Assembly: GCF_964340395.1 (NCBI RefSeq)
Contig: NC_135562.1
Coordinates: 15,321,796 to 15,385,795, forward strand
Reading direction: 5' to 3'
Origin: Glandiceps talaboti
Taxonomy: Eukaryota > Hemichordata > Enteropneusta > Spengelidae
DNA: 64,000 nucleotides
In this document: positions 1 through 64,000 of the stretch, piece after piece
Position numbering within the stretch: the stretch's first letter is position 1
Layout: each line of letters begins with the position of its first letter
Notes under the pieces: generated by a model
Told to the model about the DNA's origin: nothing
The model's database searches: none
The model's input: only the letters and a program-made list of their open reading frames with translations
Made by a program: the position numbers and the translations under genes

Positions 1-106
1 ATGTCAAATTGTCTATATTGACAGAAAACAGTGGGAAATACAGAAGAAAGACATGGTATTGTTTGAAGATTTGATTGAATAACATTCGTGTATTCACAAT
101 TTACAG

Positions 107-523
107 GTTGATGGTGATAAATTGATGCTGTGTGATTTTGGATATTCTGGTTGCATTGGATCAACCGATAATGTTGGTAATGGAACAATGCAATACATGG
201 CGCCTGAAGCTGTACTAATGAAGTGTGAAACTTTACAGCCATCGCTTGACGTATGGTCGATAGCTGCAACCGTTATTGAAATGTTTATAGACGACCTGCC
301 ATGGCCAGAAATTGACGACGACGACGATATTGAAGTCGAAATTGAATATTTACTCAAGAAATATCACAATGTACACCCCAGTGGATTGAACCAAATTGGT
401 GGTTATACTTTGGTCGAGATACTACAGTCATGTTTCTATGCCCCTGACATGAGAGCAGGTTTGGGAGAAATAATCCCGAAATTTGAAAAGTTAATTCTCG
501 AGTATGAGGATGAAATAGATTAA
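107..523 (+). CDS. Protein kinase-like gene, last exon (partial, C-lobe)
   Basis: Terminal exon of a kinase-fold gene; upstream exons lie off the left edge. A TTACAG acceptor ends at 106. The frame opens VDGDKLMLCDFGYSG, carrying the DFG of the activation segment. The APE-type motif follows (GTMQYMAPEAVL), then the helix-F signature (LDVWSIAATVIEMF) and a short acidic stretch (five Asp) after a PWPE segment; TAA lies at 521-523. DFG, the APE Glu and the helix-F Asp are all present, so this part looks able to support an active enzyme. The HRD catalytic loop and the N-lobe are not in the window, so activity cannot be judged. The substrate and subfamily are unknown; the short C-lobe ending soon after helix I suggests a small, possibly lineage-expanded Ser/Thr-type kinase. 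A weak ATTAAA at about 574 could be the poly(A) signal. Confidence 0.8.
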   Translation, partial: VDGDKLMLCDFGYSGCIGSTDNVGNGTMQYMAPEAVLMKCETLQPSLDVWSIAATVIEMFIDDLPWPEIDDDDDIEVEIEYLLKKYHNVHPSGLNQIGGYTLVEILQSCFYAPDMRAGLGEIIPKFEKLILEYEDEID

Positions 524-685
524 TAGAATTATTTGTGTTTAAATTTTGAGAGACTTTATTGTAGTTAAGGTATTAAAAGATTTCCTTTAACATTTTTAAC
601 TGTAGATGGTCTGTGTATCACTACTTGTCATGCCAAGCAGTTGAATGGTTTAATACCATTGCTGATGTGCCATAAAATCGCCATA

Positions 686-686
<1 letters not shown>

Positions 687-716
<30 letters not shown>

Positions 717-799
717 ATGTATGTATGTATGTATGTATGTATGTATGTGTGTGTGTATGTATGTATGTGTGTGTGTGTATGTATGTATGTATGTATGTA

Positions 800-830
<31 letters not shown>

Positions 831-871
831 ATGTATGTATGTATGTATGTATGTATGTATGTATGTATGTT
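687..871. repeat. (TG)n / (TATG)n compound microsatellite
   Basis: Uninterrupted alternation of GTGTGT and TATG units over about 185 bp. Open frames in all phases here read Tyr-Val-Cys-Met or His-Thr-Tyr-Ile polymers and are repeat artefacts. Confidence 0.97.
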
Positions 872-1020
872 CTCTTTGTTGACTATCTCGACTTTCGATG
901 TTACGAAGTGTTCATGGTCTAAGCTTCTGTGATAAAGTAAAATCATATTAACTCTGATTTCCCAACTTGTAGTTTGTTGTGTACAAATTAATACTCCCTC
1001 CCCACCCCACAGAAAAATAA

Positions 1021-1289
1021 AGGGAAACGCCACTCTAGGGTATACAAATATTATGAAGTTCATAAACTTTGGGTTCAGGAGAGTCGTTTCATCATTTCAC
1101 ATCATTTATAAGTTTCGCTCTGTTGCCAAGAAACACCAGATTAAAACTCTTTTACACCTCTATAGAGTTTCAAATTTAATTTATTCTTGGCAATCAAGCG
1201 AAAATAATGTGATATATGAAATCATGAAATGACTCTCCACGACCCACGGTTTATCTCTCTATTTCCTAGTCTAAGAATGGTGTTCTCCT
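1021..1289. mobile_element. Foldback MITE, copy 1 of the AGGG..CCACTC family
   Basis: The left arm begins AGGGAAACGCCACTC and holds a GAGAGTCGTTTCATCATTTC block. The right arm carries the complement (GAAATGACTCTCC), then a degenerate end near 1289. The sequence is closely related to the better preserved element at 30435-30971. Ends are decayed and no clear target duplication remains, so this is an old copy. No coding capacity. Confidence 0.7.
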
Positions 1290-1589
1290 GGAACGCGCCT
1301 CGGAGACCAATTTTCTTGAAAATCAAAGTAATCGAAATCTCTCTAAACCTTACCCCTGGTCAGTTTTGAAATAATAATATAACTTTCGGGGTTGTCAGTC
1401 TTGTTGTCATGGTAATCACCATATTGGATTCTAAAAAAGGGTCTAATTTTGATAAAAGTTTGATCTCCAATGAAAACAACTTGTACGGTTACAACTCATT
1501 ATTCCGCTTTTATTTGAACTAGAAATGGGTTTAAGTTTACTTGAACAAAGTAACAGAAAAAGTTTAAACAGTTTATTTCCGAGGCGCAA

Positions 1590-1725
1590 GATTCAAGTCG
1601 TGTTTTTACTCATTCACCACTGATCTATGTATACACGTACACGCGATTCTCTTGCCTCTATAGGTTACAACTTGATTAAGATATACTAATTATAACTTTC
1701 ACACTCTCATTATCAGACATACGTA
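1590..1725. repeat. Dispersed 135-bp repeat, copy 1
   Basis: Runs from AAGATTCAAGTCGTG to TTATCAGACATAC and matches 5842-5977 nearly base for base apart from small indels. It has no terminal inverted repeats that I can see and no reading frame. Confidence 0.85.
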
Positions 1726-3810
1726 AAAGTACAGAACTCGATCACGCGTGGTTTTTATGATATATTACGTTGAACAAAAATGGGTAAGTCGTTTTTCAAA
1801 ACATGCAAATCCCCAGGACGGTGCAAAAAAAAAATTACGACAATATTGTTGTAAAACACATATAGGCCTATTTACGGTAATTGTAATCTATGCCCCCCAC
1901 CCACCCCCCCCCACCCCCACCATTCGATTATGTGTTACAAGGATGTAGACTGTTACAATCGCTTCTATTTAGCTAGATTGTGTAAAATAAATGTACGGTG
2001 ACTTTTTATCAGTTTAATCTCGGGTGAATGTAGTCTGTACGTCGTGACTGGCCACCCTCAGGCCAAAGAGGACTCAGCGACAACCGACAATACAGTCTTG
2101 GGTGACCGCCCGGTGACGGTAATCACACTTCCATTCGAAAACTGACTTTAACAGTCACTGAAATTCAAATTATTAATCAGGAGAATGTAATTTTATTTTT
2201 TTTATTTATTTATTTTAAAAAAGAGAGAAGACTTTGTACGTTTAACAAGAAAACAAATTTTAATGTGACTTTAAAAACACTTAAATACACAAATGAACCC
2301 TTTCGCTGCGTTTGGGATTTCTTTCCGTGATTTACTCATAGATTAGAATCAAGATAAGCGATCGATTTTTTAAAGCAGATGTGCTGTTACCCGACTGTTA
2401 CCCTTTTGTTCGTCGCCATAGCAACGTACCGTATGAAGTTTTCACACGGTGTCCTGAAGATCACGGAGTGCCTATTCATTCAACCGTACAGTGTGTAGGG
2501 TCAAGGCGACGTACGTTACCCATAGAGATAACACGGACTAGAGTATACACTCCATTTGGTCAAGTGTATGGCTATGGCACAGATGTTAAGATGTGACGTC
2601 ATGATCTGGTGCAGCCAACGGGTGGATTTGTGATTTCCATTAATTACATATTATTTCAGACCAAAAATGATGTTTTAATAGATGCCCCTACCCCCAAAAG
2701 AATTGTTGGGATGGTTGTTTTGTTTTTAGCTGCTGTTATGTGCCCTCCCACTTGTGGTGAAGGATGTCTGTCTTCCCTCTGGGTTTCAATTTTCCCGCCA
2801 GCCCGCCAGCCCACAGCCCACAGCCCACCCGATATTGTCAATAGTTTACCCATTCCGCACCAGGAAAACGTTTGTGCTATACCAACGATTCATTTCGACA
2901 TTCCTAATTCCACGTTTTCCAATCCCACTGTATGAAAATCAAGACTTACCCGCCGAAATTCTTTCTTGCTTGCTCCTCTCCCACTACTGATCTCCAAAAA
3001 AATGCCCGTCAACTGAAAAATTGCGCACGAACAGCAGCTTTTTGCAAGAACAGCTTCATTGAGTGAACCTCCTGACTTTACAGGGGAATGCCACACCAGG
3101 TAGTAAATGCATTTCAGTAAACTGTGAGTTCTTGGAACTCATTTCATAATCTCCTGATTTATAAATTTCAGCATTAAAACACGAGCGTCCCATTCCAGAC
3201 ATACAAAGTGGTCAAGAAGCAACAAAATTGAAAATTAAATCCTGTTTTATCTCTTACGTCACGTTGCTCATTATCTTCAGATAAATAGTCATAAATAGGC
3301 ATTGTTCATCTTATAAATATGTCTGTCTGCTAAAATAATTTAAATTTTTTTTTAAAAAAATTTAAAAAAATGTCTGTCTGCTAAGTCGGCGGAAGGAAAC
3401 CGAGGACCAATACTACTCAATGAAGGTAAAATCGTTTCAATTAGGTGTTTCATGGAGTGGTGTTACCCTTTAGTAGGACCTATATACATGTAGTCTCCTG
3501 AAATCCTCCTGACTTACAGGACATGTACAGAAGGTCTCTTGAAACTCTCCCTACCATATTCAAAGAAAATAAAATTGTGTGTGTCCTTACCGAGAACACT
3601 TACGTCACTGAGGTCTTTTGAAATCGTCCGATTCCAATACTAGTATTCTAGAGGTCTTTGCTTTTCGACCACGTGACGGTCCTAACCCGATCATTTTTGG
3701 TGTGAGTAGATGTTACTATGGTTTGGTGACCGACTTATCCTTGGAAAGGAGTATTTGGTCTTGAAAGTAGTCTGTCTATGTCACTGTCTCTGACTGTATC
3801 TAGATCTATT

Positions 3811-4088
<278 letters not shown>

Positions 4089-5545
4089 ATGACTCAGTGT
4101 ACTTCAGAGTTCAATATTATATTGCCAATTGGCGATGTCATTGAGTTCAATTAGTTACGGCCAACGAACGAACGGTAACGTCTCCCGGGTAAATGCACCA
4201 GCTCAATGATTTGATTGCCGTAGAAGACGCTACCGACCATCCAACAATCAAATGCAAAATTGATCGAAAACACTGCAGACGAGAATTCGAAAGATTCAAA
4301 AGATACACCAGTAATATGACGAGTCAGACGCATAAAAACGGCAAGCTCTCACTGTCACTATGGTTACTGCATGTGTAAGATTGATCAAACGTAAAAAAAA
4401 TAAATCAAACGTAGCTAAATGGTTGATTTTTGCTACAAACAGTCAATAATAATGAATAAACAATGAATGTTGGGTTTTTGGCCCTAAGGCTTTTTGTTTA
4501 TTCTTTTTAGAAACAAAACCTAATCGCAATACAGCATCACTTTATATGTGTTTTAAACAATTTTAATTTATCTGCCACTACACTTTAATATTGTGTATTT
4601 GTAAAACAAATAAACAACAACAAAAACAAAACAAAACAACAACATATTTTCGCTGAACACTGGACTAAACATCATTGTGTTGTTGATGTTTTTGAGAGAC
4701 GTGACTTATAAGGCATAACTTTTAAAGGCTTGTTTGTCTCTTTCACATTTCGATTTGTGTTATCCACACGTGTAGGGCCTATGGTTGATCGTCGTAAATC
4801 TACAGACCGTTTTACGGCACTATCAAAGACACACCACTTTTCTCCTTATTGTTCGTTGCCTTGGTGGAAAAATATGCGCTGGATCTCCAGAATAAATTAT
4901 TTATCCAAATCTTTCTCTACAGGAGGTCTCGACCCCCTAATGTCAATATAGCGACCGAAAGGCCAGTCCACAATGTACTATATTATCTCACTGACAAAAT
5001 CAACTTTCATTTTCACAGTTTGCAGCCGAATTTTCATCTTGTAGTCAACTGATGAATAGAAAATACCTCGAGTCAGATTTTACTAGCAATGTTTAAATAT
5101 CGCAGATTTATTTCAGTCGGACTCATCAAAGTCAAATTGATATTATGTTCGACTACTAACTTCGACTACTAACACAAAGAGTTTGGAGTGCATGATGGCA
5201 GCAGCGAGTCTCGACGGTTATCGCTAATTTTCCCCGTTTGAACCGTAACCATGGTTACGCTAGAACAGTTGTAACATGGTACGATCCACATTAGCTTGTT
5301 ATGAATAAACCGTGATTTATTCTAGGCAAAATGAATACTGAAAAAAAGGCATAAATTGTCAAGAACCCCATAGAGTCGACGAACCACCTGTTGGATTCTG
5401 AGGGACTCGAGTTGGCAAACATCGTATGGTAGACTTAGTTGCGCCTTTGCCCTAAATCTCAAGAATAGGCCTGGTTGGTCAGAATTTCAGTGGTATATCT
5501 CAAAACTATGTATACACCGTACATGTTCATAGCAATGGACAGTTT

Positions 5546-5550
<5 letters not shown>

Positions 5551-5595
<45 letters not shown>
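5551..5595. repeat. (TA)n microsatellite
   Basis: Uninterrupted alternating TA of about 45 bp. Confidence 0.95.
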
Positions 5596-5597
<2 letters not shown>

Positions 5598-5698
5598 AAT
5601 CAAATTGAATGGTCTCAACAAAACTCAACTAATGGGAAAAGTGACTCTTAGTAGCCCTGTTCACACAGTGTCTTCAATTCAGCTTATGCATGTGGTCA

Positions 5699-5770
5699 GT
5701 CTGTGTGTTTGTGTGTCTGTGTCTGTGTGTGTGTGTGTGTGTGTGTGTCTGTGTCTGTGTATGTATGTTC
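5699..5770. repeat. (TG)n microsatellite
   Basis: TG dinucleotide run interrupted by TCTG units. Confidence 0.93.
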
Positions 5771-5841
5771 ATGTGTTCGTGTCAATTTCCATGTTCAATG
5801 TCATCCATTACAAGCTTCTTGAAAATGACCTCTATTTAGTC

Positions 5842-5977
5842 GAAGATTCAAGTCGTGTTTTTACTCATTCCCCACTGATCTATGTATACACCTACACGCG
5901 ATTCTCTTGCCTTACGACTTGATTAAGAAAAACTGTATACTAATTATAACTTTCACACTCTCATTATCAGACATACA
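5842..5977. repeat. Dispersed 135-bp repeat, copy 2
   Basis: Second copy of the unit at 1590-1725. Flanks on both sides are unrelated, so this is a dispersed element and not part of one large duplication. Confidence 0.85.
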
Positions 5978-6539
5978 TGTTCATGTACCTCAACAAAATA
6001 ACAATTATGCTGGTTAAATTTAAATTTTGCAGGTCGAACTTAAAGTCAGGGTCTGTGGTATTAGAAAGAAGAGTACCAAATCAAAATGGAAGTAGCCGTG
6101 GTCATATTGAACAAATAATCACCTTTGCTGTTTTTGTATATATTATATTGCTTTTCTTTCTTCAAATACCAAATGCATTACGTTGTGACGTAAACATATT
6201 CCAAACATTTTTTTTCAGTTGGAATTATTTCTCCGTCATTAAAAACAAAGAAAGGTAAAGGAACGAGTAAGTGTGTATAAGTGCGGTGTTTCCGGTCCGG
6301 TCGTTCAATACTCACAACTACGACATGTTAGATCACGTTTGACGTCGCTTTTCATAGCGGTACGGAAGTTATCGTCAGTGTTGTGTAGCTATTAGCTGAC
6401 GTCACACTACGTTCCGGAAATTAGCTAAAAGCGTTTCTATAGTTACAATAAATGCTATTCAGTGCAACCTAGAGTGCGAACTACACGTTCTGTCTTGTTT
6501 TTGTCGAGACAAAACTGGGATAAAGTTCCGTATAATTGC

Positions 6540-7030
6540 GAGACTGATGATGAAACGCTTTGAAGGAGAATCGCCTGAGCATAAGAAGGGCCCCCTTCTT
6601 TTGTTGTTAACTTTCCGAGGTAGCGAGGCAGACTTCAACTGTAGCTTCCCATTTAGTAGTCAAAATGAAACCGAATATGACTTTTTCACGTTATCAAGTT
6701 CGGTCATGCTTTTTTCAACAGAAAACAGTTTGAAGAAGAATCGCATGTGACAGTCTCGGCGCTAGCGCTCTATTTTTGCCCTCTTTCGAGGGTGACGCGT
6801 TTTTCGCGAGGTAGATTTTCACTCAAACTTCTCAGCACTGCTGGTCAAAACGAAACCGAAACCGACATATTCAGATTAAAAGCCTCACATAAGTCATGTT
6901 TTTTCAACTTAAAACGCTCTGAAGAAGAATCTCAAAAGACATGTCCGCTCTATTGTAACCTAGTCTCGTTCCAGATTAGAATAAACCACTGCTGGCTGGT
7001 CAAAATGAAACCAAATATGACGCATTTAGG
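6540..7030. repeat. Diverged tandem repeat, about 155-185 bp period
   Basis: GTCAAAATGAAACC-type blocks recur at about 6659, 6846 and 6999, each preceded or followed by TTGAAGAAGAATC-like and TTTTTTCAAC-like segments. Spacing varies (about 185 then 155 bp), so units have diverged by indels. The open frames across it are not conserved between units, which argues against coding. Confidence 0.6.
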
Positions 7031-8629
7031 TTACCAACACCACGTGGTTCTTGTAAGCTTCAATTCCCCCTGCTGTTTCATATTCTAATGCAATATATCT
7101 GCATGAATACTGCGACAGTTTGCATCGACCGGTCGCACTACTGAATGCGGCAGCGGCTGTCACACCGTCTTTGTCCTCGAGTACTTATTGGAGGAAACAT
7201 GGTGCAAACAATTGAAAGAGACAAGTGGCGCATCTGTGGATTTTCTTGTCTGCTTGCGTCGGTGAATTGAAAATCACACAAAATATACACAATTTTGCAT
7301 CTCTTTGGGAGGAATAATGTTCCATATTATGTCGGGTCATATGAAATATCAAAATATTGAAAAAAAGTACGAATAGAAGAAGAAAACATTTATTTTTTTT
7401 CAAAACACATAAAGGGCAAATGAGATGCAAGTCGAACGTCATCCCGGTCTATGCAAAACAATAGACACTGCGTATTTCGATTTCTTTGTGTTTATTCACG
7501 ATCAGTGAAAAGAAACAATGCACAAAACTTTCTGCCACAAAACAACTCACGATTTCAAAAACCGTATAAAATAATATACATAAATAGAATATATTAAGCT
7601 AATTTTTGGTTTTAAGTTAAATTCACATAAGAATAGAGCGATAGATAGAACGCATTTAAAAATGGAACAATAACTCCGTAAAGTACATTGATCACGTGAT
7701 GTCATAAATGGGTTCATTAAATATTCAACAAGGCGTTTAAAGGTAATTGTATTAGTCACAATTACGATAAAAAAAATTTCCAGACCGAAATATGACATCG
7801 TTTGCCGAGAAACTGTTTACATATAGGACATAAGTTTGAATTAAAAATTAGTTAACTCAACGTAAGTATTGGCAGTATTAAGTTAGCTCGGTTGGCAACG
7901 GCTACTACACGGTAGCCGTATTTTCAGGAAAAAAAATCGTATAATTCGGAAGCACCAAATGAAAAATAACAAAGGGAATATTCAAAATGGCGCCGGTGAA
8001 AATGACGCGTTCAATCTAAACGCAAGATCACATCGCAGTGATGTCACTTTAGACAGCTTGGAAAATGAAAATGAGTTGAAATAAATATTGGAAAAAAAGA
8101 AATTTCAGTTTCAGTTTTCCGAAACGTAAAAATGCGTAAAAAAAGATACAAAACATCTCAGAATATTGCACGTACCGTGGGGCACAGTAGGTTTTTTTTT
8201 AAAGGTACAAACACATACATACGTCACTTGCACATAAATACACCGCTGTTACCGTGTACATAAAAATCCTAACACTAACGTATCCTGATGAAAATATCAC
8301 AGAATAAAAATCACAAAATCGAAAATTTGATTTTGTTGTCTTTCATATTGCACGTTGTGGGCCTGTTATGAGAGATTCTCAAAAGAGAAATCGTCTCAAG
8401 TTAAATTTTTCAACACTGAAAAGTCTATGCTACAAAGTCGCTATTTTCTGTCTACCTTAAATAAATTTGTTCTAGTACGTCACAGATAAATAGGGAAAAA
8501 AATGCGGGTAATAGCTGATGATCATCTCCGCCATTTTGATTCCTTGGTGATGTTGTTCTTGTGTGGTTTATACTATAAAACAATTAAAACACTAAATGTT
8601 GAGTTCCTATTTTTTCTAAATGTATCCCT

Positions 8630-9301
8630 TTACATCCCCTCTCGGATGAATTCAATAAGTCTGTTTGGTAAAAAGAGTTGTTCTAGCGAGTTTTCACCTG
8701 TAACGTGTTTAATGATGACGGCACGGCAACGGTCTTGTAGAGATGTATAACTGCGTCTCGTCCTTTTGAGTCCCATTTCTGTCTTCGCTGCTGTCGAACA
8801 TATGATGGGGAAAATATCCGACTCCGCGTTCTTAAATCCGTCAAAGGCAACTCCAAGGGCTTCACCATCTTTGAAATAAGATAAAGTTCCTTGTAAACCA
8901 TCAAATAAAATGCCGATCGTCGTCGGTTCGTTTTCTGTAAACGGTTTGGTGTAGTTTTTACTTTCGCCTCTGTGCCATAGAAGTCCTTTGTGCGACAGTC
9001 CCCAGCTCTGGTCACTCTCTCCTAACATATTGATAAAGGCGTCAACATGAAGACGAGCTCTTTTCGTCCCAATGCCAAACATCATACTTGTGCCAAAAAT
9101 TCGTTGCGAAACATCGATTTCCCAGTAGTGGCGACCGTCGTTAAGTACCCGAGATCCCCGTGCGCCTGCCGTGCCATTTGACCAATTTGGATGGAAGAGG
9201 GCTGTCCGGTTTCTTTTGCCAAGTAGTTTTACCTCGTGTGATTTATCTTTTCTGCTCCAGGTCCAATTGTCTTCACAGCTATCCGGTAATTCATAGGGCA
9301 T
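8630..9301 (-). CDS. SPRY domain- and SOCS box-containing protein (SPSB3-like), intronless
   Basis: A complete 223-residue frame; an in-frame TGA lies just upstream of the ATG (about 9326), which supports this start. Residues about 40-175 form a B30.2/SPRY domain: GRHYWEIDV, TSMMFGIGT, SDQSWGLSHKGLLWHRG and GILFDGLQGTLSYFKDG match the SPSB3 pattern. Residues about 184-223 are a SOCS box: SLQDRCRAVI fits the Elongin-B/C-binding BC box (Leu188, Cys192), and LPNR resembles a weak Cul5 box. SPSB proteins are substrate receptors of Elongin B/C-Cullin ubiquitin ligases; vertebrate SPSB3 is known to act on nuclear cGAS. Here the substrate is unknown. The protein lacks the long N-terminal and C-terminal extensions of vertebrate SPSB3 (about 355 residues) and has no intron, so it may be a retrocopy-derived paralogue that kept its frame. 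Confidence 0.88.
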   Translation of the reverse strand: MPYELPDSCEDNWTWSRKDKSHEVKLLGKRNRTALFHPNWSNGTAGARGSRVLNDGRHYWEIDVSQRIFGTSMMFGIGTKRARLHVDAFINMLGESDQSWGLSHKGLLWHRGESKNYTKPFTENEPTTIGILFDGLQGTLSYFKDGEALGVAFDGFKNAESDIFPIICSTAAKTEMGLKRTRRSYTSLQDRCRAVIIKHVTGENSLEQLFLPNRLIEFIREGM

Positions 9302-12300
9302 CGTCGGTCCTCGATGGCAGGATCACAGAGTGACGATCTAGCAGCGAAGAGAGACAAGACTAGTCTTCGCTCCTCGTTCATCGGTGTTGCGATCTCTCTA
9401 CCCCGGAGTCGACTCAGTAACTACGCTACACTGCTCCGCCGCAGTCGGCAAGCTTGCCCTCTGTGTGCTCTGTGTGCGCAAGGTGCATCCCTCTTATAGG
9501 GTCGACAGTCTTTGCCAACTCTTTGTCATGCAATCGTCTATCATTTGTTGTTATTGTTTACAGTTTTATTATCGGGTGTGATCGTAGCGTGTGGCTGGCA
9601 CGCGGCTCTGTGTACACAAGTTGATCCGATTGGTCGAGCACGACAATGCAATCAACCAACAAAAGAAACAGCGGCATACGGGCAATCTCGTTACCTGCTC
9701 GCCCAAACAGCTGTTATCCCATCCTCGATCGAAACGTAATATTTTTAGTGCGTCAAACAGTTTTCATAGCAAATTTAACCAGAATTTCAAATATTTTGCA
9801 ATTAAATACACACTTTTATGAAGGGAAAATTATGAAATAGTTTCTGGGACTTTCTGAATAAATGTTATGATTTCATTATAGTAGGTTTTGCGTGGAATAT
9901 AACAGGTGCTTGAACGAGGACTGATTCGTTTGCCAGCTTATGAATCAAGTCGTTGATTAGCCATTGGAAAAAACAATAACTCAAGTGGCAGATGCCTTTG
10001 AAATGCTAATTTTCCGGGTTTGATCAAGGAGTCGGAAACTTTACATTACTTCAATGGTTTGGTTAGGGATTTTAATATTGAAACAATTTTCTTGAGTATA
10101 CAAAGACATGGAATCGGAGTGACCAAGAACAAAGTTCTGGCATGGTCTCTTTTTTTTCCCTTTTTTCCCTGCAAACTTAACACACCGATGAAGGGTGACA
10201 GGTGCATGAGAACGTTTTGCTCGGCAAACTTTATGTTTGTTCAGCGTAAACTCCATGTAGTTGATAATTGTACACTTTTGTTTCATAGTCGAAAGTTTTC
10301 TTTATCTTGTGGTTTCGGACCAAAATGAACAACATATGCGGCCACAGGTGCGTATGATCGTTGCCGTTCACAAACTTCGCGGACTTCGCTTTCTCGTATA
10401 TATTTCTTGGCAATTTATGTGCAACACATGTCCCTAATGCCCAAATTTTAGAATCCGAAAAGTTGGCCCGTTTTTTAAAAAATAGTTCTATTTTTTTTGG
10501 CACAAATAAAGATTTTGTTATGGCTATGACGATAGATATGGTTAAGTTTATTCGCTGGGAAAACCGCAGGCGCTTCCACTCTGTGGCATTGAGATATATA
10601 CGTAAAACGTGAAACATGTTCAGACGCAGGATCATGCACTTTCAGTGACCGCGTCTATAGAGTGACTTGGTTCACTACAGTAGTTAATATTTCTTTGAGT
10701 CAACTTGTTAAATATTTAAGTTACTTAATAATCCATACAGAACCCTACCAATGTTCAATTCAACTCCTAAGTCCACGGTGCAGTTCAGGGCGTTCGGAAA
10801 CATGTCATTTTAGTATGTGACACGACTGAGCCCGGGCCTTTACCGATATATATATCCCGTCTATCCCCTTAAAAGAAGAGGAAAAATATTCTTTTTTGTT
10901 TCGTTCAAGTACTCAATAATATGACCATCTTAAGTTCTGGTCGTCTAAAATATTCCGAAATAGTCGCAAGCAGGGACCGTTATCGTAGCTAAGCAATATT
11001 TCGACAATAAACCCGGGAATATATCCCAGAAGGTGTCAATGGAATATTAACAATACTCGTGGGAAGATTGCGAGTCCTAGTTTCTTGGCCGTCCCAAGTG
11101 TTACACCTGCCTCTTTTCCGTCGGTCGCTTTTGTCTTTCCATTCGACTTCAGCGTCTTTATATTTAGGTCAAAGTAACTTTCTTTGATTTTTTTTTTGTA
11201 TCTCGAAGAAAACTCTAGTTCTCCACAAGATGGTGATTTTTATGCGTCCATTGTGTGCAGGGCACACGGACAATTTCTCGGACTTTGGAGACGATGTGCG
11301 CGAGTACCCATCGCTTTTAGAGTCTCGGCACGTGCCAACTTTTGTAAGTCGTTCACACTGACTGGACTTAATCCGTATTTTAACTAGCTGGAACGCCAGG
11401 TTTTTTGTCCTTTAAAGTGACATCCGGCACGACTACTAAGTCCGCGTAATTATGGTGACGAAACGAAGAACCCGTGCGTGACACAACGCCCGGTACCCGG
11501 CGATCTTCATGAACACTTGAGATTTGATGAAGTCCCTCCTGGATCCCGAGTTTCTGTACCACAATGATCGTATAGAGTCAACTAACTTCTGAAATTATCA
11601 TAACTACTTTCTAAATCTACACTGGGTAATAAACGAGATAAAATTATATCACCCGAATGTATGATGGCCGCAATTTATTATCTAAAATGTTAAAATTGTT
11701 TTACAATTGTGAAATACAGTAACTTCCGTGGGGATGGAAAACGCTATGGTCGAAGTTGGCGTTCCAGGCTTGTAGAGGATTATGAAAAATGAAATTAAAA
11801 AACATCAAATCTATGTACATTGATGTCGGTTCAATTTAATATTACAGAGTCTGACTCGTCTAGCAACAAAAAAATAGATTTTGTAGTTGATTAAGTTTAT
11901 CGCAGTTATATCAGAAAACATTTTTTTTTAAGTTTAGTTTCTTTTATCCTACCCAATAATGCCTTGAAACAAAATAGGGTGGTTAAAATGTACTTGGCAA
12001 CACTTAACCTTCAACTTTAAGTTGATCCTAAGTTGCTTAGTTATATCTGTTTGCGTTACTGAGAACGGAAACTTATCATTCAGAAGTAAACACTTCACCA
12101 AGATATGAAACCACGGAAGTATTAATTCTCAAGTATACATCTCCATCATGAAAACCAACACTACGATCCTTTCCAATAGTAAGATATTTAATATTTAGTT
12201 ACCATCAAATCAACGTAAAAGAAACATGAAATACTCAATGGAGTTTCTCGAATATATGTATATTTCAGAGTTCGCTATGTAGAAATGATGGACCGTTAAT

Positions 12301-15300
12301 ACATAATGAGGTGTTCTTGTAGTAGCTTCACGTTAGGGTATGGTTCGGGTAACTTCTTTGTCGCTAGGCCTGAACTTGCTTCGTTCTCTATAACACGCAT
12401 GGTATGAATTCGTTAAAATGTGGATAGCAGTCAGTAGTATGTACACCAGTAAAGTAGATAGTAACCGTGGCAGAAAGTTAAGATTTTAATCAAGTAAAAA
12501 GCGAAAACTTCAATATCCCATCAAACATATTAAAGCCTGGACGAATTCACGCTTTACCCCCATCTCGTTGGACAACCAATGCACGGTCTAAGCCCCCCCC
12601 CCACCTATCACCCCCACGACAAATGGACAATTTTTGCTTCTTATCTTACATACGGAGTGACGGGGAGATGGACCTTTTTCATTCCCGCTGATCGTCTGTC
12701 CGGGTATAGGTCGCTCTTGATGATCGACACAAAGACACCACACTAAAATGTATATCGAGAAGATAATGTTACCGGGTGGACGCATATTTTTTTTTATAAG
12801 TGTATATTTTTTAAAAACACAATTCATAGTGTTGTAGTACAAGAAGAGAGGGGAAAACGGACAGGTGCATGGACAGAATGAGACTCAGTGGACGGAGAGA
12901 CCAACCAAAAGAGAAAGACAAATTTAAAAACAAATGCGTCGCGGTTTATGCTTTGTAGAACAACTAAAATTAGAATCGGGGCATGGTCGGACAAGGAAAA
13001 TCGTTGTCGACTTTTTTTATACACTTTATGTTTCTACATTTTCGTTTGAGTCGCCCCTTACTATCTGTATCTACCTATACTCGTAAACATTTGAAAACAA
13101 AGCTACGGAATATTGGTATGTGAAGACGACTGACAATGAAATAAGCGACTGAAACGGACAATGCCACTCAGAACTACGGAAGGGGGGTTTTCCGACGGAA
13201 GTTAATTTACATAACAATAGAGTCGTTCACATCAGACTGCAAGGTAATTAGTTTTCTTTAGACGTTGGCCAACCGTCTATAGTTTTTCTTTGAACAGGTC
13301 GGAAGGAGTTACAAGCGTTCTTTTGTTTCGTTATATGTCCGGAGTCGCACTAGTCTGAGACATGTACTTACAAGATCCTCATAAACGTTTTACACCCGTT
13401 TTTTGTTGTTGAATGAAGTATGAAAAAGTATACAATACATCATGAAAGACCATTTTTGAGTTTTTTTATCGCTAAAACAACACCTTCCTTAATATGCGAA
13501 CGTTAGGTTCCGTTTTATGTAAGACGATAACTAAGAAGACACAAAGCGGACAGTCTTTTGTCTTCTTTGAGAAATGTTATGCGCTGTGGCGATATCGTGA
13601 TTATTCGAATCAAATATGCCAGTACGAAGTTCAACTTCAGTAGCAGGCTGTGGTCAAATTTCCGGCGACTTTGTTCGGCAACAATCGGAAAATTACCGTC
13701 GGCCCAGTCCAACTAAAAATCACTGAAAATTTGAAGTCACGTTGAAGCCAAAATTCGACTCGCAAAGCAGCCTGCCAGTACGGTGAAGACTGTGGTGAAA
13801 AAACCCGGTCACTATAAATCCTATCGCTAAGCAAAGCAGTCACGGTTGCGATTTGAGTTATAGCTAGGGTGGGTCAATTTTTCCCCCGACAAGGTCTTTT
13901 TTCTTCTCTATTTAGTTACTGTATATCAAAATCAAGTTAAGTCAAATTATTTGTTTGGCCCTAAACAAAAGTAATACTGCAAGCTACGAACATTTGTCCT
14001 CTGTCAGAACGAAAATACCAGGGAATATTTTGCTGTTAATAGTTGGACACTGGTTTGTTGTGTAAAGGGACGGGTGGGGTGGGGTGGGGTAGGGATGGTG
14101 GGGGTGGGAGGACTGGTATTGCCGTCGGGAAGTCTGTTACTTTACTACGACTCCTGAAAATATTTGTTTTATAATGAGCGATAAACATCACTCGCGGCTA
14201 CTACCAGTCGTGTTTGCACAATTTCCTTAAAAAACAAAATCTTGGCAAAATTAAATAAAAAAACAAACTTTCCCCGAGTCATGGAACAATTATTTTGAAC
14301 AAATTCAAATCTCTTTGTCCATGTTCACTTTTTCCTTCATTTTTATTCTAAGTATTATCTGTGACGTCAGGGTGGTTTAGTCATTGCGTTGGTTTAGGTG
14401 CTATTTTATGAATAAATTATCGACCCATGGTTTGTTGTTCTTGCTAATGGACTTCACGTAGACAAAAAGACAAGGAACTAACAAAGCACGCATTGAAGTT
14501 GAAACAAAATATTGTAATTTCGAAAGTAAGTGAAAGAAGTTCAACCCCAGTTACGGTTTCGGCAAACTGATTCAATTCTATGTAATGAAGGCTTTCTAGG
14601 TGTACTTTTTTGGACCCGGATTCCGACTGCAGAGAAACTGTTTCTCTTTTTGTTCTGCTTTGAAACGCTGACATCAGACTGGTGATTTTCAATCCCCATT
14701 TTAGAATATTATTAACAGACCCCCACACCAACAGCTATCACACGAAAAAACAGACATACAATGACGGTCCTGGTTATTACTGTTGGTTAATACTCTACGA
14801 GTTGAAATTCTCCTCCCTAAGAAAATAAATGTTTAGTTCTGGTTACCCGACCCCCACCTAGCTTTTCACTCGCGACCCTAAACTTCTTTTACACATTTCG
14901 AGAGAGAAAAATAATAAAATCGCAAAAAATGTGAAATCGCACGAGAAATAGTGGATGTGGAAACAGACATCAACTTAAAAATAAAACTATTCTTCCAATC
15001 GGTAATGGCTGTACAAATGATAGGAAGAAATAAACAACACATAGACCAAATTTGGAAAACAATGGAAAACCTGAACTAGACACTCTCACAGGAAACAATA
15101 TATAAAATAAAATAAAATAAAAAACCTAACTACCCCACCTATTCTAAAATTGAGCGTAATCGGAACCACACAATGTGTTTACAGAAGGGAACTTGAAAAA
15201 AGTTGAAGTTGACGAGTACAGTCAATATTGGCAAAATCGCTTAGTTTAGTTACACAACGGGACACGACACGTGCCAAGGTTTAATTAAAACAGGTTTGTT

Positions 15301-16740
15301 CTTCACAAAGCGTTCTAATTCAACATCACCTAATCATAGGAGTAGGCTTAGTGGGGCATAATTAACTGGCACGCGACCCCATCATTCAAATAAAACAAAG
15401 CATTGCAGGTTGCTTTGTTTTCAAAATGGTAAGAACACATTCAGTTTGTTTTTGACGGTACGGTTACTGTACTCATGGAGGTATAAGGGGACCTCCATGC
15501 TGTATTTACAAATGTAATAGTTTGAGTGACTAAGAGATTCTTTAAATTCGGATGTCTGTTTTTTTACAAGTCATTTTAACAAACAAAGCTGCACTGCAGG
15601 TCAACCACTGGCAGCCTTTGAAAGTATCCGACTACATGTACTTTCTGTATACTGCCTTGCATACTGAATAATTCGCTTACTAAGAGATTATCAAACTTCG
15701 GATGTATTTTTGTATCGAAAGAAAATAGACATAACGGCAAGATATTTCATGCCTTGCCCTTGCACAGGTTAAGGGTCTATCAGTGTGTTTGATAAAATAA
15801 TGAGCGAACAATAAAGTGCGAACTTTGAGGGTTACTGCATTTTCTGTCACTGTACTTTCCGGGTTAACTAGCGACAAATTCTAGTGTAAAGGGGTACAAA
15901 GAAAACACGTTAACATAACAAGTTGGTGATGAAATATATAACGGGTCAACTCTGACGCTGGCCAAATATGACAAAAACATGTGCACCCCTATAGTCCCAA
16001 TTGCACACATGTACTACATTCTACACACTCGCGTCAAAGCATGCACTGTGTATAGACCGTATGTACGCGAATATCGATCGACACAGATTGTTATATGAGA
16101 CGGTGATGGACGTATTGTTCTGTACTCGTCTCATGTTGCCGACCCGTTGTCTCAGCAATTAAAGTCGCTACCAAATGGTGCATACACACGGCGTTCTTTC
16201 TTTTGTTTTGTCATGAACAAACCGAATGAACTTAACAGTATATAGCTAAGAAAGGAGACCTGGTTTCTTTGTTTCCTTGGTAACGGTTTACTTGGACGAG
16301 CTGCCGCATCTGTCCCTTAAATCAGGACGACCACGTGCTGTTGGTGACTGAGAAGCAGGAGAAACTGAGAGGACAAAAGGGTTACCGAAGTCCACCGATT
16401 TTTTGTTTGTTTTAAAACTCAAACTTTAACTTAGCTATGAACTGTTACAATTTTATGTTTGAAGGTACTAACACAATTTTATTACACGGGTACGTACGCT
16501 GTGTAGACTATCACGAATATTGATAGAGAAGTGTTAGAAGTCTTATGTTAACCCCCCCCCCCCCACACACACACACTTTGTAGTTCAAGACCCGAGACCC
16601 CTTCAAACGACGAGGCATAATTATAATGTCGGACAGGTAACAGTTCAGTTTATGATAATTTGAAATATCTATTTAACATCAAAGTCCAGTGGTTGTCAGA
16701 AATGCTTACCCCCCCCCCTCCCTCCTGTTTTTACAAACAC
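9302..16740. other. Intergenic span, little visible content
   Basis: I see no exon with domain support, no RNA gene and no long tandem array. One AGGCCT-family MITE lies at 14815-15176. G-rich (about 14080-14110) and C-rich (about 16551-16564) homopolymer tracts are present. Confidence 0.55.
14815..15176. mobile_element. AGGCCT-family MITE, copy 1 (degraded)
   Basis: Shows the family order: TTCTGGTTACCCGACC near one end, GAGAAATAGTGGATGTGGAAACAGACATCAAC in the middle as separate conserved blocks, and ATTGAGCGTAATCGGAACC at the other end. The terminal AGGCCT is lost on both sides, so this is the most decayed of the six copies. Non-coding. Confidence 0.75.
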
Positions 16741-16762
16741 GGTGTATCCATGCATCATCGTA

Positions 16763-16884
16763 TACCACAGCCTCGCAGCCGTCGCAGTCTCGCGAAAGAA
16801 GTGTCAGCTCTGGTTTCCAGAAATGCTCTTTCGCACTGTCGCGGAAGAAATATTAATACCATGATCAGCTCTGGTTTGCGAGAG
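16763..16884. repeat. Short dispersed repeat (CCACAGCCTC...CTCTGGTTTGCGAGA type), copy 1
   Basis: Begins ACCACAGCCTC and ends CTCTGGTTTGCGAGAG, with an internal TTTCGCACTGTCGCGGA block. Related copies lie at 18061-18150, 21648-21700, 28900-28977 and 44902-45000, in both orientations. About 50-120 bp, non-coding. Confidence 0.65.
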
Positions 16885-17339
16885 TGAATGCCATTATCGC
16901 GTCGCTGTCACTTTGAAAGCCTTTTATATACCATCCCAAGTCCGAATCCCGACCATGACTTTGACCTTGTTTTTGCACTACGTCAGAGTTCACTTGGAGG
17001 ACTTTCGTAAATCATGGAAAGTTGTGCTTTCAAGAGTCCCTAGTTCCTGGCTTAATTAAAGGAAGCGATACACTGTTATTATATGAATTATTTGCTTTCA
17101 TTTTGAAATATCATTTGATGATTCCAACTACTCAAAATATAAAACATGTTGAATCGTGTACAATAACTAGAATGGCAACGAATTCAGTCTGTGGTTGCCA
17201 AAACTCTCAATTACCCAGTTTTGGTTCGTATTTACATTTGTATTTTGAAAAAAAAATCTTTACTTTTTAGGCGAGTTTTGTAACCCTTGTGAGTAAATCA
17301 GAGGGCCCACTCACCGTGCACTGACTCACTCTAACTGGT

Positions 17340-17740
17340 CATTAATATTCATGAATCATTGCAAGAACGTATCTAATCGGTCATGAATATTCATAAGTCA
17401 CTGCAACAAACTATTGAATATATGAATATTTAATAGCCACTGCAAGACAATACCAACTATTATATGAATATTTATGAGTCACTGCAAGAAAGCAACAAAT
17501 ATGATATGAATATTAATAAGTCAATGCAAGAAAGTAAGAAAATATATGAATATTCATGAGTCACTACAAGAAAGTAACAAATATGATATGAATATTCATG
17601 AATCAATACAAGAAAGTAACAAAATATATGAATATTCATGAATCAATGCAAAAAAGTAACAAATATGATATGAATATTCATGAGTCAATGCAAGAAAGTA
17701 ACAAAATATATGAATATTCATGATCGTTACAAGAAAAAAA
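17340..17740. repeat. Minisatellite of about 40-42 bp built on ATGAATATTCAT
   Basis: About ten units, each with an ATGAATATTCAT-like palindrome followed by GAGTCAATGCAAGAAAGTAAC-like sequence. Left units are more diverged than right ones. No spacers of the kind a CRISPR array would show. Confidence 0.92.
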
Positions 17741-18060
17741 AACAAATACTAATAATGGGTTATGAATATTCGTGAAATATTGATTGCAAAGATGCAAAGA
17801 CGAGATGAAAATAATACAATTTCAGAGTATTTTTCTGTCTCTTGTTTAATATAAATTGCGACCGACAACCATCGTATAAGCTCATCATCGTGGTTACGGG
17901 GCTGTATATAACTCAACACCCCCACCTCCCCCTACTTTAGGTGTAATTCCATATTGGACCAACAATCTATGAAGGCTTTTCATTGGACAAAGTTTGGAGT
18001 TCTTATCTATAATAAACTCTTTCTACTGGACAAAGTTTGACATTCTCGAAAAGCCAGACG

Positions 18061-18150
18061 TGTTATTTCTTCTTACACTGCGAAATAACGAAATAACGCA
18101 CCTCTTAGCGGTGCGTCTTGGACGGTGCCGTAAAAGAGGCTGTGGTTAAT
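18061..18150. repeat. Short dispersed repeat, copy 2
   Basis: Contains GTTATTTCTTCTTACACTGCG and GGACGGTGCCGTAAAAG followed by AGGCTGTGG, shared with the copies at 21648 and 28900. Confidence 0.65.
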
Positions 18151-18657
18151 TTACGACGATGAATTAAGAGTTGTATTCCATAAACGCTAACATGACAAAG
18201 TTTCGTTGTTTTTAGGGAAGAACAATGGTGTGACATTGAATACTTGGATTAATTACACAGTCTTATGACTGAGGACTGATTTAATATTTTCTGAGAGATA
18301 CAAACGGAGTACAAAACCGCACATATCGCATACTTTTTATAACTTTAATACCCTATCTCACGGCGAAATAGGTTTTAATATCTGATGAAAAATTGACGTT
18401 TTCGTTATGTGTGATTGATTATCTAGTATAAAACAGTAAATGACATTGAATATCGTAAAATCACGTGACCTATCGAGGAAACGATACAGATATGTGTACA
18501 TAGGTCGTAACGGTGTGGTGTATTCTAATATAAGAAAAGAAGAACTGAGAAGATAATAGACAATATCCCTTTGAACATATAACGATGATCTACGTATCAT
18601 ATTATGACTGTATACAGATACTTTGAAAAGAGTACATCCATCAACATGTAGGCCTAC

Positions 18658-19092
18658 ATACACACACACACACACACATACATACGCACGCACGCACCAC
18701 GCATACATAATACATACATACATACATACATACATACATACATACATACATACACACATACATACATACGCACGCAACACGCATACATAATACATACACG
18801 CACATACATACATACATACATACACACATACATACATACATACATACATACACACATACATACATACACACGCATACATACCCACGCATACATACATACA
18901 TGCATACATACATACATGCATACATACATACATACATACATACATACATGCATACATACATACATACATACATACATACATACATACACACATACATACA
19001 ACATACATACATAGTACATACATACATACATACATACATACATACATACATACAACATACATACATAGTACATACATACATACATACATACA
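18658..19092. repeat. (CATA)n / (CA)n compound microsatellite
   Basis: About 435 bp of CATA with CACA and CGCA variants, ending 6 bp before the 3' box of U2-like copy 1. Open frames across it are repeat artefacts. Confidence 0.97.
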
Positions 19093-19098
19093 TATTAA

Positions 19099-19107
19099 TC
19101 TATCTTT
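19099..19107 (-). terminator. 3'-box-like element of U2-like copy 1
   Basis: On the minus strand reads AAAGATAGA, which fits the AAARNNAGA core of the snRNA 3' box used for Integrator-dependent 3' end formation. It lies about 15 nt past the estimated RNA 3' end, a normal distance. The GTTT half of the full consensus is not seen. Confidence 0.65.
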
Positions 19108-19121
19108 TGATTTGCATATTA

Positions 19122-19315
19122 GGGCCTATATCCCAGATGTACTGCAATACTGGGCTGACCCTACTAATCTCGTTGAAGCAAGCTTCTCAGAGACCCGTCA
19201 TTGTCAAAAATTCAGGTAACAGATTTGTGTTGCCATAACAACACCGGCAGCTGTTACGCTGACCGAGAACGGATACTACACGCGATCTTAGCCTCCAAGG
19301 GCCGTGAAACGCTAT
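19122..19315 (-). ncRNA. Divergent U2-like spliceosomal snRNA, copy 1
   Basis: About 194 nt, close to the usual U2 length of about 190. On the minus strand the RNA starts AUAGCGUUUCACGG. Visible in order: the U6 helix II segment CGUUUCAC, which pairs with the conserved U6 GUGAAGCG with one G-U; stem-loop I (arms 19300-19303 and 19290-19293); GGCUAAGAUC, the U6 helix Ia/Ib segment; branch-point recognition GUAGUA (19274-19279); stem-loop IIa (19245-19265); IIb (19227-19244); Sm site AAUUUUUGA (19204-19212); III (19168-19193); IV (19132-19154), whose loop UAUUGCAGUAC is the U2 A'/B'' site. Many 5'-half bases differ from canonical U2, yet the pairings hold. It could be a specialised paralogue or, less likely, a pseudogene family. 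Function is inferred from structure only. Confidence 0.82.
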
Positions 19316-19337
19316 GTGGATGACGAGAAGTTGCCCG

Positions 19338-19345
19338 TATTTATA
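19338..19345 (-). promoter_or_regulatory. TATA box of U2-like copy 1
   Basis: TATAAATA at -23 to -30 from the RNA 5' end. Sea-urchin U2 promoters, as I recall, use a TATA element at about -25, whereas vertebrate U2 promoters lack one. A block GGTATGG with GACGTCGG farther upstream (about 19365-19390) is shared with copy 2 and may hold the PSE. Confidence 0.7.
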
Positions 19346-19487
19346 CTCAACGTGCCAAGTAGAAGGTATGGTTTGATAAAGACGTCGGATCGACGTAGTA
19401 ACTCGTATCGTCCGATTGACGTCGTTGTGAGTAACTCGTATTGTATTGTTCGTAAGTCTTTAAACTGATGATGTAAAGTCGCCTCTG

Positions 19488-19514
19488 ATTGGCCAAATAT
19501 TTACATATGCAAAT
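19488..19514 (-). promoter_or_regulatory. Octamer plus CCAAT box, candidate distal element of U2-like copy 1
   Basis: A perfect ATGCAAAT octamer (19507-19514, read on the + strand) and a CCAAT box (minus strand, 19488-19492) lie about 175-200 bp upstream of the RNA start. snRNA distal sequence elements in animals often combine an octamer with another site near -200. This segment lies outside the duplicated unit and is absent from copy 2. Confidence 0.5.
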
Positions 19515-20028
19515 TATATACCAAACGTCACGGCGACGATTTCTCATCACAATGTATACAAAGGTCATAACACCAGAAACCAAACTATTCGTATTGGATG
19601 GACGGCCATATCCTAAAATATTAAGTTATTTATACCCTATCTCACTGCGACAAATGTTTTAATATCTGATGAAAAAATTGACGTTTTCATTGTGTGTGAT
19701 TGATTGTCCAGAATAAAATAATAACTAATATTGAACATCACGTGACCTACCAAGGAAATGATATAGATATGTGTACATAGGTCCTCATGGTGTGGTGTAT
19801 TTTTAAAAGAACTGATAAGGTAATATAACTGACGATAATAATATGTTAATTACATGTCACAGTCAGACTAAAAGTACATATACTGAGTAAGTTGGAAGTA
19901 CATCATATGTATGAAAACTTGACAATATTCCTTTGAACATAACACGATGATCTACGTATCGTTATGACTGTATACAGATACTTTGAAAAGATTTGTGGAG
20001 TACATCCATCAACATGTAGGCCTACATA

Positions 20029-20600
20029 CATCTATCCACCCACCCATCCATCCATACACACATACGCACTCACGTACACACATGCATACATAATAAATAA
20101 ATACATACATACATACATACATACATACATACCTACATACATACATACATACATACATACATACACACAATACACTCATACATGATACATACATACATAC
20201 ATACATACATACATACATACATACATACATACATACATACATACATCCATGCATACATACATACATACATACGTACGTACACACATACATGCATACATAC
20301 ATACATACATACATACATACATACCATACATACATACATACATACATACATACATACATACATACATACATACATACATACATACATACAAACATACACA
20401 CAATACACTCATACATGATACATACATACATACATACATACATACATACATACATACATACATACATACATACATACATACATACATCCATGCATACATA
20501 CATACATACATACATACGTACGTACGTCCATACATACATACATACATGATACATACATACATACATACATACATACATACATACATACATACAGTCATAC
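20029..20600. repeat. (CATA)n microsatellite
   Basis: About 570 bp of CATA with an internal higher-order duplication: ACACAATACACTCATACATG occurs at both about 20164 and about 20398. It ends just before the 3' box of copy 2. Confidence 0.97.
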
Positions 20601-20607
20601 ATATTAA

Positions 20608-20616
20608 TCTATCTTT
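20608..20616 (-). terminator. 3'-box-like element of U2-like copy 2
   Basis: AAAGATAGA on the minus strand, at the same distance past the RNA end as in copy 1. Confidence 0.65.
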
Positions 20617-20630
20617 TGATTTGCATATTA

Positions 20631-20824
20631 GGGCCTATATCCCAGATGTACTGCAATACTGGGCTGACCCTACCAATCTCGTTGAAGCAAGCTTCTCAGA
20701 GACTAGTCATTGTCAAAAATTCAGGTAACAGGTTTGTGTTGCCATAACAACACCGGCAGCTGTTACGCTGACCGAGAACGGATACTACACGCGATCTTAG
20801 CCTCCAAGGGCCGTGAAACGCTAT
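20631..20824 (-). ncRNA. Divergent U2-like spliceosomal snRNA, copy 2
   Basis: 194 nt, nearly identical to copy 1. Few differences are seen: one in the IIb-Sm linker, one in the lower part of stem III (GAUUGG instead of GAUUAG) and changes just before stem III (GACUAG against GACGGG). SLI, GGCUAAGAUC, GUAGUA, IIa, IIb, Sm site and IV are unchanged. The promoter keeps a TATA box at the same spacing. The shared unit with copy 1 shows it arose by tandem duplication. Confidence 0.82.
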
Positions 20825-20846
20825 GCGGATGACGAGAAGTAGCCCG

Positions 20847-20854
20847 TATTTATA
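20847..20854 (-). promoter_or_regulatory. TATA box of U2-like copy 2
   Basis: TATAAATA at -23 to -30, identical in place to copy 1; the flank on its far side (ATACACGG) differs. Confidence 0.7.
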
Positions 20855-21175
20855 TACACGGTATGGCTGGACGTTGGGTCGACGTCGTAGTGGTGAGTAA
20901 CTCATATTGTTGAAATACAATAGAGCAGAACAAAGGACTATTGTATTGCATTGTGCAGAAACCAATACACAACGTCTGCATACAGCATAGACCCGCCACC
21001 AACGTTGCATACAGTTACTTACGTACGTAGAAATAACGTTCTCTGTGGACACAAAACGTTTGACCAAATAATGTCGAATTCCCGTGACGTTTGACCGAAA
21101 AACATTACCAAAACGTTGCTGTGGTATTGAAAACAAATTTTCTGTATGTCAAGATAGCGTTTTCTAAACAATTGA

Positions 21176-21202
21176 CACACACACACACACACACACATAC
21201 AC
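21176..21202. repeat. (CA)n microsatellite
   Basis: Short CA run with one CATA interruption. Confidence 0.9.
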
Positions 21203-21647
21203 ACGCTTTAAAGATGGCAGTTAAACCATATATCTTGGAGGGGGACACAATTGTAATTAATATAGCCCTCTCGCCAGTCAGTTTGGTACAAATATATTTC
21301 TGTCAACAGAAATTATTTTTGCTATTAAAGAATGTTGAATGTGATGATCACAGCAGTGAAGATTGTACATGGTGCAAATTTTTGATGTATATACTGACAG
21401 TGGAATATATACAAGATCTCGGGGGGGGGGGGCGGTTACTCAAAATACCCATGGGGTTAGTCTAAGTTTATGAGGAGGGAGGGGGTTGTCACTTATATTT
21501 TGGGACATACATTCCTCCGATTCCCTCCCAGGCCGTAAATGACGATGGCACCTTAGTGATACTGATAGCCGTGTTTGTAAATGTGTGTATTTATCCACTC
21601 TCGCAAGCCATAGCACATGATTTCTACCGTAGCAACAAAATTTGTCT

Positions 21648-21700
21648 TGGCAGTGCGTGTTGGACGGTGCCGTAAAAGAGGATGTGGTTTACGACGATGG
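21648..21700. repeat. Short dispersed repeat, copy 3
   Basis: GGACGGTGCCGTAAAAG followed by AGGATGTGGTTTACGACG, closely matching the copy at 18061-18150 and its flank. Confidence 0.65.
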
Positions 21701-22076
21701 TAGTAAATATTTACCTAGATCTGTACCCGTCTCTGTCTCTATTGTGCAGGAGGTATTATTAAGAGGTTTGGTGTTTGAGAATGTTATAACATCATAATAA
21801 TCATGTACTGATGTATCAATTACAATGAACAAATTTATAGAACTGGAAAGTATGGCATAAGTTTTGGGAGAGCTAATATCTATTATGACACTGGCACTGA
21901 CATATTTGTTACTACAGAGCATAGACCCTCCTGGTGGAGGGTCTATGTACAGAGCTGGGCCTGTTGATACACTTTTATAATACATTCGTTGCAGCAGCAA
22001 CAACAACAACAACAACAACAAATGTTTAAGAAAAAAACAGACAACGTAGAAGTCAAACGCCTTGACAAATTCACTT

Positions 22077-22085
22077 TCTATCTTT
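22077..22085 (-). terminator. 3'-box-like element of U2-like copy 3
   Basis: AAAGATAGA on the minus strand. Homology between copy 3 and copies 1 and 2 stops right at this element, which suggests it is the functional limit of the gene. Confidence 0.65.
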
Positions 22086-22099
22086 TGATTTGCATATTA

Positions 22100-22291
22100 G
22101 GGCCTATCCCAGATGTACTGCAATACTGGGCTGACCCTACCAATCTCGTTGAAGCAAGCTTCTCAGAGACGAGTCATTGTCAAAAATTCAGGTAACAGGT
22201 TTGTGTTGCCATAACAACACCGGCAGCTGTTACGCTGACCGAGAACGGATACTACACGCGATCTAAGCCTCAAAGGGCCGTGAAACGCTAT
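22100..22291 (-). ncRNA. Divergent U2-like spliceosomal snRNA, copy 3
   Basis: 192 nt; lacks two bases after stem IV that copies 1 and 2 have. The 5' domain reads GGCUUAGAUC, so one A between U6 helices Ia and Ib is replaced by U, and the SLI loop has UUUGA instead of UUGGA. GUAGUA, IIa, IIb, IIc partner, Sm site and IV are intact. Homology to the other copies covers the RNA plus the segment through the 3' box and no further on either side. The promoter is therefore unrelated in sequence, yet it has a TATA box at the same position. This copy could be the most diverged functional member or an insertion captured by a fortuitous TATA. Confidence 0.78.
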
Positions 22292-22313
22292 ACCACTGTC
22301 ATGAAAATCAATC

Positions 22314-22321
22314 ATTTTATA
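22314..22321 (-). promoter_or_regulatory. TATA box of U2-like copy 3
   Basis: TATAAAAT at -23 to -30, the same place as in copies 1 and 2 although the rest of the upstream sequence is unrelated. Confidence 0.55.
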
Positions 22322-22937
22322 CCCCAGTTTGTTGAAATTGCGGTGCAGTTCGAGTTTGACGAAGGGCTGACGTTTGCCTTTTCACGTCGGTCTTACGTTC
22401 AAGAAAACAATGTCTGTCGTAGAGGGCGACATTTGGTGAACTTTGCTCCAGATAGATACGTCATCGTTATCCCTTTTCTTTAGAACTGTTCATTTGTTTA
22501 TCCATATATGGTAGACCTTCCCACGCCTCTAAGTAACGTCACAGCGGGTATCTAAAAACTCATCCGTGCATGGGTAAACTTATATCGCATGTTTTCCGGG
22601 AAGAAACTTTATTTCCAGAAGCTATTACTAGAAATACGACAAACGCAGACTAAGTTTTAATCTTGTGGTAGTCTTCGAAATAGTACACACGCTACCGCTG
22701 GAAGTTGAGACGTACATTGGAAGGTGAACAATTCTCCAACCGAGACTGAATTTCATTTGTTTTTTTATTTGGTACTGAACAAGTCTCATACGCCGCTGAC
22801 ACCGGACCTTTATTTACATCTTCAGGCCATCTGGTTTCCGCTTTTCTTTTCTCCCTTGGAAGGTCGGAGTGGAAGTGATCCAGTCACCTACAGCATTTTA
22901 ATATCGGTGTCACTTTTCAAAAAACATATATTATAGG

Positions 22938-32199
<9,262 letters not shown>

Positions 32200-32204
32200 T
32201 TATA

Positions 32205-32210
32205 AATAAA
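32205..32210 (+). terminator. Candidate poly(A) signal AATAAA
   Basis: Only 5 bp past the stop codon of the seven-exon gene. Another AATAAA at 32911-32916 would give a longer 3'UTR. Confidence 0.45.
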
Positions 32211-32489
32211 TTACAAAATAACAAATGTATATTTATAGTAAATTTTTTTCTACTTTTACCTTGCCTACTGTTGTCTCCAGAGGGCAGTATAACCAAATAA
32301 CATGCCATCCGTTGCCAAATACTAGTACATCACCAAATTTTCAACTTTTACAATTTAAATTTTTTTACATTAAAAATAGAAATAAAAAGAATACAAGAGT
32401 AACATTAGTGGTTTTAAATAACTTGTAATTTATTTTCAGAAATATTTTGTCATGTTGCAATAAATTCCCATGGAAAATAGTATTTGCTC

Positions 32490-32680
32490 TATCTCATATA
32501 TATCTTGAGAAATCACCATGGTAACAAACCATTTGCTAAGGCACATTAACAATTCATTTTACCATGGCAACAAAACACTTGCTATGGGGCACAATAACAA
32601 TTTGTTACTATGACAACACATCACTTGCTAAGGCACAATAACATGGTACCATGGTAACAAAACACTTGCTGAGGCAAATA
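32490..32680. repeat. Minisatellite of about 45-55 bp, four units
   Basis: Repeats of CCATGGTAACAAAACACTTG followed by CTAAGGCACAATAACA, with point changes and small indels. Confidence 0.8.
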
Positions 32681-33646
32681 TGTTTTCAATTCATAGAATA
32701 AAGAAAATATTTATTTTCATTATTTGAACTTTGACCTTGCATTTTTTTTAAATTTAAATTTTTATTTTCGTACAAAGTCATATTTTAAGTCCATGTTAAT
32801 TTTGTAGACTAATATTTTTAGGATGCAACAGCTAACCCACCAAATGTACGCAATTTTAAGAAAAAATTTGTGGATTGATATATTCTTGATTTTAATGAAA
32901 CTAAAAGTGCAATAAAGATTGGATAATAAACTAACAACATTTCTGGTTTTGTTATTTTTTATATATTTTAAAGCACCACTAGTTGTTGCTGGACTATTAT
33001 GTTTTTGATCAGAAAACCAACAATATTCCATTAAAAATTATTAAAAAAACAAAAACAAACTACAAAATAGTTATGCAAATGAACAAATTACATATGCATG
33101 AAACAAAATTCAAAATCAGGCCAAGCATAGTGTTTTCAAATATATTAGAAAGCCATATTGTTATATTTGAATTATTTTCGAAAAGGAGGTTGAAAATATT
33201 TAAAATTTAAAAATAATGTCAATATTAAAAGAAACTGAAGGTTCTCAGAAAAAGTGTACAATAAGGGCAAATAATAAAATATTGTGTGTTTCCAATAACT
33301 CTACCAAACTCTAGTTTAAGGCCTTGAACCTAAGCAGTTTTTTGCATGAAAAAAGGTAAAATTGTAACAACTTACTTCTATACCTTCTATACCTTTGTCT
33401 CTTCTGTGGTCATTTGTTTTAAACATTGTATTCTAGCAAGAAACCAGGTGTTTTTAGACTAACTGTACAGTCTGCATAACATATTCGTCTACTTAACTTA
33501 TAATTATCTTCATTTACTTCTTTTACACCTCATCATAATATCATGGTAACCGATGGGTATCTTACCTTGGAGTTGTGAAGTAATTTTTAACTTTTTAAAA
33601 ATAACTTGAATTCCTACCTACCTACCCTATTTTCTGAAATCATAAC

Positions 33647-34020
33647 AGGCCTAAAAAAAAGTACTTTGGTTCCAGTTATCCGACCTCTCCTAGTTTTTAA
33701 CTGAAACCCTAAACTTTTTTTTTACATATTCAAAAAAAGAAGATAAAATCATGAAAATTGTGAACTCTCATGAGAAATTGTGGTTGCGGAAACTGACATC
33801 AACTTATAAAAAGACAATATAAAACTGTTCTTCCAAGCTGTACATCTGATAGGAAGAAAAAACCATTTGGAAAACAACAGAAAACATACTACCGTAGTAA
33901 CTACCTGAACTAGACACTCGCACATGAAAAAAATATAACAAAATAAAACAAAAAATCTACCAACCCCGACTATTCTAAAATTGAGCATAATCGGAACCAC
34001 ACAATTTTTTTATTTTGCCT
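33647..34020. mobile_element. AGGCCT-family MITE, copy 4
   Basis: Opposite orientation to copies 2, 3 and 6; starts AGGCCTAAAAAAAAGTAC, ends ATTTTGCCT. Contains GGAAACTGACATCAACTTA and AAACTGTTCTTCCAAGC. Confidence 0.85.
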
Positions 34021-36029
34021 AAATGACAACCTCTGCTAATAATAGAAAAGCAATTTAAATTCTGTGCTATTAATAGTCTGACATTTAGTGTACAAATGTA
34101 AAGTTAATGTGTAAATGTTAAGAGAATCACAACAATGCTGTCAATAATTTAATCCACAAAAATTCTAAACGATAAAAGTTTGACTCAGAAACAAAACCCG
34201 AAATGTCTATATAAGTGTCTAAATTGATGAACTGATTAAATTATGAAATTTCACAATCCAATATCCTAATAATTGGATAACTAAAATACTCAGAATAAAA
34301 TCCACCTTTTTGTGTATATATTGGTTCTACGTCTCTCCTCAGTCTCACTATTTGTCAGTGATAGCTAAACAAACAAATCACAAAACTGGCAACTGAGTAA
34401 ATTTGACAATTCTGTTGTTAATTCATAGCAAAATACCACAATTCTTTTCTTTTTTTTCGCTGACTTTCCAACAACGATTGTTTTATTTATTAAAATTGTA
34501 GCCGGGAGGGAAAGAATAACATTAAAGACCTCTTTTTGAGTCATGCATTGTGCTTCTGTGTGCGATCACCAGCTTTAGCATTCTGTATGATATTTGCGTC
34601 ACACAGACTGTACGTATTAATTCTGTCGGCATCGTTTGAAGTTTAACAGCCCGCTGAAATAACTACTCCTGGATCAATAGTAGGCGGGTGTTTACCCACA
34701 ATCCCCCTGGCTATGGTAAACTATGCAGGCTCAATATCAAAGGCTTTGATGCATCTGCCGACCCCGATGTGAATGCTCCTAAAACAACTTACATTTGAGA
34801 TCTTTTATTTAGCCAAACAAAAGACAGTATTTGATATAAGTGAAATAACGATGGCAGGCTTACATTTAATATATCAGTTCATTTATTGATTCGTACTTTT
34901 ATATTCACCGCTCTAAATCTTTCAAGTCATGTTATTCTCTGTTCATTCATATAACTCTTTTTGTTGTAACGCTAAACAAGACACACATATTTCAAAAAAA
35001 CCCTGCAGTGTTTAGTTTTGATCTTGTATTTTCCATTCTTTAATTTACACCCTGAAGTACTGAGTTATCAACTATAGTCTGCTGTCACTCCAAAGGTTAT
35101 TTTAAAATGGCTACCAAAATATATAGGTTGAAATATTTTTTGTCAAAATTCACTTTTCATAAAAAATAAATTTCTTGTTACAAATTAGAAACTTTTTTAA
35201 AAATGTCTTGCTCGAAATATTTTTAAAAAAATTGCTTCGTTAGAAATAAAAAAAATATTTTTTTAAATAAAAAAAAATAAAAAAAATGTACTTGTCTCTC
35301 TGAGTAATAAATACATTAAGTCATTAAGATCCTGACCTACCTATTTATGCTAAAATAGAATGGTCCATAGGAATAGGAAAATACAGGAACAAACCAATCT
35401 GATAGTAAAATGGGGGAGTACAGGTCTCATATCTAGTGTAATCAAATTTATTAAACTTCTTTGTTTGAAGTTCATTTTTAGACATTTCCATTCATTTAGT
35501 GGTTCATAATATCTGTCAATGTTCTTTCACATTTTTTTAATTTTGAAAAGTTAAGAAATCAATAAGTGATGATTTTTGTGTAAATTGAATCTTGAATGCC
35601 CTTAAGTTATAAATGTGTAATTTCTTGTTATTGTTTTTTACTTTGTTTTTATTTCTTTGTTTGCTTTTATCGTTATTTTCATTTTATTTTTATGAAATTT
35701 GTAAACCTAAAGTAACTCCAGTATCCTGGCATCCAGGTGATTGGGAATTTCGAATTTTGTTTTCTCCATCTCTGAAAAACGAATTCAAAACCTCCATCTG
35801 CATGGATTCCAGGCTACACCTGGTGTATGTATTATTGCATTAAAAAAAAATTTCAGCAGAGTTTATTTAATAAGAGAATACATTGAAAAAAAATTAATGA
35901 CAACTTTTGACAAATGAAATTGGACTTTGTTAATGAAATCTCAAAAGCATTGAATACGCAATGAACTTTTGGCAGCTAAACAAATAATTTCAAATATTAT
36001 TAATGTGTATGAACTTATTGAATGAGAGA

Positions 36030-36030
36030 A

Positions 36031-36118
<88 letters not shown>

Positions 36119-36245
36119 TCTGAGAGAGAAACAGAGAGACAGAGAGAGAGACACACAGAGAGACAGAGAGACAGAGTGGGAGAGAGAGAGAGAGAGAGAA
36201 AGTGCAAGAGAGTCAGAAATACAGACAGACAGACAGACAGAATGA
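36030..36245. repeat. (GA)n and (GACA)n microsatellite
   Basis: Pure GA to about 36110, then GA with ACAGAGAGAC variants and a short CAGA array. Open frames on both strands are repeat artefacts. Confidence 0.95.
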
Positions 36246-38834
36246 CTGACCGAGAAACTGAAAGACAGAGGACAGACAAAGAGAGATATGACAGGAATCT
36301 TAGAAACAGAGAGAGTTGAGTGACAGACTGACAAAGGAGAAGACAGAGATTGTGAGAGGGACTCAAAGTAATGGAGATTAACAATTATCACAAACAATCA
36401 TTAAGAATAGAGAGATAACCAATAGAATGCCCCATAGGTGGTCTTAACTTTGTACATTAAGACACCATTGAAAGCAAAACACAGACTGCCTTGAATTTGT
36501 TAAGTGAGGTACAAAAAAAGAAAATTAAGAAAAAGTAAAAAAAAAGAAAAAAGTAATTCATTGTGCTGTGATTGTTCAGATGGATTTGTTAATAGAAGGT
36601 GAACTACCTTTTATTTGATATTGTTGATGAATGTGTTGAGGATAATATAGATTAGAGTGGTTGATAGAGGAGTTGCTCAGAAACAGGTGACTTGCTATTA
36701 TAGGGATTGTGAACAGGAAATGTTGAAAGAGTTCCTCGGTGTCAATCGTTTGAAGGCAATCATGCAGAAAACTGACAAGAATCAGATGAGAAATAAGACT
36801 TTCTTTTGATTCGTACGCTGTCTTTTTACCGTAGGATTGGGTTGGGCCGTACTCACTACGTTAGATATCGTTCACATGACAACAAACGAACTCAATAGAA
36901 AGGTTACTTTTCGGTCAAGCCAACCTCCTTGTCGACTCAGATGCGTTTAAGTGTTCCATCCCTGCGGGCATTTTACAAGCTCCTCAATGTTCCGTTGAGA
37001 GTTCCACGTGTTTTTCAAGTGATACTGTGGGCTAAGTGTTCGAGGCGTACACCATTCCGACGTATCAAAGTCTCTTAATACGGGTTAATGTAGGGAAATG
37101 CATGATCAAAAGCTTGAATGTTCTCGGCACATTTGATGTCATCTCGGATTTCAACGCGAGGATGGGTAGAAACATGACACGTATCTGTAGTTGGGGCACT
37201 TCTTTTGATCAACAAGTTTGAAGTGAAAAGCCATTAGCAAAATGATCTTATCTTGTTACAGGCACAGAATATGGGACAAATTGCACCGTAGACACAAAAT
37301 GACTCACAGGAATTGTTATTTCCTGTTGACGTACAACCTTTAAAATGTTGCGGCCATTTCAGAAAAAACAAAATAAGGAAATAAATGCCACAAATATATA
37401 AAGTAATAAACTTTTAAAATTTGATTTTGTAAATTGACTCTGTTTTCATAGTTTTATTGTATGAATATCCCCTGTTTGAATTATATCACATACATTTGAA
37501 ATGTTGCGAAAAATTATTATAATCGACAATTTTTGTTATCTTAATATTTTTTTTTGGAAAGTACATAAATCTGGTAGAATGAAAGAAGTTTTTTTTATCA
37601 ATAGTGATAGTATACACTCTCTGAGACCATAGTCCAAAAAAAAATCGAAATGTAGCGAAAAAATATTATAATCGACAATTTTTGTTATCTTAATATTTTT
37701 GGGTATGTCACAAAAATTGATCAAATATAGCTTACATTTAATAAATAATGGCATTTTCTATCATCAAAGTCAAATAAGAAAATTAGTAGTTTATGGAAAA
37801 TTCATTGGTGAACAGTAATTTCTGTTCACTATTTTGGCGGGAAAAAAATTTACAACAAAATGGCCGACATTTTAACCTGCTTTCTAGCACATTGTTAGAA
37901 AATGATAATCACACAAATTCACATCAATACTTTCTTCCTAATAAGATTATAAACTTGTCATGATATGCTAGTAGTAATTAGAATTTTGAAAAATATTTAC
38001 ACAAGTAATTTGTGTCGGATTATTATCCCAATCCGTGTGGAGTAATAATTCAAGCTGATCCCAGCTGGTGTTGGGAAAAGATCATTAAGGATATTTACTT
38101 AGCACTCCAAAAATGATTTATTCAACATAAATGGAAATCAAGTTATAATTAGGTGAGAATTGTAGTGTGTAGAAGTGAAATACTTCATAATATTAATAAT
38201 ATACAGTAAATCATTATTAATTGTCTTTTAAATACATTTGGTATTAATTCATGATTTTTAATGAGAAAAGGATTTTTTTCTCCTCGATATGTTTACATGA
38301 CCTTTGACCTTTGTCTTACTCATTTCCTGTTAGGTGGGATTCAGTCGGTTTTATGAAATAAATAAAAAATTGAAAAAAAGTAGATTTTGGGAAATTTTTC
38401 ACACTTTAATTTTAATAAAAACATTTGCAGATGAGGCCCCCCAACAAAGAAGAATTATTTCTGGTCAGGACATTTTGTCTAAAACGGTGCGATGATGCTA
38501 TGATTTTTTTTATTGTCAACAAACCTGTCACTAAATCGACTATTTATGACAGTTACTGTTCTTTTTATTTAGTATGTTAGAACAAAGTGTGTATGTGGGG
38601 CAGATGTTATTTTGCTTGTTCATCAGTGATTGGCTCTGCAGTTGTCTTCACTGAAGTAGGGAGGGTTATTTTTGCCTGGATCTGGGCTGGACAAACATGA
38701 AAAAAAAGTCCTACTTCAGTGGTTACTTTAGTCTGGGTGCCAACGTGGTGTGAGTGGAGGTGTAAATTGTAATGATTCTGTATAAGGACCAGTCTATGGT
38801 TATTTTCAAGGGACACATTCTGTAACTTCATGGA

Positions 38835-38975
38835 CTTTGGTGGTTACTTTAAAGGGACACATTCTGTAACTTTATGGACTTTGATTGTTACTTTTGTTTA
38901 TAGGGGTACAGTCTGTAACTAATGGTCATTGATCGTTACTTTTGTTTAAAGGGACAGTCTGTAACTCTAGGTGGT
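38835..38975. repeat. Diverged tandem repeat containing AAAGGGACA...CTGTAACT
   Basis: Three units of GGTTACTTT, AAAGGGACA, TCTGTAACT over about 140 bp. Related segments in the other orientation occur at about 42060-42090 and 44610-44685, so the unit is dispersed as well. Confidence 0.6.
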
Positions 38976-41234
38976 TACTCTTGTTTCATATCATATCCTT
39001 ATACATTCCAACCACTACTCAGCTTTCACTATGTCTATATTTGAAATAAAAAATAACAAGTTTTAAAAATCCATGGTCTCAGTTTCCAAACCCCTTTCAT
39101 ATCCATCTATAACAGTCTGTCAATGCCAATTTACTTCTACATAAGTTTAAGTATTTTGTACACCGAATTCAGCTAAAAAATGGGTTCCCAGTTATGTTTT
39201 ACAGATCATGCCACTTAAAATAAAAATGAAACGGGCTAAAAACTTGTAATAATAACCCAAGGCAGCCATGCTGGTTATTCCCCTAGGTGGAATATTTGAT
39301 TAGAACATTTCCGTACAGTTTATGGAAAGCTCAGAGCTGTTGCAAGATTTGTAAAATATAACATCACTTTACGTTTTCAACTTGCCCAAAATTACCCAAT
39401 TTTTAAAAAAAGTTTGTGTACTTTGTCCAAATTTTCGTAGTTATTTTTGAATGAAATTAGCCAAAATAATCTAACTCGTCATACAGTCATTGCTGACATA
39501 AGAAATTACAATCTATACTCAACTTCACATTTCCTGGCTATCGTTATCACTTAAAAAAACCCGCCAACCTTACCTAATATCCCCCCCTCACAATAGCTAT
39601 CGTATTTTCCCATCGTAACCATCATTTTAAAAAGAGAACACCTTTCCTAATATTGTACACTCCATAGCTATCATATTTTCCCATCATTACTATCATTTCA
39701 AAAAAACTGCACCTACAAATGTAATATTTTTCCCGCCAAATCTATCACATTTTCCCGCCAACAAAAAGTAGACAATTTTGGAACTTTTTTTCACTTTGTC
39801 AGTTTGTTTTGGATGAAAAGACACCAGATATTCCCAGGCATTACACAAACACATCACACTTCAAAAGAAAACCTGAAATTTTTGTAACAAGTTGACAAAA
39901 CAGTTGACAAATAGTGGTCTTGAGGTCAAAGGTTAATGACTGTCGTTCAGTATTAATTGCACACACATTTTGTCTCACAGATTAAAAATCCATTTAGTTT
40001 TAGGGATGTGGTTACTATTGAAATTGTCAATACAATGGTTAAACAGCAATAGAATGCTTTCCTTTCCATCGTACGCATTATTTCTGGGTGAGTGAGCGAA
40101 TTGAAAACACTTCAATGTAGTTACACAGATGTAAATGAATGACACTAGTTTGTAAAGTTGAGCACTGAGTCATGAATAAAACCACAAGAAAGGGCAGGCA
40201 GGACTAAAAGCTGTATCAACGATCCTACTTTTCAACAACCAAATAGTCAAACAATTGAACTTATTCACCCCCTATTATACTAATTATCGGCCATTTTCAA
40301 TTTACAAATTTTGCACCAATGAGTCCTTTCAGTTTTGGGTGCAATATGATCACAAATCTTTCAATCTTTTTTAGCAGTACAAAAAGTGTAGTTCATTTTG
40401 GTGAAAATTTGATACACCCTACAAATGATGTATACTGACCATTTTCTATTTTATAAATTTTGTATCATTTGATTCTGTAAGTTTTTGGGTACATTTTGAT
40501 CATAACATTTCAAGTGTTCAGATGGTACTTTCATTTTTGGTGAATATAAATGGGAAAATAATGAATTCTATTAATTAATAGAGCAAAATCAAATTTTGGC
40601 GGGAAAAAAAGTGACAACAAAATTTTGTCCACAAATTCTATAATTTTTGGATACAAGTTTCCAAATTTTTGGAAGGTTTAAAATTACAACAGAGATGAAT
40701 TTTGACAAAAAAATTTAGCGGGAAAAAAATATAGTTTTACAGGTTACTTTGAATATTGCCATAGAGAATTTATGAAAAATATGTCTGAAAATTTTGGTGG
40801 GGGAAAATGCACATGTTGAAAACTTTACAGCTTTGTCAATCTTTCAGTATAAAATCTGGCATAGTGACATTAAAAATATCTACCAAATTAAGAAAATGTT
40901 AGAATTCTGTAGGTTTGACAAACTTGTCTAAAAATTTAGGCAGGAAAGGAATAACAGTGTATGGGGAAATTCTGCAAGGAAATCACATCATGTACAAAAA
41001 TATTTAGATAAGTGAGAAGGTGTGGTATGGACAACCCCCTACAGACCTAAAAGAAAACAAAGTTTGTTATGAGAACTGATTCTGAAGTAATCAAATTTTG
41101 AAGGACACCGGCAAAACTTCTAGTCATACGACAAACTGCCAGACAACGGTGCCAAACTTCAAGACAACGGTGCCAATTGTAGAAAGAGTTTAACATTCAT
41201 TTTATAGTACAACATCCTGCTATTTCTCTCATTT

Positions 41235-41305
41235 CGGAAAACCGCCAACCGTCTTTGCCAAACACGTACTGGAAAACCACCAACCGTCTTTGCCAAACAT
41301 GTACA
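41235..41305. repeat. Tandem duplication of about 36 bp
   Basis: GGAAAACCGCCAACCGTCTT and GCCAAACACGTACT recur immediately with two changes. Confidence 0.85.
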
Positions 41306-44300
41306 ACACACGTAAACATCCTCATGAATGTAGAAAAAATTACACTGGCCTGTGAGAAATCTCTACTGGATATTCTATTTGGTTGTTTGTACTGCAACTG
41401 TACTCAATTTGTTTGGTGATATTTGGATAGCTGTAAAAGTTCAACTTGTTTGTTTGTTCTATTCTGTTCACCAGTAATTATTTTTGTGTTAAATCAGCTG
41501 TGATTCCAGCCTAGATTTTATTCACTAAAGTTCTCACATTGTGAAATGTAGCTGAGAAAAAAACACAACGTTTAACTACGAAAAACAGCCTCTCTTGAGA
41601 TTGGAATTTTTGTGTGAGTGTAGAACAGTGGACTGACTGTACACAATAAGTGTTCATTTGTATATAAGCTACGGGGTTAGGTCTATGTATTAAGTGTAAT
41701 TTCAATAGAGTAAGACTCCCTAAACTGCACTGAATTTTTATCTTACAACATTTTGGATCACTGTTCTTCACTTGCCCCTAATGTTTTGTATGGATATTGG
41801 AATTAAAAAAAAAAAAAAACTCTTTTCGGCAAATAACTCATTATCTGGCAAATTTAAAAAAACAAACATTTTCTTCTTGACTAAAATGTTGGAAGTTTAT
41901 TTCACATGACCATAGTATCGTGCCATTTATTTGTGACCTCGCAATAAAGAACTTTTTTCCCCTCAAAAAAAGAGAAGAAAAGAAATTGACAGCTTTGTAC
42001 CAAAGACTACACGTTACAGATACCTGTATACAGTTGATTTTTAAAACAGATATGGAGAGAAAAAGTAAAAATACAGACTGTGTCCCTTTAAAATTCCACA
42101 CAAACATTACAAATCTGTCAATGTTAATTTGACATGATAGCCATTGTATGAAGGTGACTTGTAAACAGATATTAAAGCACGAGAGAGAAAACTTGCCTCT
42201 GAGAAAAGTTGCCTGAGGGTTTTAGATGTATCAGTGGAAACAAAATGGGTACTCCGAGTCACTAGACAATTTATTAACTGTAAACTGTCTTTGAAACTCA
42301 GTGTTTGACACTAATAGGTATTATGGATTACACACTGGTAACTCCCCATTGACTAAGTTTACGATTTCGGCATTCATGTTACAAACACACTTGTTGGGGG
42401 GATATTCAAAATGAGCGATTCTTCAACCTTTTGTGAGACGATAAGATTTTTTTTAGTATAAAAGCAATATTAATGGGGTGGCGTGTTCTACAAATTATGT
42501 TAACAATGGGTCATTTTTTTTATAGCTGGTGATTTTTTTTGCCCTGAGGAAAGATGAGATGAAAGACAATGAACATGAGTAAATGTCTTTCATGGGAATA
42601 ATTTGATCTCTTTTCAGGAACCATTTTGGCGACAGATGTTTTTGTTAAAAATGGACGACACTTTTGTGGGAAAAATCCAAATTTTTTTATTGGAGACATT
42701 CTGATTTTGGTATTAGTTGGATAAGTGGAACATTTTCTCCCACTTTGCTACAAAATAGTACCCAACTTTTGAAATTTTTTTGAAAAAATCAAGAAAATCT
42801 GTCAAGTTAAAAAAAACATCATACATGAATTTTAAACAAAGTAGCAGAAAAAAAATTGAAAGAGTTTATATCCTGGGTACATTCTACGTAACTAACACAC
42901 TTAGCATAATGTTAGTCTTTACCCCTTTAATATTCTATTTTCCATATAATATCAAAATATTAAAAAATGACTGGCTTGATCAGCGGGAAAGATCAATAGA
43001 TGTAGCGCTCTTTGTAAAAAAAAAAATGTAATCTCTTGCGTTAAAAGTTGAAAGCTGTAACAAAAACAACTAATTCACAAAGAATACAGATTTATGTTAA
43101 AACTCAGAATTCTTGGTATTAATTGAAGTGGCATGTTGGAATTTCAGAATGGAGGGATTGTGTGTTTTCAACTAGAAATGAAAATAATCATCCCAACAAG
43201 TCAGCTAATACCGTTGTTCTTTGGGGTTAATTGAGCTGAAATAATTACCTACACCTGCAAAGTCAAGTAATCGTTAATGAAATAAAGTGAAAAAAACTGC
43301 ACATAAATTATTTTTTGATATTTCCTGGAAATAAAACCCTGCACAGATACAATTTTTACCGACTTTTTAATGAAAGTTTATACTTACATTTTTAGCAATG
43401 TTAAATTAATTCAGATATTTTTTCCTATGCAAAAGACACTTGTTTCAATCAAACTTGTCACAAAATAGGTTCATTTCTTGATGTTTTCAGAATTTCCTCG
43501 TTCATATTTTTTGTAAAGTTGATGTTAAAAAATAATATTTGGAAAGTGAAGACAAGCAATAAAACAAAATTGGTGAGAAATTTATATTTTTTTTTGAAAA
43601 TGAGTATTTTTGATATGAAATTTTTGGCGGGAACATTTTCAGAAAGTGACATAATCAAAGATTTTGGTGAGATTTTTTTGGTAAGAGTTTTTGTGAATGA
43701 AATTTTTAGGAGGGTGAAGATATATGATGACATATTTTGGCATTATTTAAAAAAAAGAAGAGTTTTCTGACAAGGGATTTTTGGCGGGAAAATTTTATTG
43801 GAAAGTAAAGATATTTGAAAGATTCTGAAAAAAAACTCGCAGAAAGTGAAAACTGTTGATGAATACATCCCGAGTAATAAAATACTTATGAGTATTTAAT
43901 AATTCCTTTTCTGATACTGTGATAAAATAATAAGAATATTAAGACTTTCCGTGGGGGAAAAAACAGTCAATATGATCAAAATCAATAACAGGTCTATCCA
44001 ATGTAAAGTGTGTCCCTTCTACTCAGAACCATGACATTTTTTTGTTCATCAAATGCCATTATCTCAAGATGTTACATAATCTTGTATCAATTATCAATTT
44101 TACGCCCCAATGAATCCATCCTCACTATTGTTTCAGAGATCTTCCCGTCACACATGTTAATCAGATCTATTTTGTACAGAATAAAGAGAAGTATTTGCAT
44201 ATAGCTGTTTGTAATGGGTAGTTAGTTAAAGTCGTTAGTAGCTTAAAGGAGATTAACTTGTAGGCTAGGGTCACATCTGCTGTATCTGTTGTTTTTGTTG

Positions 44301-44390
44301 TATCCACGATTTGTAGCTTTTTACATCTACTTCACTTTGCATTCTCTTTTTGGGATAACATTAAATTTGGATGTTAGCTATTAACGATGA

Positions 44391-44438
44391 ATGAATGACT
44401 GACTGACTGACTGACTGACTGAATGAATGAATGAATAA
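44391..44438. repeat. (GACT)n / (GAAT)n microsatellite
   Basis: Tetranucleotide array of about 48 bp. Confidence 0.93.
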
Positions 44439-44901
44439 AATTTATTTCACCAGATAACAAAAATAAGCTACACTTTCAAAGAAACATATGATACAAATAT
44501 ACAAAATGAATACAAAAGAAATACACAATTGTTATCTGATGTGGACCGTGGAAATAGTTCAGCGGAACTAGTCTTGTTCATGGCCCATATACATTTAAAA
44601 TAAAAATAAAAAAGTTACAGACTATGTCCTTTTAAACAAAATAGTTACCAAAAAATAAAAAGTTACAGACTGTGTTTCTTTAACAGATAGGACCTGAAGA
44701 ATTTGAAAAAATTATAAAATTATTCGAAAACCAGCAAGTACATAGAAAATGCATAATTTCTAACCGAGTCCATTCTCTAGAATTGAAGCTACCTCTCTAT
44801 ATTTTGTACCCAGAGACGTGCATCTGTAAAGAATTGAAAATTTATTTCTGTATTAGTTGAGACTGAATACACAACTTCTCACTAAGTCCATTCTGTATCA
44901 T

Positions 44902-45000
44902 AAACCACAGCCTCATGTACGACATCGTCCACGATGCACCACCAAGATGATACTTCGCAGTGTCACGGAAAAAGTATCTGCAGCTCTGGTTTGCGAGAAT
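44902..45000. repeat. Short dispersed repeat, copy 5
   Basis: AAACCACAGCCTC at one end and GCTCTGGTTTGCGAGAAT at the other, as in the copy at 16763. Confidence 0.65.
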
Positions 45001-45085
45001 GTATATTTAGTGAATGAATTTACTCTTTTGATTCTGTGTTCTGAGAGCTACATCTTTACTTCTTTTAGTATGTTATTTTTACATC

Positions 45086-45448
45086 AGGCCTAAAAAAAAT
45101 AATTGTTTGGTTCCGGTTACCCGACCCCACCTAGTTTGTCACTGCTGACCCTAAACTTTTTTTTATGTATTTGAGAAAAAATAAAAAAATTGAACATTTT
45201 TTGAAGTCTCACGAGAAATAGTGGATGCGGAAACTGACATCAACTTAAAAAGACAAAATAAAACTGTTCTTCCAATTTGTAATGGCTGTACATCTGATAG
45301 GAAGAAATAAACAACACAGAGACCATTTGGAAAACAATGGAAAACCTGTATTAGACACTCACACATGAAAAAAAAAAAAAATCTACCTACCTCATGTATT
45401 CTAAAAATGAGCGTAATCAGAACCACACAATTTTTTTTTATTAGGCCT
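45086..45448. mobile_element. AGGCCT-family MITE, copy 5
   Basis: 363 bp with AGGCCT at both ends, the same length as copy 2. Inverted repeats AGGCCTAAAAAAAATAATTG and the complement of CACACAATTTTTTTTTATTA. Confidence 0.88.
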
Positions 45449-47029
45449 TAGCTGGAAGCATATACATAATTTCTCAATGAATCCACAATCTTTCAACAAA
45501 AAGCAAAATAAAATAAAATGAAGCAAAAGATACTACAATCTGCAATTCTGTACCCTGAGCCATGCATCTGTACACCATTAGAAAAATCATTTCAACAATA
45601 GCAGAGACCCTCCTTAATGACTGACACAATTCCTTACATATTGGTGCCAGAATGTCTCCATGTCAGTTAGTCCGTCACATCATTAAGGACTCATATTAAA
45701 GTTCTCCTAATACCGAGACGCAGGAACTTGACTAAAACTAATGTAGATATATCGATATTACTTGTTAATCGCGATAGGTTTTATTGGGTTATTAGGAGAA
45801 TAGAGGAGTAGTGTTGTAGCCATAAAACTAATAGTTTATAGTTTACAGTATCCATTTTCTTAATAAGTCGTTTATTTTGAGGCCTCTCCAGGGACAATTA
45901 CTTTATTTCCTACAGAAATGTGCTTTATGAAAAATGAGATACTTTTACGCTAAAACTCTCACGGTACGATTAATTTATGATGGTTTTTGTAAATGGGTAT
46001 TATGATAGCGTTAAAAGGTAATCCGTATTAATGTTCATTTGTTTTGTCAGATATTGGCTAAGTATTAAAGCGTTCACTCGTTCTGTTTTGTTCTACCGTT
46101 TAAAAAGCACTCTCGTGAAATTTTGCTACCCCCAAATTAGCTGGTAATAAACGATCCAGATACAACTGTATTATAGTGCTTGCCTTTGGGGTTTTCGGTC
46201 ACATTGCCTAACTTGTCACTTGATGTTTGGTGTGAAGGCAGGGATGAAGTAAATTGCCTAACTGTGCTAGTATAGTTTCTGCATGGTCCTTGTTATATCT
46301 GCCTAACTCTACAGTTCATGAAAGACAATGAAAATACCGTCAACAATACAAGTGTATAAAGAACAAACGATTGATGGCTTGTAACTACACAATGAACAAC
46401 GTTTTAACAAAACTAAGGAACATTCTGGTCAACATGAATAAAAAACATGGCGATGGAAAATAACATCATCTCAGTCCGGCGACTATATGACTTCAGAAAT
46501 TTGCCTAACTGTACATAAACACCAATACTATAGGTAGCTACTACTGGATAATGTTTCAGAAAAATATTTATATAAATCATGAAGTTGTTTTCAAAAAATT
46601 GTTATCTTTGTGAACAAAATACTGATTAGTTTGTTGCACCCTAAACACAGTCTGAATACCTAATGCTGGTATAGTCTTGAAACTCTACCCTATCACTTCT
46701 TGTTCAATTTTAATTTTTTTTACAAAAATGTATGTTTTATCTAAACTAGTTCGACGATTTCACCCAGTTTGTAGTTTATATTGTCTTTTATTTTCTACAA
46801 ATATCAAATTTGATCATAATTAGTAGATTAATTTTGTTTGAGTAATAAATGTTTATATTATTACTAGAGTGAACATAAAACCATGGTTATATTAATCTTG
46901 TATACTGTTAATGTTATTTCATGCCTTTTGGGGGGTTCACACTGAAGAGGTTATGTCAACTCAGAGGTGATGTTAATTTCAACCTGACTTAAAAAAACCA
47001 AATGTGAACAGTTTATGTTAGCCCAGAGG

Positions 47030-47405
47030 CTGGTTAGACCTGGTGCTAGTATAGGTCCTATATGACACGCTATGATTACTACAAGGAAAGTCGTTATTCT
47101 AGCACAAAAATCTGTGCTATCCTGATTGCGTACATATAAACATAATGACGTTATCACATCCCCACATGATTTTAGTTTCAGACTGGAGAGGTGGTGTTCA
47201 GTTAATGAGCAATTGTCTAAAGGAGATAAACCAATCACAACAGCCTGTCAAATTCTGATGGATTGCTACTGACATGTGTCATTTACCCTTCGCCCAGTGG
47301 GGTAGCACAGATTTCTGTGCTAGCATAACGACTTTCCCTATACATGGGTAGAGATGATCATAGTAATTGCAATGTATCGTTTAGGAACTAGACTAACCTG
47401 GTGCA
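47030..47405. mobile_element. Foldback MITE
   Basis: Arms of about 90-100 bp, sharing GGAAAGTCGTTATTCTAGCAC and its complement GTGCTAGCATAACGACTTTC, plus TTACTA/TAGTAA segments. About 375 bp. A related single arm is at about 63198-63295 near the EB1 gene. Confidence 0.75.
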
Positions 47406-48588
47406 ATAAGGTAGTCAAATTGGTTACAGTAAGTAGAAGACTGTAAGATACATTGTATCATTCTGCGGTTTACTGATGTGTGAGGGCGCCCTGTCAAGCC
47501 GTACCTTACAGACTATGTAAGTCCTATTTTGTTTCCTAGATAAGGTTTCCAATGAATTGTTTACAGCGTTACTGCCAAATGAGGCTATCAGATTGATTTT
47601 GGTATGTGATTTACGTCCACACTGAGTCAAGTACAAAATATAAAGTGAATGGCGCCCAAAATCCAGTTTATTAGTTTTACGACTTATGTCCCGCAGAGTT
47701 GAAACTCACATTTGTAGTCTGAACATAGAATTCTGACATTTATAAACATAGTCTTCTGGCATTGTTTACTCAGTTGATAGCATAATAGTGGTTTCCTCAA
47801 CATTTCACTTTCACGTTTGTCATCAAATTGTGTGTATATTATTCCTAAATAGCAGGTTTGTGTTCTACCATTAGCAAGCGATGGTTAAATTATGCTCCAG
47901 TAAGTAGAATATCATGGGTATGATTTAATATGCAGCTAAAATTACTCCCAACAAATGTATAAACTCAAGTTTTACTCCTTTTTATTACAGTAAATGACCT
48001 TTTTATTTGTCAGGTTAGTATTTCCTGCAGCAATATTAGATGAAAGATTTAGGCCTGGAATGTCGGCTTTTAAAAAAAATAATACTGGCCCATGTACGAG
48101 CGTTAAAATTTAAAACGGACTAGTTTACAATGTATCTAACAAATTACGATCATCAGTTTGTTTGACTAATTGCAAATAAATAAGCGCCTGTCAAACGAAA
48201 TAACGACATGATGTATGGTAATTTTTAGATTGTACACATGTATAAGTATAAAAATTGCTAATTAAGATGATCTGAAGTACATAATGGTACAAACTCCCAA
48301 CGTACCATATCTCATCTCTTTAACACCAAAAATAGCCCCCAGTGTTAGAATTTTACAAGTTAGGAAATTGATTAAACTCTCTCGTTGTCGTACTTGTAAT
48401 GAGTTTGACTGATAAGTGATATTTATCTTGTTACAAAAATTATGGAAAGGTATGAAATAGTCGGTTTTTTAATTTACTTGATAAAAAAGTCGACTGATCG
48501 AAACATTGATTTTCATTAAAATGGCGATAATAGGTTTATATATATAGCTCTGATACCAAGGATAGACAGACGATTACATACTAACCAT

Positions 48589-48650
48589 ACATATTCATTT
48601 TTATTTAATTATTAATCAACATATTCATTTTTATTTAATTATTAATCAAC
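48589..48650. repeat. Tandem duplication of about 31 bp
   Basis: CATATTCATTTTTATTTAAT followed by TATTAATCAA occurs twice in a row without changes. Confidence 0.9.
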
Positions 48651-50098
48651 AGCATGGAATCCGGATGTGAAATTTAATGAACTATTTTGCTGCAAAAAAA
48701 TCATTATTTGATCAATTTTTTCAATCAAGCAATTTCCTGCTTAATTTATTTGGCAAAAATTGCTGTTACTGAATATATTTTGGGATACTGCCAATACACT
48801 TTTGATGTTTTGACGATAAAATTTATATTAATATTTTCCCGCCAAAATTTTGGACAAAATTTGGTATTTTCATGTAAAATTTGGACAGACCTCAAGTTTA
48901 TTTTAGACTATTATAGTAGACATAACACTAAAATATTGATTGATACCAATAGTTTTATCCAATAGTATAGGTAATCAAACACTTTCCCGCCTAAATAATT
49001 TGGCACAAATTCTTATTTCTTGTAACTTTTTGGCCAAGCTGAACTTATAGACTAGTACATACAGCACAAATTGTACAAGAATATCAATTGATCCCAAAAT
49101 TTTGCTTCAACCTGCACTCTGGATGGAGTATAGTTTTGTGTATTTTATCTGACAACCAAAAATACATTCACTGAAAATTTTTAAAATGAGACATTGCACA
49201 TTTTAATTTTGGATCACTTGTATTCATAAGTAGTATGCCGACAGGTTTTAAGCATGATCGCATTAGGAGCTGATTTTTGGGTGTGGACCTAAAAATCAAT
49301 TTGATTGGATTTATTGTACCATACTACACAAATATATTTACCTTTGTACAGGCTACAAATAATTCAATACAGGGGTACAAGACTATGAGAAAATCATTAT
49401 ATCTAACAAACAAAAATTGTTCGAGTTGTAGCAAGATCAAGCATATTCCCCGCCTAATTTATTGGGCAAAAATTTCAGATTCTTGAAAATTTTTATCGAA
49501 AGTCAACCTTATTTTAGATTAGAATAGCGGAAATTATCCAAAAATATCAACTGATCTCAAAAATTTTATTTCAAACTGATCAAGCACTTTCCTGACTAGT
49601 TTGAAAAAAAATTAGTTTTCTTGTAAATATTTGGCAAATTCCAACTCTTATTTTAGACTAGAAACATAAACAATAATGTTTGAGTGAACATTTTAGTTAA
49701 AAACTGACCCATTTACTGAAAATTCCAAAAAAAACAGTTCTCGTCATATCTGACATGTAAGTACATGTACATAATTATGGTAATCTTCTTTAATTTTGTA
49801 TGCATGTATTCATTTTTTCATAATCATCATTTTTATATGCAGTTCAGTTGTTTTTGAAATTGAAAGATGTGCACAAACACGGTTAACAAAATCTAGGTCA
49901 AGAATGCAAATTATATTCTAAAATTTGCATTTTTTATTTAAAATTTAAAAATTTGAAATGCAAATTTAGAATAGATCCTGGTCCCATCATATCTGCCAAT
50001 TTTCATACTTTTAAGAATACAATAATATAAAGACTTTTACCGTAAATTATCAACACTACATGGCCGGCCAATCAGTTTTGTGTGATTGCTAAATTTCA

Positions 50099-50114
50099 CC
50101 ACTAGGTGGCGCTA
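50099..50114. promoter_or_regulatory. CTCF-like motif
   Basis: CCACTAGGTGGCGCTA, the closest match to the CTCF core in the window. Motif match only. Confidence 0.4.
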
Positions 50115-50924
50115 TTTAGTATCTTCACTGATTCACTTTACATGTCACAAATCTGCAGTATCTCGACAACATCCTCAGACCCACCGTTCCATAGTAACAA
50201 TTGTATAAAACTTATTTGACTTTCAAACATATAATCACTGTTTTTTTATATCATTTTCATACATGGGGAAGGCATCCTTAACCTTAAAAAAAAAAAAAAA
50301 AAAAATGAAATTTCTGCTCTGAGACAGTGACTTTGCAATTTGTCGATCCTGATTTTACTAGGAACATCATGCAAATTTATAAAATAAAAGCAAAACCTAC
50401 TAACACACGTTTACCTTACCCCTTAATTTATTAGCCCAAGACATCGATGCAACATGGTGATACCTTTAGGACGAAAGCAGTTAAAACTTACCTTTCCCAT
50501 ATTTGCTAATGAATGAAGACAAATTAAAAGTAAGGTTCGTTCAACTTCAGGCGATTCTCAAAATGCATTCTTCAAATTGACGTTGGGGGCGCTGTTTAAC
50601 ACAATTTTTGCTATGCAAGAAGTAATGTAAATTATATGCAAATTTCGAGGGATAAACCTAAAAAATTTCGCTTGGGAGACATTTCTGTTTGGATTCACTA
50701 TCATCAAAATACCTCAAAAATAGTTGTCTTCCAACTGCTACCCCAAAATATCTACAGGACCATTCCCTAGTGCCATTTTTTGAAAGTTTTCATAAGGAAA
50801 TACAACTTTACTCATGAAATGAGAAATAATGCATGACAAAAATTACAAGAACGTAAATCAATGCGTTAGGAAAATTCTGATCCAATTTCAGACCAATATG
50901 GCAGAATTTTGCTGTGGATGTGTA

Positions 50925-50990
50925 CTTTTCGAGTTTAGAATTTTGCTGTGGATGTGTACTTTCTGAGTTTAATTTCATTCTTCAAACAAT
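50925..50990. repeat. Tandem duplication of about 33 bp
   Basis: GAATTTTGCTGTGGATGTGT, ACTTTTCGAGTTTA is repeated directly with one or two changes. Confidence 0.85.
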
Positions 50991-52174
50991 ATTTTATTGA
51001 GCCAAATTGCACAACAGATGGTGCGATCATATTGAGTGTGAACAATTTCCTAACACCTACACATCCAAAGGAACATTCCACCAAATTTATCAAGGCAACT
51101 GGTCCAGTCATTTTTGACTAACTCGAGTGCGTGGACACAGACACACAGACACTTTACCATAGCATGCATATACAGCAATACTGAACATCATTTCAGTCCT
51201 GTCCTGTTAAAAAATACAAAATACACATAACAAAAAATTACAAGAGAATGTTATATTTATTACCAACATCAATGCATTAGACGTGCAACATTTCAAATCA
51301 GATTAAATCAATAACAGGGTATACACCCCTTATTTACATATCAATATCATCCGATCTGATAGGATGGTCCATTCCAAAGTGCAAGAACGGGGGTGGGTGT
51401 TCACACCTCATTCAGATGCACACGTCTGATTACAGCTACATCTACCAGTAATCCTCAAAATCAATGAAAAATAAATTCTCAAAAAACATAGACACTGAAA
51501 ACTGTACATGGAAGTATGACACTTAAAAAAGAAGAAGCAGTGATATATATATATTCTACTAATTTCTTTTTTTTCTTCTTACAAAGTTGAAGTTCTGATA
51601 CAAGTTGAAAACATTTCTGTATTCAATACTGTCTTTGAACATGTCTACATTCGTCGGAAATTTTCAGGACTAGGTAAATACATTAGAAACTTGTCTGTAT
51701 TTAGTGTTTACAACTTTTTCTGTGTTCAATTTGTCTGAAATTTTTCTACAGATGTGATTTATTTGTAACTTTTCTGTACTAAATACAGTCAGACACTTGT
51801 GTATTCAATTTATTGATAACTTTTCATCAAATATGTCTGAATTCAATCTTTTGTATAACTTGTCGACATTCAAATACATGTAATACAGATCATACGAGAC
51901 TACGGTACACTACAGAAAGCTCCAAACTACTGACAAATTTGCAAAGGACCGTCATCACTACCCACAACAAATTCTGGTCATTTAAAACGGTAAATCTCAA
52001 GTAAATTGTAATAAACCAGTAAATTTACAAAAAAACAAACACTGGTACCAAAATGTACGATACCAGCACTTGATCACAGGCAATGTGTTGTAAGATTCCT
52101 TGCCTACTGTAACACCAAAGTGAAATCTCTTCTGTCAACACACTTTAATCTAGTTTCGGTTACCCAGCCTCTCA

Positions 52175-52190
52175 CCACTGGGGGCGCTGT
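52175..52190. promoter_or_regulatory. CTCF-like motif
   Basis: CCACTGGGGGCGCTGT; an inverted relative (CTAGCGCCCTCAGGGGC) lies at 52916-52932. Motif match only. Confidence 0.35.
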
Positions 52191-53341
52191 CTACGAGACC
52201 ACCCAAACATGAGCGAGTCTGGGGAAACCACGTTCCAACTATCCCGTGACAGAAGTCACACACTACATTTCTTCCAAGCATAAAAAATGGGCTTACAAGG
52301 CCTGTTTGTTGTCATTAATATATATCAGTCGTTTGAGAAGTGACAATCTGTAGCGAAGGTACCTAAATCGGTCAGCCTGCAATGTTTGAGGGGAAGTACT
52401 CCCCATGATGCACTGCTCCAGAGGCTACTTCCTGCACATGTGAGATGAAATCTTGTTTCCCCTCATTCGGGGTGGTCTCGTTCGCAGAGCCCCCAGTGGC
52501 CAGAGTCTGGGTAACCAAGACTTGCATCAATAACAAATGTGAATATATATAACTTGACAACTACAACTACAAATGAAAACGGCAGTATGTAATTGCTATA
52601 AATCAGTCTGAAAGATGCAACAAATGCAATAACACAATATACAGTTACAGTGCTCTATGCCCTGTATGGTACACAAATTACCAAAACTGGAATGACAGCA
52701 GTGTCACTTGGTACCGGTAATTTGATGAATCGGTCTACAACACATACTGAGTTAAGGTATAGCTCTCAGTGACTGGCTGGTTTATTTAGCTTGGTTTAGG
52801 CTTTAGTAGTTTTCAATATGGTTAATCCATAGTCTTGTAGTAAGACCTTGTATCTGTACTTTGGGAGTTGCTGAATAAAACTGGAAGGGTGACAAGTACT
52901 TCTGTCTAGGTGCAGCTAGCGCCCTCAGGGGCAAACTTTGGCCACTTTTAGAGTAAGCAGAAAAGCCCGACGAGCACTACACTAGATAATTAGTTGGTAA
53001 CAGTTTAACATAGAAATACAACACACACACGTTGTCACTACAAGAGTTAATACCATCTAAATACATTTGGGTTTAGTTGCTCAGAATTCTTGTGGTCACA
53101 AGTGTTAATACAGTGTCTAAATACATTTGGATTTTAGTTGTTCAGAATTCCTATGGTACTCAAACTGTAGCCATATCATTACAAGCTTTATAATGGAAAA
53201 AAAAATATCACACAAAAAAGTTGTAATATTTAATATTTCATTGCTTTTAAACACTTCAATGAAATACTGTCGTACGTTTCCAGCACCAGGCAAACTATAT
53301 TACATGAAAGTTTCAGTGACTTGCACAATCCTAAAATACTA

Positions 53342-53585
53342 GCCAGGCATAGAATGTATGTGTAATTTAGTGTTATATTTTCCGAGCACAAACCAGGCAT
53401 GGCATATACCTACATTTTATAGTGTCATATTTTCTGCACCACACACCAGCATAGAATGAACTTGTATCTAGTGTGTCATGTTTAATGCAACAAAAGCCAG
53501 ACATAGAATGTTTAATTGTAATTTAGTGTCATACTTTCCTGCAATACAAACCAGCATAGAATGAACCTGTATTTAGTGTGTATAT
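53342..53585. repeat. Minisatellite of about 60 bp, four units
   Basis: Units share CCAGCATAGAATGAACTTGT, ATTTAGTGT and CATATTTTCTGCA-like blocks with indels. Confidence 0.8.
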
Positions 53586-54565
53586 TGCATAGCAATGCCC
53601 TGATTTGAAATCAAAAAAATATATCTGACATCATGTCAATCACTCACTATCCTACTAAACAATGAAATCTATATGACTACCCTGAATTGTAACAAAACAT
53701 ACACCAATGGTTGTGACATTAGCTTTGAAAACAGGTGAAACACGTCAATTTTTCTCCTCCTTTTGAAATGCACTTTGGTTTACCTCCACATAACAAGGCA
53801 TGGTGGTTTAATTAAAATGTCTTGCACACTAGAACTACTGTACTCCGTGGTGAAAAGTGTGAAACAGCTTTTTTTTAAGAAATTGGATATTGAAATGGAA
53901 CATTAAATCTCACAAAACAAACTGACAACTCTAAAATGGGCTACTTAGATAATAACTTTTATATTGGGCCTAGTGTTCTTTTATTAAAAGTCTTGCCCTG
54001 TTTTTGTTTTTTTTAAAGATTTCTTTTTTTATGGAAGAAGTAACCAATCAAGACTTGAATTTTATCAAGAAGCATAAAACATAAACATATTGCTATTTTG
54101 TGCATTTCTCATGTATTTCATAATATACATTAAACTTATTCAAATTAATACACAAGTTTTCAGATACAAGTGTACTACTAAAAAGGGAAATACTAAGAGT
54201 CAAATATGTATGTTGAGAAGAAAATATGTCAAAAAATGTATAACATTTTACAAAATCGTGTGATAAATGAGATGGCCACTGGGAATGGTGCGTGTGTGAA
54301 TCGGGCTTTTATTTTATTCTTGTATTATTGACGTGATACAATCAGTCAAATTATCTACGTCAGAAAATTACAAAAAATTATTTAGAATTTATATTCCACT
54401 ACACAAATTACTTTCGTCAATAATGTATGATGGAAACCAAAAATTTCATAGGCATATCTACTACTATGATAGAAACCAAAAACTTCAGAGCCATATCGTT
54501 TGCTAGTCTGTAAGGTATGCCATGACAGGGCGCCCTCACACATCGGTCAACTCCTCGTTACATCA

Positions 54566-54619
54566 GTGCAAGGTCATATCTGCTATAAACTCTATATAGC
54601 AGATATGACCTTCTTGCAC
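54566..54619. repeat. Short hairpin-forming inverted repeat
   Basis: GTGCAAGGTCATATCTGCTA and its complement TAGCAGATATGACC, then TTCTTGCAC, separated by a short A/T-rich loop. The flank holds GACAGGGCGCCCTCACACAT, which recurs inverted at about 47475-47500. Confidence 0.8.
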
Positions 54620-56277
54620 CGACGTGACAATATGTAGTATTTTTTGTACTTTCACTGTCAGAAACCTCAATAATGTAAACAGGAATACAATGCCATGCTT
54701 CCATAAAACAATCACACACACACTCTAGACAAAGACAGGTTTGAATACCTGGAGAAGACAGGTGAAAAAAATATACATGTATTCTACCAAAATGAAAATA
54801 CAACCAGTGTTTTTTTGCGAAGGTTGGGTAACCCCAGTAACGGAAAAGAGCAATAGGGTAAAACTGATCACAACAGTTTCCAATACATTGTACATGTACT
54901 ATAATTTTGATGGGGACCCCTCGGTAAAATGACTGGGAAACTCAGGTAGATTTTACCTGCTTACTCCCCTTAACAAAAACACTGACGGTATAACTGAAAA
55001 GAATTACATTATTAAATACTGATTCTGCAAATCTTGGGAGTTAATTGTAGTACTTTCTGTCCATGAATTTGTTGTTGTTTGTAAACAACTGGACAGATAA
55101 GCTTACTAAACACCCGAAAACCTTACTTTGCAAACCACACGGCCTACATGTAACATTCATTATCCCCTAAGTAAGACAGTCTCATACAAGTCTGAAATAA
55201 TTGACCAGTCAAAACCAAAAAAACGTTTTCTGGCTCTGGAATAATATCTAGTAGTAATTCTAAATTCCGAGTGTAAATACTTCACCTAGTATATTTCGGC
55301 TGAATAGCTCAGCTTTCTTTGGCCGTTACTGTTTATGATTCAATGACCTAGACTTGTTTGTGCCAGGTTTGAGAAATGGTGGGTAATCGGTGATCACATT
55401 CACGTCAAATAGTTCTCAAAAACAAGAAAAAAAATAAAATAAACTACAATAATTGCTATTGTGTTAAGTACAAAAAAAAAAATCCTTTTTATAAACTATG
55501 AGGCCGACTCTTACTTTAACCTTTCAAGTTATAATTGGCTGAAAACTTTCCCGGCAATCTTTTATCTCTCCTTCGAAAAGCTGAACAAAAGTAACTATCA
55601 TAACTGCCACTAGGTGGCTCACTTTGGGTTGATGATCACTTCAGCTTTTTGTATAAAATGTGTGGACAAATGTCACATCAATCTTATATCCCTACATCAA
55701 GGTTCAAGACAGCTCAATAAAAACAAACGGTATTATCATAACTGCCACCGGGTGGCTCACTTCTTGGTTGATCTCAATACTATGACGACAGTATATCACC
55801 CTTTAATAACAGTTTTCATCTAATATGTGGCAGTTAGGGCGTGTAAGGTTGCTTAGGTAAAGATCTCATTTCATTCTCCCAATTTTTATATTCAAAATAT
55901 CTTGTATGGCTCGAGAAATATGAACACCATGTGGCTGGTTTCATCTACCTACTAGAACTACGGCCATAAAAAGTGATATAATTACATATCTCCAGCAGAA
56001 TTTCACATAAGAAATTAAACAAGCGAGTCAAAGGTGGAGGTTAAGACTTAATATAGAATTACTTCTCTCTCGGAAACTTTACCCTTAAAACATTCCCTTA
56101 TTTTGATTTTTTTTTTTTTTTTTAAACATCACATTATAGAAATGACTTATCCAATATACATATGTTTGTCAAGCTATTTCACTAGGGGAAGAGAAGTTAA
56201 ATAATTGCCAGGTTAGCGACTACAAACTAAAGTTTTCAACAACAAAAAAGAGGCTAAGTAAATGGTTGCTCCTGCTT

Positions 56278-56340
56278 CTAATATTCGTCTTGTTCTCCGT
56301 TTGCTGCTTCTTCCCCTTCTTCTGGTGCAACAAAACCGTC
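56278..56340 (-). CDS. EB1-family gene, distal last exon (tail -GEQDEY)
   Basis: GTTTTCAG acceptor; 20 codons [20 protein letters not shown] and TAG. The C-terminal acidic-acidic-Tyr is the EEY/F-type motif that CAP-Gly domains bind. This tail resembles vertebrate EB tails and is probably the standard form. Confidence 0.92.
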   Translation of the reverse strand, partial: DGFVAPEEGEEAANGEQDEY

Positions 56341-59300
56341 CTGAAAACAACAAGTAAGTTTGATATGAATATTGACTTCAGATATAACATGATGGGCTTT
56401 GGAAAAATTTGATAGGTTGAAGATGTTGGGTGGGCTACCTGTTACAGACTTTAGTGGAATTGGTTTGTGTTGGATGGAGTGGACAGAAGATGCAAAATAC
56501 TTGCATGACTGGAATAAAGAAATTGCAATGTATTGATGTCTGGTCTTTCCTTTCTTACATGTAAATTTACGAATCTACCAAGAAACAATCTCGACATACT
56601 CTGGTCTATATATCTGTATCATGAGTGTTATTAATCTGTATTTGGTCCTTGTTGCATATATGGTCCATTCTTGTAAGGGAGTGGGGGCACATATGGTCCA
56701 TTGTGGTATGGGGAAAGCATATATGCTCCAATCTGGTATGGGGGTGGGCACACTTTGGGAAGGGGTGTGAAATATGTTTTCAAATGTAAATGTGGGTTTG
56801 CACCATTATCTCACAAACTGAAATATGAAAAATAAAGATACCTGCAATGAGATTCAAGAATCACAACTAACATTTTTGAGCAGCATTTATCAGATGATTA
56901 TGCGAGTATTAAAATAATACATGTATACCACAGATTACTTGCACTAGTGCATGCAATACTAGTGGTATTTGCACTGCTGTGCAATACCAAAAACATTATT
57001 GCATACCTGCATGCAAATGGGACACAATCGTTCCCTGCACATAAAATCATGTTGTATGATTTTTATGGAAATTTGCCGTTTCAGATAAACATATGTAATA
57101 ATAACAGAACCCCATGCCACGTGAGTTCCAGTGTGGATACTCAGGGGTATTTGCACTAGTGCTTGCAGTGTTTTCTAGAGCACTTTCACTCACCATGCTC
57201 GTGACAGTACAGGCACAGAGAACACTGCAAGCACTCATGCAAATACCCAAAAGTACGACACACTTGCACTCGTGTGTCATGGGGTTCTGTCATAGTCTTT
57301 TGTCCAATTCTTGAATTCATTGTTTTCACAGATATAATAAACAATAAGATACACATGTTAGGGTATTGAGTTTTGCCCTGTAGCTGTCAACACAAAAGAT
57401 GTGAAATCCAAAGATGCATACATTCATGTACACTACATTGATAAGGGAAAAATTGTGTGGTTCTGATTACGCTCAATTTTAGAATAGAGGTAGGTAGATT
57501 TTTTTTTAATATATATTTTTTTGCATATGTGAGTGTTGAGTTCAAGTACTTAATATGTTTTCTGTTGTTTTCCACATGGTCTCTGTGTTATTGGTTTCTT
57601 CTCATCAGATGTACAGTCATTACAGATTGGAAGAACAGTTTTATATTGTCTTTTAAATTGATGTCAGTTTCCACACCCACTATTTCTTGTGAGACTTCAC
57701 AATTTTTGTGATTTTATTTTGAATATGTAAAAAAAAAGTTTAAGGTCAGTGTGAAAAACTAGGTGGGGGTCAGGTAACCGGAACCAAACAATTTTTTCAA
57801 AGGCCTGAGATAAATAAACTACAGGGTTCATATGCTTGTAAAGATTACTAAGATATACTGGTACTTTCTATCGATAACTTATAGGACTTTCAAGAACTTT
57901 TAGAAGCATATGCACCCTGGAGCTAAATTGTCATATTTTTTTGTCATTCAATCATGAGATATATATACACATAACATATACAGCCTTATTAAACCATGCC
58001 CAAAGCAAGCAAGTACGCTAAAAGTTGAATGCAACATACAATTTGGCTTGTGCAAGGTATTACGATTCTGGTAATCGAGCCTTCGGTTCACCAAGATAGG
58101 CACAAACTAAATCTATTGTTCTTCAATGTGGTAGATTACACAAGTGGGTGATAGTGGTTCCTCGGTTGTATGATTCTAATCACACTGTGAGTGTGATGAA
58201 GATAGTATAAACAATGAAAGTACTGAAACAGTACACTGCAAGTTAGTTCATGGAACTCTGTCAATAAAACTCTACATGCTTCCTGACTGAGACTGTAATT
58301 AAACAAAAATCCATTCAATAGCTTATCACTGTTGTATCAACACGTTGTGCCAATAATTTTAGTTTGTGTCTATCTTTGGAAACTGAAGGCTCAATTATCA
58401 TAGTAATAATTTCTATACTAATGGAGCCATGGAAAAAAGTTATCTAAGGAGTTTGATCTACAAAGAGAAACAGAGATTGCAATTAAAGCGTTGCTGTTTG
58501 ACATTACATTTTTTAAAGAGAGGCATTCATTGCCAACTGAGTAAAACAAGCGCAACATATCCCTCATGTCAAATACTACTGGTCATAAAACAACAACACA
58601 TCACATGCAATCATTGTAGTTGTGCCTGGCCAACATGCATGCCAACCACGCAATACAACAAATATGTGCACACTAAAGATTTCATTAGTTAGTGTAGTAC
58701 AAACACAATTACACACAGTCACAGTGTTCTCCTACTAAGAGATGACTGGGTACTTTTAAAAGTCTGCAAGAGATCTCACAAAGTAGACAGAAATATACTC
58801 CATGTATAGTAGTGGATATCAACAGTGAATTACTCAAAGAAGTCGACAGTAAAGTGTTGAAATACATGACAGGGAAAGTGGAGAAAAAAGAAGAGTGCCC
58901 CATTTATGATTACCCCATGGTAATCTGAAACTTGCATTTAAAGTAATTGTCACAGGCAGTTCGGCAGAGCAAGCTACTTCCCCAGTCATATCAAGTAGTA
59001 AAGGGAAAGAGATATTGCCCCCCCCCCATCCCCCCACTATCAGTCAAAAATGGCACCCCACCCCTCACACTCTGAATGATGGTAATTTGACATTTTCAAC
59101 TTCAGTTGCTACTACTACTGCCATCTGCTTACTACTTGCATACCATTTCTTACATGTAGTGGTAAGAAAAGTACTAACTAAGAGATTTACGCCTATATAG
59201 GAGAACACTGAAGGGGGATACAACTTATTACGGAATACAACATAACAGCACAGACAGAGAACATAGAAGCACTACAGTTATCATTTAAAGTTAAACCATT

Positions 59301-62300
59301 GGTTCTTTGGACATTACCGTAGTAGGAGTACAGTTAAGGACTTGCATACATTGTTTTTTTTATATAGACTATTTCTAAAATTAGTATTCAGAGTCTTGTG
59401 GTGGCCTACGAGGGTGCAGTGCAGTGCAGCAAAGTAAGCAAACTTTGCCATTTTCATTATATCTACATGCACATGCACAGTATGACTAGAAATATGATAG
59501 GAAAGGCCACCTTTTATTTGATGAAGAAGCACAATTAGAAATCACCCAAATCACCCTCGAAATTGTTTGCCTCATCAGCCCGTGCTTCTCCTTCAGCAGG
59601 CGCTGCAAATCCATCCTACAAGAACAGTAAGAAGATGCGGTGCAGAGAGAAGTCATGGTCAGTGATGGGGGGAAAAAAAGAACCAACAAGATACCGCAGA
59701 GAGCAACGTTGTGTGACTGACGATGAACGTACATGTTGTACTTTGAGATAGAATTAAATGGAGACAAAGACAGAAACGCTGTGATTTATTACATAATGTA
59801 AACGTCAGTCAGTTAGAGAAATGAATAGATACAATGATAGACAGACAGAAATGCTGTGATTTACTTTGCTACGTATATGTAGTCAGAGGTAGAAATTAAT
59901 GGATACAATAAAAGAATTGCAATGACTGACTACGCTGTGTTCATACCAGTCATGTCAAATTATGGATACAATGAAGAATACAACTGTGACACAACGTTCA
60001 TGTTATAGTTGGTGATGTACAATCACAAAGACAGGAACGCTGTGACTAACAACACAACGCAAATGTCGTAGTTAGCGATGTACAATCACAAAGACAGGAA
60101 CGCTGTGACTAACAACACAACGCAAATGTCGTAGTTAGCGATGTACAATCACAAAGACAGGAACGCTGTGACTGACAACACAACGCAAATGTCGAGGTTA
60201 GTGATGTACAATCACAAAGACAGGAACGCTGTGACTAACAACACAACGCAAATGTCGTAGTTAGTGATGTACAATCACAAAGACAGTAACGCTGTGACTA
60301 ACAACACAACGCAAATGTCGTAGTTAGGGATGTACAATCACAAAGACAGGAACGCTGTGACTGACAACACAACGCAAATGTCGTAGTTAGTGATGTACAA
60401 TCACAAAGACAGGAACGCTGTCACTGACAACACAACGTTCATGTCATAGTTCGTGACGCGCAATATCATAAATACAAGAATGCTGCGACTGCAGACACAA
60501 CATTCAAACACGGGTTCCATGACAAATTGCTGCCTTCACAAGGCCGCTAAATATTCAAACATCAAGACAAAGCTTAAATTAAATCACACGACAATGTCTC
60601 TAAATCAGCAGATGCTGTTAGAAAAGTGAACAGACATTGATTCCACATGCTTTTGTGACAATACAAGACAACTTGGCAGGGCTAAAAGGAACCATGTGAT
60701 GGGTATCCATCAAAATATTTTTCAAGGCAGTATTTTGGAGTAAAATTCTGTAGATTTGATCAAGAATGATACATGCATTAGTAACATTTTACCAGCTCCA
60801 GTCAACGTTTAGACAAAATGTTTTTTTTTTTTGGTTTGCCCGACTAGTAGGAATCATAATTGATTTTCTGATTCCAAGCATCGAGAGCATCATTATTAGC
60901 TGTTTTGTATGTACCAATCTCTACCGCATAACTGTACTAGAATATCCTTGTCCTGTGGGCTTCCATCGACTACATAGGGCTAATCATTTGTTGACTTGTT
61001 ACTGTGACTCCGTGTTATTGCCATTGCAGTAACACGTCAACAAATGATTAGCCCTATGTAGTCGATGAGGGCCCACACAGTACAATTATGCAGTAGATAC
61101 TGGCACACCACAAAACAACTCTTTCAGAAATGCGATGCTCCGAGGACTGTGAGAGACTCTAGTCAAACAGATATTTGGACAAAAACTGGATACAGATGAA
61201 ATGTTAATTTTTGGGAAATCTTGATATAGTCTTCAAAATTTCACTATACAATGAGCAACATATTCAGAGAGAATATAATATAGATTGAAGTAAATTGCTA
61301 TGGACTGAGTTACTGTTGGTGCTTCACTTACCTCTGTTGCATAAAGAACTTGAACAATTTTCTCAATACCAGGATGATTTTCGTCTTCATGCTGCTGACA
61401 AATAATTTCAATTTCACGTAGTTTACTGAAGTAAAAGTCTCTCTCTTTTTCCAGTCCATCAACTGTCAGCTTCACTTCCAATAACTAAAGGAAGGCAAGA
61501 GTGAAAATAACACCTCTTTAAATTTATTGAAGAAACCCACCAGGTGCAAAAGTAGTTAAAGATTCCAACTCATTTTGTACTCAATAACTAGAGTAATACT
61601 TTAACAAGCCTTCCTTGAAGACATACTACCCAACTTAGTAATACTTTAACAAGACTTCCTTGAAGACACAGCCCCCCCCACTGAGTACCGAATAACACTT
61701 TAACAAGCCTTCATTGGACACATAGCGCCCCCTCTCCACTAAGTAATACTTTAACAAGCCTTACATGAAGAGTCTCCCCCACTGAGTAATGAGTAACACT
61801 TTAACAAGCCTTCATTGAAGACATACTCCCCACTTAGTAATACTTTAACAAACCTTCATTTGACGACACCCCCCCCCCCCCCCCCCCAACTGAATAATAA
61901 TTTAACAAGCCTTCATTGGACACTATGCCCCCATCCCCCTCCCCAACTGAATAATACTTAGTAATACTTTAACAAATCTTCATTGAAGACATATCCCCCA
62001 CACTCCCAAACTGAGTAATAATTTAAAAATATTTGCAATCAAACACTTGTTGGGAGCTGTGATGATCATACATGCAGTCAACCAACCAATTAATTAATCA
62101 ATCAACCAACCAATTGCCTGTTAGGGCTGTAGCCAAATACTTTTTTTGGGTAAGAGTTGTAAAACTTACCTGTTGATTGAGTTCTGCTACTTGGTTGTTA
62201 TTGGTAACTGTGGAAGTGGTTGACATAGCTTTCCTTGCCGGTGCTTTAAAGTGTGGTGCTGCCAAAGTAAATAAGAAGTTATGAAAATGTTTTCAATATT

Positions 62301-63824
62301 TTGTCTTGAACATTGATTTTGTTAACGAGTACCAAGTTGGTAAAACCTAGCAAAATTCAAATTCTATTTCATTTAAAAAAAATAATGTTAAATTCATATC
62401 AAAAACACTGTACTACGTATGGAAATCAATACTACTGCCTGCAGTGTTTTCTGCTGCCTTTCACTCACTATGCTTGTTAGGTACACACAGAACATTTACA
62501 AGCATATTTTGTGTAAGTACCCTACGTAAGCCTAACTGGCACTCGCGCCCTCTATGCATGATGGGGTTTCTGAAGTAGTCAAACTTTTAGTAAACTATAT
62601 ACTCCTCATTTCCAGTTATAGACTTCACAAGTGTATATCCAGATTCACAATTAAGGGGGGTGGGGGGGGGGGTGTGTGTGTGTGTGTGGGGGGGGGGGGG
62701 GTGTAACGAATCACAAAAATAACAATTGCAGATTAGGCAACAGCTACAAGCTTGGGTGTACTGTTCTTGACACAACAGACATCATGGGTTATATAATCAT
62801 TACCATGCATTGTCACTTTGTCCTCATACAAATACCACTATGAAATGCAATAAGGCAAACAAAATAAAAAATAAATCATTGTGTTTCTGATAACATGACT
62901 CCCCAAAACAAACAAAATGTCAGGAGTCAGATATACCTGTCAACATTTTCTATGATCACTATCCTCTCCATGTATAGTCAAACTGACAAATTTCCCCCAA
63001 AAATCTGGCTAAAACTGTCTGCTGGGGAAAGGCTGAACAGTGCATGTCAGTAGTAAATCACCTCAAACTGACAGGTAGTTGTAATTGGTTAATTGGGGGT
63101 TACTTCATTCAGATAATTGCTCACCTATATTCAATTAGTACAGCTGTTTTGACATTTATATTATCACTACAATGTCATTAAACTATCAATGTTGTGGGTA
63201 AGAACAGAATCTTGTGTTAGCGTAACTAGTTTTATTATAGAGTGGAGATTATTGTAGTCATCGTAATGCATATTGGAAACTGGACTAGAGTATGAAGTGA
63301 TACTCAGTTTGACTTGTTTATAGTAGATTACAGTAGATTATTTTTTTTTAGACAGAAAGTCATTACATACAGGTAGTTTTAGTATGGCTTGTGATGGGCA
63401 ACTGGGCATGTGCTTGGTGAATTGTGTTGTAAACTACCAGGTGTCAAGAACAGGACACTCACTCAGACAGACACGTGCACGTGCACACACACACACACAC
63501 ACACACGCACGCACACACACACACACGCACACACACACACACACGACACAAAGCAGCATAACACTGAAGTCTTGATTCAGTTGTACTTGCTTAAAGCTTT
63601 CACAATTATAGTTAGTGTTTAGACATACATGGATTACCTGCCGTGCCAACTGGTTTTCTTGTTCTTCCTGTATCACCACCACCTGGTTGCTGTGTAGTGC
63701 TTCTTGCCACTACTGGATCGTACGCTTGCCCTGTATAGTTTGCGTCAAAAAACTTTTTAAACCATTGTACAAATTCAAAGTTGTCTTGAAATTTACCTTT
63801 GATAAGTCTATCAACTGGAATGAC
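56278..63824 (-). CDS. EB1-family microtubule plus-end protein (MAPRE), partial, two alternative last exons
   Basis: EB1 tracks growing microtubule ends and recruits CAP-Gly and SxIP proteins. Exons in window, in gene order: 63638-63824, 62170-62261, 61332-61484, then either 59535-59615 or 56278-56340. The first encodes the end of the calponin-homology domain ([27 protein letters not shown]), the second a Thr/Asn-rich linker, the third the coiled-coil EB-homology core ([20 protein letters not shown]). All phases match. The N-terminal CH exons lie off the right edge. The EBH core keeps the signature FYF.KLR.IE and CQ residues. Each last exon starts with D-G-F right after YATE, as in other EB proteins. 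They encode different acidic tails, -EQDEY and -DLGDF, and the upstream one has its own poly(A) signal. Confidence 0.95.
57106..57288. mobile_element. MITE with AGAACCCCATG termini, in the EB1 gene
   Basis: AGAACCCCATGCCACG at one end; the other end is the complement of TGTGTCATGGGGTTCT. The middle has a second inverted pair (CTTGCAGTGTTTTCT and its near complement AGAGAACACTGCAAG). A related piece is at about 62435-62572 in another intron. It lies between the two alternative last exons. Confidence 0.7.
57445..57806. mobile_element. AGGCCT-family MITE, copy 6
   Basis: Left terminus degraded to GGGAAAAATTGTGTGG, right terminus AGGCCT intact. Same orientation as copies 2 and 3. Lies between the alternative last exons of the EB1 gene. 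Confidence 0.83.
59513..59518 (-). terminator. Poly(A) signal AATAAA of the proximal EB1 isoform
   Basis: AATAAA on the minus strand 16 bp past the stop of the proximal last exon, followed by a GTGG-type stretch. Confidence 0.6.
59535..59615 (-). CDS. EB1-family gene, proximal alternative last exon (tail -GDLGDF)
   Basis: TTCTTGTAG acceptor; 26 codons beginning [18 protein letters not shown] and ending FEGDLGDF, then TAA. It aligns with the distal exon over DGF.AP.EGE, so the two arose by exon duplication. The tail ends in Asp-Phe instead of Glu-Tyr, so CAP-Gly binding may be altered. A nearby AATAAA supports use as a true last exon. Confidence 0.85.
   Translation of the reverse strand, partial: DGFAAPAEGEARADEANNFEGDLGDF
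60014..60455. repeat. 63-bp minisatellite, seven units, in the EB1 gene
   Basis: Units of TGTACAATCACAAAGACAGG, AACGCTGTGACTAACAACAC, AACGCAAATGTCGTAGTTAG repeat with single changes. Degenerate older units continue leftward to about 59700. Not CRISPR: no unique spacers. Confidence 0.95.
60917..61100. mobile_element. Foldback element with 31-bp perfect arms, in the EB1 gene
   Basis: Inner arms 60965-60995 and 61036-61066 are perfect complements (GTCAACAAATGATTAGCCCT and onward). GTTACTG/CAGTAAC extends the stem inward and GCATAACTGTAC/GTACAATTATGC extends it outward. Transcribed in the EB1 intron it would form a hairpin of about 180 nt. Confidence 0.85.
61332..61484 (-). CDS. EB1-family gene, EB-homology exon
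   Basis: CCTTTAG acceptor, GCAACAGAG|GTAAGTG donor; 51 codons from [15 protein letters not shown] to QVLYATE. Contains the four-helix/coiled-coil core that dimerises and forms the SxIP pocket. Confidence 0.95.
61570..62010. repeat. Diverged tandem repeat of about 55-65 bp, in the EB1 gene
   Basis: Units of TAATACTTTAACAAGCCTTC, TTGAAGACA and a variable C-rich tract, eight or so copies. The C tract ranges from a few to about 25 bases (61862-61887). Confidence 0.85.
62170..62261 (-). CDS. EB1-family gene, linker exon
   Basis: TTTGGCAG acceptor, AACAG|GTAAGT donor. Encodes [20 protein letters not shown] and NQVAELNQQ. Short for an EB linker; basic, Ser/Thr-rich, as expected for the microtubule-affinity region. 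Confidence 0.88.
62648..62702. repeat. G-rich and (TG)n tract
   Basis: Runs of G separated by TG repeats; several G-tracts could form a G-quadruplex on this strand. Confidence 0.85.
63474..63545. repeat. (CA)n microsatellite
   Basis: CA run with CGCA interruptions, about 90 bp past the donor of the CH-domain exon. Confidence 0.95.
63638..63824 (-). CDS. EB1-family gene, end of CH domain
   Basis: TTTCTTTCAG acceptor, GGCAG|GTAATC donor; 62 codons plus one base. [30 protein letters not shown] and YDPVVAR are diagnostic of EB proteins; the Gly/Thr-rich end starts the linker. Confidence 0.97.
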
Positions 63825-64000
63825 CTGAAAGAAAAAAATGGACACAATCTTTTTAAAACTTTGCAGTTTTGTGGTAGTCTACAGGCTATTTGTGGCTATG
63901 ATTCTTTCTCTATGTTGAGAGGAATGAGTCAGATGAAATTTCAAATTAAAACAAAGCTACCCATTATACTGTCATTAACATTATGCTTGTGTTAATCAAT

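Follow-up and report, generated by a model that had tools for sequence, protein, structure and literature searches.

Three tandem U2-like genes in an acorn worm, probably a diverged U2 snRNA paralogue kept by selection

Results

Three diverged, full-length U2-like units

A covariance-model scan (cmscan) of the window, a 64-kb stretch of the genome of the enteropneust hemichordate Glandiceps talaboti, returned three matches to the Rfam U2 family RF00004, all on the minus strand and all covering model positions 1-192 (E values from 2e-18 to 1.6e-17). The first-pass annotation had described three U2-like units on this strand and proposed a check against the Rfam U2 model, and the scores of 94.1 to 97.9 bits, well above the gathering score of 46 bits, bear out that description. 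Because of the homology among the copies and the TATA spacing, the RNAs probably start 2 nt upstream of the Rfam match ends, at 22291, 20824 and 19315.

22093..22291, minus strand: U2-like snRNA copy 1 (Rfam match 22289-22093, 97.9 bits; 57/60 helix pairs kept; start placed by homology of the copies, 3' end approximate)
20625..20824, minus strand: U2-like snRNA copy 2 (Rfam match 20822-20625, 96.6 bits; 58/60 helix pairs kept)
19116..19315, minus strand: U2-like snRNA copy 3 (Rfam match 19313-19116, 94.1 bits; 57/60 helix pairs kept)
20812..20820, minus strand: helix II segment CGUUUCACG, copy 2, pairing 9/9 with host U6 CGUGAAGCG
20783..20788, minus strand: branch-site recognition GUAGUA, copy 2, unchanged
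20754..20774, minus strand: stem-loop IIa, copy 2, stem UAU/AUA recoded to CGG/CCG, with a bulged U
20760..20771, minus strand: stem IIc 5' strand, copy 2, UCAG + GUAACAG, overlapping IIa (MFE fold)
20736..20753, minus strand: stem-loop IIb, copy 2, five two-sided changes relative to host U2
20721..20731, minus strand: stem IIc 3' strand, copy 2, CUGUUAC + CUGA (MFE fold)
20713..20721, minus strand: Sm site, copy 2, AAUUUUUGA
20672..20707, minus strand: stem-loop III, copy 2, GCUUGC kept
20631..20670, minus strand: stem-loop IV, copy 2, AUUGCAGUAC kept

The U2 parts that the annotation had named (GUAGUA, SLI, IIa, IIb, Sm site, III and IV) were all found in the order it gave, and stem IIc, which it had not named, was also present in the three units. 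The 5' part of U2 is nearly invariant across animals; the strong divergence noted there amounted to 19/66 differences per copy from the Rfam consensus over nt 1-66, and to 17/66 differences plus insertions from the host's canonical U2. Overall, the trio was 63-65% identical to one host canonical U2. A blast search with copy 2 returned these three matches only, and no fourth variant copy was present among the U2 matches listed genome-wide. A plasmid search and an exact-pattern search of IMG/VR gave no match, and a literature search by combined terms gave no matching paper.

The U12 snRNA of the minor spliceosome is the other RNA that does U2's job. This identity was rejected for the trio, which differs from U12 in keeping the U2 GUAGUA (3/3 copies, with no U12 branch-site sequence in its place) and the U2-U6 segments, and which Rfam assigns to U2.

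Contacts with the branch site and U6

The branch-site segment GUGUAGUAUC, with GUAGUA, occurs in 3/3 copies, and the U6-pairing segment reads GGCUAAGAUC in copies 2 and 3 and GGCUUAGAUC in copy 1. The claim that both had been kept agreed with these sequences, with the qualification that the U2/U6 core of copy 1 has the change A23>U. Against the host U6 (L029), the helix II segment of the variant pairs at 9/9 positions, compared with 8/9 for canonical U2. Six motif patterns, written so as to admit the variant letters, were all present in 3/3 variant copies, in 19/20 full-length canonical genes and in 0/5 truncated or decayed U2 sequences.

Compensatory change in the helices

Two-sided compensatory changes numbered 19, 20 and 20 in copies 1, 2 and 3, and giving the same columns random bases reached the observed pairing in 0/5000, 0/20000 and 0/5000 trials, respectively. 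In the branch-site stem-loop (BSL), IIa and IIc together, 14 substitutions at paired positions make up seven compensatory pairs, so that 21/21 pairs are kept; this was reached in 0/100000 trials with random positions and bases and in 354/100000 with positions fixed and bases random. The BSL keeps 5/5 pairs, with A29-U41 replaced by G-C, and a change at 48 is balanced by one at 65. Stem IIc keeps 11 pairs, three of them through two-sided change, and was found in the MFE fold of 3/3 copies. Each of the mutually exclusive stems IIa and IIc is predicted to be formable in the variant; an IIa/IIc switch in U2 is described in PMC8516221 and PMC6633205. The Sm site AUUUUUG, the loop III GCUUGC and the loop IV AUUGCAGUAC are each present in 3/3 copies.

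Hand alignment was used for the strands of IIb, III and IV and for the UCAG/CUGA end of IIc, where one base was assumed to be missing opposite C53, and the covariance-model register for the seven central IIc pairs; a MAFFT alignment shifted the IIc 3' strand by one column and placed the extra U of IIa differently. Pair 53-96 is lost relative to the Rfam consensus, and the host U2 itself has C53 unpaired, opposite A. Stem I keeps 4/4 upper and 2/3 lower pairs (9-24 is A.A and lost in 3/3 copies) and has a longer loop than in host U2. All three copies lack the sixth pair of outer stem IV, outer stem III has one mismatch each in copies 1 and 3, and copy 1 has a 2-nt deletion in stem IV besides A23>U. 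For the whole RNA, the gain in fold stability over shuffled sequences was only moderate, and the predicted MFE folds of copies 1 and 3 deviate from the U2 fold outside IIb/IIc.

Flanks of the copies

We compared the RNAs of copies 2 and 3 with the non-repetitive flanks of their tandem units.

19629..20023, minus strand: flank of the copy 2 unit, matching 18345-18640 (42/286 substitutions, 7 gap runs)
18345..18640, minus strand: flank of the copy 3 unit, counterpart of the copy 2 flank

The RNAs differ at 4/200 positions versus 42/286 in the flank (Fisher, P = 5e-7), and no between-copy change falls inside the BSL, IIa, IIb, IIc or the Sm site. The likeness of the copies could also be explained by short conversion tracts.

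Promoter elements and 3' box

22316..22321, minus strand: TATAAA at -30, copy 1 (motif scan)
20849..20854, minus strand: TATAAA at -30, copy 2 (motif scan)
19340..19345, minus strand: TATAAA at -30, copy 3 (motif scan)
22333..22350, minus strand: weak PSE-like AACTGCACCGCAATTTCA at -59, copy 1 (0.8 bits; not significant)
19356..19373, minus strand: weak PSE-like AACCATACCTTCTACTTG at -58, copy 3 (-2.9 bits; not significant)
22077..22086, minus strand: snRNA 3' box AAAAGATAGA, copy 1 (22077 is also where the homology to copy 2 stops)
20608..20617, minus strand: snRNA 3' box AAAAGATAGA, copy 2 (motif)
19099..19108, minus strand: snRNA 3' box AAAAGATAGA, copy 3 (motif)

TATAAA has a background rate of 0.00074 per site, and no TATA-like word was present near -30 in 22 canonical U2 copies. 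A position-weight test, run twice, found no significant PSE in place in copies 1, 2 and 3 (best scores of 0.8, -8.1 and -2.9 bits); the per-site P values for copies 1 and 3 were 0.009 and 0.03, or 0.18 and 0.59 after 19 positions. Leave-one-out scores of the canonical promoters were 11.6-19.9 in 14/19 non-redundant cases and -4.6 to 7.0 in the other five, and a weak PSE alone is therefore no proof of inactivity. Copy 2 has a PSE-to-TATA interval about 14 nt short of that in copy 3, and the host U6 promoter contains the same PSE-like octamer as copy 1, AACTGCAC. The 3' box, recognised against the snRNA 3' box consensus, lies 6-7 nt past the Rfam end in 3/3 copies, and similar boxes occur in host U2 genes.

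Other snRNA genes of the genome

A check for canonical U2, which the first pass had also suggested, found at least 20 full-length genes in the same genome (167-192 bits), identical over nt 1-66 in 20/20. All snRNA counts are lower bounds, with 41-48 first-look candidates scored per search. Among the matches listed, U1 had 15/20 of canonical grade (149-161 bits), three below the cut-off and two diverged (L045 and L046, 102.2 and 95.1 bits); U4 had 7/7 at 111-121 bits; U5 had 12/13 at 87-103 bits and one at 56; and U6 had one gene. The two diverged U1 were tried as parallel variants and rejected: because their 5' splice-site sequence is gone and their Sm site altered, they are read as decayed. 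No parallel set of variant snRNAs was found among the U1, U4, U5 and U6 matches listed, a search that a very different partner would escape. Other snRNA pseudogenes occur in the genome (L021, L022, L026-L028).

Discussion

We consider it likely that the trio represents a U2 snRNA paralogue of this hemichordate that has diverged yet been kept by selection, and that would probably form an alternative U2 snRNP with the ordinary U6. That it is a paralogue follows from the separate canonical U2 genes of the same genome, and that its divergence is under constraint follows from the two-sided compensation and from the conserved RNA between diverged flanks; matched-pair changes that keep the folding and the partner contacts give it the look of a second, specialised U2 rather than of a dead gene. 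The earlier reading of a paralogue and not decay thus held in its first part and, in its second, as a preference for constraint over plain decay.

Recent decay is a separate matter: a once functional paralogue, its helices rewritten by past selection, could now be starting to decay, with copies weakly or not expressed. This we think unlikely, although the significant PSE missing from 3/3 copies, the unequal PSE-to-TATA intervals of copies 2 and 3, the stem III and stem IV lesions of single copies and the A23>U of copy 1 speak for it; against it stand the likeness of the RNAs of copies 2 and 3 despite their flank divergence, the TATA and 3' box of all three copies, and the BSL, IIa, IIb, IIc and Sm site that are the same in each. 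That the trio are ordinary U2 pseudogenes, structured by coincidence, is hardly credible and largely contradicted, since random substitutions do not produce the observed pairing, decayed U2 here lose motifs (none of five keeps all six patterns) and decayed U1 are without the 5' splice-site sequence and have an altered Sm site, even though the array contains many simple repeats and snRNA pseudogenes, the diverged U1 included, occur elsewhere in the genome.

The TATAAA at -30 in every copy, set against its absence from canonical copies, and the U6-type octamer of copy 1 would also fit polymerase III genes (PSE plus TATA) that make either a 5' U2 fragment that stops at the Sm-site U5 run or a full RNA with a non-splicing role. 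We find this quite improbable, as stems III and IV, the AUUGCAGUAC loop and the 3' box are kept beyond the U5 run, and the Pol II U2 promoters of sea urchins can contain TATA.

For the favoured reading of a selected paralogue, each gene would start about 30 bp downstream of its TATA box and end before an snRNA-type 3' box, with RNA polymerase II and Integrator processing as the likely route. Going by kept sequence and pairing, an Sm ring would assemble on AAUUUUUGA, stem IV would bind U2A'/B'', and the BSL, IIa and IIb would fold for SF3 binding. On the same grounds, the unchanged GUAGUA would pair with branch sites, helices Ia, Ib and II would join the RNA to ordinary U6, and IIa would switch to IIc. 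The simplest role may be that of an alternative U2 snRNP on ordinary introns, probably with restricted expression, because the BSL/IIa/IIc pairing code is rewritten while the branch-site and U6 contacts are unchanged. More tentatively, the animal might have two U2 snRNPs, one ordinary and invariant and a second that escaped from concerted evolution, with BSL/IIa/IIc rewritten and the same U6, serving an intron subset or a special stage (germ line, embryo).

The variant shares with RF00004 and host U2 the whole model, GUAGUA, U6 contacts, IIa/IIb/IIc, Sm site, III, IV and the 3' box. It differs from host U2 in overall sequence (63-65% identity), in 17/66 positions of a 5' part invariant in 20 host genes, in the recoding of IIa, IIb, IIc and III, in stem I (longer loop, pair 9-24 lost), and in having TATA at -30 and no significant PSE. 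PMC4291461 describes several U2 genes per genome in Drosophila, mouse, silk moth, Dictyostelium and sea urchin, some with stage or tissue expression, and multi-copy snRNA genes that evolve in concert, U2 copies being usually alike within a genome. The trio resembles these isoforms in that several U2 genes share one genome, but Drosophila paralogues differ at four positions there, whereas the acorn worm variant differs over about a third of the RNA, with helices rewritten in pairs. Human RNU2-2, according to PMC13083260, is likewise a U2 paralogue, annotated first as a pseudogene and then shown to be expressed and disease-linked; in patients, changes at one position are reported, n.48A>C or n.61C>G for example, whereas the variant's change at 48 is balanced at 65.

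The variant is a natural experiment in which a quarter of the U2 5' part was changed and nearly every pairing kept, and it shows which U2 letters depend on pairing alone. For the IIa/IIc switch and the branch-site stem-loop it supplies evolutionary evidence from an animal, and, should the variant be expressed, specialisation of the U2 snRNP could be tested on it.

As to the origin of the copies, a tree groups the three with full support (the bootstrap had not settled) and puts variant and host U2 0.95 + 0.55 changes per column apart, compared with 0.38 for the Rfam consensus row, so that the split of the variant cannot be dated from it. A recent origin, suggested by C53 and the IIc CUGA, common to variant and host U2 and not found in human U2, was dropped because both also occur in Drosophila U2. 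Retroposition was considered for copy 1, whose homology to copy 2 was found only at 22291-22077; against it, TATAAA has the same spacing and the flank segment 21699-21645 recurs at 18161-18103, beyond copy 3, and for these two reasons we favour an old tandem duplication as its source. The array that holds the copies is rich in simple repeats, and the sub-threshold microRNA matches in the window lie mostly on ATGT repeats.

A U2 paralogue separate from the canonical U2 genes

We compared the whole window with Rfam by cmscan. Three matches lay above the cut-off, each to the U2 model (cut-off 46 bits), on the minus strand and covering the full model, which bears out the first-pass annotation, where three diverged but structurally intact U2-like snRNA copies had been proposed from the sequence:

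22289-22093, minus strand: U2-like copy 1 (Rfam U2 full model, 97.9 bits)
20822-20625, minus strand: U2-like copy 2 (Rfam U2 full model, 96.6 bits)
19313-19116, minus strand: U2-like copy 3 (Rfam U2 full model, 94.1 bits)

The mutual alignment of the copies begins at ATAGCG, so the RNA start was placed 2 bases upstream of the Rfam limits. We also looked for the ordinary U2 genes of the animal. Across the host genome (590,416,875 bases, 47 contigs), in which the window occupies C15:15321796-15385795, the U2 model gave at least 28 matches at E ≤ 0.001 (46 of 35,073 first-look candidates scored), among them 20 full-length genes (167 to 192 bits), two copies with a replaced 5' end (155.6 and 129.5 bits), the trio, two fragments (57.7 and 56.4 bits) and one match below the cut-off (39 bits). 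Nucleotides 1 to 66 were identical across all 20 full-length genes; the members of the trio were 65%, 63% and 64% identical to one of these, the canonical gene L003. Because the canonical genes, at least 20 of them full-length, are separate from the trio, and the trio is only 63 to 65% identical to L003, the trio is a paralogue distinct from the animal's ordinary U2, as had been supposed. A BLAST search of the host genome with copy 2 and its flanks returned the trio alone and no further variant copy. Canonical U2 genes lie clustered, in both orientations, at G000:C14:18344232-18418745, interspersed with the two copies with a replaced 5' end and one fragment.

In the open-access literature searched, including the titles and opening abstract lines of wider paper listings, we found no matching report on hemichordate U2 and none on a paralogous invertebrate U2 with compensatory change. 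Drosophila U2 paralogues are described as differing at four positions, multi-copy snRNA genes as evolving in concert, and sea urchin U2 isoforms as being under developmental regulation (PMC4291461). Single-base RNU2-2 changes described in patients include positions 40, 42, 48, 61 and 62 (PMC13083260).

Substitutions in the branch-site stem, IIa and IIc fall in matched pairs

Ten helices with 60 pairs were scored, the strands of IIb, III and IV and one end of IIc being set by hand and IIa and IIc sharing four nucleotides; copies 1, 2 and 3 kept 57, 58 and 57 pairs, with 19, 20 and 20 two-sided changes. Random bases at the same columns gave maxima of 54, 54 and 55 pairs and reached the observed number in 0 of 5,000, 0 of 20,000 and 0 of 5,000 trials. 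Two pairs were broken in every copy, 9-24 in lower stem I and the sixth in outer stem IV; copies 1 and 3 also lacked one outer stem III pair. The branch-site stem-loop (BSL), IIa and IIc alone kept 21 of 21 pairs despite 14 substitutions, three UCAG/CUGA pairs being unchanged letters placed with a one-base shift; this pairing was matched in 0 of 100,000 trials with random positions and bases and in 354 of 100,000 with random bases at the same positions (P value ~0.004).

Within nucleotides 25 to 66 and the seven central IIc pairs, all substitutions relative to host U2 except position 30 lay in matched pairs: A29-U41 to G-C in the branch-site stem; U47-A66 to C-G, A48-U65 to G-C and U49-A64 to G-C in IIa; and U54-A to G-C, U58-A to C-G and U60-A to G-C in IIc. 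The variant also has one inserted U in IIa and lacks one base opposite C53. The BSL and the IIa/IIc switch have been described (PMC8516221, PMC6633205). Stem IIc, absent from the Rfam structure, formed in each of the three copies when the minimum-energy fold was predicted without constraints. For the fragment of about 43 to 110, predicted energies for IIa+IIb and IIc+IIb were -14.6 and -20.9 kcal/mol in the variant and, in the same drawings, -15.7 and -16.6 kcal/mol in host U2, whose own predicted minimum is an extended IIc (-22.9 kcal/mol). Whole-RNA stability was only moderately above that of shuffles (z = -1.80, -1.46 and -1.36). For copies 1 and 3, the minimum-energy prediction differs from the U2 fold outside IIb/IIc. 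These results indicate a structured divergence from host U2; the evidence for it is the pairings rather than the stability of the whole RNA.

Contacts with U6

The host U6 gene L029 carries CGUGAAGCG, with which the variant's CGUUUCACG forms 9 of 9 helix II pairs and host U2 CGCUUCUCG 8 of 9; the position 9 substitution responsible for the lost lower stem I pair improves this helix. We wrote six motif patterns broadly enough to accept the letters of the variant, covering U6 helices II and I, the context of GUAGUA, the Sm site and the loops of stems III and IV. The full set occurred in 3 of 3 variant copies, 19 of 20 full-length canonical genes (the exception, L010, lacked the stem IV pattern) and none of five truncated or decayed copies (L021, L022, L026, L027 and L028). 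GGCUAAGAUC is retained in copies 2 and 3 and reads GGCUUAGAUC in copy 1.

The U6 gene (G000:C10:24178659-24178766) was the sole one found by the model, whose count is a lower bound, and by the U6 core pattern, which occurs once in the host genome, with zero mismatches. One U6 gene was found versus at least 20 U2 and at least 15 U1 genes.

Probable selection, copying and gene signals

Copies 2 and 3 sit in tandem units. They differ at 4 of 200 positions in the RNA and at 42 of 286 in the non-repetitive flank, with 7 gap runs (Fisher test, P value = 5 × 10−7); from -40 to -1 they agree at 32 of 40 positions, and beyond -40 no better than shuffled sequence. We read such alike RNAs between diverged flanks as pointing to selection after duplication. 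Gene conversion may also lie behind the likeness of the copies. The three copies differ from one another in the stem I loop, at position 23, in the pre-IIc linker, in stem III, in the inner loop of stem IV and at the last base, and are identical to one another in the BSL, in stems IIa, IIb and IIc and at the Sm site. Copy 1 is homologous to copy 2 from 22291 to 22077 only, a stretch bounded by the RNA start and the far end of the 3' box (97.7%), and its upstream agreement with the other copies is at the shuffled level throughout. Retroposition is one possible origin of copy 1. In the tandem unit, copies 3 and 2 are each followed by long ATGT repeats (18640-19095 and 20020-20600), where most of the window's sub-threshold microRNA-family matches lie.

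TATAAA begins at -30 in all three variant copies; neither it nor TATATA or TTTATA was found near -30 in any of 22 canonical U2 copies, one of which has TATATA at -10. Downstream of each variant copy is the 3' box AAAAGATAGA, similar to the boxes of host U2 genes. A host model of the proximal snRNA promoter element (PSE), learned from 43 U1, U2, U4 and U6 promoters (19 non-redundant), gave AACCGYAC...GTTTT, mostly at -56 to -60; leave-one-out scores were 11.6 to 19.9 for 14 of the 19 promoters and -4.6 to 7.0 for 5. The best matches were at -59 in copy 1 (0.8 bits; P value per site = 0.009, 0.18 over 19 positions) and at -58 in copy 3 (-2.9 bits; 0.03 and 0.59), and copy 2 had no PSE in place (best score, -8.1 bits; 2.1 over 19 positions). 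No variant copy had a significant PSE after allowing for 19 positions, and an earlier model from 14 promoters gave the same outcome.

The lack of a significant PSE is the chief argument against the trio being fully active at present, and a recently declining paralogue, which it favors, is a possible but rather unlikely reading. The 21 of 21 BSL, IIa and IIc pairs kept and the RNA changing less than its flank agree with the first-pass view of divergence under constraint, not plain decay. Judged from these comparisons, the trio is a U2 paralogue that has diverged strongly, with selection on the pairings shaping it, and is probably a working alternative U2 snRNA.

Other snRNAs and neighboring genes

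Among the 41 to 48 first-look candidates scored per search of the host genome, no U1, U4, U5 or U6 was both comparably diverged and judged intact. Two diverged U1 genes on different contigs, L045 (C17:20354328-20354496) and L046 (C13:1580478-1580646), look like dispersed decayed U1 and offer a useful contrast to the trio; ATGCTGTGACTTGG replaces ATACTTACCTGG at their start, their Sm site is AATTAATGA, and they have a 3' flank in common with each other and with the truncated U1 L048. A U5-like locus (L073, G000:C19:16578166-16578254) scored 55.8 bits (cut-off, 40), and the other 12 U5 matches 87 to 103 bits. The window also holds two protein-coding features:

8630-9322, minus strand: SPSB3-like SPRY/SOCS-box gene (reading frame with protein matches)
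83-523, plus strand: part of a protein kinase domain (Pfam PF00069)

The SPSB3-like protein marks the host as an enteropneust hemichordate: among the best 120 of 622 matches, its closest named relatives were proteins of Ptychodera flava and Saccoglossus kowalevskii, at 81% and 80% identity.
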